Below, one piece after another: positions 1 through 64,000 of a stretch of DNA of 64,000 bases. Where the stretch lies: assembly GCA_020628865.1 (NCBI GenBank), contig JAHDEJ010000020.1, positions 26,900-90,899 of the forward strand, given 5' to 3'. Numbering within the stretch: the stretch's first letter is position 1; every line of letters starts with the position of its first letter. Origin of the DNA: Acidimicrobiales bacterium (GTDB lineage: Bacteria > Actinomycetota > Acidimicrobiia > Acidimicrobiales > SHLQ01). A program made the position numbers and the translations under genes. The notes under the pieces are model-generated. The model saw nothing but the letters and a program-made list of their open reading frames with translations. It searched no databases and had not been told where the DNA came from.

Positions 1-1
1 C

Positions 2-115
2 CTGACTGGGTGAAGGGGTCGCGTCTCACTTTCACCTGACTGGGTGAAGGGGTCGCGTCTCACTTTCACCTGACTGGGTGAAGGGGTCGGTGAAGGGGTC
101 GCGTCTCACTTTCAC
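2..115. repeat. Tandem 34-bp REP-like repeat
   Basis: Two perfect 34-bp units lie at 2-35 and 36-69. A third begins at 70 and carries an internal 12-bp duplication of the ggtgaaggggtc segment. The unit core (gtgaaggggtc...ctcactttcac) has near-complementary ends. A reverse-complement copy of the 26-bp core, with two mismatches, lies at 6997-7022. No spacers separate the units, so this is not a CRISPR array. Transposition-linked REP origin is inference. Confidence 0.85.
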
Positions 116-262
116 CGTTTTGCCTTTTTGGCGATGCCCGGGTGGTTGTTGATGGTGCGAGACTGGCGTTCCTGGGGGGAAGAGTGAGCCGCTTTTGGAA
201 TGCTGCGGGTTCTTCTCTACTCTCGTGAACAGATGGAGAAACTCCATCGGGTCGGAGTAGGA

Positions 263-3200
263 ATGAGCAACAACGACACGCCACAAAACGGTGACGTGTG
301 GAGCGACGGCGGGGAAACGTCAGGTGACGAGTCCGGCGATCGCTGGGGCAAGGAGTCGCGCAGTCGTGGCGACCATCCTGCCGGCTCAAACCGTCCGGCC
401 GATCCGCTGCCCGCTCCCCCGCCGCGGGAAAACAACTCTGCGCTTCGAGCACGGCTCGACGCCGAAACCGCAGCCCTTCGCCAGCGCGAAGCAGACCTGG
501 CCGCGCTGCGCTCCGGCCTCGACGTCGAAGAAGTCGAACTCCGTTCCGTCCGCTCCGACCTCGACGCACAACAGGACGAGCTCCGCGAGCGCGTCCGCAC
601 GCTGATCGACGTTCGCGACCAGACGTCCCGCGAAGAAGCCGCAATCGACACCAAGCGGGTCGAAGTCGAGTCTGAACGAAACCGACTGAATCGTGACATC
701 GTCGACCTCGAACAACGACGAGCAACGCTCGCCGCCGAAGAGGCATCGCTCGCCGAGCGGATCAGTGCAGCAGATGCGGCGAATCGCTCAGCAGAACTGG
801 ACGCCTCGGCATCCGACCTCTCCGCCGAGCAGCGACGGATCCAAGCGCTGCGAGACGAACTCGCCGAACAGGAACAGGCCGTCGTCGAGGCACGCGAACT
901 CTTCGAAAAGGAACTCGACGAACTCACCTTCCGTCGCACCAGCCTCGAGGACGACGAAAAAGAACTGGAACGGCAGCTCGACGACCTCCGTCGTCGAACC
1001 GCCGAACTCGAAGAGCTCAACGCCGAGGTGGCCTCGCAGGAAGCCCTCGTCGCCAGCCGCAATCAGGAACTTCGCAGCCGAACCGAGAGCTTCGGCGAGA
1101 TCCGCCAGCAGATCGACGCCGAGGCCGCCGATCTCGAAGCTCGCCGGACTGCGCTCGAGCTCGAACAGGACCGCCTCGCCGAACTGACCGCAGAAACCGT
1201 CGAGCAGCAGCAAGCCCTCGGCGAACTGTCGACCCAGATCGACGGTGAGCGGTCGCGTCTCGTCCACGAGCAGACCGAGCTGCGTGCCGACCAGGACGCC
1301 CTCGCCGAGCAGCAGGCACAGATCATCGCCCAGCGTTCCACGCTCGATGCCGAGACCGAGAGTGTTCGCGAGCGTCGCCGCGACCTCGATGACGAGCTCC
1401 GCCAGCTCTCCGAGGACCGGGAACGCCTCGAGGTCCAACGAGCCGAACAGGACGCCCGACATCTCCTGCTTGCCGAGGCCGCCGCAGAGCAGTCGCAGGC
1501 CGAGCTGACCGACCTCGAAGCGCAGATCTCCGAGCGGGCCGAACAGCTGGCCACCGAGCAGACCCGTTTGGACGAATTGGCCGAGCAGCTCGAACGGCAG
1601 CGCCTCGGCCTCGGCGCAGAGGCCGACCAGCTGGAAGGCGCCCGGGCCGATCTCGAGGTCGAGCGCAACGACATCGAGGCGGAGCGCTCGGTGCTCGCCG
1701 CCCAGTCCGACGAGATCGACCGGCTCGAAGCCGCCATCAACGAACGACGGATCACGGTCGAGTCCGTCGCCGCCAAGGCAACTGAGCTCGAGCAACAACA
1801 GGCAGAACTCGACGAGCTCGAACTGGCCCTCTCCGACCGAGCCGCAGTCCTCGAAGAACAACGCGAGGACCTCGATCGCAACGCAGTCGAGCTGTCGCAG
1901 CTCGAAGAGCGGGCGGCATCGCTCGACGCCTGGCGAGCGAAGCTCGAAGAGCAGGCCCGAATTCTCGTAGCCACAGAATCGAACAACGAAGACCGCACAG
2001 CGGAACTCGACATCGAACGCAAGGAGCTCGAGGCGCTCACGCTCGAACTCGAACGGGCCCGTGCAGTGCTCGAAGTCGAGCGAGCGGCACTCACCCCCGA
2101 CGAGCTCGATGTCCGCACCCGCATCGCCGAAGTCGACCGTCAGCGAGCCGACCTCGAACTCGAACGGCTCGAACTCGGCCGCCGACGAGGAGAACTCGAC
2201 GCGGAACAGCGCGACGTCAGCCGCATGGAAGTTGCACTCGACTCCCGGCGCGGCCTGCTCGACGATCGTCGGGCCGAAGCAGACGCCCTCTCCGACGAGC
2301 TCGACGAGCGGACCCGCCAGCTGGCACTTCGCTCCGACGAGTTGCGGCTGGAGGAAGCCCGCCTCGAGCAGCGGGAATTCGCATTGCGTGAGCGGATCGA
2401 ACAGCTCGACCTACAGGATGCCGAAATCGAGCGTCGCCGACGTGAGCAGGCCGAACATGTCGCCCAGCTCAACCAGCTCGATGACGAGATCCGGACCACG
2501 GCCGAACGCATCAACGAGCGGGTGGCACAGCTGGCCGCGAAGGAAGAGTCGCTCGGCGAGCGCGAACGCTCGATCGAGCGGACGCAGCGCGAGCTCGACA
2601 TGCGGGCGGACGACATCGCCACCCAGCAGGAGTCCCTCGAGCGCGCGGAACGCGTCCTCGCCCGTCTCGAGAACGAGCGAGAGGACGTGGACCGCGAATT
2701 CCTCCTTCTCGCTTCCCAACGGGAGAAGGTGACGGCAGACCGTGAGGCGCTTGCCGGCCGGGCGGAAGAACTCCGTGTCATGGCCGAGAACCTCGATGAG
2801 GAGCACGAACAGCTCACCGAAGAACGCGAAACCGTGCAGGCGCAACGCGCCGCGCTCGCCACCCAGCGCGAAGAGCTGCACTCGCTCGAAACCAACGTGC
2901 GCAGCCGCTTCGATCTTTTGCATGCCGACCATCAGGCGATCGAGCACGAGACCGAGCTGCTTCAAGCAAAGCGGTCACAGATTGCGTCCGAGCGAGCCTC
3001 GATCGAGGAAGCCAGCGAACGCATCGAACGCCGGCGCACCACGCTCGACAGCGACCGGGAGTTGCTGGATTCCGAATCGACGAACCTGGCCGACGATCAC
3101 AACCGGACTCGCTCGCAGCGCAATGCGCTCATGGCCTCAATCGAAGAACTTGCCAACCGGGCTGAAGAGCAGGCCACCGTTCGGGAACACCTCCGAACCG

Positions 3201-3511
3201 AGGACGCCGAGATGGCCGAAACGCGGGCCAAGTTGCGGGCGGAGCGGGCCGAACTCGACCGGGAACGGGCGGCCAACGAAGCCGCTCGGGACGAACTGAC
3301 CGCAGATTCCGTTGCGTTGCGTGACGTGGCCGAGCGTATTGAGGCGGAGCGTGGCGAGATCGAAGCCGAGCGAACCCGTCTCCGAGCCATGTGGGACATG
3401 ATCGAGAATCACCGTCAGCAGGCGTCCGGATTCCTTGCGGCCCTGGACCGGGATGACACGGGCGAAACGGTGATCGATCTCACCGAAAGCCGCGACGACT
3501 CAACCATCTGA
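263..3511 (+). CDS. Giant coiled-coil protein, paralogue 1 (1082 aa)
   Basis: After about 60 polar, disordered, Gly/Pro/Asp-rich residues, almost the whole protein is one continuous Glu/Arg/Leu/Ala-rich coiled coil with Leu-Asp/Glu recurring at seven-residue steps. There is no signal peptide, membrane segment or enzyme motif. The C-terminus breaks the coil with MWDMIENHRQQA, followed by a short acidic tail. ATG at 263 was chosen because GGAG lies at 254-257; an upstream in-frame ATG at 200 lacks one. The next gene is a clear paralogue with the same C-terminal motif. A cytoskeletal or filament role, like FilP, Scy or DivIVA-associated coiled coils of other actinobacteria, is possible. Low-complexity coiled coils match each other by composition, so no family is assigned. 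Confidence 0.85.
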   Translation: MSNNDTPQNGDVWSDGGETSGDESGDRWGKESRSRGDHPAGSNRPADPLPAPPPRENNSALRARLDAETAALRQREADLAALRSGLDVEEVELRSVRSDLDAQQDELRERVRTLIDVRDQTSREEAAIDTKRVEVESERNRLNRDIVDLEQRRATLAAEEASLAERISAADAANRSAELDASASDLSAEQRRIQALRDELAEQEQAVVEARELFEKELDELTFRRTSLEDDEKELERQLDDLRRRTAELEELNAEVASQEALVASRNQELRSRTESFGEIRQQIDAEAADLEARRTALELEQDRLAELTAETVEQQQALGELSTQIDGERSRLVHEQTELRADQDALAEQQAQIIAQRSTLDAETESVRERRRDLDDELRQLSEDRERLEVQRAEQDARHLLLAEAAAEQSQAELTDLEAQISERAEQLATEQTRLDELAEQLERQRLGLGAEADQLEGARADLEVERNDIEAERSVLAAQSDEIDRLEAAINERRITVESVAAKATELEQQQAELDELELALSDRAAVLEEQREDLDRNAVELSQLEERAASLDAWRAKLEEQARILVATESNNEDRTAELDIERKELEALTLELERARAVLEVERAALTPDELDVRTRIAEVDRQRADLELERLELGRRRGELDAEQRDVSRMEVALDSRRGLLDDRRAEADALSDELDERTRQLALRSDELRLEEARLEQREFALRERIEQLDLQDAEIERRRREQAEHVAQLNQLDDEIRTTAERINERVAQLAAKEESLGERERSIERTQRELDMRADDIATQQESLERAERVLARLENEREDVDREFLLLASQREKVTADREALAGRAEELRVMAENLDEEHEQLTEERETVQAQRAALATQREELHSLETNVRSRFDLLHADHQAIEHETELLQAKRSQIASERASIEEASERIERRRTTLDSDRELLDSESTNLADDHNRTRSQRNALMASIEELANRAEEQATVREHLRTEDAEMAETRAKLRAERAELDRERAANEAARDELTADSVALRDVAERIEAERGEIEAERTRLRAMWDMIENHRQQASGFLAALDRDDTGETVIDLTESRDDSTI

Positions 3512-3598
3512 GCGGGGCGCGAATACGCGCTCCAGATGCGCTCGAAAGACGCCGATTCACCTATGCTGCTCCCTGAGCAGATCTGAGAGCGAGTTTCG

Positions 3599-6349
3599 AT
3601 GTCTGAAGAAACTGAGAACAACGGACCTGGCGACGACGTTGTGGACGGCATCGTCGAGGACGGTGGCCTTCCCGCTTGGGAGGGTTCCGGCTCGAGCAGC
3701 AACCCGTTCGACGCACCGCAAGAGGCCGAGCTCGAGACCGTCGAGACCACCCCGTCAGACCTTGGAATCAGCTTCGACGCCGGAAACGCCGCTGACGAGG
3801 TCGTCGAAGCCAGCCCGGCCGCCGAGCTCCGCCGCATGCGCCTTGAGCGCACCAGCGATTCCCTCGATACCGAAGAGGAACTTCTCCGCAATCGCCAGGA
3901 TCAGCTCGTCCGCCTGCGCGAACAGGTCGAAGCCACCCAGGAAGAACAACGGGCCGAACTCGAACGAATCGAAGCGACCCGCGCCGAACTCAACGGCCTC
4001 GCCGACGACATCGAGCGCCGCCGCGCCGAGGTCGATGGCTACCGCCAGGAGCTCGTGACCGCCGAAGAAGAAGTTGCCGAGCGTCGCGCCCAGATCGAAA
4101 ACGACGCCCTTCTGCTCCGAAACGAGCGGTCGGAGCTCGAAGGCGAGAAGCGTCGCCTTGCGATGCTTCGCGAAGAAGCCGTCGCCGACGACAAGGCGGC
4201 CGTCGAGTCGCTTCGCGCCGCTGTCGAGTCACAGCGTGAAACGCTCCAGTCCGAGTCCGCTGCCTTGTCCACAGCGTTGCGCAAGGTCGAAGAGGACGAG
4301 GCACAGCTGGCCCAACGGGCCGAAAAGTCCGCGGCTGACGCCGAAGGCATCGAGTCGCTTGCGGCCGAGATCGACGAGCGCAAAGCCTCACTCGAAGCCG
4401 ACTACGAGTCCGCGGTCGCGCAGATCGAAGAGCGCAAGGCTTCCCTCCAGTCCGAGGTGGACGAGCTCCGCGCCGGCATCGAGAAGCAGCGCGACGAGCT
4501 GAACACCGAACAGGCCCGGATCGACGCCGATCGTGAGAGCCTGGAAGAAATCACACAGCGACTCGAGGCTGAGAACGAAGAACTGGCACAACTCCGCCGG
4601 GTGCAGGACGAAGTCGCTCAGCGACGCGAAGAGCTCACAACGCAGCAGCAGGAACTCGACCAGGAAACCCGGGCCGTCCGTGACGCAATGGCTGCGCTCG
4701 ACACCGACAAGGAATCGCTCTCCGAAGCCGAAGCAGCCGCCCTCGATGCTCGCAGCGCCAGCGCCGCTGAGCTCTCCTCGTCGCTGGACGCCAAGGAAGC
4801 CGAGCTGGCAGAGCGGTCATCGGCCCTCGATGCGCTCGCCGCCGAACTCGACGCCCGTTCGACGGAGCTCGAGACCTCCCGCTCCGAACTCGAGACGGCA
4901 CAGGCAGCCGTCGCCGCCCAGCTCGAAGAAGTCGACACCGCAGCGATCGAAGCCCGCACGGCCGAAGTTGCCAAGGCCCAAACCGAGCTCGAAGCAAGCG
5001 AAGCCGATCTGAAGCGCCGGCAGGGCGAAATCGACGCACTCCGTCGGGCCATCGCCGAATCGGCCGATGAACTGGCCGCAACCGAGGCCGCGTTCGCCAC
5101 ACGGGAGCGGGAACTCGCCGAGTCGCACAAGCGTGCGCTCGCCACGCTCGAAGCCGACTTCGACTTCGAACGTGAACGCCTGACCGAAGAAGCCGAGGCC
5201 AAGCGGAAGGAAGTCGCCGAGGTCGATGCGCTCGCCGCAGATCTCGAAGTCCGCAAGGAACGCCTGGCATCCGTCACGGAAAGCCTCGACACGCAGGCCG
5301 CAGAGATCACCGAGCGCCAGTCGCGCTTGGACACGGTGGCGGCCGAGCTCGGCAGCCGGGAGACCGACCTCGACACCCGTCGCTCGCAGCTCGACGCAGA
5401 CGCAGCCGCCCTCGATGCGCGCTCCTCCGAACTGGACGAGAAGCGAGCCGGCCTCGACGCCGCACAGAGCGTGATCGACGAAGGCACCGCCGAGCTCGTC
5501 AAGCTGACCGAGCGGCTCCAGACGGTCGACCAGGAGAAGCGTGAGCTCGACGACGACGCGGCGCTTCTTTCCCGCCAACGGGCTCAGATCGACCATGAGC
5601 GGGCGCGTCTCGCCGGCGAAACCGCCGTTCTCGACGACGAGCGCTCCATGCTCGCCGACCAGCGCGAGCACCTCGATGCCGAGCAGGCGCAGCTCGACGG
5701 CCTCCGGACCGCCCTCGCAGAGCAGCGGACTCAGCACAACGAGCAGAATGAGTTCCTCAGTCGTCAGCAGACGCAGCTGGTCGAACGCCGTCGTCAGCTC
5801 GATGAGGAAGGCGACATTCTCGATCAGCGCAGCGCACAGCACGATCGTGACCGTGCCGTCCTCGACGACAAGCTGGAGACGCTCGCCCGCCAACAGACCG
5901 AGTTCGAGCAGGCCAAGAGCCGTGCCGAGGCCGAGTCGGCGAACTTCAACGAGTTCCAGGCTGGCCTGAACTCCCGCCGAGAGGCGCTGAAGGCCGAAGA
6001 GGCAGAGATCCGCAAGCTTGGCGCCATCGTTTCTGAGCGCCGCGAGAGCCTCAACAACCAACAGGCCGAGTTCGACCAGCTCCAGACCGAGATGGCTTCA
6101 AGCCAGGCCCGTCTGGAGTCGCAGCGTTCCGACAACGTCGACGAACGCAAGCGTCTCGATGCCGAGCGAATTCACCTCGACGAGATCCGCAAGCGGCTCT
6201 CGGCCGAGAACCGTGAGCTCGAGGCCGAGCGGGCCCGCATCGCCGAGATGTGGTCCCTCGTCGAGCAGCATCGCCAGCAGGCACGTCAGGTCATCAGCGC
6301 CCTGGCCGTCGACGGCGACCAGCCCGGCATCAACATCGCGGAGGGTTAA
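3599..6349 (+). CDS. Giant coiled-coil protein, paralogue 2 (916 aa)
   Basis: This is the second member of a tandem pair, 87 bp after the first. An acidic N-terminal segment of about 80 residues (Gly/Asp/Glu/Pro-rich) precedes about 800 residues of uninterrupted heptad coiled coil. LD-x5 recurrences are obvious in the middle third. The C-terminus carries MWSLVEQHRQQA, aligning with MWDMIENHRQQA of the upstream protein, then about 20 non-coiled residues. No transmembrane segment or catalytic motif is visible. A weak purine-rich site (gagagcgag) precedes the ATG, and a TATGCT hexamer at 3562-3567 could be its own -10. Both proteins probably form rods that can co-assemble. Function unknown; a scaffold or intermediate-filament-like role is inference. 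Confidence 0.87.
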   Translation: MSEETENNGPGDDVVDGIVEDGGLPAWEGSGSSSNPFDAPQEAELETVETTPSDLGISFDAGNAADEVVEASPAAELRRMRLERTSDSLDTEEELLRNRQDQLVRLREQVEATQEEQRAELERIEATRAELNGLADDIERRRAEVDGYRQELVTAEEEVAERRAQIENDALLLRNERSELEGEKRRLAMLREEAVADDKAAVESLRAAVESQRETLQSESAALSTALRKVEEDEAQLAQRAEKSAADAEGIESLAAEIDERKASLEADYESAVAQIEERKASLQSEVDELRAGIEKQRDELNTEQARIDADRESLEEITQRLEAENEELAQLRRVQDEVAQRREELTTQQQELDQETRAVRDAMAALDTDKESLSEAEAAALDARSASAAELSSSLDAKEAELAERSSALDALAAELDARSTELETSRSELETAQAAVAAQLEEVDTAAIEARTAEVAKAQTELEASEADLKRRQGEIDALRRAIAESADELAATEAAFATRERELAESHKRALATLEADFDFERERLTEEAEAKRKEVAEVDALAADLEVRKERLASVTESLDTQAAEITERQSRLDTVAAELGSRETDLDTRRSQLDADAAALDARSSELDEKRAGLDAAQSVIDEGTAELVKLTERLQTVDQEKRELDDDAALLSRQRAQIDHERARLAGETAVLDDERSMLADQREHLDAEQAQLDGLRTALAEQRTQHNEQNEFLSRQQTQLVERRRQLDEEGDILDQRSAQHDRDRAVLDDKLETLARQQTEFEQAKSRAEAESANFNEFQAGLNSRREALKAEEAEIRKLGAIVSERRESLNNQQAEFDQLQTEMASSQARLESQRSDNVDERKRLDAERIHLDEIRKRLSAENRELEAERARIAEMWSLVEQHRQQARQVISALAVDGDQPGINIAEG

Positions 6350-6363
6350 CAGCCGTCCGGCTG
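6350..6363. terminator. Small hairpin between convergent genes
   Basis: A 6-bp stem (cagccg/cggctg) with a 2-nt loop lies directly after the stop of the coiled-coil gene and just before the stop of the convergent GNAT gene. There is no U-tract on either strand, so it is a weak terminator candidate at best. Confidence 0.3.
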
Positions 6364-6370
6364 ACGCCGT

Positions 6371-6943
6371 TCATTCATAGGTCTCGAGGCTGAAGGCGCT
6401 GCGGTACGCAGATGCGAGGTCATCGTCGAGATGGCACGTGAGCCAAATCATGGCGCCCCACCGCTCGTCCAAGGTCATCCCGGAGGCCACGAAGCCGGCC
6501 TTGAGTTTCGCGACCAACACTCGTCGGTTGTTCACCATGTGATTGCTGGTGATGCGGGCATAGCCAAGCGCTCTGGCGTAGGCCACGTAGTTCCGAAGGA
6601 ACGCAGAGTAGATGCCTTGATCCTGTTTCTCGGGGAGCAGACCAGTCCACACCATGAACAGGGTGTCGGGCTCTCGTTGTTCGCTGAACGACCAACCGAT
6701 GGGCTGATCAGTTTCGTCGTAGAAGATCAGCCACTCTCGATGAACGTTCCAGCTGGTCGCCAGATTCTCTGGCGGGGGCCGAAACTCGGCGAGTCCGAGC
6801 TCAGCCATCGGCGTGAACACCTCGGCCGTCAGCGCCCCAGCGACATCCCAGAATGTGGCTTCATCGACGGCGCGGACAGTACATCCAGACGGTGCCTCAA
6901 ACGGAAAGTACTGATCACGCACCACGTCGTTTGGTTCCGCCAT
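6371..6943 (-). CDS. GNAT-family N-acetyltransferase-like protein
   Basis: The 190-aa protein has a GNAT-like layout: a variable N-terminal part, a central beta strand ending in IGWSFSEQ, then LPEKQDQGIYSAFLRNYVAYARALGYARI. The last resembles the acetyl-CoA binding loop and following helix. A V-N-N-R segment and a hydrophobic strand close the fold. The canonical R/Q-x-x-G-x-G/A loop is degenerate, so substrate and even activity are uncertain. The start has GGGAGG about 9 nt upstream, and TACTGT at 6972-6977 on the minus strand could be a -10. It is convergent with the coiled-coil gene. Confidence 0.75.
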   Translation of the reverse strand: MAEPNDVVRDQYFPFEAPSGCTVRAVDEATFWDVAGALTAEVFTPMAELGLAEFRPPPENLATSWNVHREWLIFYDETDQPIGWSFSEQREPDTLFMVWTGLLPEKQDQGIYSAFLRNYVAYARALGYARITSNHMVNNRRVLVAKLKAGFVASGMTLDERWGAMIWLTCHLDDDLASAYRSAFSLETYE

Positions 6944-6996
6944 CGATCGCCGCCTCCCCGAAGCGAAACAGTACTTCAGACAACGTGCGCCAGCGG

Positions 6997-7022
6997 GTGA
7001 AAGTGAGATCCGACCCCTTCAC
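6997..7022 (-). repeat. Inverted copy of the window-start REP-like repeat
   Basis: This 26-bp segment is the reverse complement of the repeat core at 2-115 with two mismatches (atcc for acgc in the middle). Together they bracket the two coiled-coil genes and the GNAT gene. Confidence 0.8.
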
Positions 7023-7156
7023 CGCAACTTCGCGACAACGATACGTTGCCAGCAAGGATCGATCCGGCTCCGCCGGTCGAACCGGACAGGCCGCCAGGCA
7101 ACCGCAGCGCGAGTCGAGGGCGCCCCAGCGCCCGGATCGAGCCTGCGGCGGGCGAC

Positions 7157-7180
7157 GTTTCGGCCCTCCAGGGCCGAAAC
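7157..7180 (-). terminator. 11-bp hairpin after the lipoprotein gene
   Basis: gtttcggccct and agggccgaaac form a perfect 11-bp stem with a 2-nt loop, 28 nt beyond the lipoprotein stop codon. No U-tract follows on the minus strand. The preceding stretch 7023-7156 is GC-rich, repetitive and without a credible gene. Confidence 0.5.
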
Positions 7181-7207
7181 TCGGTTAGTGAGCGAAGCGA
7201 ACGGCAG

Positions 7208-7564
7208 CTAGCCGTCGAGGACGTCGGTCTTGACGGTGGAGGCGTCGAACTGGCAGGGCAGCGAGACGCTCTCGAGGAGCTGCCGCTCTTCGAAGGAGAG
7301 GGCGGCCGGGTCGTCCTTGAGCTTGTTGTCCAGGTCCACGAACTCGGCGTAGGTCAGCTCGGAGGCGACCGTGTGGAATGCGCACTGGCAGAACTCAGCC
7401 GGGTTGGACTGTTCGCCTTCGGTCAGCGACGTCTCGCACGCCTCGATGAACTGCGTTTCAGCTCGACCGTCCTGATCGGCGTAGGAGTTCGGAAGACCCT
7501 CACTCGTGCAGGCGGCAGCAAGCAGCGCGATTGCGAGGAGGAGCAGAGTGAGACGACGTGCCAT
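7208..7564 (-). CDS. Small Cys-rich lipoprotein
   Basis: The 118-aa protein has a short basic start, a hydrophobic stretch (LTLLLLAIALL) and a lipobox ending in AAAC, so it should be secreted, lipidated and anchored outside the membrane. The mature part has four further cysteines (EAC, FCQC and LPCQF) that could form disulfides or bind a metal. The family was not recognised; the C-x-C arrangement recalls small secreted actinobacterial proteins of unknown function. An upstream TTG at 7573 would add three residues; ATG at 7564 was preferred. It lies about 10 bp after the uracil-DNA glycosylase gene on the same strand and is probably cotranscribed. Confidence 0.8.
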   Translation of the reverse strand: MARRLTLLLLAIALLAAACTSEGLPNSYADQDGRAETQFIEACETSLTEGEQSNPAEFCQCAFHTVASELTYAEFVDLDNKLKDDPAALSFEERQLLESVSLPCQFDASTVKTDVLDG

Positions 7565-7574
7565 GCCGCCCAAT

Positions 7575-8240
7575 TTACCGGCCTGAGGCGAGGACCAGCG
7601 CGCGTGTGAAAATCGAGTCGAGCATCTCCTCGGTCAGCCGGCCGGTGAAGGTGTTCTGTTGGCTCACATGAAAGCTGCACAGCAGCGTCAGATCGTCGTC
7701 GATGCAATGTTCGGCGCCGTGACCGAACTTGGGTCTCGGAGACATCTCGAAGTGTTTGGCAACGGCGGTGGTCCCGATTCCGCCGAGGCTGACGACGACC
7801 CGGAGGTTGGGCAACGCGGCAAGTTCCCGGGTGAGGAACGGACGACAGGTGTTCTGTTCCTGCGCGGTCGGCTTGTTCTGCGGCGGCGCGCATTTGACTG
7901 GTGAGGTGACCCACACGTCGTTCAGTTCGAGACCGTCGTCCACGCTCACCGATTCCGCCTGATTGGCGAGCCCCGCACGGTGCAGGGCCCGGTACAGCCA
8001 GTCGCCGGATCGGTCGCCAGTGAACATCCGGCCGGTGCGGTTCGCTCCGTGCGCGGCTGGAGCCAGACCGACCACGGCGATACGGGCCTGGGGGTCGCCG
8101 AATCCGGATACCGGACGTCCCCAGTAGTCCTCGTCGGCGTATGCCGCCCGCTTCTCCCTCGCAACGGTCTGGCACCAGTCAACGAGGCGAGGGCACTGGC
8201 GGCAGGCAACGATCTCTTCGGCGAGTGCGGACAGGTCCAT
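7575..8240 (-). CDS. Uracil-DNA glycosylase, family 5 (UdgB-like)
   Basis: The enzyme excises uracil, and in family 5 also hypoxanthine or ethenocytosine, from DNA in base excision repair. Family hallmarks are visible in the 221 aa: N-terminal C-x2-C (residues 13 and 16) and two later cysteines in VKCAPP and NTCRPF, which together bind the 4Fe-4S cluster. The catalytic loop GLAPAAHGANRTGR starts near residue 58, and the C-terminal FHVSQQN motif closes the active site. Motif 1 has Ala where family-1 enzymes have a catalytic Asp, as expected for family 5. ATG at 8240 was chosen because TAGCTT lies 7 nt upstream (leaderless); a GTG at 8243 is the alternative. Divergent from the phosphatase gene. 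Confidence 0.93.
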   Translation of the reverse strand: MDLSALAEEIVACRQCPRLVDWCQTVAREKRAAYADEDYWGRPVSGFGDPQARIAVVGLAPAAHGANRTGRMFTGDRSGDWLYRALHRAGLANQAESVSVDDGLELNDVWVTSPVKCAPPQNKPTAQEQNTCRPFLTRELAALPNLRVVVSLGGIGTTAVAKHFEMSPRPKFGHGAEHCIDDDLTLLCSFHVSQQNTFTGRLTEEMLDSIFTRALVLASGR

Positions 8241-8274
8241 CACTGCGAAGCTACTGCCGGTAGCGTGAAACCCA
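8241..8274. promoter_or_regulatory. Divergent leaderless promoter pair
   Basis: The 34-bp gap holds both -10 elements. TAGCTT on the minus strand (8253 to 8248) is 7 nt from the udg ATG. TAGCGT on the plus strand (8261-8266) is 8 nt from the phosphatase ATG. Only 7 bp separate the hexamers, so each -35 region lies over the other promoter or the other gene's first codons. No Shine-Dalgarno is present for either gene. Confidence 0.7.
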
Positions 8275-8919
8275 ATGGCTGCAAAGACCTCTCCGAAACC
8301 GACCGTGGTGCTCTTCGTCCGTCACGGGCAGACCCCCACCACCGGAAAGAAGCTTCCCGGGCGGGCACCCGGCCTCCACCTGGCCGAGAAGGGTGTCGGC
8401 CAAGCCGAGCGAGCGGGTGAGCGCATTGCCGCACTGGGAAAGGTGGCCGCCGTCTACGCCTCGCCGATGGAGCGCACCCAGGAAACTGCTGCGCCGATAG
8501 CAAAGGCCTGCAAGCTTCGTGTCCGCACCCACAAGGGGCTGATCGAGGCCGACTTCGGCAACTGGACGGGCAAGAACCTGTCCGATCTGCGAAAGCTGCC
8601 CGAATGGAAGACGGTACAGAGCTACCCGAGCGGATTCCGTTTCCCGGGTGGCGAGTCCTTCCCCGAGATGCAAACCCGCATGACCGGAGCCGTCACCGAC
8701 CTGGTGAGCCGTCATCCGGGCGAGACCATCGTCGCCGTGTCGCACGCCGACACCATCAAGGCCGCGGTCGCCGACGCACAGGGCACTCCCCTGGACCTCT
8801 TCCAACGCATCGTCATCTCGCCGTGTTCGGTCAGCGCCGTCATGTACACGGCCACCGGCCCGATCGTGCTCTCGGTCAACTCGACCGGAGACGACCTGTC
8901 CACCCTCGTTCCAAGCTGA
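8275..8919 (+). CDS. Histidine phosphatase, MSMEG_4193 family
   Basis: This 214-aa protein belongs to the phosphoglycerate-mutase-like phosphatase superfamily. The RHG signature FVRHGQTPTTGK near the N-terminus provides the catalytic His. A second catalytic His lies in VAVSHADTIKAA, and Y-A-S-P-M-E-R-T-Q-E-T is the expected middle motif. In actinobacteria this gene is consistently followed by DUF3090 and SCO1664 genes, often near mycothiol synthesis genes, and the same trio is present here. The physiological substrate is unknown. The gene starts at a leaderless-type promoter and heads the three-gene unit. Confidence 0.92.
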   Translation: MAAKTSPKPTVVLFVRHGQTPTTGKKLPGRAPGLHLAEKGVGQAERAGERIAALGKVAAVYASPMERTQETAAPIAKACKLRVRTHKGLIEADFGNWTGKNLSDLRKLPEWKTVQSYPSGFRFPGGESFPEMQTRMTGAVTDLVSRHPGETIVAVSHADTIKAAVADAQGTPLDLFQRIVISPCSVSAVMYTATGPIVLSVNSTGDDLSTLVPS

Positions 8920-8928
8920 GCACCATCA

Positions 8929-9417
8929 ATGGCATCCTTCGAAATCGCTGACGTCGACTCGTTCACCACCGGGACCGTTGGCCCCAAGGGGCAACGAACC
9001 TTCTATCTGCAGGCCAAGGCGGGCTCGTCCATCGTGACGCTGAAGCTCGAGAAGCAGCAGGTGATGGCGATGGCCGAGTACCTGGCCGAGCTCCTGTCGG
9101 ACGCTCCGGAGATCGGCGCTCGGGACTGGACCACTGCGCCCGAACTGATCGAACCCGTCGAGCCGCTCTGGGTGGTCGGAGCCATGGGCGCCGCCTACGA
9201 CCCAGACACCGACGCGATCATCGTCATGGCCGAGGAGGTCTCCGAGGAAGAGGAGAACGACAACGTGTCGGTCGCGACCTTCCGTCTTGCCCGGGCCCAA
9301 ACCGTCGCGTTCGTGGAACGAGCACGTGAAGTGGTCGAGGCCGGCCGCCCACCCTGCACGTTCTGCGCCCGCCCCCTCAACCACGGCGAAGATGGCTTCT
9401 GCCCCTGTTGGAACTGA
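8929..9417 (+). CDS. DUF3090 family protein
   Basis: The 162-aa protein matches the actinobacterial DUF3090 family: start MASFEIADVDSFTTGTVG, then the segment GQRTFYLQAKAG, a helical middle and a C-terminal zinc-ribbon-like cluster (PCTFCARPL...GFCPC). It follows the phosphatase gene by 9 bp and precedes the SCO1664 gene by 3 bp, so the three are one translationally close operon. Biochemical role unknown. The conserved trio suggests one pathway, possibly tied to mycothiol or phospho-substrate metabolism, but that is inference. Confidence 0.92.
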   Translation: MASFEIADVDSFTTGTVGPKGQRTFYLQAKAGSSIVTLKLEKQQVMAMAEYLAELLSDAPEIGARDWTTAPELIEPVEPLWVVGAMGAAYDPDTDAIIVMAEEVSEEEENDNVSVATFRLARAQTVAFVERAREVVEAGRPPCTFCARPLNHGEDGFCPCWN

Positions 9418-9420
9418 TCG

Positions 9421-10164
9421 GTGACAGACGACAGCCCGTTCCGTTCACGTCCTCCCTTGGCGACAGCCGACGCACTCGCGCTGCTCGCGGAAGCCGAAAT
9501 CGAGCTGCTCGGCAGAATGCCGTACTCGTCGAACGGCACGTTTCTGGTCGACCTGACGACCGAGGACGGCGACGTTCCCGCACAGGCCATCTACAAGCCC
9601 GAACGCGGTGAACAGCCCCTGTGGGACTTTCCGCCGTCCCTCTACAAGCGGGAAGTCGCCGCCTTCCTCCTGTCCGAGCAGCTGGGTTGGGGGCATGTGC
9701 CGCCGACGATCGTGGCCGATGGCCCGCTCGGCGTCGGCTCGCTGCAGCTGTTCGTGCCTGCGGTGTTCGAAGAGCACTACTTCACGATGCTCGAAGACGA
9801 CGCCAAGCATCCTGCGTTCCGCCAGATCTGTGCCTTCGACATCGTCGCCAACAACACGGACCGCAAATCCGGCCATGTCCTTCTGGGCGAGGACGGCGCG
9901 CTGCACGCCATCGACAACGGACTCAGCTTCCACGCCGAATTCAAGCTCCGCACGGTCATCTGGGACTTCGCCAACGAGCAGATCCCGACCGAAGTCAAGG
10001 AAGGTCTCGAAGCCCTGCTCGACGACGGCTTGAACGACGACCTCGCCGCGCTCCTCGACACATTCGAACGCGACGCCGTGCTCACAAGAGCCCGGGTCCT
10101 CGCCGTCGAAGGCGCGTTCCCCGACGACCCCACCGGCCGTCGCTGGCCCTGGCCGATGGTCTAG
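9421..10164 (+). CDS. SCO1664 family kinase-like protein
   Basis: This third gene of the trio starts with GTG (247 aa). It has a PI3/4-kinase or HipA-like fold: an ATP-lysine region in QAIYKPERGEQPLWDFP, then LYKREVAAFLLSEQLGW, a catalytic loop DIVANNTDRKSGH, and a metal-binding HAIDNGLSF. The family is known only by genomic association with DUF3090 and the MSMEG_4193 phosphatase, and its substrate is not established. The stop codon abuts a 52-bp interspersed repeat (10165-10216). Confidence 0.9.
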   Translation: MTDDSPFRSRPPLATADALALLAEAEIELLGRMPYSSNGTFLVDLTTEDGDVPAQAIYKPERGEQPLWDFPPSLYKREVAAFLLSEQLGWGHVPPTIVADGPLGVGSLQLFVPAVFEEHYFTMLEDDAKHPAFRQICAFDIVANNTDRKSGHVLLGEDGALHAIDNGLSFHAEFKLRTVIWDFANEQIPTEVKEGLEALLDDGLNDDLAALLDTFERDAVLTRARVLAVEGAFPDDPTGRRWPWPMV

Positions 10165-10216
10165 AGCCGTTCGTCGCCTAGCGGCTCCTCACTACTCAAG
10201 TTCGGCTTCGCCGAAC
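10162..10216 (+). repeat. Gene-end interspersed repeat, copy 1
   Basis: The segment begins at the stop codon of the SCO1664 gene and ends in the hairpin gttcggc-ttc-gccgaac (10200-10216). Its reverse complement recurs at 31192-31246 with two mismatches over a 52-bp core, there starting at the ftsX stop codon. Both copies have the same orientation relative to the gene they follow. Confidence 0.85.
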
Positions 10217-10245
10217 TTGGCCTTCCACTGGCTACGTCAGATTCC

Positions 10246-10308
10246 GGGTCTGACCCCTACATGCGATTAGGGGTCAGACCCCTGATTGACGTTGGGGGTC
10301 TGACCCCC
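10246..10308. repeat. Three GGGGTC(T/A)GACCCC palindromes
   Basis: Three near-palindromic units lie at 10246-10257, 10270-10282 and 10294-10308. The central base alternates orientation (TCTGA, TCAGA, TCTGA). Spacers are 11-12 bp. This motif type is seen as REP-like clusters in many bacteria; a link to RAYT transposases is inference, and no such gene is in the window. Confidence 0.85.
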
Positions 10309-10327
10309 TTTGGTGGGGCGAAAACGA

Positions 10328-10362
10328 CGAAGGGCCCCGCTGCTTGGCAGCGGGGCCCTTCG
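10328..10362 (-). terminator. Intrinsic terminator of etfBA
   Basis: A perfect 16-bp GC-rich stem (cgaagggccccgctgc and its complement) with a 3-nt loop ends 9 bp before the etfA stop. On the minus strand it is followed by tcgttttcg, a modest U-rich run. This is the strongest terminator-like hairpin in the first 12 kb. Confidence 0.8.
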
Positions 10363-10371
10363 AGCGGCTTG

Positions 10372-11343
10372 TCAGCGGGCCTTGAGGGCCTCGAGAAGCT
10401 TCGGGACGACCTTGTGGACGTCGCCGACAATGCCGAGGTCGGCGACACCGAAGATCGGGGCCTCCTCGTCCTTGTTGATCGCAATGATGGTCTTGGAACC
10501 CTTCATGCCGACCAGGTGCTGCGTGGCACCGGAGATGCCGAGTGCGAGGTAGACGTCGGGCTTCACGACCTTGCCGGTCTGACCCACCTGGTAGCTGTAG
10601 GGGACCCAGCCCGCATCGACGATCGCACGGGACGCACCAGCGGCACCACCAAGCACCGTGGCGAGATCCTCGACCATGGTGTACTTGTCGGCTTCGCCGA
10701 GACCACGACCGCCGGACACCACGGTGCCGGCCTCGTCGAGCTTCGGACCATCGGACTCTTCAACGAAGCGGTCCTGCACCCGGGCGGCGCCAGCAGCGCC
10801 GGAGTCCGGGACGGCCAGAGCAGCGACGGACGCAGCTGCGCCACCGGTCTCTTCGGCCACGAAGGACTTCGGGCGGATCAGCGCAATCTGCGCCTTGCCG
10901 CCGGTGAAGGTGGTCTTCACGTTGGTCGTGCCACCGAAGACAGGCTCGGTGCCGACGAGTGCGTCACCGCTGACCTCGAGGTCGACCACGTTCGTGATCA
11001 CCGGAGCGTCGACGGCAACCGACAGACGAGCGGCAACATCGCGGCCGTCGTAGGTCGTGCCGGCGAGCACGGCGGCGGGGCCGGAGCCGGCCTCGATCGC
11101 ACCGGCGATCGCTGCGGCCACGTGCACGCCCTGGAGGCCACCGGCGAGGTCGCCCGTTGCGTGAACGGTGCTGGCGCCGTTGGCGCCGGCCGATGCGGCG
11201 ATGGCGTCGGTTCCCTCGCCACCCACGACGACGTGCACGTCGTCAGCGAGCTCGCGGGCCTTGGCCAGGATTTCGGTGGTCATCGAGGACAGACCGCCGT
11301 CTTCGGCAACCTCTCCGTAGACCCAGATCGTTCCCATTCCCAT
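10372..11343 (-). CDS. etfA: Electron transfer flavoprotein, alpha subunit
   Basis: The subunit carries FAD and, with EtfB, passes electrons from acyl-CoA and other flavin dehydrogenases to ETF:quinone oxidoreductase. The 323-aa protein has the N-terminal alpha/beta domain (GTIWVYGEV...[19 protein letters not shown]). Its C-terminal FAD domain shows the family signature [19 protein letters not shown], then [25 protein letters not shown]. It starts 2 nt after the etfB stop (ATG at 11343; ATG at 11337 is an alternative), so the two subunits are translationally coupled. A strong hairpin follows. Confidence 0.96.
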
Positions 11344-11345
11344 GA

Positions 11346-12125
11346 TCAGATCACCTTCAGTTCTTCGAGGAACGCAACGATGCGCTCGTGGGCGTCGCCC
11401 TCATCAACAATCTTCTCGCCAGCGGCACGCTCTTCGGCGGCCTCGATCTCGACGATCTCCTGGCCACCGCCGGCCCACCCGACGGAACCGGCGTCGATAC
11501 CGAGATCGGCGCAGGTCTTCTCCTCAACGGGCTTGGACTTCGCAGCCATGATGCCCTTGAAGGACGGGTAGCGGGGCTCGACAACACCTGCGGTCACGGA
11601 GACCATGCAGGGCATCGGGCAGGTGACCGAGTCGTAGCCGGCCTCGGTCTGGCGCTGGACGCTGACCGAGCCATCGCCGACCTCGATCGACTTTGCGAAC
11701 GTGACGGACGGGAGGCCCATCACGGCGGCGATCTGCTCGGGAACCGTGCCGGTGTAGCCGTCGGAGGATTCCGTGGCGGCGAGCACGAGGTCCGGCGACT
11801 TGCTGGCGATCGCGGCGGCGAGCACCTTGGCGGTACCGAGGGCATCGGTGCCGGCGAGCGCATCGTCGGAGACGAGCACGGCGTCGTCGGCGCCCATGGC
11901 GAGGGCGGTGCGAAGACCGGACACCTCGTTGTTGGGGGCCATCGACACGAGCGAGACAGTGCCGCCACCGGCGGCCTCAGCCAGCTGGAGGGCCATCTCG
12001 ACGCCGTAGCTATCGGATTCGTCGAGGATGAGCTTTCCGTCTCGGACGAGGGTCTTTGTTGCTGGATCCATCGAGCCGGTCTCTGCCGGATCAGGGATCT
12101 GTTTCACACACACGACTACGTTCAT
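11346..12125 (-). CDS. etfB: Electron transfer flavoprotein, beta subunit
   Basis: EtfB binds AMP and docks the dehydrogenase partners. The 259-aa protein begins MNVVVCVKQIPDP, the classic EtfB start, and contains the family motif D-S-Y-G-V-E-M-A-L-Q-L and A-A-I-A near the nucleotide site. The C-terminal region ends in the leucine-rich recognition segment. The open frame extends upstream, but ATG at 12125 fits the family and has a purine-rich aaagggg about 9 nt upstream. A TACGCT hexamer on the minus strand (12197 to 12192) may be the -10, giving a leader of about 60 nt. It is divergent from the lipid kinase gene. Confidence 0.95.
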   Translation of the reverse strand: MNVVVCVKQIPDPAETGSMDPATKTLVRDGKLILDESDSYGVEMALQLAEAAGGGTVSLVSMAPNNEVSGLRTALAMGADDAVLVSDDALAGTDALGTAKVLAAAIASKSPDLVLAATESSDGYTGTVPEQIAAVMGLPSVTFAKSIEVGDGSVSVQRQTEAGYDSVTCPMPCMVSVTAGVVEPRYPSFKGIMAAKSKPVEEKTCADLGIDAGSVGWAGGGQEIVEIEAAEERAAGEKIVDEGDAHERIVAFLEELKVI

Positions 12126-12240
12126 TGCGTCGGGTGCCCCTTTCTTCGTTGGGTGTCCTGCGGAAGCGCAGGAAACTTCGCACAATGCTTCAGCGTACTG
12201 GGCGGTAACCTCGGCACACTCGCCCCAATCAAAGGAAAAA

Positions 12241-13191
12241 ATGCGGATCCTTCTGATTGCTAACGCTTCAGCATCATCGGTCACCGCACGCACTCGTGTG
12301 GTGATTCAGAAGGCCCTTTCCGCCGACCACGACGTCGAGCTCGCCGAAACGGCCCGTCGTGGTCATGCAACGCGGATTGCGAAGGGCGCGGCGGCCGCCG
12401 GGGTGGATGTCGTTGCGGTGCTCGGCGGTGACGGAACGCTCAACGAAGCTGCCAACGGCGTTGCCGGCAGCGCAACGGCGCTCGCTCCCCTGCCCGGAGG
12501 ATCCACGAACGTTTTTGCACGCACCCTGGGCCTGCCGGACGATCCGGTGCACGCCACGGCCGTCACGCTGGAAGCGCTCGATGCCGGTTCGGTGCGTTCG
12601 GTCGGACTGGGCTCGGCGAACGGCCGGTACTTCCTTTTCCACACGGGCGTCGGCTACGACGCAGCGGTCGTCGAGCAGGTGGAGAAACGCGGCCAGCTCA
12701 AGCGATGGGCCGGCCACCCGTTGTTTGCGTTTGCGGCGATCGACACGTGGCTGCGCCACTACGACCGTTCGACACCGCATTTCGAGGTCGAGTTCGCCGA
12801 CGGCTCCGTCCTCGACGACGGCTACTTCGGCATCTGCCTGAACACCGATCCGTACACGTATCTTGCCGACCGCCCATTTCGGGTGGCCCCGGCGGCGACC
12901 CTCGATCGGCCGTTGAGCTTTCTCACGCTGCGATCGATGAGCGCCACCCGCCTCGCAACGTTGGCGGCTCGCACACTTCGATCAGACGCCGGCGTCCAGA
13001 CCGGACGAGGCGTCGACGTTCGCTCCGACCTCATGAAGGTCATCGTGCGAAGTGAACGACCGTTCCCGTACCAACTCGATGGCGATCACCTCGGCGATGT
13101 CACCGAGATCGAGTTCCTTTGGGAGCCCGACGTCCTGCAGTTGGTGGTGCCCGACGGACGCGACGTCCCGCGCCCCGGACCGATCCTCTGA
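12241..13191 (+). CDS. Diacylglycerol kinase-family lipid kinase
   Basis: This 316-aa cytoplasmic enzyme of the DagK/YegS/LCB5 superfamily phosphorylates a lipid such as diacylglycerol. The nucleotide-binding signature VVAVLGGDGTLNEAANG lies near residues 60-75, followed by the PGGSTNVFARTLGLP motif typical of actinobacterial members and a C-terminal beta-rich domain ending VDGDHLGDVTEIEF-like. Start ATG at 12241 follows AAAGGA by a few bases; longer upstream frames have no support. It ends one base before the convergent GDPD stop, so both may serve phospholipid turnover, though no shared promoter exists. Confidence 0.92.
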   Translation: MRILLIANASASSVTARTRVVIQKALSADHDVELAETARRGHATRIAKGAAAAGVDVVAVLGGDGTLNEAANGVAGSATALAPLPGGSTNVFARTLGLPDDPVHATAVTLEALDAGSVRSVGLGSANGRYFLFHTGVGYDAAVVEQVEKRGQLKRWAGHPLFAFAAIDTWLRHYDRSTPHFEVEFADGSVLDDGYFGICLNTDPYTYLADRPFRVAPAATLDRPLSFLTLRSMSATRLATLAARTLRSDAGVQTGRGVDVRSDLMKVIVRSERPFPYQLDGDHLGDVTEIEFLWEPDVLQLVVPDGRDVPRPGPIL

Positions 13192-13192
13192 A

Positions 13193-13870
13193 TCAGCCGA
13201 TCAGGTTGCGCAACACGTCGGGCGTGTTCGTGATGATGCCGTCGACGCCCAGGTCGATCATCTCGGCCATACGGTCCGGGTCATCCACGGTCCACGGGTA
13301 GACGAGCAGCTCCGCCTCGTGGGCGGCAGACACGAAGCGAGGCGTCACCAGCGGATCGTGCGGGTTGATCGATGCATGCGCGTGTGCGCTCGCTCGGCCC
13401 ACCGAAACCTCCACACCCACGCGGTCCATCGTGATGAATCCGGTGGCGAGGCGGTCGTCGAGATCGTGAACCCGGTTGACGGCACCCATGTCGAACGAGG
13501 TGAACAGCAGGCGATCTCGAGGAACGATGCGCAGCGCCTCAGCCAACGTCGGTTCCACGATTGCGTGCTCGTCGTCGTAGTCCGGCTCATTGGGATCGTT
13601 CTTGATCTCGATGTTGATGCCCATCTCGCCGCAGGCCTCCAATGCGGCCGCCAGGTTCGGGATGTGCGCCGGAAGGTCTGTGGCGGCCATGTCGATGAGG
13701 TTCGTTCCGTCGATGGCCGGGTCGTGATGGACGATGAGCGCCCCGTCTGCCGTGCGACGGACATCGAGTTCGACCCAGTCGGCCCCCATCGCCGCCGCAC
13801 CCTCGAAGGCTTCGACGGTGTTTTCCCGGTACTGAGCGGAGGCGCCACGGTGCGCAATCACGAGAGTCAT
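13193..13870 (-). CDS. Glycerophosphodiester phosphodiesterase
   Basis: The enzyme hydrolyses glycerophosphodiesters to glycerol-3-phosphate and an alcohol. The 225-aa TIM-barrel protein shows the full GDPD signature: VIAHRGAS at the N-terminus, ENTVEAF, VELDVRRTADGALIVHHD and NIEIK. The catalytic His pair (HRG and HHD) and the metal-binding Glu-x-Asp are therefore present. YPWTVDDPDRM and GVDGIITNTPD are normal C-terminal features. No signal peptide is visible, so it is cytoplasmic. ATG at 13870 is preceded by TACCGT at a 6-nt spacing (leaderless), which rules against the longer upstream frame. Confidence 0.94.
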   Translation of the reverse strand: MTLVIAHRGASAQYRENTVEAFEGAAAMGADWVELDVRRTADGALIVHHDPAIDGTNLIDMAATDLPAHIPNLAAALEACGEMGINIEIKNDPNEPDYDDEHAIVEPTLAEALRIVPRDRLLFTSFDMGAVNRVHDLDDRLATGFITMDRVGVEVSVGRASAHAHASINPHDPLVTPRFVSAAHEAELLVYPWTVDDPDRMAEMIDLGVDGIITNTPDVLRNLIG

Positions 13871-13876
13871 GCCGCA

Positions 13877-13882
13877 ACGGTA
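13877..13882 (-). promoter_or_regulatory. Leaderless -10 (TACCGT) of the GDPD gene
   Basis: TACCGT lies 6 nt upstream of the ATG, leaving no room for a Shine-Dalgarno. Confidence 0.6.
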
Positions 13883-14104
13883 GCCGTCATCGGTGCCGCA
13901 CACAGGAGACCGATGGCCCCTTCTCCTGGCCCCGGCGGCCCCCAAATTACATCGATGTCACTTGTTGTGGTGAAAGGTTCACTTTCTGCGAGAAAATGCT
14001 TGCCACGCTCCGTGCCCGGAACTACATTCTGCGTAGTCGCTTCGACTTCTCGGGCGTGCTGGGCGGCACGGGTACGAGTTACGAAGCAGATGCGTGGAGG
14101 AAAC

Positions 14105-14410
14105 GTGTCGGTTACAACCCAGACGAATGCTGCAGTGACGACCTCGATGGTCTCGCTCGAACCGAAGATCTGGCGCAACAGCGCCGCCTGCCGGGACACC
14201 GATCCCGATCTGTTCTTTCCGGTCGGCCAGACCGGGCCCGCGATCGATCACATCGCGTCGGCCAAGGCCGTCTGCTTCACCTGCGACGTGCGGGTCGAAT
14301 GCCTGGAGTACAGCCTGATGACCAATCAGGACGCAGGCATCTGGGGTGGCACCACCGAGGACGAGCGACGCAAGATCCGTCGCGAGCGCCGCAAGCAGCG
14401 CCGGGCCTGA
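14105..14410 (+). CDS. WhiB-family Fe-S transcriptional regulator
   Basis: Wbl proteins are actinobacterial 4Fe-4S regulators that act with the primary sigma factor. The 101-aa protein has the four invariant cysteines at residues 29, 57, 60 and 66 (C-x27-C-x2-C-x5-C), then the GIWGGTTEDERR turn and a basic tail KIRRERRKQRRA for DNA contact. GTG at 14105 was chosen because GGAGG ends 4 nt upstream; an ATG at 14090 and one at 14147 are possible. It most resembles the WhiB1/WhiB2-type short members, but the subtype cannot be fixed by eye. The 234-bp region upstream holds an imperfect gtgaa/ttcac inverted repeat near 13970. Confidence 0.95.
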   Translation: MSVTTQTNAAVTTSMVSLEPKIWRNSAACRDTDPDLFFPVGQTGPAIDHIASAKAVCFTCDVRVECLEYSLMTNQDAGIWGGTTEDERRKIRRERRKQRRA

Positions 14411-14413
14411 CCC

Positions 14414-15253
14414 TCAGTCGCCGACGGCCAGGTCGTAGACCCGGCGCTTCGGCACGCTGAACCGATCCATCACGGACGCCACGGCGTCGCGGGTCGACGC
14501 ACCTCGACGGAACTCCTGATCGAGGGCGTCCCGCAAGGTGGCGTCGTCGACCTCCGTCGGCGAAGCCCCGCTGACGATCACCACGAACTCGCCGAGCGGC
14601 TCTCGTTCGGCGAGTTTGTCGCGTGCGCCCCCGAGCGAACCGCGCCACACCTCTTCGTGCGTCTTCGTCAGTTCCCGAGCCAGAACCACGCCCCGCTCCT
14701 CCCCCAGGACCGTGAGAAGGTCGGCGACGGTGCGAGCCACCCGACGTGGGGACTCGAAGAACACGGTCGAGCGCTCCTCGGTGAGAAGTGCGTTGATTCG
14801 TTTCGCTCGGTCCGCCCCCTTCCGTGGCAGGAACCCCTCGAAGCAGAATCGGTCTGACGCAAGACCGCTCACCGAGATCGCCATCAACACGGCAGATGGC
14901 CCCGGAACCGCCGTGACCGTCTGACCGGCATCCACGACCGCCTGCACGATGCGATGCCCCGGATCGGAAATGCCGGGCATCCCCGCATCCGACACCAACA
15001 CGACGCGTTGCCCGTTCGCGATCCGATCGACCACGTTCGCTGCGGCCGCCATCTCCGTGTGCTCGTTGCACACGATGAAGGGCTCGTGACCGATGCCGAA
15101 GTGTTTCAACAGCGCCCCGGTCCGCCGCGTGTCCTCACAGGCGATTCGGTCTGCGGACGTCAACTCGTGCAGCGCCCTCGGTGCGAGATCGTCGAGGTTG
15201 CCGATCGACGTGGCGACGAGGACGAGCGCAGGCGTTGGCTCGGCGTCAGTCAT
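14414..15253 (-). CDS. rsmI: 16S rRNA 2'-O-methyltransferase RsmI
   Basis: RsmI methylates the 2'-hydroxyl of C1402 in 16S rRNA using S-adenosylmethionine. The 279-aa protein shows LVLVATSIGNLDDLAPRA (N-terminal tetrapyrrole-methylase-like domain), CEDTRRTGALLKHFGI, VVLVSDAGMPGISDPG and TAVPGPSA. These are the typical motif order of the family. FEGFLPRKGADR and FFESPRRVARTV follow. ATG at 15253 overlaps the end of the upstream DUF192 gene; ATG at 15262 would add three residues. It is convergent with whiB, with 3 bp between the stops. Confidence 0.95.
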   Translation of the reverse strand: MTDAEPTPALVLVATSIGNLDDLAPRALHELTSADRIACEDTRRTGALLKHFGIGHEPFIVCNEHTEMAAAANVVDRIANGQRVVLVSDAGMPGISDPGHRIVQAVVDAGQTVTAVPGPSAVLMAISVSGLASDRFCFEGFLPRKGADRAKRINALLTEERSTVFFESPRRVARTVADLLTVLGEERGVVLARELTKTHEEVWRGSLGGARDKLAEREPLGEFVVIVSGASPTEVDDATLRDALDQEFRRGASTRDAVASVMDRFSVPKRRVYDLAVGD

Positions 15254-15605
15254 CGACGCCATCGACCGGTTCGAGTTCGCCCTTGATCTCCAACTGATCC
15301 CCGACCTTCACATTCCAATGTGCGAAGCGCCCGGCTTCCACCTCGATCGCGCAGCGGGCCCGCCACACCGGTCGGGTCACCCGTCGGCCGGGCAACGTCA
15401 CGATTCGCACGACACGAAGCTCCTTGTCGCAGAAGGCCACATCGATCGGGAAACGCATCCCCACGGTATGGACGCTGCGCGTGCGTTCGAGCAGCAGCGC
15501 ACCATCGTAGGAATCGCGTCCGAGGAGGCCCCGGCTGCGCAGGCGCAACGAATCGGCACGGTCAAGGGTGGCGAGCACCGTTCCCTCGTGGACCAACCAA
15601 GCCAT
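15246..15605 (-). CDS. DUF192 family protein
   Basis: The 119-aa protein matches DUF192: RSRGLLGRDSYDGALLL, HTVGMRFPIDVAFCDKELRVV and a C-terminal VGDQLEI strand. Many members are secreted, but this one lacks a signal peptide. Its role is unknown; the fold is a small beta barrel. The 3' end overlaps the rsmI start by 8 bp, so translation is probably coupled. TAGGAT sits 6 nt upstream of the ATG, so the mRNA should be leaderless. Confidence 0.9.
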   Translation of the reverse strand: MAWLVHEGTVLATLDRADSLRLRSRGLLGRDSYDGALLLERTRSVHTVGMRFPIDVAFCDKELRVVRIVTLPGRRVTRPVWRARCAIEVEAGRFAHWNVKVGDQLEIKGELEPVDGVDD

Positions 15606-15611
15606 GCATGA

Positions 15612-15617
15612 ATCCTA
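15612..15617 (-). promoter_or_regulatory. Leaderless -10 (TAGGAT) of the DUF192-rsmI unit
   Basis: The hexamer TAGGAT on the minus strand is 6 nt from the ATG. There is no Shine-Dalgarno. Confidence 0.6.
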
Positions 15618-15653
15618 GATTGCGGACGACGGCGCCGAGACGACGTCTGCCGG

Positions 15654-16727
15654 TCAGACGTTGAAGCGGAACTCCATGACATCGCCGTCCTGGACGATGT
15701 AGTCCTTGCCTTCGCTTCGGACAAGACCCTTGTCGCGGGCGGCAGACCACGAACCCGCTTCGACGAGCTCCTGCCAACCGATGGTCTCCGCCCGGATGAA
15801 GCCGCGTTCGAAGTCCGTGTGGATCACGCCGGCGGCCTGCGGTGCGGTCGAACCGGACCGGAAGGTCCAGGCCCGGCTCTCCTTCTCGCCGGTTGTGAGA
15901 TAGGTGCGCAAACCCATGATCTCGTACGCCGCTCGGAGGAAGCGGGGCATGGCGCCTTCGCCCAGCCCGAGTCCTTCGAGCATCTCGGCCCGCTCGTCGT
16001 CCTCGAGCATCGCCGCTTCGGCCTCGAGCTGGACACAGGTGGCGATGACTTCGGCTCCACCCAGCGCCTCGCTGACCGGCGCCGCGATCGCCTCGCCGTC
16101 GTCGAGCTGGTCGTCTCCGATGTTGACGACCGCAAGAACCGGCTTGTTGGTGAGGAAGAAGTAGGGCTTGAGTTCCTCGCGCTCGGCTTCCGAGAGCTCG
16201 CTCTTGAAGATCGGGGTGCCTTCGCCGAGGATGTCGACGACCTTGCGGAGCATCGCCTCGTCGTCGGCCTTGGAGCGATCGGTTCGAGCGATTCGAGCCA
16301 CCTTGTCGAGCTGCTTCTCGGCCGTGTCGAGATCGGCCAGCGAGAGCTCGGTTTCGACGATCGCCAGGTGTTCGAGCGGATCGGTGGGGCCGGGTACATC
16401 TCCATCGGAGAACGCGCGGAGCACGAACACGATGGCGTCGACTTCACGGATTCCGGCGAGAAACTTGTTGCCGAGGCCTTCTCCCTGGCTTGCGCCCTCG
16501 ACCAGACCGCCGATGTCATTGAATTGCACGCTCGCGTGAATGATCTTCTTCGAGCTGGACATTTCGGCCAACGCATCGAGGCGGGCGTCGAACACCTTGG
16601 CCACGCCAACGTTGGGATCGGTCGTCGCAAAGGCATACGGAGCAGCGAGCGCTCCACCACCGGCGAGGGCATTGAACAAAGACGATTTACCAGCGTTGGG
16701 CAACCCAACGAATCCGAAGCGTTCCAT
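15654..16727 (-). CDS. ychF: Obg-like ATPase YchF
   Basis: YchF/OLA1 is a ribosome-associated P-loop ATPase involved in stress and translation control. The 357-aa protein begins MERFGFVGLPNAGKSSLFNAL (G1). It has the switch region PNVGVAKV, DIGGLVEGAS-Q-GEGLGNKFL (G3), a degenerate G4 of the N-x-x-E type that gives ATP preference, and a C-terminal TGS-like domain ending VMEFRFNV. ATG at 16727 fits the family N-terminus and has TAGCGT 8 nt upstream; the longer open frame does not. Confidence 0.96.
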   Translation of the reverse strand: MERFGFVGLPNAGKSSLFNALAGGGALAAPYAFATTDPNVGVAKVFDARLDALAEMSSSKKIIHASVQFNDIGGLVEGASQGEGLGNKFLAGIREVDAIVFVLRAFSDGDVPGPTDPLEHLAIVETELSLADLDTAEKQLDKVARIARTDRSKADDEAMLRKVVDILGEGTPIFKSELSEAEREELKPYFFLTNKPVLAVVNIGDDQLDDGEAIAAPVSEALGGAEVIATCVQLEAEAAMLEDDERAEMLEGLGLGEGAMPRFLRAAYEIMGLRTYLTTGEKESRAWTFRSGSTAPQAAGVIHTDFERGFIRAETIGWQELVEAGSWSAARDKGLVRSEGKDYIVQDGDVMEFRFNV

Positions 16728-16735
16728 TGCCCTCG

Positions 16736-16741
16736 ACGCTA
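16736..16741 (-). promoter_or_regulatory. Leaderless -10 (TAGCGT) of ychF
   Basis: TAGCGT is 8 nt upstream of the ychF ATG on the minus strand. Confidence 0.6.
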
Positions 16742-16764
16742 CCGCCCCGCCGCCGCTGCGCCCC

Positions 16765-16857
16765 AAGGGGCCTGGCACCTTTCACCCCAAAAGGTGCCAG
16801 GCCTCTTTGGCACCCGAAGGTGCCAGGCACCGTGGCGGCCCGAAGGTGCCAGGCACC
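16765..16857. repeat. GGTGCCAGGCACC palindrome cluster with long stem
   Basis: A near-perfect 18-bp stem (16765-16782 with 16790-16807, one G-U) encloses a 7-nt loop. Two direct 19-bp copies containing the palindrome GGTGCCAGGCACC follow at 16813-16831 and 16839-16857. The cluster lies between the divergent leaderless promoters of ychF and the PHP gene. It is REP-like; no associated transposase is seen. Confidence 0.85.
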
Positions 16858-16863
16858 ATTTGG

Positions 16864-16869
16864 TAGGTT
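16864..16869 (+). promoter_or_regulatory. Leaderless -10 (TAGGTT) of the PHP gene
   Basis: TAGGTT lies 6 nt upstream of the ATG at 16876, immediately after the palindromic repeat cluster. Confidence 0.6.
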
Positions 16870-16875
16870 CGGCGC

Positions 16876-17889
16876 ATGGAGGCAATCGACGCGTTGGAAC
16901 GAGCCGTGTACCTGCTCGACCGTGAGCTGGCGCCGTCGAGCAAAGTTCGTGCCTTCCAGAACGCACGCCGAACGATCGAAGCGCTCGACCCAGACGAAGT
17001 CGAAACACGAGCCAGAGCCGGAACGCTCACCGACCTCGATGGCATCGGCTCCTCCACGAGCCGGGTCATCATCGAGGCCATCAACGGCGACACCGATGGC
17101 TACCTCGCCGACCTCGAACGCCGAACCGAGATCCCGCTCGGTGTCGGCGCAGAGCTGCGGGCGCAGCTGAAGGGCGACTGCCACAGTCACAGCACCTGGT
17201 CCGACGGTGGCGCGCCGCTCCGAACGATGGCGAACGCCGCCAAGGCGCTCGGGCACGAGTACCTCGTCGCCACCGACCACTCGGCCCGGCTCACCATCGC
17301 CCACGGCCTGAACGAAGCGCGGCTCCGGAATCAGTTGGAAGAACTCGACGCACTCAACCGGGAGATGGCGCCGTTCCGCATTCTCTCCGGGATGGAGGTG
17401 GACATCTTCGAAGATGGCAGCCTCGACCTCAGCGACGACATGCTCGGTCAGCTCGACGTCGTCGTCGCCTCGGTCCATTCGAAGATGAAGATGCCCCGGG
17501 ATGCGATGACCCGCCGAATGGTCACGGCCATCGCGAACCCGCACGTCGACATTCTCGGCCACATGACGAACCGGAAGGTCTCCGGAACCGGACGGGCGCC
17601 CTCCGACTTCGACGCCGAAATCGTCTTTGCCGCCTGCAAACAGTTCGACACCGCAGTCGAGATCAACTGCCGCCCCGAACGGCAGGATCCGCCAGAGGAG
17701 CTGCTCGAACTGGCGGTCGAGTGGGACTGCTGGATCTCGATCGACACCGATGCCCACGCGCCGGGCCAGCTCGAATGGCAGGCCTACGGCTGCGACAAAG
17801 CCGTGCGCTGCGGGGTGGATCCGGATCGCATCATCAACACGTGGAGCGCCGAGGATCTCCTCGACTGGACCCGGAGCAAGGCGGGCTGA
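16876..17889 (+). CDS. PolX-like PHP-domain hydrolase without polymerase domain
   Basis: In this 337-aa protein the first 85 residues form a helical, HhH-like region (ALERAVYLLDRE..., TLTDLDGIGSSTSRVI) resembling the N-terminal domain of family X DNA polymerases. The rest is a PHP domain: CHSHSTWSDGG near residue 98, ATDHS, SGMEVDIFEDG, VVASVHSKMK, DILGHMTNR, VEINCRPERQDPP and a final SIDTDAH. Nearly all PHP metal ligands are therefore present. The catalytic palm domain of PolX is absent. Actinobacteria often carry this form. A role as phosphoesterase or nuclease in DNA repair is inferred. Confidence 0.88.
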   Translation: MEAIDALERAVYLLDRELAPSSKVRAFQNARRTIEALDPDEVETRARAGTLTDLDGIGSSTSRVIIEAINGDTDGYLADLERRTEIPLGVGAELRAQLKGDCHSHSTWSDGGAPLRTMANAAKALGHEYLVATDHSARLTIAHGLNEARLRNQLEELDALNREMAPFRILSGMEVDIFEDGSLDLSDDMLGQLDVVVASVHSKMKMPRDAMTRRMVTAIANPHVDILGHMTNRKVSGTGRAPSDFDAEIVFAACKQFDTAVEINCRPERQDPPEELLELAVEWDCWISIDTDAHAPGQLEWQAYGCDKAVRCGVDPDRIINTWSAEDLLDWTRSKAG

Positions 17890-17936
17890 CCACCCGATGC
17901 CACACCGATACGCACCCCTTTTGTGGGAAAACGTAC

Positions 17937-18044
17937 GAATCGCAGCCCAGGTGGCGGGATACCCGAGCTGCGATTCACAAGTAGTGACGCCCCTGGGAAG
18001 CACGAAGTCGCGAGATTTTGCGCGAAATCATCCAACCGTGCTTC
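17937..18044. other. Structured intergenic stretch
   Basis: Within the 203-bp gap after the PHP gene, two inverted repeats are visible: gaatcgcagc/gctgcgattc (17937-17946 with 17967-17976) and gaagcacg/cgtgcttc (17997-18004 with 18037-18044). The second encloses a gattt/aaatc stem. No U-tract follows either. They could end PHP transcription or form an sRNA or leader; no known RNA family was recognised. Confidence 0.4.
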
Positions 18045-18078
18045 GCATCATCGAGTAGTGAGCCGGACACAGCGCCCC

Positions 18079-18084
18079 TAAGCT
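18079..18084 (+). promoter_or_regulatory. Leaderless -10 (TAAGCT) of the bL37 gene
   Basis: TAAGCT lies 8 nt upstream of the ATG at 18093. No ribosome binding site is present in the intervening tgtcccct. Confidence 0.6.
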
Positions 18085-18092
18085 TGTCCCCT

Positions 18093-18182
18093 ATGTCGAA
18101 GCGCACGCAGAAGAAGAAGCTCAAGGCTCGCCGCTCCAAGGCGAACCACGGCCGCAAGCCCAACATGGGCCGCAACAGCTGA
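18093..18182 (+). CDS. Ribosomal protein bL37-like (29 aa)
   Basis: The 29-codon frame encodes a very basic peptide starting MSKRTQKKKLKARRSKANHG and ending RKPNMGRNS. The SKANHG-(K/R)-(K/R)-PN pattern is the hallmark of bL37, the 24-30 aa actinobacterial 50S protein found in the Mycobacterium smegmatis ribosome structure. The peptide has no acidic residue, consistent with rRNA binding. The gene is preceded by a leaderless-type -10. It is too short for most gene finders and easily missed. Identification rests on the motif by eye. Confidence 0.85.
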   Translation: MSKRTQKKKLKARRSKANHGRKPNMGRNS

Positions 18183-18207
18183 TCCACTCCCCGGACCGAA
18201 CGCCACA

Positions 18208-18351
18208 ATGTCGTCGATCATCGGCGTCCTTGCTCTTGGGCTCACGGTCCTGGTGCTGCTCATCGCGGCTGGATCCCTCCTTATCGTCGGATCCATGCCC
18301 ATCGCACGCCTTCGTCAGCGTTGGCGCGCCCGCGCCGACAACGAGTCCTGA
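18208..18351 (+). CDS. Small single-span membrane protein (47 aa)
   Basis: An ATG frame of 47 residues follows bL37 by 25 bp. It encodes one strong hydrophobic helix (residues about 4-30: IIGVLALGLTVLVLLIAAG...) followed by a basic tail with RLRQRWRARAD. The topology rule (positive inside) predicts N-out/C-in. There is no clear Shine-Dalgarno, and the family was not recognised. It may be cotranscribed with bL37. The composition looks like a real membrane protein, but a short random frame cannot be excluded. Confidence 0.5.
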   Translation: MSSIIGVLALGLTVLVLLIAAGSLLIVGSMPIARLRQRWRARADNES

Positions 18352-18465
18352 CACGCGCTCAAACAGTCTTCACCCCCGACCTCGCCACTCCGGCCGCCTT
18401 TGTTCCCGCAGTGTGACGATTGTCGGGATTTCGACGTCCGCGCTACGTAATGCGACGCGATTCGC

Positions 18466-18471
18466 TAGGTT
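18466..18471 (+). promoter_or_regulatory. Candidate -10 (TAGGTT) of the BMP operon
   Basis: TAGGTT lies 66 bp before the lipoprotein ATG in a 186-bp gap (18352-18537) without other genes. The hexamer matches the TAG-type -10s used elsewhere in the window. No clear -35 is visible. Confidence 0.4.
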
Positions 18472-18537
18472 GACCCGCAACTTTCAATGACGGCGACAAC
18501 CGGTCGTCGGCGCGAACTGCCGGAGGGGCACAGACAC

Positions 18538-19683
18538 ATGCGCAAACAATCCAAACTCCTACTCACGCTGTTGGCGGTCCTCAGCCTCATCGCAGCTGCT
18601 TGTGGCAGCGATGCATCCGAGACGGCGACCGACGTGGTCGAAGAGGCCACCGAGGCTGCTGACGAAGCCATGGAAGAAGTTGCCGAGTCCGACACCTCCG
18701 TCGGCCTCGTCTACGACATCGGTGGCCGCGGCGACCTTTCGTTCAACGACTCCGCAGCCGTCGGCCTCGACCGTGCGGACAGCGAACTCGGCATCGCCTT
18801 CTCCGAGGCCTCGCCCAACGACGACGGTTCGAACCGCGCCGAGCTGCTCCAGCTGGCCGCTGACGCCAACCCGATCGTGATCGGCGTGGGCTTCCTCTTC
18901 GCCGGTGACGCCGCTGCCGTGGCCGCCGAGAACCCGGACACCAACTTCGCCGTCATCGATGACGCCATGCTGAACTTCGACGTCGATCCGCCCGCACCGG
19001 TCGGCGACAACGTCGCTGGTCTGGTCTTCGCCGAAGAGCAGGGCTCGTACCTGGTCGGCGTCGCCGCAGCCCTGAAGACCGAATCCAACCAGGTCGGCTT
19101 CATCGGCGGCGTGTGCTGCTTCGGCCTCATCGAGAAGTTCGAAGCCGGCTTCCGTGCCGGTGTGGCCTCGGTCGATCCCTCCATCGAGGTCGTCGCCGAG
19201 TACATCACCGACGCCCCGGACTTCGACGGCTTCAACCAGCCCGACCGTGCCCAGGTCATCGCCACCACCATGTACGAAGATGGCGCCGACATCATCTACC
19301 ACGCTGCTGGTGGTGCCGGTAACGGCATGTTCCAGGCCGCCAAGGACTTCTCCGAGGACAACGGCAGCAAGGTGTGGGGCATCGGCGTGGACTCCGATCA
19401 GTTCAACACGATCGGCGCCGTGGACGAGAGCCTCCAGGAGTACGTGCTCACCTCGATGCTGAAGCGTGTCGACGTGGCCGTCTTCGAGATCCTCAAGGCC
19501 CAGGATGCCGGTACGTTCACCGCCGGCCCGAACGTCTACGACCTTTCGGTCGACGGCGTCGGTTACTCGACCACCGGCGGTTTCGTCGACGACATCGTGG
19601 ACGACCTCGAGGCCGCCAAGGCGTCGATCGTTGCCGGCGACGTCGTGGTCCCGACCGACCCGACCGAGGTCACGAACGGCTGA
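18538..19683 (+). CDS. BMP-family substrate-binding lipoprotein
   Basis: This is the periplasmic-type binding component of an ABC importer of the basic membrane protein (BMP/Med/PnrA) family, whose known members bind purine nucleosides. The 381 aa comprise a signal peptide with lipobox IAAACGS near residue 22, a 30-residue acidic linker (ATDVVEEATEAADEAMEE), and the BMP fold beginning VGLVYDIGGRGDLSFNDSA. The SFND motif and YHAAGGAGNGMFQAA ligand region are typical. A CC pair in GGVCCFGLIEKF is unusual. ATG at 18538 is chosen from CGGAGGGG about 10 nt upstream. The gene heads an operon with ATPase and two permeases, separated by a large terminator-like hairpin. Confidence 0.93.
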   Translation: MRKQSKLLLTLLAVLSLIAAACGSDASETATDVVEEATEAADEAMEEVAESDTSVGLVYDIGGRGDLSFNDSAAVGLDRADSELGIAFSEASPNDDGSNRAELLQLAADANPIVIGVGFLFAGDAAAVAAENPDTNFAVIDDAMLNFDVDPPAPVGDNVAGLVFAEEQGSYLVGVAAALKTESNQVGFIGGVCCFGLIEKFEAGFRAGVASVDPSIEVVAEYITDAPDFDGFNQPDRAQVIATTMYEDGADIIYHAAGGAGNGMFQAAKDFSEDNGSKVWGIGVDSDQFNTIGAVDESLQEYVLTSMLKRVDVAVFEILKAQDAGTFTAGPNVYDLSVDGVGYSTTGGFVDDIVDDLEAAKASIVAGDVVVPTDPTEVTNG

Positions 19684-19733
19684 TCCAGCCGCTCGATCAT
19701 CGTGAGCCCGCCGCCGATGGCAGCGGGTCCTTC

Positions 19734-19800
19734 CGAGACCGGACCTTCCCGATTCTCTCCTCACGGAGCGATCGGGTAGGGTCCGGTCTCGACCGTTTTT
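19734..19800 (+). terminator. Attenuating hairpin between BMP gene and ABC genes
   Basis: A 12-bp stem (cgagaccggacc, 19734-19745, with 19780-19791) is stacked on a 6-bp (cccgat/atcggg) and a 4-bp (ctcc/ggag) stem closing on a tcac loop. A T5 run follows at 19796-19800, directly before the next gene's GGAGG. This has all parts of an intrinsic terminator placed inside the operon, and would leave the binding protein in excess over the transporter. Confidence 0.8.
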
Positions 19801-19815
19801 CGGAGGATGAAACGC

Positions 19816-21345
19816 ATGACCGCGGCGATCGAGTTGACGGGCATCACCAAGCGGTTCCCCGGTGTCATCGCAAACGACAACGTCAATCTCACCGTGGAGA
19901 AGGGCGAGATTCACGCCGTCTGCGGCGAGAATGGTGCCGGTAAGTCAACCCTGATGAAGATCCTCTACGGCATGCAGGCGCCGGACGAGGGCACCATGAA
20001 GGTCAACGGCGAGCTCGTGAACTTCAGCTCGCCGACGGACGCCATCGACCGCGGGATCGGCATGGTCCACCAGCACTTCATGCTGGCCGATCAGCTCACC
20101 GTCCTGGAGAACATCATCCTCGGTGCAGAGCCCACCGTGAGCGGCGGCCGTATCAACTTCAAGGAGGCCGAGGCCCACCTCAGCCAGGTCGCCGACGAAT
20201 ACGGCCTCACGATCGACGTGAACCAGATGGTGGAGTCGCTCGAGGTCGGCGAGCGGCAGCGGGTCGAGATCATCAAGGTCCTCTACCGGGGCGCCGAGAT
20301 CCTGATTCTCGACGAGCCGACCGCGGTGCTCGTCCCCCAGGAAGTGGAAGCCCTCTTCGAGAACATGCGGGAGCTCAAGGCGAGCGGTGCCACCATCCTG
20401 TTCATCGATCACAAGCTCGACGAGGTCCTCGAGATCTCCGACAGCATGACCGTGCTGCGGCACGGCAAGACCGTCGCCACCATGAAGAACGACGGCGTGA
20501 CCGCCCATGAGCTCGCCGAACTGATGGTGGGCAGCGAGCTGCCCACCCCCGACACCAGCGAATCGACCGTCACCGACGACGTTGCGCTCGAGCTCAAGGA
20601 CCTCACCGTCCTCAACGAAGACGGGCGTCAGGTCGTGCACGACATCAACCTCCGAATTCACCGAGGCGAGATCGTGGGCATCGCCGGCGTCGAAGGCAAT
20701 GGCCAGGGCGAGCTGGTCGATGCGATCATCGGCACCGCCGACATCGCGTCGGGCACCGTGTCGTTCCACGGGCGCGACATCACCCGCGAGTCGGTGCGAA
20801 AGCGGCGGGAAGCCGGACTCGCCTATGTTCCCGAGGATCGGCATCACGAAGGATTGCTCCTGTCCTCACCGCTGTGGGAGAACGCCGCACTCGGGCATCA
20901 AACCCAATCGCCCTACGGGTCCAATTGGTGGCTCGACCGTGACGGCGCCCGAGCCCAGACAGAGTTGATCCGCGAACAGTTCGACGTGCGCACGCCCAAC
21001 ATCGATGTGTCTGCACATGCGCTCTCGGGCGGCAACCAGCAGAAGCTCATCATCGGCCGGGAGCTCACATCCGACCCCGAAGTGCTCGTGGCGGCACATC
21101 CGACCCGCGGCATCGACGTCGGTGCGCAGGCAGCCGTCTGGGACGACATCCGCGCCGCTCGCCGCAACGGCCTGGCCACGCTGCTGATTTCGGCGGACCT
21201 CGACGAGCTGATCGGCCTCTCGGACACGATCGTCGTCATGCTGCGGGGCGAGTTCGTCGCCACGCTCGCCCCGGCCGACGTGACCCCCAGAGACCTCGGT
21301 GCGTACATGACCGGCGCCGCGTTGCAGAACGGAGGAGCCGCCTGA
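19816..21345 (+). CDS. ABC transporter ATPase with two NBDs (BMP/simple-sugar type)
   Basis: The 509-aa energy-coupling subunit has two nucleotide-binding domains, as in RbsA and nucleoside BMP systems. The first has Walker A GENGAGKST, Q-loop, signature LEVGERQRVEI and Walker B ILILDEPTAV. The second has a degenerate Walker A (GVEGNGQGEL) and a canonical LSGGNQQKLIIGREL signature, with AAHPTRGIDVGA in place of the usual Walker B Glu. That asymmetry is normal for this family. ATG at 19816 is favoured over ATG at 19807, because GGAGG at 19802-19806 touches the latter and is 9 nt from the former. The stop shares one base with the permease start. Confidence 0.94.
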   Translation: MTAAIELTGITKRFPGVIANDNVNLTVEKGEIHAVCGENGAGKSTLMKILYGMQAPDEGTMKVNGELVNFSSPTDAIDRGIGMVHQHFMLADQLTVLENIILGAEPTVSGGRINFKEAEAHLSQVADEYGLTIDVNQMVESLEVGERQRVEIIKVLYRGAEILILDEPTAVLVPQEVEALFENMRELKASGATILFIDHKLDEVLEISDSMTVLRHGKTVATMKNDGVTAHELAELMVGSELPTPDTSESTVTDDVALELKDLTVLNEDGRQVVHDINLRIHRGEIVGIAGVEGNGQGELVDAIIGTADIASGTVSFHGRDITRESVRKRREAGLAYVPEDRHHEGLLLSSPLWENAALGHQTQSPYGSNWWLDRDGARAQTELIREQFDVRTPNIDVSAHALSGGNQQKLIIGRELTSDPEVLVAAHPTRGIDVGAQAAVWDDIRAARRNGLATLLISADLDELIGLSDTIVVMLRGEFVATLAPADVTPRDLGAYMTGAALQNGGAA

Positions 21346-22463
21346 TGCGCAAGCTCGCCTTCTCATTGGCCGCACCTGTCGGTGCGTTCCTCCTCACCCT
21401 CGTGGTGTCGACGATCGCGCTGCTGGCGTTCGGCTCGAGCCCCGCCGAGGCCTACGGCGACATGCTCAGCCACGCCGCCAAGCTCGAGACGCAGGTCGAC
21501 ATCCTCAATCGGGCCACGCCCTTCTACCTGTCCGCCGTGGCTGCGGCGATCGGGTTCCGGATGAACCTGTTCAACATCGGTGTCGAGGGCCAGTACCTCA
21601 TGGGGTTCCTGTTCGCTGCCCAGGTCGGTGGCCTCATCAGCCTCCCGCAGGTCCTGCACATCTTCGTGATCATGGTGGTCGCCATGATCGTCGGTGCCCT
21701 CTACGCCGGCATTGCCGGCGTCCTCAAAACGACCCGCGGCGTCAACGAGGTCATCTCGACGATCATGCTGAACTCGATTGCCGTCGGCGGCCTCATCGCC
21801 TGGCTGCAGCAGGAATGGCAGGCCGAGCTGGGCGAGAACTTCTCGTCCACCGAACTCGGCACGAACGAAATCGAGGAGTCGGGTCTCCTCCCGACCATCA
21901 ATGGCCTGCTCGAGATCTTCACGAGGGAGATCGGCCAGGGCAAGGAGCTCACCGGCATGCTCCTGATCGCCGTACTCGTGGGCGTGCTCTATCACGTGCT
22001 ACTCAACCGCACCCGCTTCGGTTTCGATCTGCGAGCCAGCGGCATCAACCCGTTCGCTGCTCGGGCCGGCGGCGTGCCCCCGAAGCGCATGGTGCTTGCT
22101 GCAATGATGTTGTCGGGCGCCGTGGCCGGCCTGATCGGCATGGTCGAGCTCGCCGACCGCGGCAAGTTCCCGCCGGACCCGATCCAGGGGCTCGGGTTCC
22201 AGGGAATTGCCGTGGCGCTTCTGGGAAGGAACAACCCCGGCGGCATGGCGTTCGCCGCGTTGCTGTTCGCCTTCCTCGATGTGTCCTCGGGTGTGCTCGA
22301 CTCCACCGGCGCCGCATCCCGAGAGATCGCCGTCATCATGCAGGGCATCGTCTTGCTCACCGCAGTGATTGCCTACGGCGTCGCCAACCGGCTCCGCGAA
22401 CGGGACGAGGCGCGTGAAGCCGCCGAAGCGTTGGCGGCCGAGCGAGAGGTGGTGCCGGCATGA
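21345..22463 (+). CDS. BMP-type ABC transporter permease 1
   Basis: The 372-aa inner-membrane permease is of the BPD_transp_2 family. It has about nine to ten hydrophobic segments and the characteristic AAAIGFRMNLFNIGVEGQYLMG, GVLKTTRGVNEVISTIMLN and FDLRASGINPFAARAGGV stretches. The last resembles the EAA-like coupling region. Its ATG overlaps the ATPase stop by one base, and its end overlaps the next permease by four (ATGA). It forms a heterodimer with permease 2. The C-terminal tail is charged and cytoplasmic. Confidence 0.94.
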   Translation: MRKLAFSLAAPVGAFLLTLVVSTIALLAFGSSPAEAYGDMLSHAAKLETQVDILNRATPFYLSAVAAAIGFRMNLFNIGVEGQYLMGFLFAAQVGGLISLPQVLHIFVIMVVAMIVGALYAGIAGVLKTTRGVNEVISTIMLNSIAVGGLIAWLQQEWQAELGENFSSTELGTNEIEESGLLPTINGLLEIFTREIGQGKELTGMLLIAVLVGVLYHVLLNRTRFGFDLRASGINPFAARAGGVPPKRMVLAAMMLSGAVAGLIGMVELADRGKFPPDPIQGLGFQGIAVALLGRNNPGGMAFAALLFAFLDVSSGVLDSTGAASREIAVIMQGIVLLTAVIAYGVANRLRERDEAREAAEALAAEREVVPA

Positions 22464-23701
22464 TCGCCAAGCTCAACGACCTTCCCGCATGGGCCCGCTG
22501 GGCCCTGTACGCCGCCTTCGGCGTGCTGCTGCTCACCATCGTGCAGTCCATCAGCGACACCGAACGACTCACCCAGGTCGCCACCGCCCGCGAGATGCTG
22601 CGCTTCGCCGTGCCGATCTTCCTCGCCGGCCTCGGCGGACTCTTCTCCGAACGTGCGGGTGTGGTCAACATCGGCCTCGAAGGCATGTTGATCCTCGGCA
22701 TGTGGTTCGGCGCCTGGGGCTCGATCACCTACGGCGCATGGTGGGGCCTCGCCATCGGCATCTTCGGAGGCATGCTCGGTGGCCTCCTGCACGCCATCGC
22801 GACCGTGACCTTCCAGGTGGACCACATCATCTCCGGCGTGGCGATCAACATCCTCGCGCCGGCGATCACGCGCTATCTGTCGGAAGAGATCTGGGCCTCC
22901 CCCACCACCTCACCCCGAACCAGCGCCGTCGGCGACTGGGACGTGCCATTCCTGGCCGGTGGCACGGTCTTCGGCTGGGAATCGCCCGACCTGCTGCTGA
23001 CCATCTCCCAATGGGAGATCTGGTATCTGTCCGACCTCGCGCAGCTGTCGCGCGGACTGTTGCGCGGCACCAGCTGGGTCGCCATCATCGCCATTGCACT
23101 GGTGCCGTTCACCGTCTGGCTGATCTGGCGGACCCGGTTCGGTCTGCGCCTTCGGATCTGCGGTGAGAAGCCGGCGGCCGGCGAGGCCCAAGGCATCAAC
23201 ATCATCCGGTACAAGTACATCGCCGTCATCATCTCCGGCGGTCTGGCCGGTCTGGGCGGTGCCTTCATCTCGACCGAGCTCTCGGGCCTGTTCCAAGGTG
23301 GCAATTCGGCAGGCCGTGGCTTCATCGGCCTGGCGGCGTTGATCTTCGGCAACTGGCGACCGGGTGGCGTACTCCTCGGCGCGCTGCTGTTCGGCTACGT
23401 CTTCGGCCTCGACCTGCGGGACCTCGATGGCACCGCATCGCACGCCATGCTGCTGGTCAACGCCATCGCCTTCGCGGGCGTCGGCCTGTGGGCCTTCACT
23501 CGCCGCAGGAAGGCCGACACGATCATCGCCGCGATCCTCGGTGTGGGTGCGCTGTTCTGGTGGATCGTCGCCGACACGGTGCCCAGTTGGTGGTCGAACA
23601 CCCTGCCTTACGTCGTCGTGCTGCTCGTGCTGGTCTTCTTCGCCCAGCGCCTGCGAATGCCGGTGAGCCTGGGCATGCCGTACCGCAAGGGTGAAACCTG
23701 A
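22460..23701 (+). CDS. BMP-type ABC transporter permease 2
   Basis: The 413-aa partner permease has the family signature FLAGLGGLFSERAGVVNIGLEGMLILG and the coupling region RFGLRLRICGEKPAAGEAQGINI. GGLAGLGGAF and GFIGLAALIFGNWRPGGVLLGALLFG follow. About 10 transmembrane segments are present, including three extra hydrophobic spans at the C-terminus (TIIAAILGVGALFWW and LPYVVVLLVLVFFA), longer than the usual 300-330 aa. The reason for the extension is unknown. It is coupled to permease 1 by an ATGA overlap and followed after 3 bp by the PhyH gene. Confidence 0.93.
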   Translation: MIAKLNDLPAWARWALYAAFGVLLLTIVQSISDTERLTQVATAREMLRFAVPIFLAGLGGLFSERAGVVNIGLEGMLILGMWFGAWGSITYGAWWGLAIGIFGGMLGGLLHAIATVTFQVDHIISGVAINILAPAITRYLSEEIWASPTTSPRTSAVGDWDVPFLAGGTVFGWESPDLLLTISQWEIWYLSDLAQLSRGLLRGTSWVAIIAIALVPFTVWLIWRTRFGLRLRICGEKPAAGEAQGINIIRYKYIAVIISGGLAGLGGAFISTELSGLFQGGNSAGRGFIGLAALIFGNWRPGGVLLGALLFGYVFGLDLRDLDGTASHAMLLVNAIAFAGVGLWAFTRRRKADTIIAAILGVGALFWWIVADTVPSWWSNTLPYVVVLLVLVFFAQRLRMPVSLGMPYRKGET

Positions 23702-23704
23702 CCC

Positions 23705-24541
23705 ATGCGCAATTCCAGCTTCGAACAGGACGGGTTTCTCGTCATCCCCGACGCCGTCAGCACACAGACCCTTCGTACGATTCGTCGTCGGATCCGGGAA
23801 ATGGTCGACGACTTCGACCCGAACGGTGTGTCCACCGTGTTCTCGACCAACGACCAGAGCCACTCGCGAGATGATTACTTCCTCACCTCTGGCGACCAGA
23901 TCCGGTTCTTCTTCGAGGACGGCGTGCTCGACGACGACGGCCATCTCCTCGTCGACAAACACCAGTCGTTGAACAAGATCGGGCATGCGATGCACGACCT
24001 CGACGACGTGTTCCGGCGCTTCTGCCGCTCGACGCCCTTCGCTGACGCCGCCGACGCAGTGGGAATGACCGATCCGCGGCTCCTGCAATCCATGATCATC
24101 TTCAAGAACCCGCACATCGGCGGAGAAGTGACCCCGCACACCGATCACACCTTCCTGTGGACCGAGCCCCAGAGCGTGATCGGGTTCTGGCTCGCCATCG
24201 ATGCGGCCACGGAAGAGAACGGCTGCCTCTGGGCGCTCCCGGGTGGGCATCGTCTGCCGGTGAAGTCGCGCTTTCGTCGGACACCCGACGACGCCGCCAC
24301 CGAGATGGAGGTCTTCGACGAACAGCCCTACCCGGACGAGGGATGGGTGCCGCTCGAAGCCGAACCGGGGACACTCATCGCACTCCACGGCTCGCTCCCG
24401 CACCGTAGTTCAGCGAACACCAGCGATCAGTCCCGGCTCGCCTTCACCTTGCACTGCATCGAAGGGTCTGCGGCATATCCGGCGGACAACTGGCTTCGTC
24501 GGGACCTCCCGGCCAGCGGATTCCAAGCAGCCAACTGCTGA
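23705..24541 (+). CDS. Phytanoyl-CoA dioxygenase (PhyH) family oxygenase
   Basis: The 278-aa protein is of the Fe(II)/2-oxoglutarate-dependent PhyH superfamily. The facial triad is visible as H-T-D in GGEVTPHTDHTFLW and a distal His in ALHGSLPHRSSANTSDQSRLAFTLH, with the Arg that binds 2-oxoglutarate. FEQDGFLVIPDAV is the usual family start. It sits 3 bp after the second permease, so it is the last gene of the importer operon. This suggests that the imported compound, or something derived from it, is hydroxylated. The substrate is unknown; the superfamily ranges from lipids to ectoine and secondary metabolites. Confidence 0.9.
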   Translation: MRNSSFEQDGFLVIPDAVSTQTLRTIRRRIREMVDDFDPNGVSTVFSTNDQSHSRDDYFLTSGDQIRFFFEDGVLDDDGHLLVDKHQSLNKIGHAMHDLDDVFRRFCRSTPFADAADAVGMTDPRLLQSMIIFKNPHIGGEVTPHTDHTFLWTEPQSVIGFWLAIDAATEENGCLWALPGGHRLPVKSRFRRTPDDAATEMEVFDEQPYPDEGWVPLEAEPGTLIALHGSLPHRSSANTSDQSRLAFTLHCIEGSAAYPADNWLRRDLPASGFQAANC

Positions 24542-24549
24542 CGGCTCGG

Positions 24550-25266
24550 TCACCCGAGTGCGTCGATTCGCTCCTGGAGGGCCGAGCCGGAGAGTGACGA
24601 CGTGGTCGAGATTTCACCGGAGTCGTCGATGAAGGCGAACGCCGGCTGGTAGCTGATGCCGTACCGGGCCCAGATGGCACCGCTCTCGTCGTTGATGTTC
24701 GGAAAGATCCCGACTCCCGTCCGGTCGATGAACTCCTGCATCGCCGACTCGGAGTCTCGGGCTGCGACGCCGATGATCTGCACCTGGGGGTTGTCTTGCT
24801 GCGCCTGTGCGACCGCACCGGCTTCTCGGAGACAGTTCGGTCACCACGGCGCCCAGAACCAGAGCACGGTGTCCTGACCCTCGAGAGAGTTCAGGTCGAG
24901 CTGGCCACCCCCGACGAGCGAGACGTTGTCTGCTGGAGCCGACGCCTCGGTGGTCGACGTCGCCTCCGCCGTGGTTGTTGGAGCAGCGGTGGTCGTCGCT
25001 GCCGGCTGCTCGGTCGTCGAACCGGTGTCGGCATCCCCGTCGGCCAGATCGTCCGTCGCTGCGTCAGCGGCGACGGGCGCCGTTGTCGGTGCGGTGGTCG
25101 TGGCTTCTCCGGGTGCCTCGGTGGCGGCCGTTTCATCCACTGGGGCCGATGCCGCCGGAATCGTCGTCGTGGCTTCGGCCAGCGTGGTGGACGAACCTTC
25201 GCCTCCGCAGGCGGCGAGGAAGAGGAGCGCGGCGCAGGCAGCACGCCGTGGTCGAGACAACGTCAC
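24550..25266 (-). CDS. Thioredoxin-like (TlpA/redoxin) lipoprotein with in-frame TGA at the catalytic Cys
   Basis: The predicted 238-aa surface thiol-oxidoreductase starts with a signal peptide and lipobox (LLFLAAC-GG, Cys at 20). A long Thr/Ala/Glu/Asp linker (about 24-115) and a TlpA-like thioredoxin domain follow. The domain runs VLWFWAPW, then TGA (24843 to 24841), then PNCLREAGAVAQAQ, IIGVAARDSE, and the cis-Pro loop ISYQPAFAFIDDSG. The frame is intact on both sides, and the TGA stands exactly where the first Cys of WCxxC belongs. Two readings are possible: selenocysteine (W-U-P-N-C), or a nonsense mutation or sequencing error. A small hairpin with a G-starting loop lies 18 nt downstream (24822-24812), weak as a bSECIS. 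GTG at 25266 gives a normal signal peptide; GTG at 25299 is an alternative. It lies downstream of the sortase gene. Confidence 0.75.
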
Positions 25267-25339
25267 ACCCCCAGCTTCGGGAGCCCTGGCGCCTCGCACA
25301 AGTCAGACCGGCCAGAGTTTCGCACTTGGCAAGATCCGG

Positions 25340-26128
25340 TCACACCGCGACGGGGACCGCGATGACCACGACATTGTCGTCGTAGCTGCGCAGCGACGGA
25401 TTGAACGATCCGCCGCAGGTGATGAGCACCAGGCGCTCATCCCCGTCTTCCCGGAACAGATCCTCGATCGGCAGCGCTTCCTTCGTGTACTGGATCACCT
25501 CGGTGACCTCGTAGGCAAGGGTCGAGCCCTCGTGGTCCACGGTGAAGACCTGACCCGCCTGCATCTGGTCGAGGTTCCGGAACACGCCATCGACGCCGTT
25601 GTAGGCGATGTGACCGGCCAGGACGGTCGAGCCCCGTCCACCGCCGATTCCGGCACCGAACTGGTACCAACCGATCGCTTCCGCCCCGGGGACTTCGAGC
25701 TCGCCGTTGTCCTCGATACCGACGGGCTCGATCGCTGCGTTCTGCACGTCGAGATCCGGGATCTCCATCGACAGTGGGCGGAATCCGAGCGGCTCGCCGA
25801 CGCCGACGAGTGCTTCCTCCGGAAGCGCCGACCCGAGTGGTTCGACGATCGAGGCGAGCGGGCTGCGATCGCTCGCCGTCGATGTCGCATCGTCCGGATC
25901 CTCCGGGATCAGGACGTCGGCCGTGACATTCGACGAGCTCGACGGCTCTTCGTTTGCCTCGGCCTCGGAGGGCTCGTCGATCACGGTCGACTCGGGCTCC
26001 GGAACGTCTTCTCCCCCGGCTGCAGCGGGGACGGAAGACGAAGAGCCGTCCTCCCCGAGCTGAGCAACGAACCATGCGATGCTCAACCCGAGGAGGAACG
26101 GAATCGCCCAGAGGGCGTACTTCTTCAT
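25340..26128 (-). CDS. Class F-type sortase
   Basis: Sortases covalently attach or assemble surface proteins outside the membrane. The 262-aa protein has an N-terminal transmembrane anchor (residues 5-23), a Ser/Glu/Asp/Pro-rich linker to about 115, then the sortase barrel. The catalytic triad is visible: His173 in VLAGHIAYNG, Cys238 in LVLITCGG and Arg247 in NPSLRSYDDN. The compact domain starting near LSMEIPDLDV and the TCGG context fit class F, common in actinobacteria. It follows the DUF4397 surface-protein gene by 18 bp on the same strand, its probable substrate. The thioredoxin-like gene follows after 73 bp. Confidence 0.9.
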   Translation of the reverse strand: MKKYALWAIPFLLGLSIAWFVAQLGEDGSSSSVPAAAGGEDVPEPESTVIDEPSEAEANEEPSSSSNVTADVLIPEDPDDATSTASDRSPLASIVEPLGSALPEEALVGVGEPLGFRPLSMEIPDLDVQNAAIEPVGIEDNGELEVPGAEAIGWYQFGAGIGGGRGSTVLAGHIAYNGVDGVFRNLDQMQAGQVFTVDHEGSTLAYEVTEVIQYTKEALPIEDLFREDGDERLVLITCGGSFNPSLRSYDDNVVVIAVPVAV

Positions 26129-26146
26129 TGCGTCGATCGCTGGGGA

Positions 26147-26935
26147 TCAGCGGGTTCCGGCGAGGGTGCGACGGCCACCGAGGGCGACCAGGACCATGAG
26201 TCCGCCGACGAGGGCGGCGACCGGGAAGCTGCTGTTCGAGACCGGGCTGTTGCCGGTGTTCACGACGTCGGGAAGGGCGCCCAGGCCGTCGATGACCTCG
26301 GTGAGCACGGTCAGGTTGCCAGCGTCGAGCGAGCCGACGGCGTAGACGATGAGCGAGGAGCCCTCGGCGACGGGGAGATCGGCCGGACCGATGACGACGG
26401 GCTCGGTGGCGCCGGTCGGGACGACCTCAGCGCTGATGGTTCCGGCCGGGAGGTCAGCGCCACCACCGGCGCCGTTCGGCACGTTGGTGAACGCTGCGGC
26501 ACCGTTGGCGAGGATGTCGACGGCGGGAGCGGCTGCGGTGTGGCGGACCACGAGACGGCCGTTACCGGCGGCGATTTCCGAGATGTCGTTCTCGAACACA
26601 CCGACCGTCGGGGCGCCGTCGGCGTCGAGGTGGGCGATCACGGTGTAGTTGCCGCTGGCGGGAACGTCGAAGTCGCCAACGTCGATGGCGACGGTGTCGG
26701 TGCCGGCAAGCACGACCTGCAGGCTGTCGAGGGTCTGGCCGGCGAAGCCGGAGAGGTCCTGGGTGTCGCCGAAGGAGAAGTCTTCGATGACGGCAGCGCC
26801 GCCAACGGTGACGTCAACATCGGTGTCGGGGATGCCGTGGATCAGGTGGATGCGAGCTGCATCCTGAGCGCCGGCGGCTGAGGGCAGCAGCACGGACACC
26901 ACGAGGGTGAGCAGCAAGGCAAGACGAAATTTCAT
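26147..26935 (-). CDS. DUF4397 surface protein, probable sortase substrate
   Basis: The 262-aa exported protein has a signal peptide with a probable cut after SAAGA (about residue 23). A DUF4397 domain follows (ARIHLIHGIPDTDVDVTVGG..., then repeated beta-strand segments such as NYTVIAHLDADG and RLVVRHTAAAPAVDIL). The C-terminus has a cell-wall-sorting layout: LPDVVNTGNS, a hydrophobic span (FPVAALVGGLMVLVALGG) and a basic tail RRTLAGTR. The motif is not canonical LPXTG; VVNTG or LPDVVNTG is the candidate recognition site. The adjacent class F sortase supports this. ATG at 26935 has AGGAG about 7 nt upstream. Confidence 0.9.
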   Translation of the reverse strand: MKFRLALLLTLVVSVLLPSAAGAQDAARIHLIHGIPDTDVDVTVGGAAVIEDFSFGDTQDLSGFAGQTLDSLQVVLAGTDTVAIDVGDFDVPASGNYTVIAHLDADGAPTVGVFENDISEIAAGNGRLVVRHTAAAPAVDILANGAAAFTNVPNGAGGGADLPAGTISAEVVPTGATEPVVIGPADLPVAEGSSLIVYAVGSLDAGNLTVLTEVIDGLGALPDVVNTGNSPVSNSSFPVAALVGGLMVLVALGGRRTLAGTR

Positions 26936-26992
26936 TTGGTAACTCCTGTCAGTGTTTGGAGCTACTACGTCCGGCCTGCAGCCTTCGGATGC

Positions 26993-27010
26993 AGATTTAG
27001 TACTAAATCT
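26993..27010. promoter_or_regulatory. 18-bp perfect AT-rich palindrome upstream of the DUF4397-sortase genes
   Basis: agatttagtactaaatct is a perfect 18-bp palindrome 58 bp upstream of the DUF4397 ATG, in an otherwise GC-rich region. Its composition and position suggest an operator for a dimeric repressor or activator. The T-run next to it lies on the plus strand, where no upstream gene exists, so it is not a sensible terminator. Confidence 0.6.
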
Positions 27011-27040
27011 TTTTCAGCAGTGAAATCCGTGGGATTCCGA

Positions 27041-28123
27041 TCACATCACGACGACTGACCGAAGCACCTCGCCGGCTTCCATCTTGTGGAACGCCTCCTC
27101 GACCCCATCGATGCCGATCGTCTCGCTGACGAATCCGTCGAGGTTGAGGCGGCCCTGCAGGTACAGGTCGATCAGCATCGGGAAGTCCCGGCTGGGCAGG
27201 CAGTCGCCGTACCAGGAGGACTTGAGCGAGCCACCACGTCCGAAGACCTCGATGAGCGGCAGCTCGATCTTCATCTCCGGGCTGGGCACACCGACGAGCA
27301 CGACGGTACCGGCCAGGTCGCGCGCGTAGAACGCCTGCTCGTACGTGACCGGCAGACCGACCGCTTCGATCGCCACATCGACACCATTGCCGTCAGTGAT
27401 CTCGCGGATCTGCTCGACCACATCGCCCGACTTCGCGTTGATGGTGTGCGTTGCGCCGAAGTCCTTGGCCCACTCGAGCTTCTTGTCGTCGAGATCGACG
27501 GCGATGATCGTGCTGGCTCCGGCGATGCGGGCGCCTTCGATCGCAGCATCACCCACGCCACCGCAACCGAACACGGCAACGGAATCCCCTCGGGACACGT
27601 TGCCGGTGTTGAGCGCGGCGCCGAGGCCCGCCATCACACCACAGCCGATGAGGCCGGCAACCTCAGGCCGCACGCTCGGGTCGACCTTCGTGGCCTGCCC
27701 GGCTGCCACGAGCGTCTTCTCGGCGAACGCGCCGATGCCAAGTGCCGGGCTGAGTTCGACCCCGTCCAGCGTCATCTTCTGCGTGGCGTTGTGCGTGTTG
27801 AAGCAGATCTGCGGTTTGCCGCGCTTGCAGGAACGGCACTCACCGCACACGGCGCGCCAGTTGAGAATCACGAAGTCGCCCGGCGCCACATCGGTAACGT
27901 CGGGGCCGACGGCTTCGACGATGCCGGCTGCCTCGTGCCCCAGAAGGAAGGGAAATTCATCGTTGATCGCACCCTCGCGGTAGTGAAGGTCCGTATGGCA
28001 CACACCGCACGCCTTGATCTCCACCAACGCCTCGCCCGGACCCGGGTCCGGCACATCGATCATGACGACCTCGACCGGCTCGCCCTTCGCCTTCGCCACG
28101 ACGGCCTTGACCTGCTGTCCCAT
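27041..28123 (-). CDS. mscR: S-(hydroxymethyl)mycothiol dehydrogenase
   Basis: The zinc-dependent dehydrogenase oxidises the formaldehyde-mycothiol adduct (and reduces S-nitrosomycothiol) with NAD. The 360-aa protein matches the actinobacterial MscR/AdhE2 type: [30 protein letters not shown] (catalytic zinc site), the structural zinc cluster [16 protein letters not shown], and the family-typical [14 protein letters not shown]. The Rossmann motif is [20 protein letters not shown] at 28123 was chosen because GGAG lies 6 nt upstream, with ATG at 28129 overlapping that site. A TAGGAT hexamer at 28166-28161 may be the -10. It implies that the host makes mycothiol. Confidence 0.95.
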
Positions 28124-28286
28124 GTGCATCTCCCACACCAAATGATTCGGATCGCCCGAGATCCTAGGCGGACGATCGGCCCAGCGCCGAGACCTGTGCA
28201 GATGCGGGGTCAAACCGCGTGACTCAGTGCCGGCGTGTCCGCGACTCATCGATTCACGAGCCGGGCAGGCCGCTGGGCAATTCGAC

Positions 28287-28292
28287 TATGGT
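28287..28292 (+). promoter_or_regulatory. Leaderless -10 (TATGGT) of the LuxR regulator
   Basis: TATGGT lies 8 nt before GTG at 28301 and decides this start over the longer frame from 28235. Confidence 0.6.
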
Positions 28293-28300
28293 CGCGGCCC

Positions 28301-30949
28301 GTGGCGGTTGGGTTGACCGGAAGAACAGAACTCCGAGCCTCGCTGTGGGCACGCGTGCAGTCCGGTGTCTCGCTGCTGCTGACCGGCCCGGCCGGCGTCG
28401 GGAAATCGCGGCTTGGAGCGCAACTTCTCGACGACGCCGCCGACACCGGTTGGTCGACCCACCTCATCTCCGCCACGCCGGCAGTTCAACCCGTCTCGTT
28501 CGGCGCGGTCCACGAACTCCTGTCGACAGAAGAGCTCGACAACGCGGCCCTCATGAACAAGGCCGTCTCCACGCTCGTCGAGCAATCCGGGGGACGACGG
28601 CTTCTCGTCGTGGTCGATGACATCGACAGCCTCGACGCAGAAAGCCTGGCGCTGGTCGACCGGCTGCTTCGCACCGGGATCGCCACCGTCGTCGCCACGA
28701 TGCGGTCAGAGAACCGGGACGATGCCCGACTCGGCCATCTCTGGAAGGACGAACTCCTCGAGATCGTGGAGATCGATCCGCTGGAACGAGCCGCCACCGA
28801 CGAACTCACACGTTCGCTCGTGGGCGGGCCCGCCTCGACCGCACTGCTCGACGAGGTGTGGGAGCTGACCGAAGGCAACCCCCTCTTCGTTCGGGAGCTG
28901 CTGTTGGGTGCACGCAACCAGAATCGTCTCGCGCTCGACGACGAGGGCCGCTGGAGCGGCACGCAGCATCTCACGACGACCAACCGACTCTTCGGCATCG
29001 TGTCGAACCGCCTCGAAGGACTGGCCCCGCCCGAACTCGATGGCATGGTCATCATCGCGTGCAGCGAACCGATCGATCTCGTCGCCCTCGACGATGTCCT
29101 CGCTGCCGGCGTCGTCGAAACGCTCGAGGCGAGCGGTTTCGTCTCGATCATCGGCTCTGCTCCCGGCCGGATCATGGCCAGAACCGCCCATCCGATGATG
29201 GGCGAGGTCCTCCGCGAGGGATCCGGGCGGGCCCGGCGCCGCACCCTGCTCGGCCGACTCGCCGAGCGGATGTTGAGCAACCCGGCCGCCCTCGACCCCG
29301 ACAATCGCCAACGCGCCCTTCGCTGGGCGCTCGACGCCGGCATCGACTTCGACCATGCCCTCCTCCTCCCCGCGGCCGAACGCGCGCTCTTCCGCTTCGA
29401 CAACGTGACCGCAGCAGCGCTCGCCGGTCCGGCCCTCGAGTTCACACCAACGAGCCGAGCCGCCCAGATCCTCGCTCGGGCCCTCTTCCTTACCCGGGCC
29501 TACGACGCAGCCGCCGAGGCCGCTCAGCGCGGCATGCTCCTCGCCGAAACCGAGGAGGATCGGTGCGTTCTCCTCGTCGCCTGGGCCGACATCGAGATGT
29601 TCGGCCGCACGAACTACGACGGAGGAATCGTCCGTCTACGGCACGAGCTCCCGTCGTTCGAGCAGCCCGAGTCGCGCGCCGAGATCGAGATGCGAATTCA
29701 CGTCGGCACGACGCTCACCGGCAACCTGCTCGACACGATCGATTCCGCCAACGAGTTCCGGGTCGACAACGAGATGCCGCTCGCGGCACGGGTCCATGTG
29801 CTCACCGGCCTCGGCTACGCAATGTTGATGACCGGGCGTTGCTCGCCGGCCGAGCGGCAACGACTGCTCGACGGCCTGGCCCTCACCCGAGATGACCGGG
29901 AGTACTGGGTCCACAACCTTCTGGTGAAGCTGCTCATCCTGCTCGCCGACGCGCAGGACGGTCATCTCGTCGCCAGCGCCGAGCAGGCGCTCCGCGAAGC
30001 CGAAGACGCAATCGACGCCTCGGAGCGCGGAGGATGGCTCCTGATTCCGGCGCTCACCGCTGCAATCGATGGTGGCGGCACGTCGGCCATCGAGCGCGGC
30101 GAGGCAGCGTCCGAACTCCTGGCCGTCAGCGACCCCTACGGCGTTGCGCTTTGGATCGACGGCATCATGGCACTCGGCCACGCCCGCAACGGCGACACGA
30201 GCCGGTCGGCCGAGATCGTCGACGCTGCCGAGGCGGCGAATCCAGATCCACAAGGCCGGCTGATCGTCTTCATTCGAGCGGCCCGTGCATGGCAGCAGTA
30301 TCACGATGGCGATGTCGACGCGGCCGCGGAGACGGCGATCACGGCGGCCGCGCACGCCGCCGATGAAGAACACTTCTTCCTCTCGGCGATCGTCGCCCAC
30401 GAAGTCGTGCGCATGGGCCGCCCGGAGCTCGTCGTCGACGATCTGGAGCGCTGGGCCGAGGGCGGCGACAGCGTCGTCATGCGCTGCTTCGCACGGCACG
30501 CCCGAGCGCGTGTCGACGGCGATCTCGACGCCCTCACCTTCCTCGGGCAGCGGTTCGTGTCGATGGGTGCACCGGCCGTCGGAGCCGAAGCGCTCGCCTT
30601 CGCAGCGATGACGTCGACGCCGCCCGACCCCCGGCGGCTGACCCTCGCGCAGACCGCCGCAGTCGATGCCGGCTGGCACGAGTCCACCATCTTGGGCGAA
30701 GTCGACTTCGTGTTGAGCGACCGAGAGTTGGAGATTGCCCGGGCAGCCGCAAGTGGCCGGACCAACAAGGAGATCGCCGCGGAGCTGTTCGTCTCCTACC
30801 GAACGGTCGGGAACCACTTGCATGCCGTGTATCGCAAGCTCGATGTGTCGACCCGGTCGGAACTCGCCCACTTTCTCGATCTCACTCGGTTGGACGACGA
30901 CACCATCGTGCTCGTCGACGACACCGAACTTGTGGTGGGTTCGAGCTGA
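28301..30949 (+). CDS. Large ATP-binding LuxR-family regulator (LAL type)
   Basis: This 882-aa STAND/AAA-type transcription regulator has Walker A GPAGVGKS at residues 29-36, Walker B RLLVVVDDIDSLD near 105, and LTEGNPLFVRELL, typical of the LAL ATPase module. A long helical TPR-like region (about 330-790) follows. The C-terminal LuxR HTH is LSDRELEIARAAASGRTNKEIA...VGNHLHAVYRKL. Such proteins sense an inducer in the helical region and activate nearby or distant operons. The target is unknown; mscR is divergent, 177 bp away, and could be one. GTG at 28301 is set by the leaderless promoter. Confidence 0.92.
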   Translation: MAVGLTGRTELRASLWARVQSGVSLLLTGPAGVGKSRLGAQLLDDAADTGWSTHLISATPAVQPVSFGAVHELLSTEELDNAALMNKAVSTLVEQSGGRRLLVVVDDIDSLDAESLALVDRLLRTGIATVVATMRSENRDDARLGHLWKDELLEIVEIDPLERAATDELTRSLVGGPASTALLDEVWELTEGNPLFVRELLLGARNQNRLALDDEGRWSGTQHLTTTNRLFGIVSNRLEGLAPPELDGMVIIACSEPIDLVALDDVLAAGVVETLEASGFVSIIGSAPGRIMARTAHPMMGEVLREGSGRARRRTLLGRLAERMLSNPAALDPDNRQRALRWALDAGIDFDHALLLPAAERALFRFDNVTAAALAGPALEFTPTSRAAQILARALFLTRAYDAAAEAAQRGMLLAETEEDRCVLLVAWADIEMFGRTNYDGGIVRLRHELPSFEQPESRAEIEMRIHVGTTLTGNLLDTIDSANEFRVDNEMPLAARVHVLTGLGYAMLMTGRCSPAERQRLLDGLALTRDDREYWVHNLLVKLLILLADAQDGHLVASAEQALREAEDAIDASERGGWLLIPALTAAIDGGGTSAIERGEAASELLAVSDPYGVALWIDGIMALGHARNGDTSRSAEIVDAAEAANPDPQGRLIVFIRAARAWQQYHDGDVDAAAETAITAAAHAADEEHFFLSAIVAHEVVRMGRPELVVDDLERWAEGGDSVVMRCFARHARARVDGDLDALTFLGQRFVSMGAPAVGAEALAFAAMTSTPPDPRRLTLAQTAAVDAGWHESTILGEVDFVLSDRELEIARAAASGRTNKEIAAELFVSYRTVGNHLHAVYRKLDVSTRSELAHFLDLTRLDDDTIVLVDDTELVVGSS

Positions 30950-31191
30950 GGAGCGGTGCCGGCCCTGTCCCACCGACACCACTCAACCCAGTTCCCGCCG
31001 AGCGTCGCCATCCCGCCGCAACGGCCACCCATTCATCTTCGACCGCCAAGAACACCGGTCACAGCGCCCACCCCAGAATGAGTACCAAGCCGACCGGCCA
31101 TGAGTACGACCCGAAGCCCGGGAGCTGGAGGGCGAAGCTCGGGAGCTGGAGGGCGAAGCCCGGGAGACGCCGCCAGGCGACGAACGGCCTA
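30950..31191. other. Intergenic region with direct repeats
   Basis: No credible gene is present. Visible structure: gaatgagtac-like and catgagtac-like duplicates near 31076 and 31101, two tandem copies of gggagctggagggcgaag around 31121-31160, and the 22-bp cgccaggcgacgaacggc(c/t)tag at 31171-31192, repeated 54 bp later at 31225-31246. Frames across it only translate the repeats. Confidence 0.6.
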
Positions 31192-31246
31192 GTTCGGCGA
31201 AGCCGAACTCGAGTAGTGAGGAGCCGCCAGGCGACGAACGGCTTAG
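31192..31246 (-). repeat. Gene-end interspersed repeat, copy 2
   Basis: This copy is the reverse complement of 10162-10216 (two mismatches over 52 bp). It begins at the ftsX stop codon and ends in the hairpin gttcggc-gaa-gccgaac (31192-31208). Confidence 0.85.
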
Positions 31247-32145
31247 ACGTCCAGGTAGCGGCTGACGGCGAAGATCGACCCGATGGTCGCCACGGCGGTG
31301 CCGATGGCAATGACGGTGAGCGAGATCACAAGGAACTCGCTGTCGGTGACGCGGAAGCCCTCGAGCAGTCGGAGGTTGTCCGACTTGGAGAAGTCTTCGA
31401 TCAGGTAGGTCCGAACGAACGCGAGGCCGGGCAGCGCAATGAGCGCGCCAATCACCCCCTGCACGAGCCCTTCGATCATGAAGGGAATGCGGATGAACCA
31501 GTTGCTCGCTCCGACGAGTTTCATGATCTCGATCTCGTTGCGTCGAGAAGCGATTGCGATGCTGAGCGTCGTCAGGATCATGATGACGGCCGCAAGGATC
31601 AGGGCCACGCCGGCCCAGAGCGTCGATCGGCTGATCTTGTCGGCGTTGGTCTGGATCTCCCGGATCACCTCAGACGCGAACACGACAGTTCGGACACCCG
31701 GTCGGGACTCGAACGTCTGCCCGAGCGCGGCAACTGCTCCGGCGTCGGTGTCGGTCGGTCGAATTCGGTAGGACGGTGGCATCGTGTCCACCGAGATCGT
31801 GGCGAGGAGCTCGGCGTCGTCGGCGAAGAACTCGGTGAACTCCTCGAAGGTCTGTGCCTTGTCGACGTACTCCCAGGAGTCGATCTCCTTGCCTTCGCTT
31901 TCCGCAAGGAGCGTTTGGATGGCCTCGTCCTGGCTCGGTTCGGCGTCGGCCTTCATGAACACGACGAATTCGATGCCGCCCTCCCAGCGCTGGGTGGCGT
32001 TGTCGACGGCATCGGCGACGAGGCGGGACGAACCGAACAGCGACAGGGACGCACCCACGACGATGATCGATGCGAGGGTGAGGGCGAGGTTCCGCCAGAT
32101 GTTCTGGCCAGTCTCGGCGAGGAGGAACCGGATCTTTCCGATCAT
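31243..32145 (-). CDS. ftsX: Cell division ABC permease-like protein FtsX
   Basis: FtsX works with FtsE at the divisome to activate extracellular peptidoglycan hydrolases. The 300-aa protein has the usual four transmembrane segments: one near residues 20-42 ([18 protein letters not shown]), an extracellular loop (about 45-165), then three C-terminal spans with the family motif [27 protein letters not shown]. Its ATG overlaps the ftsE stop by 4 bp, so the two are coupled. In many actinobacteria smpB follows; here a repeat-rich gap follows instead. Confidence 0.95.
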
Positions 32146-32819
32146 CGGTACTCGCCTCCCTTCTGATCACGGATGATCTTGCCGTCGGCCAGCTCGATCA
32201 CCCGGCGCCGCATGGTGTCCACGATGCCGCGGTCGTGCGTCGCCATCACGACGGTCGTTCCGGTGCGATTGATGCGGTCCAGCAAACGCATGATGCCCAC
32301 CGCCGTCGACGGATCGAGGTTTCCGGTCGGCTCGTCGGCGAGGAGGATCAGCGGACGGTTCACGAACGCACGGGCGATCGACACACGCTGCTGCTCGCCG
32401 CCCGACAGTTCGTCGGGCATGCGATGCGACTTCTCCGAGAGGCCGACCAGGTCGAGGATGGCGGGCACCTGCTGTTCGATGACATGACGAGGCCGGCCGA
32501 TCACCTCGAGGGCGAAGGCCACGTTCTCCGAGACCGTCCGCTTCGGGAGCAGACGGTAGTCCTGGAAGATGCACCCGATGTTGCGCCGCAGGAAGGGGAC
32601 CTTCCAGCTGGAGAGTCCGACGATGTCCTTGCCGGCCACGTAGACCTTGCCCTCGGTCGGCTTCTCCTCCCGATTGAGGAGACGGATGAACGTGGACTTT
32701 CCGGAACCGGACTGACCGACGAGGAAGACGAACTCTCCCTTTTCGATGTCCACGTTCGCGTTGATCAGCGCCGGAGAATCCGGGCTGTACTCCTTCGAGA
32801 CGTTTTCGAGTCTGATCAC
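32142..32819 (-). CDS. ftsE: Cell division ATP-binding protein FtsE
   Basis: This 225-aa ATPase is the partner of FtsX. It has Walker [10 protein letters not shown], a Q-loop in [22 protein letters not shown], signature [19 protein letters not shown], Walker [15 protein letters not shown] and the switch His in [12 protein letters not shown]. The sequence [30 protein letters not shown] is typical of FtsE. It overlaps prfB upstream by 4 bp and ftsX downstream by 4 bp, giving a tightly coupled prfB-ftsE-ftsX unit. Confidence 0.96.
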
Positions 32820-33937
32820 TTGGATCCCTCTCCGCCGCCCTCAGCTCTGTTCCAACGAAGATACGCCTCCATGAAGGGGTCCAGGGCCCCTCCGAGCACG
32901 GCGTCGACGTTGCCGGTTTCATGCTCGGTCCGGAGGTCCTTCACCATCTGGTACGGCTGCATCACATAACTGCGAATCTGCGACCCGAACCCGACGTTGG
33001 ATTGTGCTCCGGTGATGGCGGCGATCTCTTCTTCTCGCTTCTTCCGCTCCAGATCGAGGAGCTTCGCGGCGAGCATCTGCATCGCACGGTCCTTGTTCTG
33101 GTGCTGGCTGCGTTCGTTCTGGCAGCTCGTGACCACACCCGTGGGGATGTGGGTGATCCGAACGGCCGAGTCTGTGACGTTCACGTGCTGGCCGCCGGCT
33201 CCCGACGACCGGTAGGTGTCGATGCGGAGGTCCTTCTCGTCGATGTCGACCTCGTCGGCCATCGCCTCGAAGAACGGTGCGACCTGCATCGCTGAGAACG
33301 CCGTCTGACGCTTGCCCTCGTTGTTGAACGGCGAGATCCGAACGAGTCGGTGCACGCCGTGCTCGCCGTTGAGGAGTCCGTAGGCGTGGCGGCCACGGAT
33401 CATGAACTCTGCCTGGTTGATGCCCGCCTCATTGCCGTCGGACGCCGACAGCAGTTCGTAGTCGAACCCGCGGTTCTTGGCCCAGCGCTCGTACATGCGC
33501 AGCAGCATCTCCGCCCAGTCCTGGGCATCGGTGCCGCCCTCGCCGGACTTGATCAGGCAGACGGCGTCGCGTTCGTCGAACTCACCAGTGAACAGTGCCC
33601 GAAGCTCCAGGTCGTCGAGCTGGGTCTGCATCGAGGTGACGGTCCCGTCGATCTCGGCGAGCTGGGACTCGTCGTCCTCCTCCTGCGCCATCTCGAAGAG
33701 CACCTCGGCATCATCGAGTGAGCCGGACAACGAGTCGAACAGCGCAAGGTCGTCGTTGACCGACGAGAGCTCGGTCTGGACCTGACGAGCGGCGTCAGCA
33801 TCGTCCCAGAGATCCGGTCGAGACATCTCCGCTTCGAGCTGGGGTTGGCGCGCTCGAAGCTCGTCGATGCGCAGGTAGCCCTTGGCCTCGCCGAGCCGCT
33901 GACGGAGCGCGGCAAATGTGTCGGAGTAGTCCTGCAT
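32816..33937 (-). CDS. prfB: Peptide chain release factor 2
   Basis: RF2 terminates translation at UGA and UAA. The 373-aa protein has the stop-codon recognition motif SPF in [12 protein letters not shown] and the catalytic GGQ in [26 protein letters not shown]. The frame is continuous from the ATG, so the programmed +1 frameshift that autoregulates prfB in many bacteria is absent, as is usual in actinobacteria. This matters because RF2 competes at UGA codons, including the in-frame TGA of the thioredoxin-like gene in this window. secA lies 6 bp upstream. Confidence 0.96.
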
Positions 33938-33943
33938 GTGTCC

Positions 33944-36679
<2,736 letters not shown>

Positions 36680-36688
36680 AGCCCAATC

Positions 36689-36694
36689 AGGCTA
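36689..36694 (-). promoter_or_regulatory. Candidate -10 (TAGCCT) of secA
   Basis: TAGCCT lies 9 nt upstream of the secA ATG with no Shine-Dalgarno, implying a leader of 0-3 nt. Confidence 0.5.
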
Positions 36695-36747
36695 CCGGGG
36701 TCCAACCCGAGGGCCGTGTCACGAACCGCTTTCTCGCGAGACCCTCA

Positions 36748-36777
36748 TCTTCCGCTGGTCCCCCAACCGGCGGAAGA
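36748..36777 (-). terminator. Hairpin between hpf and secA
   Basis: A 12-bp stem with one G-U pair (tcttccgctggt with accggcggaaga) and a 6-nt loop lies 8 bp beyond the hpf stop. No U-tract follows, but position and stability suggest a terminator or processing site. Confidence 0.5.
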
Positions 36778-36785
36778 CGAGATCG

Positions 36786-37343
36786 TCAGGCGGCGTCGAT
36801 CTGGCCGACGTCGCCGTCGTCGCGCAGATACACGACCGCAGAGCGTCCGGTTTCCGCATTGGTGAAGAGGAAGAAGTCGTGGCCCAGCAGCTCCATCTGG
36901 AGTACGGCGTCCTCAGCCGTCATGGGCTCGATCGCGAACTGTTTCTTCTTCACGATCTTCGAGACGTTCTCCTCGACGTCTGAGACGGGTGCCGCCGTCG
37001 GCACGGGTTCGTCCGTGCGAATGGACATCTCACCGGAGTTCTCGTGACGGTGCATTTTCGTCTTCAGCTTGTGGAGCTGGTGTTCGAGCTTCTCCGCCGC
37101 CAGGTCGATGGCGGTGTAGGCGTCGGGTGCCGTGACCTTGGTCCGCACGTGGTGGCCCTGCCCCTCGAGCGTGACCTCGCAGATCTCCTTGTCTGCTATT
37201 CGGGGGTTCTGTTCCTCGCAGAAGTGCACATCAGCTCGTTCGAGACCGGGCACATATCGCTCCAGCCTCCCGATTTTGGACCGGGTCAGGTCTTGCAACC
37301 GGTCACTCACGACGGTCCGTCGAGAGCTGATGTTCACCTGCAT
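36786..37343 (-). CDS. hpf: Ribosome hibernation promoting factor (long form)
   Basis: Long HPF dimerises 70S ribosomes into 100S particles in stationary phase. The 185-aa protein has the N-terminal beta-alpha-beta domain (MQVNISSRRTVVSDRLQ..., YTAIDLAAEKLEHQLHKLKTKMHRH), an acidic linker, and the C-terminal dimerisation domain (IVKKKQFAIEPMTAEDAVLQMELLGHDFFLFTNAETG...VVYLRDDGDVGQI). ATG at 37343 has GGAGG 6 nt upstream, which rules out the longer frame. A perfect TTGACA lies upstream (37402 to 37397). Confidence 0.96.
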   Translation of the reverse strand: MQVNISSRRTVVSDRLQDLTRSKIGRLERYVPGLERADVHFCEEQNPRIADKEICEVTLEGQGHHVRTKVTAPDAYTAIDLAAEKLEHQLHKLKTKMHRHENSGEMSIRTDEPVPTAAPVSDVEENVSKIVKKKQFAIEPMTAEDAVLQMELLGHDFFLFTNAETGRSAVVYLRDDGDVGQIDAA

Positions 37344-37373
37344 GGGCAACCTCCGAGTTGTGTCTGTTGTCAC

Positions 37374-37402
37374 ATTCGACTGTATCGGCAACTGTGTGTC
37401 AA
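37374..37402 (-). promoter_or_regulatory. Putative hpf promoter
   Basis: Reading the minus strand, TTGACA (37402-37397) is followed after 17 bp by TCGAAT (37379-37374). A TACAGT lies only 12 bp away and is less likely. The transcript would start about 25 nt before the Shine-Dalgarno-led ATG. Confidence 0.4.
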
Positions 37403-37418
37403 AACCGGAACCTTTCCT

Positions 37419-37994
37419 TCACGCCGGAGTAACCGCCAGGACACACAGCTCGACGGTGCCCGCTCCGGCCGCGCGAAGCGCCCGCGCACAGGACCGGGCC
37501 GTCGCCCCGGTCGTGGCCACATCGTCGACCAGCAACACCGTCGGGGCAACGCCGCGGACCGCCACGAAACCATCGGTCTCGAGCCGCTCCGCCCGTGATC
37601 TGGCGTGCTGGACGCCACGATCGGTGCGCCGCAATGCCTGACGCATCGGCACGTCGAGGCGACGGGACAGCGCCCGACACAACAATTCCGGAAGGTCGTA
37701 GCCGCGCTCACGCCGGTGCCGCGGGGAGGCGGGCACCGGGACGATCAGGTCAAACCCGGAGGGCAGGGTTGCGACCAGGGCGTCGACCAGTGGGCCAAGC
37801 GCACGACGACGGTTCCGGAACTTGAGCATCCGTACGAGCCGGGCACCGCCATCGCTGTAGGCGAAGACGCCGTGCACATGGTCGAGGTCCGGTGCGAGAT
37901 CGAGCAGCGGGGGCGCATCGAGCGCCTCCCGGCACGAACCGCACAACCCACGGGCCGGCCGATCGCACGACGAGCATCTCCCTACAAAGACCAT
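37419..37994 (-). CDS. ComF-family phosphoribosyltransferase-like protein
   Basis: The 191-aa protein has the N-terminal zinc-ribbon cysteines of ComF (CSSC and CGSC), then a double-wing region FAYSDGGARLVRMLKFRNRR and a phosphoribosyltransferase domain. LIVPVPASPRHRRERGYD is followed by the PRPP loop VLLVDDVATTGATARSCARALRAAGA. In competent bacteria ComF supports DNA uptake; in actinobacteria the role is unproved. TAGGGT lies 6 nt upstream of the ATG, so the transcript is leaderless. The downstream gap to hpf is 75 bp. Confidence 0.92.
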   Translation of the reverse strand: MVFVGRCSSCDRPARGLCGSCREALDAPPLLDLAPDLDHVHGVFAYSDGGARLVRMLKFRNRRRALGPLVDALVATLPSGFDLIVPVPASPRHRRERGYDLPELLCRALSRRLDVPMRQALRRTDRGVQHARSRAERLETDGFVAVRGVAPTVLLVDDVATTGATARSCARALRAAGAGTVELCVLAVTPA

Positions 37995-38000
37995 CCCCCG

Positions 38001-38006
38001 ACCCTA
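38001..38006 (-). promoter_or_regulatory. Leaderless -10 (TAGGGT) of comF
   Basis: TAGGGT on the minus strand is 6 nt from the ATG at 37994. Confidence 0.6.
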
Positions 38007-38387
38007 GAAACCCACTCTGACACCCTCGCCAACCACCCCAAGCGCGCACTCCACCACAACCGGGGGCAGCCCCCAAACCCCCACCACCTCCCGAGGTCTG
38101 TCCCCGTCTGTAGCCAGACGGCCACTCCAAGTGTTGCCGGGATCGTTTTTGGCGGACGAAGCGGCGAGAGACCGTCACGGTCAGGGCCGGCAGCCAGCAA
38201 TCAAGCAACATGCTCACGCAACGCGGCCATTCAACTACAGGTGGGGGCTGCCCCCACTTGCAGTTGAGTGCGCGCGGAGGGTGGCCCCTTGCGCCCGAAT
38301 TGCGACAGCTGGAGGCCGAAGGCCGGGAAGATCCGCAGCGCGGGTCGAGGAGCCGCAGGCGACGGATCCCGCCTGCGGCGAAGATGG
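38007..38387. other. Gene-free, hairpin-rich intergenic region
   Basis: No gene is supported over about 380 bp. Several hairpins are visible: gggggcagccccc (38062-38074), ccgtctg/cagacgg (38104-38121), and a 17-bp arm pair with two mismatches centred on gtgggggctgcccccac (38232-38266). The rest is GC-rich with gccgcaggcga and gcctgcggcga duplicates. tRNA, tmRNA and RNase P RNA hallmarks were looked for and not seen. Confidence 0.6.
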
Positions 38388-38445
38388 TGATTCGAAGGGA
38401 GCGGCAGAATCGACGGCGAAGCCGTCTGCCGCTCCCTTCGAATCA
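38388..38445 (-). terminator. Terminator hairpin overlapping the sahH stop
   Basis: A perfect 21-bp stem (38388-38408 with 38425-38445) encloses a loop that itself pairs (acggc-gaa-gccgt). The proximal arm includes the sahH stop codon. The U-tract is weak. Its length and gene-end position resemble the other repeat-derived 3' ends in the window. Confidence 0.7.
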
Positions 38446-39891
38446 GTACCGGTAGTGGTCGGGCTTGTAGGGGCCTTCGACCGGGACGCCGATGTAGTCG
38501 GCCTGTTCCTGGCTCATCTCGGTGAGGCGAACGCCCAGGTGATCGAGGTGCAGGCGGGCGACCTTCTCGTCGAGCTGCTTGGGGAGCACGACGACCTCCG
38601 GAGGCGGACCGGCGTACTTCTCGGCGTTGGCGTGCAGCTCCATCTGGGCGAGCACCTGGTTGGTGAAGCTGAACGACATCACGAAGCTCGGGTGGCCGGT
38701 GGCGTTGCCGAGGTTGAGCAGTCGACCTTCGGAGAGGACGAGCACCGAGTGGCCGTCGGGGAACACGTACTCGTCGACCTGCGGCTTGATGTTCGTGCGC
38801 TGCACGTCGCTCATCTTCTCGAGGCCGGCCATGTCGATCTCGTTGTCGAAGTGTCCGACGTTGCCGACGATGGCCTGGTGCTTCATGCGGGCCATGTGCT
38901 CGGCCATGATGATGCCCTTGTTGCCCGTGGTGGTGATGAAGAGGTCGGCGGTCTCCATGACGTCTTCGAGGCGCATGACGTCGAAGCCCTCCATGGCGGC
39001 CTGCAACGCACAGATCGGGTCGACCTCGGTCACGATGACCTTGCAGCCCTGACCCTTCAGCGATGCAGCGCAGCCCTTGCCGACGTCGCCGTAGCCGAGG
39101 ACGACTGCAGTCTTGCCACCGAGCATGACGTCGGTGCCGCGGTTGATGCCGTCGACGAGGCTGTGGCGGATGCCGTACAGGTTGTCGAACTTGGACTTGG
39201 TGACGGCGTCGTTCACGTTGATTGCCGGGAACAGCAATTCGCCGGCTTCCTGCATGTGATAGAGGCGGTGCACACCGGTCGTGGTCTCTTCGGAGACGCC
39301 GCGGATGCCGGGGGCGATCTTCTGCCAGAACTCGTTGCCCTTCTCCGCCCAGATCGAGCGGAGCTGCTCCATGAAGACGCCCTCTTCTTCGGAAGCGTCC
39401 TCCGGCGTCTCGGGGATGGCACCGGCCTTCTCGAACTCGAGGCCCTTGTGCACGAGCATGGTGGCGTCGCCACCGTCATCGAGAATCAGGTTCGGGCCCT
39501 CGCCGTCAGGCCAATGGAACAGCTGCTCGGTGGCCCACCAGTACTCCTCGAGCGTCTCGCCCTTCCAGGCAAAGACAGGGATGCCCTGCGGGTCGGCGGC
39601 GGAACCGTTCGGGCCGCACGCGACAGCGGCAGCGGCGTGGTCCTGGGTCGAGAAGATGTTGCAGGTCACCCAACGGACGTCGGCACCGAGTGCCGTCAGC
39701 GTCTCGATCAACACCGCCGTCTGGATCGTCATGTGGAGCGAGCCGGCGATGCGGGCGCCGGCCAGCGGCTGGCTGTCGCCGTATTCGGCGCGCAGCGCCA
39801 TGAGGCCCGGCATCTCGTGTTCGGCGAGCCGGATTTCCTTGCGGCCGAACTCGGCCAGATCGAGGTCGGCGACCTTGAAGTCATTCGTCAT
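38443..39891 (-). CDS. ahcY: Adenosylhomocysteinase
   Basis: The enzyme reversibly hydrolyses S-adenosylhomocysteine to adenosine and homocysteine, relieving product inhibition of methyltransferases. The 482-aa NAD-dependent protein has [50 protein letters not shown](I/C)RHSL, the Rossmann motif [31 protein letters not shown] and a C-terminal [35 protein letters not shown]. That is the complete family signature including the NAD-binding tail. ATG at 39891 has AGGAG 9 nt upstream, in a structured leader. Methyltransferases such as RsmI feed it. Confidence 0.97.
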
Positions 39892-39900
39892 GGTGTGTTT

Positions 39901-39952
39901 CTCCTGATTGCGCGCAACCACCGTCGCGCGATTCGTCACGTCAGGCTGTGAC
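39901..39952 (-). promoter_or_regulatory. Structured leader of ahcY with possible pseudoknot to the Shine-Dalgarno
   Basis: On the mRNA, hairpin 1 has stem GUCAC/GUGAC (39952-39948 with 39939-39935) and an 8-nt loop. Hairpin 2 has an 8-bp stem CGCGCGAC/GUUGCGCG (39930-39923 with 39918-39911) and a GGUG loop. CCUGA in loop 1 is complementary to UCAGG, which overlaps the AGGAG ribosome binding site (39907-39903). This is an H-type pseudoknot layout like SAM-II and SAM/SAH riboswitches, but the conserved bases of those classes are not matched. Confidence 0.45.
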
Positions 39953-40035
39953 CCACTGGTCCGAGAAACGTCTGTTCAGCCCACGTCGAGTGTAGGCAGC
40001 AATCGGTCCCGCACCGGCGGTTCGTGAGCGTCGAC

Positions 40036-41190
40036 TCAGAATTCGCCGAGGGCAGCGACGAAGGCCAGTTCATCGGAGCGGACCGAGTACGACGCAGTCG
40101 ACGCCGGGACCCAGGCCGACTCGCCGGGTACGAGTTCGATTCGTCGCTCGCCGTCCTCGACCACGGTCGTGCCCGCGATGCCCACGATGATTTCGGGACC
40201 GCGGGTCGAGCGGAGTTGTTCGCCCGCCGCGATACGGGTGAGTTCGAACTCTGGCGCCGGGGTGCGGTAGGTGGTGACGGGTCCGTCGACACCCAGCACG
40301 TCCGGGTGGAGCGCCACCGGCTCGACCACGTCGAGCAACGCAGGAACGTCCATGTGCTTCGGGGTGAGACCCCCTCGCAACACGTTGTCGGAGTTCGCCA
40401 TGATCTCGACGCCAAACCCCTCGACGTACGCATGGAGGTTTCCGGCACCGAGGTAGACGGCTTCGCCGGGCTGCAGCACCAGGCGGTTCAGCATCGCTGC
40501 GGTCAGCACACCGGGATCGCCCGGATACTTCTGGTCGAGCCGCACGAGAAGGTCTGCCTCGCCGCTCCACTCCCCTTCCACGCCACGACAGGCGTCGGCG
40601 AGCGCCCGAACGATGGGAGCAGCCTCGTCCTTCGACAACTCGAGGACCGTCCGGAGGCCTGAAGCGATGCCGCCGGAAAGCCCGTTGAGGACGGGTGCAA
40701 GTTCGGCGACGTCGAGACACTTGAGAAAGCGGGTCGTCTCCTCCAGCTCACGAAAGCCGACCATCGCTTCGAACGGTGTGAGTGCGGCGATGAGCTCCGG
40801 CTTGTGATTGTCGTCGCGGAAGGACCGGTTCGGCGCGCTCCGATCGATTCCTGCCGCATCCTCGCGTGCGCATCCTTCGATGGCTTGCGCGATGGACGGA
40901 TGCACCTGAATGCTCAGCGGTTCCGCTGCGGCGAGAAGCTTGAGAAGGTAGGGCAGGCGATCTCCGAATCGATCGCGGCTCGCCGCACCGAGTTCCGCTT
41001 CCGGTGCCGCAGCGATTCGCTCCGTGAGCGGCTGATCGGCGTGGTCCGGAAGCAGGGACGGGTTTCCCGGATGGGCGCCGAGCCAGAGTTCCGCCTCGGG
41101 TTCAGCGCTGTTCGACTCGCCCCGCAGCGAGGCGAGGTGGGTGGTGGAGCCCCATGCATAGTTCTGAACCATGCCCGCCAGGTGTTCCAT
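40036..41190 (-). CDS. manA: Mannose-6-phosphate isomerase, class I
   Basis: The enzyme interconverts fructose-6-phosphate and mannose-6-phosphate, the entry to GDP-mannose. The 384-aa zinc enzyme has the N-terminal QNYAWGS and ELWLGAHP motifs. The zinc site is QVHPS (His), with D-x-H-K-P-E in RDDNHKPELIAAL. The signature GNLHAYVEGFGVEIMANSDNVLRGGLTPKHMDVPALL follows. GGAGGA precedes the ATG. It lies downstream of manB and the Trm112-like gene on one strand, with ManB completing the mannose-1-phosphate route. Confidence 0.96.
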   Translation of the reverse strand: MEHLAGMVQNYAWGSTTHLASLRGESNSAEPEAELWLGAHPGNPSLLPDHADQPLTERIAAAPEAELGAASRDRFGDRLPYLLKLLAAAEPLSIQVHPSIAQAIEGCAREDAAGIDRSAPNRSFRDDNHKPELIAALTPFEAMVGFRELEETTRFLKCLDVAELAPVLNGLSGGIASGLRTVLELSKDEAAPIVRALADACRGVEGEWSGEADLLVRLDQKYPGDPGVLTAAMLNRLVLQPGEAVYLGAGNLHAYVEGFGVEIMANSDNVLRGGLTPKHMDVPALLDVVEPVALHPDVLGVDGPVTTYRTPAPEFELTRIAAGEQLRSTRGPEIIVGIAGTTVVEDGERRIELVPGESAWVPASTASYSVRSDELAFVAALGEF

Positions 41191-41225
41191 CGCTTTCCTC
41201 CAGTGTTGGGCCGCGCCCGCCGCCG

Positions 41226-41462
41226 TCAGGCGTCGAACGTGGGAGTGATGCCCTCGGCGTCCGCCAGCGCGGTGAGGCGCTCGTGTTCAGCGTCGTCGAG
41301 CGTTTCCGCCTTGTCGACGAGCATGATCGGGATGTCGTCCGTGATGCTGTAGCGCAGACGCAGCCGGGGGTTGTAGAGACTCTGCTCGCCTTCGAAGTAG
41401 AGCAATGGGCCCTTGTCTTCAGGGCAGGCGAGGATGTCGAGAAGTTGCTGGTCGAGAGCCAT
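41226..41462 (-). CDS. Trm112-like zinc protein
   Basis: The 78-aa protein of the Trm112/UPF0434 (YcaR) family starts LDQQLLDILACPEDKGPLLYF and contains RLRYSITDDIPIMLVDKAE. Only one Cys of the usual zinc-binding C-x2-C pair is kept (CPEDKG), a frequent loss in actinobacterial members. In eukaryotes and some bacteria Trm112 activates methyltransferases; here the partner is unknown. It sits between manB and manA. TAGGTT is 6 nt upstream of the ATG, so it has its own leaderless promoter. Confidence 0.9.
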   Translation of the reverse strand: MALDQQLLDILACPEDKGPLLYFEGEQSLYNPRLRLRYSITDDIPIMLVDKAETLDDAEHERLTALADAEGITPTFDA

Positions 41463-41468
41463 GGGCTC

Positions 41469-41474
41469 AACCTA
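41469..41474 (-). promoter_or_regulatory. Leaderless -10 (TAGGTT) of the Trm112-like gene
   Basis: TAGGTT on the minus strand is 6 nt from the ATG, in the 28-bp gap after manB. Confidence 0.6.
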
Positions 41475-41490
41475 CCGGCCGCCGAGCGGC

Positions 41491-42837
41491 TCAGGCCGCC
41501 ATGTGGCTCTGGACCTCGGCCACACGGTCGGCGACAGCGATGGCGTCCGCAGCCTCGAGGTTCAGACGCAACAGCGGTTCGGTGTTCGACGGGCGCAGGT
41601 TGAACCACCAGTCGCCACAGTCGACGGTGAGACCGTCCATGCGATCCTGGGTGTGGTCCGAGTACGCGGCCGACACCTTCTCGATCACCGCGTGGACATC
41701 GTCGACGCGGGTGTTGATCTCCCCCGATGCCTCGTAGCGACGCAGGCTGGCGACCATCTCGGTCAGCGTCTGGTCGGCCTCGCACATCGCCGCAAGCACG
41801 ACGACCGCAGCGATGAGGCCGGAGTCGGCCCGGAAGTTGTCCCGGAAGTAGTAGTGACCGGAGTGTTCACCGCCAAAGGCTGCACCGGTCTCCTTCATCA
41901 CGTTCTTGATGAACGAGTGCCCCACGCGAGTGCGAACGGGCGTGCCGCCCATCTCGGTGACGAGCTCCGGAACGACCTTCGAACAGATGAGGTTGTGGAT
42001 GATGGTTGCGTCGGTCTCGCGTTCGAGCACCTGACGGGCAACCAGCGCCGTCGTGAGTGAACCCGAGACTCCCTCCGCCTGTGCGTCAACGAGGAAGACG
42101 CGGTCAGCGTCGCCGTCGAAGGCGAGGCCGATGTCGGCGCCGGTCTCGAGAACGCGCTTCTTGAGGTCGACCTGGTTGTCCTCGTTGAGCGGGTCGGCCG
42201 GATGGTTCGGGAAGGTGCCGTCGAGTTCGGGGTACATGATCTCGAGGTCGAAGGGCAGCCGATCGAAGACGGCCGGGACGACGAGGCCACCCATGCCGTT
42301 GGCGGTGTCTGCGATCACCTTCAGCGGCTTCAGCTTGCTGACGTCGATGAAGGAGAGGACGTGGTCGGCGAAGTCGTCGAGCATGTTGCGTTCGGTCATC
42401 GAGCCAGCGGTGTCGCCGGCAGGCAAAAGCTCGCGGGCCATCTCCTTGATGGCGTCGAGGCCGGTCTCGCCACCGATCGGTCCGGCGGCCTTGCGACACA
42501 TCTTGATGCCGTTGTACTCGGCCGGGTTGTGCGACGCGGTGAAGACCGCTCCGGGGATGTCGAGCGTGCCGGACGCGTAGTACAGCATGTCGGTGGAGAC
42601 GAGCCCGATGTGGATGACGTCGACGCCCTGCGACATGGCGCCTTCGGCGAACGCCTGCGCGAACTCCGGTCCGGTCGGGCGCATGTCGTGACCGAGCACG
42701 ATCGAACTCGTCCCGTCCTCGTCCGCCACGAATCGGGCGAAGGCGGCACCGATGTTCCGGCTCAGATCGGCGTCGAGCTGCTCGGGGGCGAGGCCCCGCA
42801 CGTCGTACGCCTTGAAGATTGCATCGATGTCAGCCAT
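41491..42837 (-). CDS. manB: Phosphomannomutase/phosphoglucomutase
   Basis: The enzyme converts hexose-6-phosphate to hexose-1-phosphate for GDP-mannose or UDP-glucose synthesis. The 448-aa alpha-D-phosphohexomutase has the phosphoserine loop TASHNPAEYNGIK, the magnesium loop FDGDADRVFLVD, the sugar-binding GGEHSGHYYFRDN and the phosphate-binding RPSNTEPLLRLNLEA. All four domains are complete. The ATG has a purine-rich site (cagggaac) upstream. It is followed by the Trm112-like gene and manA. Confidence 0.96.
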   Translation of the reverse strand: MADIDAIFKAYDVRGLAPEQLDADLSRNIGAAFARFVADEDGTSSIVLGHDMRPTGPEFAQAFAEGAMSQGVDVIHIGLVSTDMLYYASGTLDIPGAVFTASHNPAEYNGIKMCRKAAGPIGGETGLDAIKEMARELLPAGDTAGSMTERNMLDDFADHVLSFIDVSKLKPLKVIADTANGMGGLVVPAVFDRLPFDLEIMYPELDGTFPNHPADPLNEDNQVDLKKRVLETGADIGLAFDGDADRVFLVDAQAEGVSGSLTTALVARQVLERETDATIIHNLICSKVVPELVTEMGGTPVRTRVGHSFIKNVMKETGAAFGGEHSGHYYFRDNFRADSGLIAAVVVLAAMCEADQTLTEMVASLRRYEASGEINTRVDDVHAVIEKVSAAYSDHTQDRMDGLTVDCGDWWFNLRPSNTEPLLRLNLEAADAIAVADRVAEVQSHMAA

Positions 42838-42936
42838 GTGGTGTTCCCTGCTTCTGCGCGGCGGGGGCCGCTGTCGCCAATGCTCTCATCTTCGGCATCC
42901 TCCTGGAATCGGTGAAGGCTCGTAACCGGAACGTCA

Positions 42937-44109
42937 TCAATGCGCCTCGGCCGTGTTCGGTGCCGGCAGCGCAGGCAGTTTGTCCTCGCTGTATTCGCCA
43001 CGGGCGGACCACCGTCGGATGCGCCCGAGGTCGGCGAACAGCTCTGCCGTGTCGGAGAAGATCTTCACGGTGGACCGCTCGGTTTCGGCGATGGTCATCG
43101 GCACTTCGATCAGCGTGAGGCGCCAGCGTTCGACGAGGTGGAAGATCTCGATGTCGAACGAGAACCCGTTGAGCCGGGAACTGGAGAAGACCAGCTCGGC
43201 GACGTCACTCCGGAAGCCCTTGATACCGGCCTGTGTGTCGCGGTACTGCCCGAGAAGGAGGACCATCGTGGCCAGATTGACGAGCCGACCGCCGATGTCG
43301 CGGACGAGGCCGGCGCCCGTGTGCGTCATCAGGCGGGAGTCGTGCCGGGAACCCACCGCCACATCCCAGCCGTCCTCGAGTTCGCCCATGATTCGGATGA
43401 CTTCCGGCGGGCCGTACGCAAGATCGGCATCGAGAAAGACCCGGCTCCGCCCGTTCGCGGCGAGCATTCCGGCACGCACGGCACCACCCTTGCCGAGGTT
43501 CTCGGGAAGCTCGATCGCCCGGGCGAGTCCAGTGGCGTCGGCGGCGTCGGCGGTACCGTCGCCCGACCCGTCGTCGACCACCAGGATCTCGAAATCCGTG
43601 GCTGGGAGAATCCGGGCGAGATGGGTGTGAAGGCGTTCGACGGTGCCGGCGATGCGTTCCTGCTCGCGGTAGGCCGGTACGACGACGCTGAGCCGAAGCG
43701 GATCCGTCGGCGCCGCACGACGGGCGGGCTGTTCCTGCTCACCTCGAACGATGCTGAAGAGAATCCACCGGTTGGAGACCGCTCGAACACACGCAGCCGC
43801 CGCAATCGCAACGGCCTTCGCCAGCCAGTTCCGGTCGTCGAACAGACCGAGGACGCCAAGGTCGACGAGCCCGGCGAGGACGGATGACGAGATGAACGCA
43901 GATGGCCGTTGGATCCATCGAAGGTTGGGATCGTCCCGCAGCGTGAACCGACGATGTGCGGAGATGCCCACGACCGCCGCCGCAGACAGGGCAGCCACAT
44001 CTGCCGCCCACCATCGGAATGAGGTCGAGAGGATCAGATAGGTGCCGAGGTCGACGGCGGTGGCAAGCAGCGCAACGAGGATGAAGAAGCGGAGCGAACG
44101 TGGACTCAC
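42937..44109 (-). CDS. GtrA-GT2 fusion glycosyltransferase
   Basis: Two modules are fused in 390 aa. Residues 1-125 form a GtrA-like membrane domain with four hydrophobic spans (FFILVALLATAVDLGTYLIL, ISSSVLAGLVDLGVLGLF and others). Residues 138-360 are a GT-A glycosyltransferase of the dolichyl-phosphate glucose/mannose synthase type: LSVVVPAYREQERIAGTV, ILVVDDGSGDGTAD, NLGKGGAVRAGML, FLDADLAYGP, and DTQAGIKGFR. The latter should transfer a sugar from a nucleotide donor to polyprenyl phosphate, and GtrA domains are thought to flip such lipid-linked sugars. Synthesis and translocation would then be in one protein. The ATG overlaps the upstream membrane-protein gene by 4 bp. Confidence 0.92.
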   Translation of the reverse strand: MSPRSLRFFILVALLATAVDLGTYLILSTSFRWWAADVAALSAAAVVGISAHRRFTLRDDPNLRWIQRPSAFISSSVLAGLVDLGVLGLFDDRNWLAKAVAIAAAACVRAVSNRWILFSIVRGEQEQPARRAAPTDPLRLSVVVPAYREQERIAGTVERLHTHLARILPATDFEILVVDDGSGDGTADAADATGLARAIELPENLGKGGAVRAGMLAANGRSRVFLDADLAYGPPEVIRIMGELEDGWDVAVGSRHDSRLMTHTGAGLVRDIGGRLVNLATMVLLLGQYRDTQAGIKGFRSDVAELVFSSSRLNGFSFDIEIFHLVERWRLTLIEVPMTIAETERSTVKIFSDTAELFADLGRIRRWSARGEYSEDKLPALPAPNTAEAH

Positions 44110-47100
44110 GGTGTTGGGATCAGCTGAGGATCGGTCGACGTGTCGATTGCTTCGGCATCATCGCTGCTCGCGTCGGGGGCCGGTTCCTCTTCGCCCTGGT
44201 GCCCATCGGTCGCTTCGTCGGGCGCATCGTCGTCGGGTCGGGGCCGGACTCGGGTGCCGAGAACGATCACACCTGCCGCGCCTGCTGCGGTGAGGAGCAG
44301 CGCGAACCAGTCGACGCCGGTTCGGCCGAAGGTCAACTCGACGTCGTTCTGCGTGGGCACGACGACCATGAAGTTCGGCGCCACCCGGTACGGTCCCTCC
44401 GCGCCGTCCGCAGACCAGTTCGGAAAGTACGACGTGCGCACCAGAACCGGATGGCCGACCTGGTCGACGGTGAAGCTGATGCGATCGGTGTCGGTGACCA
44501 CGGAAGACACGGTGACGGCCGTGTCCACACCTTCGACCGGAAGAAGGTCGGCCATGGTCGGGGCTTCCGCCGGAATCGAACCGGCCAGGCGGGTGCCTTC
44601 GGCCTCGTAGCGGTCCACGAGTGTCTCTGCAGAGATCGACGGCCAGGCGTCCGGCCCGGACGATGCGGGTCGGGCACCGTCGGCGGCGGTGGTGAACCAC
44701 TCGACGCCCACGTCGAGCCATTGGTCCTGGTGGTTGCGGACATCGTCGACCACGACAGGAAGTTCGGCCAGCGGCTCCACAAGCGCGCTCTCCAGCGAGA
44801 AGACGACCCACGGGGATGCGCTCGTCACCTCGGTGAGTTCCGGATGCGCCCGTGCAGCGGAGATCGACTGCGGCGAGAACGCCAGGTAGTAGCGAACGCC
44901 GAGTTCGTGGAGGCGATCGACGCCCCGATCGATGTCGAAGTTCTCGTACGGCAGATCGCGCATGGCGCGCGACGGCCCGCCGACAGAACCGCCATCACCG
45001 ACGGATCGGGACGGGGCCGACAGATCGCTCTGGAGGAGGAAGTGGTAGGGCACGGTCGGCGTGGCCTCGAAGTAGAGGCCCTCCATCGAACCGATGCACC
45101 CGTCGGTCCACATCGGTAGCAGCATCATCGCCATGGTCGTGCCGTAGCGGTTCAGCTCCGGAGCGAACTCCCACATCGCGCGTCCACAGCCGACCTGCTC
45201 CCCCACACCGAGCATCGTTCGCTGCACGTACTGATATTCGAGCCAGCCGCCCTTGCCGACATCGCCGGTGGCGCCATCGTTGCGGGTCTTCGCTTCCAAC
45301 CCCGAGAAGTTCCATGTGGACCAGCCGGGGATGAAGGACACGTCGTCCGAGGTGATGTCCAAGCCGGCGAACGACCATGATCGGCCCGCGTCCGTCTGGT
45401 TGATTCCGCCGAGGGCATTGAGGGCGAGGCCCAGCAGGACGAAGACGGTGAAGAAGGCGCCGACCGGCGCGGCCCAGCGTGCCGTGGTCAGGTCGGGAGC
45501 CGAAAGCAGCGGCGGGTTGGCCGCCATCCGCTTCTGTATCGAACGGAGCGACCGCTCGGCGAAGAAGACGAGCGCCACGATCGACCCGAAGAGGACGGCA
45601 GCCCAGAAGAACGTGTCGCTGATGAAGAACGACGAGAACGTCACGGAACCCTCGCCGTTTCGGAAGCCCTCGAGTCGAACGTCGCGAGCAGGGCTGGCCA
45701 CCAACAGGCCGACCGCAGCCACCGCCGCCACGACATGCCCCCGGCGAACGATGCGAGACAGCTGTCGAGGAAGTTCGGTGAAGACGAACAGGAGCAGCGC
45801 AACGATGGCGAGCACCCGCACCGAGTAGGCGGCGGCGCCCTCGAAATACGACCCCTCACCACCGGGCTCCGGCCAGATCCGGCCATCGCGTACGCCCGGT
45901 ATCGCAAGAGCCACGACCCCGAACACGAGCAGACCGAGACGGGTGATCCGCCCGGCGCGGGCGACCGAACGGATCGCAAGCGCGATACCGAGGCCGGACA
46001 AGAGCGTGACGCACAGGTAGTAGAACGGGAGGATCCGAGCGTTCCAGAGACGGCCGTCCGGGAAGTACACGAAGCCGAAGGCCATGACGGCGGCGGTGCC
46101 GGTGAGCACCCAGCCGAGCATCACGCGGTGCCGAATCGACAGCAGCACGCCGACCACGGCCAGCACCAGAAGCACGGGCAGCGGCGGATAGTCGCTCAGT
46201 ACCTCCGCCGGGTTGAGGCGGCTGCGGGTGATGAGCGGCGAGTGGATGATCTCGATGCGCTCCCACCCCATGTCGTTGAGGTAGTCGGTGCGGGCCCAGA
46301 ACGGGAACACCCAGAACGCCGAGACGAGCGCCGCCAACGTGCCCGAACCGAGCATCCATGGAAGCGCGGCGTAGTGCGGCCGCCAGTCCCCACCGGTGAC
46401 CCGCGCCCGAATGGTGAGCGCGAGGCGCCCGAGCATCAACACCACGACCGCCGCAAGCAGGAAGAACGCCGGCAACAGATGACACAGCCCGGTGAGCGCC
46501 ATGGCGAGCGCCGCCCGCACCTTGTATTCACCGGTGCGGGTGCCCCGGATGATGAGGCCGAGCGCCACGAGCGAAAGGGTGAGGGAGATCGACGCGGCGA
46601 ACTCGCCGGCCAGCGTGGAGGCGATGTTGCCTCCGTAGATGTTGAATGAGCGGTCGAAGGCGAACCCGAGGCTCGCGATGGACAGCAGGGCGGGACCGGG
46701 GGCTCGAAGCCCCGCAAGATGGCCGAGCGCCCATGCGCCCGCGGGAAAGAGCACGACCCCGCTGACCGCCACCAACTTGAAGGCGACGTTGTACGGAATG
46801 CTGATCGCCAGCGCCGCACCGAGCACGGCGATCCCGGTCAGAAGCGGTGCAAAGCGGCGGAGATGGTCGGCGGTCCAGAACCGGGCGACGACGGCAGCCA
46901 GCACCAGAACCACGATCGCAGCGAGAACCGGGTGGAGACCGACATCGAGCACGACGATCGCGAGCGCCGGAATCACCATGTAGAAGTGGAAGGCCGGGAA
47001 CCCGGAATACCAGTCCGGCGTCCACCCCGTGAGGCGCAACCGCGGGAGCAGTTCATCGCGGAGAAAGGCGGGGCCCCAGACATGGGCGCCCATGTCGCCG

Positions 47101-47450
47101 CCGGTCGGCGTGGAATCGGTGAAGATCAGGCCCGGCTGAAGCTGCAGGAAAACGAAGATGCAGCACGCGGTGACGATCGCTCCGGTGAGGAGGTGCTCGC
47201 CCCATCCGGCCTCTGGCTCCGGTTCCCCCTCGGACGCAGTTGCGGGGGCGGGCACCGGCTCGCCGGCGTCAGCGATCGGAGATCCGTCGTGACCGAACGG
47301 TTCGGTCGCGTCCAGGTCGTCGGACGCGATCGGATCGGTTGCGGGAGCGGAGTCGGACTCGGGCATCGAGGTTCCGTCGACCGTTGCGTCCGAACCTTCA
47401 GGGACGTCGGCGCCCTCGTTGAGGCCGGCGTCCCCGGCGTCGTTTCGCAT
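44106..47450 (-). CDS. Large polytopic membrane protein, probable glycosyltransferase
   Basis: The 1114-aa protein starts with an acidic, disordered N-terminus (about 85 residues). About 13-14 transmembrane segments (about 90-620) follow, then a large extracytoplasmic domain and a final transmembrane span near 1050 with an acidic tail. The TPTGGDMGAHVWGPAFLRDELLP and GWTPDWYSGFPAFHFYM region near the first extracellular loop resembles GT-C type 6-pyruvoyl/YfhO-like or DUF6541-type polymerases, with an acidic residue as candidate catalyst. Its translational coupling to the lipid-linked sugar synthase suggests that it uses polyprenyl-phosphate sugars to decorate an envelope polymer. ATG at 47450 was preferred to GTG at 47468. 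Exact family uncertain. Confidence 0.85.
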   Translation of the reverse strand: MRNDAGDAGLNEGADVPEGSDATVDGTSMPESDSAPATDPIASDDLDATEPFGHDGSPIADAGEPVPAPATASEGEPEPEAGWGEHLLTGAIVTACCIFVFLQLQPGLIFTDSTPTGGDMGAHVWGPAFLRDELLPRLRLTGWTPDWYSGFPAFHFYMVIPALAIVVLDVGLHPVLAAIVVLVLAAVVARFWTADHLRRFAPLLTGIAVLGAALAISIPYNVAFKLVAVSGVVLFPAGAWALGHLAGLRAPGPALLSIASLGFAFDRSFNIYGGNIASTLAGEFAASISLTLSLVALGLIIRGTRTGEYKVRAALAMALTGLCHLLPAFFLLAAVVVLMLGRLALTIRARVTGGDWRPHYAALPWMLGSGTLAALVSAFWVFPFWARTDYLNDMGWERIEIIHSPLITRSRLNPAEVLSDYPPLPVLLVLAVVGVLLSIRHRVMLGWVLTGTAAVMAFGFVYFPDGRLWNARILPFYYLCVTLLSGLGIALAIRSVARAGRITRLGLLVFGVVALAIPGVRDGRIWPEPGGEGSYFEGAAAYSVRVLAIVALLLFVFTELPRQLSRIVRRGHVVAAVAAVGLLVASPARDVRLEGFRNGEGSVTFSSFFISDTFFWAAVLFGSIVALVFFAERSLRSIQKRMAANPPLLSAPDLTTARWAAPVGAFFTVFVLLGLALNALGGINQTDAGRSWSFAGLDITSDDVSFIPGWSTWNFSGLEAKTRNDGATGDVGKGGWLEYQYVQRTMLGVGEQVGCGRAMWEFAPELNRYGTTMAMMLLPMWTDGCIGSMEGLYFEATPTVPYHFLLQSDLSAPSRSVGDGGSVGGPSRAMRDLPYENFDIDRGVDRLHELGVRYYLAFSPQSISAARAHPELTEVTSASPWVVFSLESALVEPLAELPVVVDDVRNHQDQWLDVGVEWFTTAADGARPASSGPDAWPSISAETLVDRYEAEGTRLAGSIPAEAPTMADLLPVEGVDTAVTVSSVVTDTDRISFTVDQVGHPVLVRTSYFPNWSADGAEGPYRVAPNFMVVVPTQNDVELTFGRTGVDWFALLLTAAGAAGVIVLGTRVRPRPDDDAPDEATDGHQGEEEPAPDASSDDAEAIDTSTDPQLIPTP

Positions 47451-47533
47451 ACCGACCCATGTTCCCACTCCGGGAGGGTCGGGTGGTGTTCAGGCGTCCG
47501 CAGAATTCGTCGCTGCGGCGCCTGCGTTGTGGA

Positions 47534-47731
47534 TCAGGCCGTGCCCGATGCCTTTGCAAGATCGTCGAGCACGCCGGCGAGGCTCGCACGGCTTCCCTCG
47601 TGTTCCCATTCGCGCACATCGCAGTGGGAGCAGGAGAAGAGCGTTCGCGGCTCCTCCGCAATCTCGAGGGTGAGCGCCACCATGGTCCGCTCGCAACGAA
47701 GACACTTCCGCTCTTGTCCAGTCGCCGTCAT
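47534..47731 (-). CDS. Small zinc-ribbon protein
   Basis: The 65-aa protein has two C-x2-C knuckles (CLRCER and CSHCDVREW) 18 residues apart, making a classical zinc ribbon, and a helical C-terminus (SLAGVLDDLAKASG). It could bind RNA, DNA or a protein partner; similar orphan zinc ribbons are common in actinobacteria. ATG at 47731 is chosen at the point where ribbon-type sequence begins; the frame extends 24 codons further with unlikely sequence. The 143-bp stretch to the CPBP gene holds nothing recognisable. Confidence 0.75.
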   Translation of the reverse strand: MTATGQERKCLRCERTMVALTLEIAEEPRTLFSCSHCDVREWEHEGSRASLAGVLDDLAKASGTA

Positions 47732-47875
47732 CTCATTACCTACTCTCCGTAGTGAACGGAGCCCCATCGGGATCACACGGTGGGGAATGAGCGGTTCCAT
47801 CACGATCGATGATGAATTGAACCGATCGAACCAAGAGCGCGCGGGCCGTTTGCCTGAACGGCTGAATCGGGCGAC

Positions 47876-48688
47876 TCAGCTGCTGGCCAGCAGCGCCGTG
47901 AGCGTGAAGGCGTTGAACGTCATGTGCGCGATGATCGGAGCGCCCAGTCGCCCGGTGCTCCAAGCCAGCCAACCGAGGACGACGCCGACCAATGCCAGCG
48001 CAGGCAACTCGATCCACGACATGTGGACGGCGCCGAAGATCAGGCCCGCGAAGCCGATACCCAGCACCGGCCCCAACCGTTCGACGAGTCGATGCTGCAC
48101 GAGTCCGCGGTAGAAGAGTTCTTCCACCACCGGCGCGCCGACCGCGACGAACAGGTAGATCGCCGCGACCTCGAGCGGGGTGTCGACTCGATCGACCAGC
48201 GACAGCGCCCGACCGGACAGCTCGAGATCACCGAGCAGCAGCGTGATGACGTAGTACAGGACGGGAATCAGCGGCACCTGCAACAGGACGCCGGCCAACA
48301 CGCCGGTCCCGATGTCGGAGAGCTCGAACTCCATCCGCCATCCGGGCGTGGATCGGCCCATCGCCTTCGCAAAGAGCCAGGTGCCTCCCAGAAGACCGAT
48401 CCACGCCGGCGTGAGCGCGAGCATCTGCCACAGCAATGGGATCGTACGATCGGCGGGCTCCAACCCGGAGGAGACCTGACCGACGACGCGGCCGATGTGA
48501 CCGCCGGGTCGGGTCGGAGCGAACGACGTCCAGTCGCCGAGCAGCAGGACGCCGACGAAGCCGAGGACGCCGATGAGCTGCCCCATGATCCATCCGAAGG
48601 TCGCCTCGCCGAGACCCCAGACACCTGTCGTCGGCGCGCTCGACTGCTCCACGTGGATGATCTTCGCAGAGCCGGAGACCCGACCCAA
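47876..48688 (-). CDS. CPBP intramembrane metalloprotease (CAAX-like)
   Basis: The 270-aa protein has about seven to eight transmembrane segments and the Abi/CPBP motifs: motif 1 PVVEELFYRGLVQH (EExxxR), motif 2 GLIFGAVHMSW (F-x3-H) and motif 3 APIIAHMTFNAF (H-x3-N). All catalytic residues are therefore present. Bacterial members process membrane proteins or lipidated peptides, and the substrate is unknown. The first codon is TTG; a GTG at 48652 (HVEQ) is an alternative start. It follows DUF3499 by 24 bp on the same strand. Confidence 0.88.
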   Translation of the reverse strand: MGRVSGSAKIIHVEQSSAPTTGVWGLGEATFGWIMGQLIGVLGFVGVLLLGDWTSFAPTRPGGHIGRVVGQVSSGLEPADRTIPLLWQMLALTPAWIGLLGGTWLFAKAMGRSTPGWRMEFELSDIGTGVLAGVLLQVPLIPVLYYVITLLLGDLELSGRALSLVDRVDTPLEVAAIYLFVAVGAPVVEELFYRGLVQHRLVERLGPVLGIGFAGLIFGAVHMSWIELPALALVGVVLGWLAWSTGRLGAPIIAHMTFNAFTLTALLASS

Positions 48689-48712
48689 ATCGCCCGCAGC
48701 CCGGGCAGACGA

Positions 48713-48937
48713 TCAGCTTGCGTGCAGTGCGTAAATCCCGCGGGGCGGGCGATCGTCACGCAACTCCCAGCCGCTCGGTGCGGTGGAACGGTCGGCGTGC
48801 GTCACGCAAAGATCGTGGGTCATCGGGTGTGCCTCGCCGTGCAGCGGCTCGATCCACACCACCCTCGACTCGTAGTCGTAGGACATCGTGGCAGCGGCCG
48901 AAACGGAACAGGTGGGTCGCGCGCATGTTCGATTCAC
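48713..48937 (-). CDS. DUF3499 family protein
   Basis: The 74-aa GTG-initiated protein matches the actinobacterial DUF3499 family: RTCARPTCSVSAAATMSYDYESRVVWIEPL, HDLCVTHADRSTAPSGWEL. Cys and His residues (C-x4-C at the start and C-x2-H later) form a probable zinc site. Function unknown, although the family is conserved in actinobacteria near cell-wall and division genes. TACCGT 7 nt upstream of the GTG fixes the start as leaderless. Confidence 0.9.
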   Translation of the reverse strand: MNRTCARPTCSVSAAATMSYDYESRVVWIEPLHGEAHPMTHDLCVTHADRSTAPSGWELRDDRPPRGIYALHAS

Positions 48938-48944
48938 GTGGAAA

Positions 48945-48950
48945 ACGGTA
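48945..48950 (-). promoter_or_regulatory. Leaderless -10 (TACCGT) of the DUF3499 gene
   Basis: TACCGT on the minus strand is 7 nt from GTG at 48937. A gene-free 195-bp gap to ftsH also holds an 8-bp inverted repeat (48961-48968 with 48979-48986). Confidence 0.6.
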
Positions 48951-49119
48951 GCGGGCGATCACCGGCGGAGGGTGTACCCCGCCGGTCGACACGGTGACGA
49001 CCGGTTCCCGACATCCCTCAGCGATGCCAACCTCCTGCCGATGGGGAACAGATTGCGCGACGGACGCGTTACAGCTTCCAAGGTCCTCCACTCGACCTCC
49101 CGAACGACACGGAAACAAC

Positions 49120-49125
49120 TAGGGT
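49120..49125 (+). promoter_or_regulatory. Leaderless -10 (TAGGGT) of ftsH
   Basis: TAGGGT is followed by the 7-nt atttttc and then the ftsH ATG at 49133. No Shine-Dalgarno is possible. Confidence 0.65.
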
Positions 49126-49132
49126 ATTTTTC

Positions 49133-51145
<2,013 letters not shown>

Positions 51146-51148
51146 CGC

Positions 51149-51562
51149 ATGCTCCAATTCGCCATCGTCGGCGCCGTTGCGCTGTTGGCGCTCGGCGTCG
51201 GTTGGTACATGCAACAACGCAAGCCGGATGCGCCCAGCGCCCCCGTGCGACACGTCGTGCCGGAACAGCTGGACCGGGCGGACTTCGCCCGTCCGGACGC
51301 GCCTTGGTTGACCGCCGTCTTCACCTCGGCCACCTGCGAGACCTGTGCGAAGGTGTGGTCGGCGACCGAGCTCTTGGAATCGGACGAGGTGGCCACCCAG
51401 AACGTCGAGGTCGGGGCCGACAAGGCACTCCACGACCGCTACAACATCACCGCCGTACCACTGGTCGTCATCGCCGACAGCGACGGTGTCACCCGGGCCT
51501 CGTTCCTCGGCCCGCCGAGCACGGCCGACCTCTGGGCCAAGCTCGCCGAGCTTCGGGCCTAG
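51149..51562 (+). CDS. Membrane-anchored thioredoxin-like protein
   Basis: The 137-aa protein has an N-terminal anchor (FAIVGAVALLALGVGWYM) and a thioredoxin fold with the redox motif TSATCETCAKVW (C-x2-C). The cis-Pro loop is YNITAVPLVVIADSDGV. The domain should face the cell exterior or the membrane surface, depending on topology. Position 3 bp after ftsH suggests cotranscription and a role in redox quality control of membrane proteins, which is inference. Unlike the lipoprotein at 24.5-25.3 kb, both redox positions are ordinary Cys codons. Confidence 0.88.
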   Translation: MLQFAIVGAVALLALGVGWYMQQRKPDAPSAPVRHVVPEQLDRADFARPDAPWLTAVFTSATCETCAKVWSATELLESDEVATQNVEVGADKALHDRYNITAVPLVVIADSDGVTRASFLGPPSTADLWAKLAELRA

Positions 51563-51577
51563 TCGACGAGCGGTCGC

Positions 51578-53044
51578 TCAGCCGAGCGGCAGGAGCGGCG
51601 CCCACGATCGAGAGCTGAGGCCCGTGACCTCGCGGGCGGCGACGAGCGGTGTGCTCGACCGGAGCTGCAACGAGTAACGGCCGGTCGCGAGTTCGGCGAG
51701 CGGGATTCGGGCGGTCCTCGTCGGGCCAACCTCCAGCTCGACGACCCGGGACGAACCGCCAGCGGCGATGGTCGCCTCGACGCGGGCGAAGGTGTCGGGC
51801 GCAGGGTTGTAGAGGTGCAGGGCCGAACGATCGTCTCCCTCGAGGACCTCCACGACCGAGAAGAGTTCAAGCGATTCGAGCGCCTGTCCGGCGGACGCGG
51901 CGAATCCGGTCGTCGGGGCCTCCGGCAGATCGATGAGCTCGGCCAGCGGGTCTGGTTCTTCGAGGGCGGGCCGCTGTTCCATTCCCGCCACCAGGCGGGG
52001 GCCATCGATCGAACGCACGACGAGTGTGAAGTTCTCGATGCCATCGAGGCGCCCGACGCCTTCGAGCTCCACCACCTCGTTCTGGCCGCCGCGCAGGGTC
52101 AACTCGAACGGCTCGACGAAGCGCTCCGCACCAGCCGGCCAGACCTCGACGTCCGCGCGGATGATCGTGTCGCCCGGGTTCACCACGACGAGTCGTGCCG
52201 GTCCGAGCAGCGTGGAGACTCCGGGGAAGGTCCAGGTTTCTGCCGGCGCCGGAGCGCCGCTGACGATGCTGAGACCGGTTGGATCGGCCGAGCCATCGAA
52301 CGATTGGATGGCTTCGGCGATCACCCGGCCGCTCCGGGCCCGAACGAAGCTCGAGACGGTCTCCGCCGCCGCCACGACGTCTGCGACCTCGACCAGGCGT
52401 GATGATTGCGACGGGATGTGCAGCGCGTTCAGGTCTTCGGGTTCACGGATCCCGGCTTCGGTGACGAAGTCGATGTCGACGACCGCATCATCGGGGAACG
52501 GGTTGAAGACGACCAGTTGCAGACGGGCGCCCGGAAGCGTCGAACCGGTGGGAATGACCCAATCGGCCGAACCCTCGGTCTGGCAGGCGCTTCGTGCGAC
52601 ACCGCTCGGCCCGGAGACCACCTTCTCGACAACGACGCCGCCCCCTTCGACCTCGACGGCGATCGACACCAGGGCGGACTCGGGTGCGAGATCCGCCAGA
52701 CGCAGATCGATCGACGATTGCCCCTCGATCTCCCGGACGAGGTCGTCCGGCTCATCGCCGGCGATCGGTTGGAGTCCGCCCCGGAAGACGGAGATGACAG
52801 CCGTCTTCGTGTCGGGTCCGGTGTTGGAGAGAATCACCTGGCCATCGGCCCCACCGCCCTCATCCGCAGTGGCGGCCGCGCAGAACCAGGTGGACGAGCG
52901 GGCATCGGCCGGGGCAACCGCCGGGACCGGCGAAACCGTCTCGGTGGTGACGACCTCGACGGGATCGCGATCCTGGTCGAGGACAAGACCGCCGACGAGG
53001 AGGCCGATCACGACGACGAGTCCGGGGATTCGAAATGCGCTCAT
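51578..53044 (-). CDS. DUF5719 family secreted protein
   Basis: The 488-aa protein has an N-terminal signal-anchor (IPGLVVVIGLLVGGLVLDQ) and then beta-rich repeats (AVISVFRGGLQPI, LQLVVFNPFPDDAVVDIDF, ARLVVVNPGDTIIRADVEVW, SALHLYNPAPDTFARVEATI) resembling Ig-like modules. This matches DUF5719, found in actinobacteria beside a large GT2 membrane glycosyltransferase, exactly as here. Two cysteines (STWFCAAAT and SACQTEG) may form a disulfide. Its start overlaps the glycosyltransferase stop by 4 bp, so the two are coupled. Probably an extracytoplasmic partner in polysaccharide assembly. Confidence 0.88.
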   Translation of the reverse strand: MSAFRIPGLVVVIGLLVGGLVLDQDRDPVEVVTTETVSPVPAVAPADARSSTWFCAAATADEGGGADGQVILSNTGPDTKTAVISVFRGGLQPIAGDEPDDLVREIEGQSSIDLRLADLAPESALVSIAVEVEGGGVVVEKVVSGPSGVARSACQTEGSADWVIPTGSTLPGARLQLVVFNPFPDDAVVDIDFVTEAGIREPEDLNALHIPSQSSRLVEVADVVAAAETVSSFVRARSGRVIAEAIQSFDGSADPTGLSIVSGAPAPAETWTFPGVSTLLGPARLVVVNPGDTIIRADVEVWPAGAERFVEPFELTLRGGQNEVVELEGVGRLDGIENFTLVVRSIDGPRLVAGMEQRPALEEPDPLAELIDLPEAPTTGFAASAGQALESLELFSVVEVLEGDDRSALHLYNPAPDTFARVEATIAAGGSSRVVELEVGPTRTARIPLAELATGRYSLQLRSSTPLVAAREVTGLSSRSWAPLLPLG

Positions 53045-56000
53045 GCTCGCTCCGCCCGCGCTTCGACCAACCGAACCTCACGTCGTTCCCGACCGACGAT
53101 CCAACGGCGCAGGAAGACGAGAACCGCCCAACCGAATGCCTGCACGCCGAGCACCATGCGATGCACTTCGCTCGTGGCATAGCTGAACCGCGCGTCACCG
53201 ACATCGGTGACCGATTCGGTCTCGAAGCCCATGCCGACCGACCCGATGTCGAGGCGTGGCATCGTGGTCCCGCCAACCGTCAGCGTCCAACGTTCCGACG
53301 GTTCCCAGGCGGCGTAGACGTTGCGGGTGGTGCGCACCTGACCGGTCCAGGCATCCGGACCGTCACGGTCGACAACGACCGGAGCCGGATCGTCGAGCCG
53401 GAGGTTCTCGAGCACGGCCGGGGCCACCGCCGCATGCAGCGGCACACGGGCGGTGTTCTCGTACACCACAACCGCCGGGTTCACGACGCCTGTCCGCACG
53501 AGGTCGAGCTGCGAGGCGAAGCCGGCAGCCCGGGAATCGGCCACGGCGACCCGCCGGGACGGCTCGGGCACCGGCGCCTGCTGATCCATCACCACGAGGT
53601 AGCGGACGCCGAATCGGGCGAGCTCGCGGCCGAGCCGGCTCGTTCTGCCGTCCAGCCCCGCCGTGATCGCCTCGGTGAGCACGCGGTCGGCCTCGCCGCC
53701 GCGGGACGGCCACAACGCACGGATGTCGGGCGGGCCGTCGAGGCTGGAGGTCCACGCCAGCCCGTTGGCTGTCGGGGTTGCTGCGGCACCGAGCACGTGG
53801 GCATCGCCGATCCAGAGCACTCGATAGGCGCCGTCTTCAGGCGGGGCGGCGATCGATCCGTATGCGTTCGTCAGGTCGACTCGAGCGAGCTCCCATCGAC
53901 CGCTGAAACTCCCGTCGGCGAGCGGCAGCAGGGCGAGGGCGAACCCGATCACGGCAAACAGTGCGGGAAGCAGCCGACGCGCCTTCGCCCCGGCGAGGTC
54001 GATGTCCAACACCATTGCGGCAAGTCCACCGAGCACGGCCATGGCCATCGCCATCGGTGCGAGCAGCACCTCGTCGACCGGAAGACCGACGGGGAGCCAG
54101 CCCCGTGCCCCCGCCCACGCAAGCGCCACGGCAGCAAGCACGACGCCCCACAGCCGCATGCCCCACGTGAATCGGAGACCGCGGCCGGAGACGATGGGGA
54201 GCAGCGCAGGAGCAAACAACGCCCAGCCGAGCACGGTCGAACCGATCGGCCCGGTCGCCTGGGTGAGCAGCTCGATGAGCGAACGGTCCGATCCGCCGCT
54301 GGTCTGGGCGGTACCGAAGTCGGCCCAGCTGGTCAGGTCCAGGAGGTGCGGAAGATTGAGCAGAGCTGCACCGGCGAGCGCCACCGCGGCGACACCAAGC
54401 AGGGCCGGGACGCCGCGCATGTCTCCGGCGAGGAATGAGCCGAACACCAGACCGACCACGACGACGAGGAACGTGACGCCCACCCAGGGAACGAAGGCAC
54501 CGACGAGCGTGAGGAGTGCAAGCAGGCCGACGACGCTCACCGATCGTCTTCCGGGATGTTTGAACACGACTGAGCCGCTCACCCCGATCAGATGGCGCAA
54601 CACCCATGGCAGTGCGGCGAACAGGAACAGCGCACTCAGGCTTCCGCCCGAGATCGCGTTGTACGGCACGGGTGACGCCGCGTAGAGGAGCGCAGCAGCG
54701 ACAGGAGCCCGGTCCGAGTCCGTCCGAGCGAACAACCGCCACATACCCAGCACGCCGAGCGGCAGTGGCAGCACGATCAACAAGGTGCGCAGGAGTCCCG
54801 CCTGTCCGAAGGTGAGGAGCCCGGCGAGGTCCAGCAGCGGTTGGGCAAACGGCGCGAACCCCTCGGATCCCATGCCGTTGGTCCGCCAGCCACTCCACCA
54901 GTCGGCCGTGAGCGTGCCGAGGTCGTCCGGGAGCAATCGGAACTCGCCCACCGCCGGGATCGATCTCGTGAGCAGGTGACGGGCACCGAACGCCAGCAGG
55001 AGAATCAGAATCGAAGCGCCGGCGGCCCGGACTGCAGAGACCGTTCGTTCGCCGCGTTCGGACGCCTGCTCCCGTGCGGTGATTCGGCGGTCCACGCTCT
55101 CCGAGAGACGAATGGACCCGCTCCGACGCAGCAGCCGAAGTTCGTCATCGCCTCGTGAGCGCACCTCCGCCAATGCGCCTCTGGCGGCAAACAGCGATGG
55201 GAGCCGACGCAGGTTCCAGAACCACGCAGCGGGGATGGATCGGAGCTCGGCGAGGTCGAGGCGCACGAGAGCCACCGCGAACTCGATCGTGTGCAGCACG
55301 ACAAAGCTCAGAACGAGCCGTACGAGGCCGAAACCGGATGGGGCCAGAAGCGCCGACCGCATGTGATGTCGGCGGGAACGGAAGGTCTCGTCGGCTCCAT
55401 CTCGTTCGGCGAACGCCGCCCGGTGGCGAGCGGTGGCCGAAGAGGCAATCACGATCGTCGATCCGGCGATTCGGGCGCGGAGCGAGAGGTCGTGCGCCTC
55501 GCCATGCCAGTCGATCGCCTCGTCGAATCCACCGAGTTCGTTGAAGAAGTTGCGCCCGACGAGGAGGGCCGCCGTCGACACGCCGAAAACCTCGGCGACG
55601 CGGTCCTGCTGACCCTGATCGAGGTCGCCGGGTTTCACCACGGCGAGTGTCTCGCCGAATCGGTCGGCGTCGAAACCGGCTGGCACCAACCGGGTGGTGT
55701 CGTTCCAGCTGACGAGCTTGGGTGCGATGAGCGCCTTCGGATCGGACCGCCGCAGCCACTCGCGCACGAGCGCCGAAATCGTGCCGGGCTCGAACGCCAC
55801 GTCGTCGTGGCAGAGCAACAACAGCGGCTCCTCTGCCTCGGCGGCACCGGCGTTCATTCGTTCGCCGTAGCCGGCGTCGGAACCGACCTCGACGAGATCG
55901 AGATGCTCGATCCGCTCACTCCACCGCTCGAGGAGCGGTCGGTCGCCGGCGCTGTGAACGAAGGTCACGCGGAGATTCGGATAATCCTGCTCCGCCAGCG

Positions 56001-56109
56001 CGTCGACCACCGATTCGAACCACGGTTCGGCGCCGTGTGTGGCCATGACGCACCGCACACCCGGCGGCGCGGGTCGGGGTTCGGCAGTGGTGTCGGAGTC
56101 CGCGTGCAC
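53041..56109 (-). CDS. Large membrane glycosyltransferase (GT2 + polytopic domain)
   Basis: The 1022-aa protein combines an N-terminal family-2 glycosyltransferase (about 18-250) with a membrane part of about 12 transmembrane segments and an extracytoplasmic C-terminal domain. GT2 motifs are VRCVMATHGAEPWFESVVDALAEQDYPNLRV, GSDAGYGERMNAGAAEAEEPLLLLCHDDVAFEPG (DDV in place of DxD) and GGFDEAIDWHGEAHDLSLRARIAG. This architecture is common beside DUF5719 genes in actinobacteria and is taken to build envelope polysaccharide. GTG at 56109 has TAGCGT 9 nt upstream, overlapping the divergent promoter. Confidence 0.9.
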   Translation of the reverse strand: MHADSDTTAEPRPAPPGVRCVMATHGAEPWFESVVDALAEQDYPNLRVTFVHSAGDRPLLERWSERIEHLDLVEVGSDAGYGERMNAGAAEAEEPLLLLCHDDVAFEPGTISALVREWLRRSDPKALIAPKLVSWNDTTRLVPAGFDADRFGETLAVVKPGDLDQGQQDRVAEVFGVSTAALLVGRNFFNELGGFDEAIDWHGEAHDLSLRARIAGSTIVIASSATARHRAAFAERDGADETFRSRRHHMRSALLAPSGFGLVRLVLSFVVLHTIEFAVALVRLDLAELRSIPAAWFWNLRRLPSLFAARGALAEVRSRGDDELRLLRRSGSIRLSESVDRRITAREQASERGERTVSAVRAAGASILILLLAFGARHLLTRSIPAVGEFRLLPDDLGTLTADWWSGWRTNGMGSEGFAPFAQPLLDLAGLLTFGQAGLLRTLLIVLPLPLGVLGMWRLFARTDSDRAPVAAALLYAASPVPYNAISGGSLSALFLFAALPWVLRHLIGVSGSVVFKHPGRRSVSVVGLLALLTLVGAFVPWVGVTFLVVVVGLVFGSFLAGDMRGVPALLGVAAVALAGAALLNLPHLLDLTSWADFGTAQTSGGSDRSLIELLTQATGPIGSTVLGWALFAPALLPIVSGRGLRFTWGMRLWGVVLAAVALAWAGARGWLPVGLPVDEVLLAPMAMAMAVLGGLAAMVLDIDLAGAKARRLLPALFAVIGFALALLPLADGSFSGRWELARVDLTNAYGSIAAPPEDGAYRVLWIGDAHVLGAAATPTANGLAWTSSLDGPPDIRALWPSRGGEADRVLTEAITAGLDGRTSRLGRELARFGVRYLVVMDQQAPVPEPSRRVAVADSRAAGFASQLDLVRTGVVNPAVVVYENTARVPLHAAVAPAVLENLRLDDPAPVVVDRDGPDAWTGQVRTTRNVYAAWEPSERWTLTVGGTTMPRLDIGSVGMGFETESVTDVGDARFSYATSEVHRMVLGVQAFGWAVLVFLRRWIVGRERREVRLVEARAERA

Positions 56110-56117
56110 AGCCCCGC

Positions 56118-56124
56118 TACGCTA
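56118..56124. promoter_or_regulatory. Overlapping divergent -10 elements
   Basis: The 7-mer tacgcta gives TACGCT on the plus strand (56118-56123) and TAGCGT on the minus strand (56124-56119). The minus hexamer is 9 nt from the glycosyltransferase GTG; the plus hexamer is 8 nt from GTG at 56132. One sequence thus offers symmetric -10s for transcription in both directions. Confidence 0.55.
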
Positions 56125-56131
56125 CCGGGTT

Positions 56132-56191
56132 GTGAGCACCCTCGACCAGCACCCCCGGCCGGAGTCCGACCGCCGGACGGGTCTGGGCTGA
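56132..56191 (+). CDS. Possible leaderless upstream ORF (19 aa)
   Basis: GTG at 56132, 8 nt after TACGCT, opens a 19-codon frame (VSTLDQHPRPESDRRTGLG). Its TGA shares an A with the ATG of the epimerase gene (TGATG). That fits a leaderless leader peptide translationally coupled to the epimerase, which lacks its own Shine-Dalgarno. No family is expected; it could equally be untranslated leader. Confidence 0.4.
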   Translation: MSTLDQHPRPESDRRTGLG

Positions 56192-57096
56192 TGCGAGCGC
56201 TGATCACCGGAGGCGCTGGATTCGTCGGTCGGGCGCTTCACGCCCACCTCAGGGCGAACGGCGACGAGGTGACGGTCAGCGATCGTTCGCTCGGCGGACC
56301 CGACATCGCCGACCGCGACGCGGTCTTTGCCCACATGTCCGACGTCCGTCCCGAGGTCGTCTATCACCTCGCCGGCCAGGCGCACGTTCCGACCGCCTGG
56401 TCCGATCCCATCGGCACGCTGCGGGCGAACGTCGAAGGCACCCAGAACGTCCTCGATGCCGCCCGCCACAGTGGCTCACGCCGGGTGCTCGCCGTGACCA
56501 GCGCAGAGGTCTACGGCAAGGTGACCGACGACGACCTGCCCATCGGCGAAACTCATCCGCTGCACCCGATGAACCCGTATGCAGCGTCGAAGGTCGCGGC
56601 CGATGCGGTTGCCACCGCAGCACACCTCGGATCCGGACAGGATGTGATCCGGCTTCGGGCGTTCAACCACATCGGACCGGGCCAACGAACAGACTTCGTG
56701 GCAGCAGGCCTCGCCGCTCGAATCGTCGAGGCCGAGGCGGCGGGCCGTCAGCACATCACCGTTGGCAACCTCTCGCCCCGACGGGACTTCACCGACGTGC
56801 GGGACGTGGTCCGGGCCTACCGGCTGGTCGCCGAACACGGTGAGTCCGGAGCCGTCTACAACGTCTGCACCGGCATCGATCGATCGATCGGAGAACTGGC
56901 CGAGCGTCTGGTCGAACTGGCGGGGACGTCGCTCGCGCTCGAACCCGACCCGGAGCTCCAGCGGCCGTCCGACAATCCGATCGTCGTGGGCGACAACCGT
57001 CGAATCCAGTCGGCGACCGGGTGGCAGCCGGAACTCTCCCTGGACCAATCGCTGATCGACGTCCTCGAGGACGCCAGGAGGCGCCGAGATGGCTGA
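56191..57096 (+). CDS. NAD-dependent sugar-nucleotide epimerase/reductase, RMD-like
   Basis: This 301-aa extended short-chain dehydrogenase has NAD motif ITGGAGFVGRAL, HLAGQAHVPTAW, catalytic Ser/Tyr/Lys in TSAEVYGK and NPYAASKVAA, and RAFNHIGPGQRTDFVAAGLAARI. The FNHIGPGQ stretch is typical of GDP-6-deoxy-4-keto-D-mannose reductase and GDP-mannose dehydratase relatives, consistent with ManA/ManB supplying GDP-mannose precursors in the window. Substrate assignment is inference. The 3' end overlaps cofD by 8 bp, an odd partner for coenzyme synthesis. Its start couples to a small upstream frame. Confidence 0.85.
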   Translation: MRALITGGAGFVGRALHAHLRANGDEVTVSDRSLGGPDIADRDAVFAHMSDVRPEVVYHLAGQAHVPTAWSDPIGTLRANVEGTQNVLDAARHSGSRRVLAVTSAEVYGKVTDDDLPIGETHPLHPMNPYAASKVAADAVATAAHLGSGQDVIRLRAFNHIGPGQRTDFVAAGLAARIVEAEAAGRQHITVGNLSPRRDFTDVRDVVRAYRLVAEHGESGAVYNVCTGIDRSIGELAERLVELAGTSLALEPDPELQRPSDNPIVVGDNRRIQSATGWQPELSLDQSLIDVLEDARRRRDG

Positions 57097-58051
57097 GCCG
57101 GACATCGTCGTGATCTGTGGCGGCGTTGGCGCCGCCCGCTTCCTGAAGGGTCTGGTACGGGTCGTTGCGCCCGAACGCATCGCCGCGGTCGTGAACGTCG
57201 CCGACGACATGGTGCTCCACGGGCTGCACATCAGCCCGGACCTCGACACGGTCATGTACACGCTCGCCGAGGAGATCGACCCGGATCGCGGTTGGGGTCT
57301 TCGCGATGAGACATGGGCTGCGATGGAGACGCTGGGGCGTTACGGCGATCGGAACTGGTTCAACCTGGGCGACCGGGACCTTGGCACGCACCTGCAGCGA
57401 ACCGGCCGCCTCGGCGAAGGCGCCTCGCTCACCACCGTCACGCAGGAACTCGCCGCATCTTGGGAACTCGAGCTTTCGCTCCTCCCGGTGACGGACGATG
57501 CAATCCGCACCCGGGTCACGCGTTCCGACACCGATGAGGAGCTCTCGTTTCAGGAGTACTTCGTCGGGCAACAACACGGCGTACCCGTGTCCGACGTCCG
57601 ATTCGTGGGCATCGAGGACGCCAAACCAACCGATGAGGTTCTCGCCGCCATCGACTCGGCATCAGCCATCCTGATCGCGCCCTCGAACCCAATCGTGTCG
57701 ATCGCCCCGGTGCTCGATGTTCCGGGAGTGCGCAACGCCATCGCCGTAGCGTCGGCGTCCGTCGTTGCGGTCTCGCCGATCATCGGTGGAGCCGCCATCA
57801 AGGGCCCGGCGGCGAACATGCTCCGCGAGCTCGGCCACGACCCCTCAGCAACCGGTGTCGCCAGACTCCTTGCGGATCTCGTCGATGTGATGGTCATCGA
57901 TGACGTCGACGCGGCGCTTGCGACCGGCGTCCGGGCGGAGGGCGTCGTGCCCTGGGTGACCAACACGATCATGTCCGATCCGGAGGCTGCGGCTGCCCTC
58001 GCCCGCACCACGCTTGCCGCTGCCATGCTCGGAGGAACCGATGACCGTTGA
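57089..58051 (+). CDS. cofD: 2-phospho-L-lactate (or enolpyruvyl) transferase of F420 synthesis
   Basis: CofD/FbiA joins a phospholactyl- or phosphoenolpyruvyl-guanosine donor to the deazaflavin Fo, giving F420-0 or its dehydro form. The 320-aa protein has VVICGGVGAARFLKGL, NVADDMVLHGLHISPDLDTVMYTLA, GWGLRDETWAAMETL, NWFNLGDRDLGTHLQRT and APSNPIVSIAPVL, a full family match. It is translationally coupled to cofE by a 10-bp overlap. The fbiC (Fo synthase) gene is not in the window. Confidence 0.95.
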   Translation: MAEPDIVVICGGVGAARFLKGLVRVVAPERIAAVVNVADDMVLHGLHISPDLDTVMYTLAEEIDPDRGWGLRDETWAAMETLGRYGDRNWFNLGDRDLGTHLQRTGRLGEGASLTTVTQELAASWELELSLLPVTDDAIRTRVTRSDTDEELSFQEYFVGQQHGVPVSDVRFVGIEDAKPTDEVLAAIDSASAILIAPSNPIVSIAPVLDVPGVRNAIAVASASVVAVSPIIGGAAIKGPAANMLRELGHDPSATGVARLLADLVDVMVIDDVDAALATGVRAEGVVPWVTNTIMSDPEAAAALARTTLAAAMLGGTDDR

Positions 58052-58772
58052 ACCCGGAAAGATCGACGAGCACCCACCAGACCTGTCGATCCGTGCCATT
58101 CGGGGGCTGCCGGAGATCCGACCGGGCGATGATCTCGCCGGAATGCTCGCCGACGCAACGACCTACGAGGATCACGACGTGCTCGTGGTGACCCAGAAGG
58201 TCGTCTCCAAGGCCGAGGGCCGGCTCGTCGACATCGACTTCGATGACCCGAGGGGCCACAAGGCGATCGTCGAAGATGAATCCGTTCGCATCCTGCGCCG
58301 CCGGGGCGACCTGATCATCTCCGAAACCGAGCACGGATTCGTCTGCGCAAACGCCGGAATCGACCTGTCGAACGTGGAGGCCGGCCAGGCCGCGCTGCTC
58401 CCCGTGGACTCCGATCGATCCGCCCGACGGATCCGCGACGTCGTCCGCGCTCGCACCGGCGCAGAGATCGGCGTGATCATCTCGGACACGTTCGGAAGAC
58501 CATGGCGGCGTGGCGTGACCGACGTGGCGATCGGAAGTGCCGGAATCGGCCCGATTCTCGACCTGCGTGGGCATCCCGACGCCCTGGGCCGCGAAATGCA
58601 GGTCACCGAGGTCGCAATCGTCGACGAGTTGGCTGCTGCAGCCGAATTGGCGATGGGCAAGAGTGCAGGAATCCCGGCAGCCGTCGTCCGTGGTGCCCCC
58701 GCCGAGTGGTTCCGCAGCGGCGGCGTGGTGGACGAAATCGTGCGTTCCCCGTCGGAAGACCTCTTCCGCTGA
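58041..58772 (+). CDS. cofE: Coenzyme F420-0:L-glutamate ligase
   Basis: CofE adds glutamates to F420-0 with GTP. The 243-aa protein has IRAIRGLPEIRPGDDLAGML, VLVVTQKVVSKAEGR, SETEHGFVCANAGIDLSNV, VIISDTFGRPWRRGVTDVAIGSAG and GRPAEWFRSGG-like VRGAPAEWFRSGG. It is the stand-alone ligase. The C-terminal nitroreductase-like FMN domain fused to it in mycobacterial FbiB is missing, so dehydro-F420 reduction, if used, must be encoded elsewhere. ATG at 58041 follows GGAGGA; the longer frame has no support. Confidence 0.94.
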   Translation: MTVEPGKIDEHPPDLSIRAIRGLPEIRPGDDLAGMLADATTYEDHDVLVVTQKVVSKAEGRLVDIDFDDPRGHKAIVEDESVRILRRRGDLIISETEHGFVCANAGIDLSNVEAGQAALLPVDSDRSARRIRDVVRARTGAEIGVIISDTFGRPWRRGVTDVAIGSAGIGPILDLRGHPDALGREMQVTEVAIVDELAAAAELAMGKSAGIPAAVVRGAPAEWFRSGGVVDEIVRSPSEDLFR

Positions 58773-58829
58773 GCACTCAACTCACCCCACCCAGCAACCG
58801 TTAGGAAGAGAGACGCAGGAGGTCATCCC

Positions 58830-59309
58830 ATGGCGGAAAAGACGGCAATCATCATCAGCGGCTACTTCAGCCCGCTCCATACCGGACATCTCGACATGAT
58901 CGAAGATGCCGAATCACGCGGCGACGCAGTGATCGTGATCGTGAACAACAACGATCAACAGGTCATGAAGAAGGGCAAGGTCATCATCGACGAGGCCGAC
59001 CGGCTGCGCATCGTCGAGGCACTCAAGGCGGTCGACCATGCCTTCATCGCCGTGGACGGCGACCGAACGGTGTGTGCGTCGCTCGAGAAGGCTGCGGCCG
59101 ACTTCGGTAGTGAGTACAAGCTGGTCTTCGGCAACGGCGGTGACCGCAACGAGGGCGCCGTGGTGCCCGAAGAGCCCGTCTGCGAGGCCAATGGCATCGA
59201 GATGGTCTTCGACATGGGCGGCACGAAGAAGCGTGACAGCTCCAGCCGAATCAACGTAGAACTCGGCCTCGAAGACGAGCCAAGCGCTCCCCCAAGCTCC
59301 ACGACGTAA
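58830..59309 (+). CDS. Cytidylyltransferase-like nucleotidyltransferase
   Basis: The 159-aa protein has the HIGH-type nucleotidyltransferase motif ISGYFSPLHTGHLDMIEDA, then VIVNNNDQQVMKKGKVIIDEADRLRIVEAL and the C-terminal RDSSSRIN (ISSTxxR-like). It resembles glycerol-3-phosphate cytidylyltransferase and related enzymes that make CDP- or ADP-linked head groups or sugars. It has AGGAGG before the ATG. Its last residues (PSAPPSSTT) and stop codon lie inside a repeat that continues downstream. It is probably part of the surface-polymer genes. Confidence 0.88.
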   Translation: MAEKTAIIISGYFSPLHTGHLDMIEDAESRGDAVIVIVNNNDQQVMKKGKVIIDEADRLRIVEALKAVDHAFIAVDGDRTVCASLEKAAADFGSEYKLVFGNGGDRNEGAVVPEEPVCEANGIEMVFDMGGTKKRDSSSRINVELGLEDEPSAPPSSTT

Positions 59310-59427
59310 CGGACAAGCGAGCGCTTGGCGACGCGACGTTCGGCGCAGCCGAACTCGTCGGAATGCGGAGCATTCCCGCCGAGCGCCCCTCCGAGCTCCA
59401 CGACGTAGCGGACACGCGAGCGGGCGC
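59279..59427. repeat. Hairpin repeat cluster at the nucleotidyltransferase 3' end
   Basis: Two copies of agctccacgacgta(a/g)cggaca(a/c)gcgagcg lie near 59295 and 59395. The first is framed by a perfect 11-bp inverted repeat (59279-59289 with 59319-59329). Between them are two 7-bp hairpins with 3-nt loops: gttcggc-gca-gccgaac (59338-59354) and ggaatgc-gga-gcattcc (59360-59376). The first of these hairpins is shared with the gene-end repeats at 10.2 and 31.2 kb. Confidence 0.8.
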
Positions 59428-59448
59428 GACTACCTAGAGCTCGCCGAA

Positions 59449-60294
59449 CTAGTTGTCTTCGCCCTCGTCGGTCTGTGCGTTGAGCTCTTCGGCCGGGATG
59501 AGGATGTTGCCGTCGGCGTCCACGAGGTTGCCGTCGTCATCGAAGCCAACGGTGCTGGTGTCGTCCGTGGTGGCGTCCAGGTTGTTGATGTCGCCGAGGC
59601 CGTCGGTGCCGAGCACGAACGGTGAGGCGGCGGAGGCCTGGTCGATGTTTTCCTGCGGCGGCGGCGGAATGTCGGCGCCGAGCGGGGCCAGGGCGATGGT
59701 GATCGCTTCCTGGTCCTCGGTGAAGCGGTAGTCGGCCACGTTCTCGGTCAGCACGCTGTCCAGTTCCTGCGTGAACGGTGCGAAGCGTGCGAGCTGCAGG
59801 ACGGCCGGCTCGCCGTCGCACATGACGCCTTCGACGAGGGAGTCACGATCCGGGAAGGTCAATTCGCTGTCGTCGTTGATCTCGGTGCGGGTGGCATCGA
59901 GGAAGACGGAGAGCTGTGCGTTGTTGCCGGTGGCGTTGGAGCCGGTCGGATGCAGGTGCACCACGCCATCGCCGTGGGTGTGAATTCCCGGGTTGGGCGT
60001 CTGCGGATCGGCGAGGTTCGACAGGAACGAGTCTGTCGTGCAGTCGTAGATGCCGTAGGCGATGTGCCAGTGGTCGCCAAAGGTCGGCGTCAGCGACGTG
60101 GTGTCGCGGTTGGCTCGGGCGAACGCCACCAGGGCGATGCCGACGACGATGACGGCGGCGAGAGCGAGCGGAAAGCCCAGCTCACGCTGTTCCTTGCCCG
60201 GCGTGCCCGCCGTCTGGCCGGCGCGAGCGGCGCGGGCAACCTTCTTGGATGAGTCGGACGAGTTGTCGTCCTTCGGAGAATCTGTACGTGCCAC
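59449..60294 (-). CDS. Single-span membrane protein of unknown function
   Basis: In this 281-aa GTG-initiated protein, about 40 charged cytoplasmic residues precede one transmembrane helix (FPLALAAVIVVGIALVAFA). The extracytoplasmic part begins TSLTPTFGDHWHIAYGIYDC. His-rich motifs (DHWHIAYG and GIHTHGDGVVHLHP) could bind a metal, with two cysteines (DCTT and MCDGE) nearby. The C-terminus is acidic and Gln/Asn-rich. Similar proteins with a DHWH-x-n-HTHGDG-x-HIHP pattern occur across actinobacteria without assigned function. TAGCAT 8 nt upstream of the GTG marks a leaderless start. Confidence 0.82.
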   Translation of the reverse strand: MARTDSPKDDNSSDSSKKVARAARAGQTAGTPGKEQRELGFPLALAAVIVVGIALVAFARANRDTTSLTPTFGDHWHIAYGIYDCTTDSFLSNLADPQTPNPGIHTHGDGVVHLHPTGSNATGNNAQLSVFLDATRTEINDDSELTFPDRDSLVEGVMCDGEPAVLQLARFAPFTQELDSVLTENVADYRFTEDQEAITIALAPLGADIPPPPQENIDQASAASPFVLGTDGLGDINNLDATTDDTSTVGFDDDGNLVDADGNILIPAEELNAQTDEGEDN

Positions 60295-60302
60295 GGGGAG
60301 AC

Positions 60303-60308
60303 ATGCTA
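60303..60308 (-). promoter_or_regulatory. Leaderless -10 (TAGCAT) of the His-rich membrane protein gene
   Basis: TAGCAT on the minus strand is 8 nt from GTG at 60294. Confidence 0.6.
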
Positions 60309-60357
60309 CCGACTTTCGCCCCCGGCGAAGCGTCAGCCATTCCCGATGCTGCAGAGC

Positions 60358-61572
60358 TCAGGAAACGAGGCGTCCGAACAGATCCGCGTACCGTTCGGCC
60401 GCCCGCTGGGGCGTCACCCACTGCTCGACCCAATCACGGCCACGATCCCCCATCTCCTGGCGCAGATCGGGGTCGTCCAGCAGCTCGCGGAGCGCCTCGA
60501 CGAAGGGCTCGACGACATCCGGCGGCACCGACCGGCCGGCCCCGGCCTCGATGACGACGTTGCCGACTTCGGTTCCTTCGTCGACGCTGGCGATGACCGG
60601 GCGCCGGCACGCCAGGATCTTGTAGAGCTTCGATGGCACGCTCGACCAGGCGAGCCCCTTGCGCAACGGAATCACGTGGAGGTCCGCTGCGGCGAGGACC
60701 TCCGGAACCCGCTCCACCGGCTGGTATGGGATGATCCGGAAGTTGTCGAGGCCTTCGGCACGTGCACGGACTTCACCGATCGCAGAACCGCCACCGTTCA
60801 CCACGAAGACGACGTCTTCCAGGTCGGTCATCTGGCGGGCTGCGTCGGCCATCAGCTCGATCGATTGCGAGAAGCCGACGTTGCCGCAGTACATGACGAT
60901 TCGCTTGCCGACGAGGTCGTACTCGCGGCGGTACTCGTTCTCGAGCTCGGAGGGAACGAACACATCGGTGTCCACGAAGTTCGGGATGATCTCGGTGGCA
61001 CTGGTCGTTTTGGCATCGACGTTGCGCTGCATTTCCTCGCTCAAGACGGTGACCACGTCGGCGCGGTCATAAACGAACTTCTCGAGTCGCTTGGCGGCGT
61101 CGATCACCCGGGGATTCGAGATGGTTCCGGTCTCGATGGCCACATCCGGGAACACGTCCTGGATGTTGAACACGAATGGCGTTCCGCGGCGCTTGGCGGC
61201 AACCCAGCCGGCAACACCCAACGAGAGCGGCGGAGACATCGCAAAGACGACGTCGGCGTCGAAACGGTCGACCACAGCCGTGCCGAGACAAATTGCAGTG
61301 AAACCGGCGAACGCGGCCGCTCGAGCGGCAATGTTGGTCTTGTCGGTTGGGAACGGGTGCACGCGGGTGATGCGCCCCCACGGGCGTTCCTCGACCCGAA
61401 TCGGGCGGCCTTCCCAGCCGGCTTCGACCGCGTGGTCGCGGTACCAGGGAAGCGCAGTGATCACGTGCAGTTCGTGCCCCATGTCGCCCAGATGGTTCAC
61501 GATGGCGCTCATGAACTCACCCGTTGGTGCGCTGTCGGGCTCGAAGTGGGGACACAGGACCTGGATCTTCAC
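60358..61572 (-). CDS. Family 4 glycosyltransferase (WbuB-like)
   Basis: The 404-aa GT-B enzyme has the N-terminal CPHFEPDSAPTGEFMSAIVNHLGDMGHELHVITALPWY, typical of WbuB-like N-acetylglucosaminyl/fucosaminyl transferases, and FNIQDVFPDVAIETG. The C-terminal donor domain is MYCGNVGFSQSIELM...PSKLYKILACRRPVIAS. The E-x7-E motif is modified, with DEGTEVGNVV near the donor site. It acts at the cytoplasmic face on a lipid-linked acceptor. GTG at 61572 is set by TAGGCT 8 nt upstream; the open frame continues 61 codons further with atypical sequence. Confidence 0.9.
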   Translation of the reverse strand: MKIQVLCPHFEPDSAPTGEFMSAIVNHLGDMGHELHVITALPWYRDHAVEAGWEGRPIRVEERPWGRITRVHPFPTDKTNIAARAAAFAGFTAICLGTAVVDRFDADVVFAMSPPLSLGVAGWVAAKRRGTPFVFNIQDVFPDVAIETGTISNPRVIDAAKRLEKFVYDRADVVTVLSEEMQRNVDAKTTSATEIIPNFVDTDVFVPSELENEYRREYDLVGKRIVMYCGNVGFSQSIELMADAARQMTDLEDVVFVVNGGGSAIGEVRARAEGLDNFRIIPYQPVERVPEVLAAADLHVIPLRKGLAWSSVPSKLYKILACRRPVIASVDEGTEVGNVVIEAGAGRSVPPDVVEPFVEALRELLDDPDLRQEMGDRGRDWVEQWVTPQRAAERYADLFGRLVS

Positions 61573-61580
61573 CGGCAGCA

Positions 61581-61586
61581 AGCCTA
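61581..61586 (-). promoter_or_regulatory. Leaderless -10 (TAGGCT) of the WbuB-like gene
   Basis: TAGGCT on the minus strand is 8 nt from GTG at 61572, in the 44-bp gap after the next glycosyltransferase. Confidence 0.6.
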
Positions 61587-61616
61587 GAGGGTCGGGCCGC
61601 CAGCGAGACGCAGCCG

Positions 61617-62729
61617 TTAGGTGATGGCGTTCCAGGCGGCCACCTGCGCTGTGGCCATCGATTCCGAGGTATAGCGCTCTGCGTTGGCGGCCCCCGCCCG
61701 GATCAGCTCGATGCGGGTGTCGGCGGGGAGCGGTGCCGACATCACATCGATCCACGGGTCGACGTCCTCAGGGTCGAGAAGGAGCGCACCCCGGCCCGCA
61801 ACCTCAGGGAGCGCCGTGGCGTTCGATGCCACGACGGGCAGACCGACCTGTTGGGCTTCGAGCACCGGCAGTCCGAAACCTTCGTAGCGGGAAGGGAAGA
61901 CGAGAGCCTCTGCCCCCGCCATGAGCGCCGAGAGATCTTCGCCGGAAACATGACCGAGCAGGTGAATCCGGTCGCTCAATGCAGCCGCTGCCGCGACAAG
62001 TTCGTCGTGGTCACGCCCCACCGCTCCGACGCAGACCAGTTGCAGGTCGGCCCGACGCTCGGCGGCGACGGAGAAGGCTCGAAACAGCATTCGATGGTTC
62101 TTGTGCGCCATCGTCATCGCCGGGTACAGCAGTACGGGTCCGGCGGCGAGCAGGCGTTCCACGGGCGCGGTCGGCCGAGGTTCAGCCGTGCCGGTGGGTC
62201 GTGCATGGGCCGAGACTGTCTGCACGCGTGCGTCCCCGACATCGAACCGTTCGCGGATCGTGTCGGCAACCCAGTCGCTCGGTGCGCAGATGAGGTCGGC
62301 GGCCTCGATGGCCGCGGGGATGGAGCGTGCCAACCATCGCCGTTTCAGCGCGGAGAAGTTCGACGGGTCATGGAGTGGCTGGAGATCGTGGATGGTCACT
62401 GCCGTCGGGCCACCGTCGACGCTTGGCACGGTGCCTCCGAGGTGGTGTACGAGGCGATGTGGGTTGTCCCGAAGTGTCCGGGCCAACCACGTCCGTTCCA
62501 GCCCGACGCGCAACGGCGCGGCCGCGTCCTCCCGGGGGGCGGCGTGGAGGCCATGGCTCGACAGGACTGCGGCGTGAGCCTCCGCAGCCCGACCCATGGC
62601 GTAGACATCGATCGCAGTGGAAGGTGCGTGCTCGGCGAGCGAGGTGAGCAGACGGACGGCGTAGGACTCGGTGCCACCCACCACGCCGGGCCGCAGCCAC
62701 AGGAGGTTGCAGGCGATCGGTGTGGTCAT
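61617..62729 (-). CDS. Family 4 glycosyltransferase
   Basis: The 370-aa GT-B glycosyltransferase starts MTTPIACNLLWLRPGVVGGTESYAVRLL. VTIHDLQPLHDPSNFSALKRRW is in the acceptor domain. The donor domain has YPAMTMAHKNHRMLFRAF, the E-x7-E motif in FPSRYEGFGLPVLEAQQVGLPVVAS, and ALPEVAGRGALLLDPED. It is a mannosyl- or rhamnosyltransferase-like member; the sugar is not determinable. ATG at 62729 overlaps the stop of the next glycosyltransferase by 4 bp (ATGA), so both are translated together. Confidence 0.92.
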   Translation of the reverse strand: MTTPIACNLLWLRPGVVGGTESYAVRLLTSLAEHAPSTAIDVYAMGRAAEAHAAVLSSHGLHAAPREDAAAPLRVGLERTWLARTLRDNPHRLVHHLGGTVPSVDGGPTAVTIHDLQPLHDPSNFSALKRRWLARSIPAAIEAADLICAPSDWVADTIRERFDVGDARVQTVSAHARPTGTAEPRPTAPVERLLAAGPVLLYPAMTMAHKNHRMLFRAFSVAAERRADLQLVCVGAVGRDHDELVAAAAALSDRIHLLGHVSGEDLSALMAGAEALVFPSRYEGFGLPVLEAQQVGLPVVASNATALPEVAGRGALLLDPEDVDPWIDVMSAPLPADTRIELIRAGAANAERYTSESMATAQVAAWNAIT

Positions 62730-63793
62730 GATGCGAGTGAGTGGTAGACGTTCGAGGTCCGCTGTGCGGTTTCGGCCCACGTGAACTCGGCCGACCGCAA
62801 CCGGGCGTCTGCGCTCATGACGTCCCGACGATCGGGGTCGGAAAGCACGGCTTCGAGCGCGCCGGCCAGTGCCTTCGGATCGGTCGTGTCGACCGCGAGC
62901 CCGCCGCCTGCGGCCAGGTCGGCCGGGACCGTTCCCGCGGTCACCACGACTGGCGTGCCTTGCGCCATGGCTTCGAGCACGGGCAACCCGAATCCTTCGA
63001 AGTGGCTCGGGTAGGCCAGCACACCGGATGCCGCCATGAGCGCGGCCACGTCCGAGTCCTCGAGCGCGCCGAGCACGATGGCGTCGCCCAAGTCGGTGGT
63101 CCCCCACCCCTCTGGGCCGACCACCACGAGTTGCCGGTCGGGCAGGTGCTGCATGGCTGCCAGAAGCCCATCGAGGTTCTTTCGAGGTTCGATGGTGCCG
63201 ACGAACAGCACCGCGTTGGACGGCACACCATGTCGGGTCCGCACTGCCTCCATGTCCGCGGGAGTCACCTCGACGGGGTCGCTCCCCCAGGGGATCACCC
63301 GGAGGCGCTCATCATCGATGCCGTGCGCTCGACAGTCCGCTGCCGTTCGCTCGGACGGGACGATGACGAGGTCCGTGCCGGAAGCCACCCGGTCGAGAAA
63401 TCGCCGGAAGTACCGAACACCGTGCGGAGTGAACCATTCGGGGTTCCGCTGGAAGGCGAGGTCGTGGATGGTCACCACCCCGGGCGCAGTCGCACCTGGG
63501 AGGAGATAGGCCGGAGCGTGCACGACGTCGACGGCTCCCGTCCACCGTTCGATCGTTGGACGTTCGATGCGGTTCCAGACCTGTGTGAGGACACGCCCGT
63601 GAACCGGAATGCTCGCGGTGGGCAGACCCTCGGGCAGCGGCAGCGTCGGACCATCTCCGTGGCGTCCGTGGACGCCCAGCAGCTCGATCGTGGGGTCGAG
63701 CAGGAGCTCCTCGATGAGACGATTGACGGAACGGGCGGTTCCTCCCGGAACGGTGTTCCAGTTCTGTTCGACGAGGATGGCGACCCGGACCAC
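62726..63793 (-). CDS. Family 4 glycosyltransferase
   Basis: The 355-aa retaining GT-B enzyme starts (GTG) VVRVAILVEQNWNTVPGGTARSVNRLI. VVTIHDLAFQRNPEWFTPHGVRYFRRFL follows, then the donor-domain start FVGTIEPRKNLDGLLAAM and the E-x7-E motif YPSHFEGFGLPVLEAMAQGTPVV. It has the same family layout as its downstream neighbour and probably adds the preceding sugar in the chain. GTG at 63793 has TAACGT 7 nt upstream, and the stop codon of the epimerase gene is part of that hexamer. Confidence 0.92.
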   Translation of the reverse strand: MVRVAILVEQNWNTVPGGTARSVNRLIEELLLDPTIELLGVHGRHGDGPTLPLPEGLPTASIPVHGRVLTQVWNRIERPTIERWTGAVDVVHAPAYLLPGATAPGVVTIHDLAFQRNPEWFTPHGVRYFRRFLDRVASGTDLVIVPSERTAADCRAHGIDDERLRVIPWGSDPVEVTPADMEAVRTRHGVPSNAVLFVGTIEPRKNLDGLLAAMQHLPDRQLVVVGPEGWGTTDLGDAIVLGALEDSDVAALMAASGVLAYPSHFEGFGLPVLEAMAQGTPVVVTAGTVPADLAAGGGLAVDTTDPKALAGALEAVLSDPDRRDVMSADARLRSAEFTWAETAQRTSNVYHSLAS

Positions 63794-63800
63794 AGCCGAG

Positions 63801-63806
63801 ACGTTA
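63801..63806 (-). promoter_or_regulatory. Leaderless -10 (TAACGT) containing the upstream stop codon
   Basis: On the minus strand the TAA that ends the epimerase gene (63806-63804) is the first half of TAACGT, 7 nt before the GTG of the glycosyltransferase gene. Confidence 0.5.
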
Positions 63807-64000
63807 GCGGTTGCCGACGATGGTCCTGAAGTATGCGATGGTGTGCTCGAGGCCCTCGCGCAGCTGGATCTCGGGCACCCAGCCGAGCTCCCGCGTGGCC
63901 TTCGTGATGTCGGGCTTGCGTTGGGTCGGATCGTCGACCGGAAGATCGTGATACGTGACCTCACTGCCCGAGCCGACCATTTCGGTGACCATCTCGGCGA
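63804..64000 (-). CDS. NAD-dependent sugar-nucleotide epimerase/decarboxylase, C-terminal part
   Basis: Only the last 65 residues or so are inside the window; the gene continues past 64000. The tail PTQRKPDITKATRELGWVPEIQLREGLEHTIAYFR is typical of UDP-glucuronate decarboxylase (UXS) and related extended short-chain dehydrogenases. Substrate cannot be set from this fragment. The product sugar is presumably used by the glycosyltransferases that follow. Confidence 0.85.
   Translation of the reverse strand, partial: AEMVTEMVGSGSEVTYHDLPVDDPTQRKPDITKATRELGWVPEIQLREGLEHTIAYFRTIVGNR

Follow-up and report, generated by a model that had tools for sequence, protein, structure and literature searches.

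A predicted lipid-anchored selenoprotein of the DsbF/DsbE branch in an Acidimicrobiales bacterium

An in-frame TGA at positions 24843-24841 on the minus strand of the window (the whole stretch of 64,000 nucleotides of Acidimicrobiales DNA that was analysed) is, judged from the codon and its context, almost certainly read as selenocysteine (Sec). The gene that contains it very probably encodes a lipid-anchored, extracytoplasmic selenoprotein of the DsbF/DsbE branch, in which Sec would take the place of the attacking Cys and UGA would be decoded through tRNA-Sec, SelB and a bSECIS hairpin. The sequence, the Sec machinery of the genome and selection support the recoding, the thioredoxin fold and the topology of a lipoprotein; the substrates, the redox partner and the net direction of electron flow we infer. 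The features of the gene are as follows.

24550..25266, minus strand: gene for the putative Sec-containing DsbF/TlpA-like lipoprotein (translation, thioredoxin-fold matches, orthologues).
25207..25266, minus strand: signal peptide ending in the lipobox F-L-A-A-C (direct reading; the paralogues likewise have lipoboxes, LAAC, AAAC and AGAC).
24930..25206, minus strand: Thr/Ala-rich stalk from the lipid anchor to the thioredoxin domain (direct reading).
24553..24933, minus strand: thioredoxin-fold domain (AlphaFold2 model, structure matches).
24841..24843, minus strand: UGA almost certainly read as Sec, residue 142, first position of UPNC (TGA conservation in the genus, Cys in distant homologues, Sec machinery).
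24832..24834, minus strand: resolving Cys145 (TGT) of UPNC (TGA at the same place in UxxU paralogues).
24643..24645, minus strand: cis-Pro208 of the thioredoxin fold, YQPAF (alignment column P97, conserved in at least 90% of rows).

In the read-through translation, the gene starts with GTG at 25266, ends with TGA at 24552-24550 and yields a lipoprotein of 238 residues with Sec as residue 142. The TGA at 24843-24841 is the sole internal stop of the frame 25266-24550 (minus strand) and falls at the catalytic-Cys position, within the motif VLWFWAPW-U-PNC; Cys20 of the lipobox FLAAC is the predicted lipidation site. The AhpC-TSA model (PF00578) matches the read-through protein across the TGA with 51.9 bits, against a gathering cut-off of 26, and the Redoxin and Thioredoxin models also match it and span the TGA. 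Both the translation and the PF00578 match agree with the initial annotation, which had described a lipobox, a linker and a TlpA-like fold in one frame broken only by this codon.

An AlphaFold2 model, run with Cys in place of Sec, contained a thioredoxin-fold domain with a mean pLDDT of 95.7. Its best match among solved structures is Mycobacterium tuberculosis DsbF (Rv1677, PDB 3IOS; TM-score 0.95, 39% identity), followed by M. tuberculosis DsbE/MPT53 (Rv2878c, PDB 1LU4; TM-score 0.91, 38% identity), and a profile search of the PDB returned DsbF (3ios) at E 7.5e-45 and DsbE at E 2.1e-37. These extracytoplasmic proteins resemble the window protein in sequence and fold over the whole domain, but have Cys at the first active-site position, where the window protein would have Sec (WFWAPWCPTC in DsbF aligned with WFWAPWUPNC). 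Because the codon for the first Cys is UGA and a CxxC is lacking, we describe the protein as a Sec relative and not as a DsbF. ResA of Bacillus, StoA, TlpA and CcmG/DsbE, which are CcdA-fed reductases, have in common with it a membrane-anchored thioredoxin fold with a WCxxC-type site, but structure alignments give an identity of only about 22-24%; ResA, with about 23%, is the next solved structure after DsbF and DsbE. The NCBIfam model for ResA (NF002854) gave 53.8 bits against a cut-off of 170, and the NCBIfam DsbE model scored far under its cut-off. Pneumococcal Etrx1 and Etrx2 (PDB 4HQS, 2YP6), which are also CcdA-fed, are likewise surface-exposed lipoprotein thioredoxin domains; they differ in being Cys enzymes of about 20% identity.

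Thioredoxin-fold families with curated Sec are also on record. Two of them, NF041054 (the ResA-like WAxxUGC selenoprotein; 31.9 bits against a cut-off of 300) and NF053656 (the TUGYCR selenoprotein; 16 bits against a cut-off of 100), differ from the window protein in motif. A further predicted selenoprotein family is the 'Prx-like thiol:disulfide oxidoreductase' with PF00578 and UxxC or UxxU (PMC13188914, PMC9312934, PMC1794560). Its members in Geobacter, Syntrophus and others share their Pfam domain and Sec motifs with the window protein, and both motif types occur here, UPNC in the window protein and UPFU in its paralogues. Placed by domain and motif, as in the published work, the window gene is a predicted Sec member of this kind. 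The listed hosts, however, are mostly anaerobic Deltaproteobacteria and Clostridia, whereas the present case is a DsbF-type lipoprotein of an actinobacterium whose genome encodes subunit I of a haem-copper oxidase.

The codon itself was compared in homologues from 147 related genomes, in which genes with one TGA occur throughout the genus and also, beyond its own family, in numerous families of the order. All genus orthologues recovered have TGA at codon 142 (the syntenic ones are 98-58% identical), and distant homologues aligned at this codon have either TGA or TGC/TGT, with WFWAPWCPNC or CPTC in Pseudonocardiaceae, Mycobacterium and Demequina; no homologue examined has TAA or TAG in frame. 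In a sample of 296 genomes from across the phylum, a threshold of E 1e-20 gave homologues in 52; outside the order, a single TGA also occurs in many of the top matches, counted here by presence and not by codon position. The fragmentation of the source assembly into 113 contigs could point to a sequencing error or a decaying pseudogene, in which case the protein would be an ordinary Cys enzyme or dead. However, other species, whose genomes were assembled separately, keep the same TGA at 98-44% identity and without other stops, and there is purifying selection past it: over the 95 codons after the UGA, comparison with the orthologue in genome G008 gave a pN of 0.009 and a pS of 0.262. We consider an error or a pseudogene extremely improbable. 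The codons after the UGA are thus under purifying selection as protein, which implies that the C-terminal domain is translated. Only TGA or Cys at the codon, and no stops elsewhere, is also the pattern for which the initial annotation had proposed to look; its selenoprotein reading gains support from these codons, from the recurrence of the TGA in independent assemblies and from the machinery of the genome.

The source genome (5.36 Mb in 113 contigs, 96% complete, 3% estimated contamination) contains selA (379.7 bits, C64:96468) and, directly after it, selB (280.7 bits, C64:97607), together with selD (359 bits, C106:117069-117992, locus L125) and a gene for tRNA-Sec with the anticodon UCA (65.1 bits, C13:11299-11390). 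Absence of the Sec machinery, one of the observations named at the outset as speaking against a selenoprotein, thus does not apply, with the caveat that selA/selB, selC and selD are spread over different contigs of the assembly. The adjacent selA and selB pair spans C64:96468-98671 (L001/L013), with selC and selD on other contigs, and SelD is itself a selenoprotein candidate, having its own in-frame TGA in GAGUGC. Of the 10 further genomes in the genus, 9 also have a selA match. Where a TGA-bearing homologue is listed, selA is present in 57 of 58 genomes, compared with 9 of 18 for which only Cys homologues are listed (Fisher p = 3e-6, an optimistic value that is indicative only, because the genomes are related and not statistically independent). 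The lone TGA-bearing genome without a selA match, G009, is 73% complete.

In a tree built on 122 columns, in which many forks are unresolved, the window gene falls into a clade made up of nine rows, all Sec and all from the genus (support 98/91). The paralogues in which both redox positions are TGA (WFWAPWUPFU) form a single clade (support 100/99). These UxxU paralogues include L122 (G000:C105:80428, in the source genome), L077, L078 and L079, and L079 comprises two copies in tandem, ~790 bases apart. Nested among the Sec rows are the Cys proteins of genomes G020, G023, G061, G137 and G142; such nested Cys homologues, all of the same order, are L036, L038, L039, L044 and L052. A selA match is missing from four of the five genomes of this group, which fits a loss of Sec and suggests that the nested Cys homologues may have arisen by Sec-to-Cys reversion along with loss of the trait.

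The codons that follow the UGA also contain a candidate signal for its decoding.

24803..24822, minus strand: bSECIS hairpin of 7 pairs with a GGUC apical loop at 24814-24811 (covariation, RNAalifold, absence from Cys homologues).

A gap-free comparison of 36 Sec genes, covering 45 bases counted from the UGA, gave the conserved hairpin GCC-g-GUGC[GGUC]GCAC-a-GGC, with a one-by-one mismatch. The loop is near-invariant among the Sec genes and lies at a fixed distance, with its first base 29 nt downstream from the U of UGA. A hairpin directly 3' of the UGA with G/GU in its apical loop is what is expected of a bSECIS element, and this one agrees; GGUC is also the tetraloop of the Escherichia coli fdhF element. 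Among 32 distinct aligned sequences, pairing is found in 97.3% of cells and both sides have changed in four of the seven pairs, and pairing falls to 18-55% once the partner is slid by one to three bases. RNAalifold, unaided, predicts the same hairpin. The hairpin is absent from the Cys homologues, in which the loops read GATC, CGTC, GCTG and so on. Moreover, the loop with six or more pairs is observed in 34 of the 36 Sec genes, against 2.4 expected under reshuffling of synonymous codons. For the window gene alone, a match arises by synonymous chance in ~2% of reshuffles, so the word 'weak' that the initial annotation used is fair for the hairpin in isolation; it is the family alignment, and not any one gene, that makes the hairpin compelling. 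The hairpin first proposed, GCCG-GUG-CGGU, had the correct start, 18 nt after the TGA, and the wrong register; with the homologues aligned, the conserved structure is no longer a weak candidate. A scan of the window for GGUC hairpins after in-frame TGAs found seven, of which six were judged to be chance occurrences because only the one at 24843 is backed by a homologous protein. A bSECIS model gave a shortened match of 20.1 bits at 29717-29690 (minus strand), antisense to a gene for a LuxR-type regulator, which is probably also due to chance.

If UGA were a sense codon here, through a genome-wide change of code or a suppressor, the frame would be open as well, and the residue inserted could be Trp or Cys; Cys is indeed the residue of the homologues. 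However, each of the nine neighbouring genes that were checked has TGA as its stop codon (9/9). UGA therefore normally terminates translation in this organism and is not generally recoded, and an alternative genetic code was rejected. The full Sec machinery, the bSECIS hairpin and the dependence on selA point to Sec, and a Trp or Cys reading is very improbable. That UGA is a stop by default, and that the 141 codons ahead of it encode signal, lipobox and stalk, would also suit a selenium-dependent switch acting in addition to Sec insertion, with low selenium giving a lipid-anchored stalk of 141 residues that lacks the enzyme domain. A switch of this type, in which any function of the truncated form would be hypothetical, is an unlikely addition to the insertion of Sec.

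Two genes lie upstream of the lipoprotein gene on the same strand.

25340-26128, minus strand: sortase.
26147-26935, minus strand: DUF4397 protein.

The initial annotation had described the lipoprotein as lying next to a sortase and its substrate, which implies a link. Comparison of synteny in the genus places the sortase and DUF4397 genes beside the lipoprotein gene only in the source genome and the near-identical G008; the neighbours that are conserved are a convergent PhyH gene and ABC permeases. As the lipoprotein gene lies away from the sortase in other members of the genus, the link is not supported, and a sortase-linked surface system was rejected.

The predicted product would belong to the actinobacterial DsbF/DsbE (TlpA/ResA-like) branch as a lipid-anchored thiol-disulfide oxidoreductase, with Sec in place of the attacking Cys of the WCxxC site. 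tRNA-Sec and SelB would decode the UGA, guided by the bSECIS hairpin in the next codons. Disulfides or oxidized thiols of exported proteins may exchange, at the surface of the membrane, with the selenolate of Sec142 or with a selenylsulfide between Sec142 and Cys145, and this pair would most likely be reset through the genome's single CcdA/DsbD-type membrane protein. One such CcdA/DsbD_TM protein (C108:19627) was found in the source genome, where its neighbour is a Cys-type AhpC-TSA protein (C108:19009); a search for a VKOR partner found none. Sec as the first residue generally favours the role of a reducing nucleophile. Because CcdA is present and VKOR was not found, our preferred reading is that a CcdA-type protein recharges this surface selenol/thiol oxidoreductase, with reduction as the more probable net direction. 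The closest relatives by sequence and fold suggest the opposite direction: Mt-DsbE and Mt-DsbF support oxidative folding of hirudin in vitro and leave insulin unreduced, and the membrane partner proposed for them is either Rv2877c or a protein of the DsbD type (PMC3853704). By analogy, the window protein could make disulfides in exported proteins, with Sec speeding the exchange. The CcdA/DsbD-type channel, the VKOR-type oxidant not found in the source genome and the Sec nucleophile argue against net oxidation, which is nevertheless a plausible, if less probable, physiological direction.

The source genome contains six further DsbF/TlpA-like Sec genes, on contigs C24, C94, C105 (UxxU), C106, C2 and C79. 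Two more divergent TlpA-like Sec lipoproteins are L124 (G000:C2:203252), with WFWSPHUPTC, and L014 (G000:C79:~100817), with WFWGAHUGTC. In addition, TGA occupies the redox position of four AhpC-TSA proteins, L169 (C44), L171 (C42), L173 (C80) and L178 (C42), the motifs of this set being TPGUT and TPLUT (peroxiredoxin type), DWUPYC and APYUGC. A few searches thus yielded at least 12 candidate Sec genes, among them seven DsbF/TlpA-like Sec lipoproteins that, from their sequences, would face outside.

Selenoproteins of this general kind are already known. NCBIfam has no model of its own for the actinobacterial lipoprotein branch, and its Sec-specific thioredoxin-fold models all reject the window protein. 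Neither selenoproteins in Acidimicrobiia nor this branch were described in the literature searched (subscription papers lay outside it), in which only incidental papers were found. The lineage and the protein branch, an actinobacterial Sec lipoprotein, therefore seem to be undescribed. Standard gene calling would end the lipoprotein at the UGA and lose the enzyme domain, and would do the same to at least 10 further Sec genes in the source genome. According to a recent review, aerobic bacteria rarely retain selenoproteins (PMC13188914); the source genome has at least 12 candidate Sec genes and also encodes a haem-copper oxidase. We see an even chance that an expanded extracytoplasmic network of selenoproteins, apparently not yet described, operates in Actinomycetota, also in Acidimicrobiales that have a respiratory oxidase: each genome would encode several DsbF-type Sec lipoproteins, double-Sec UxxU forms among them, as well as several Sec peroxiredoxin-like proteins. 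If true, such a network would contradict the rarity of selenoproteins in aerobic bacteria and would define a surface selenol relay. Because a single protein family brings Sec, Cys and UxxU forms close to one another, the benefit of Sec at an extracytoplasmic active site can be tested directly.
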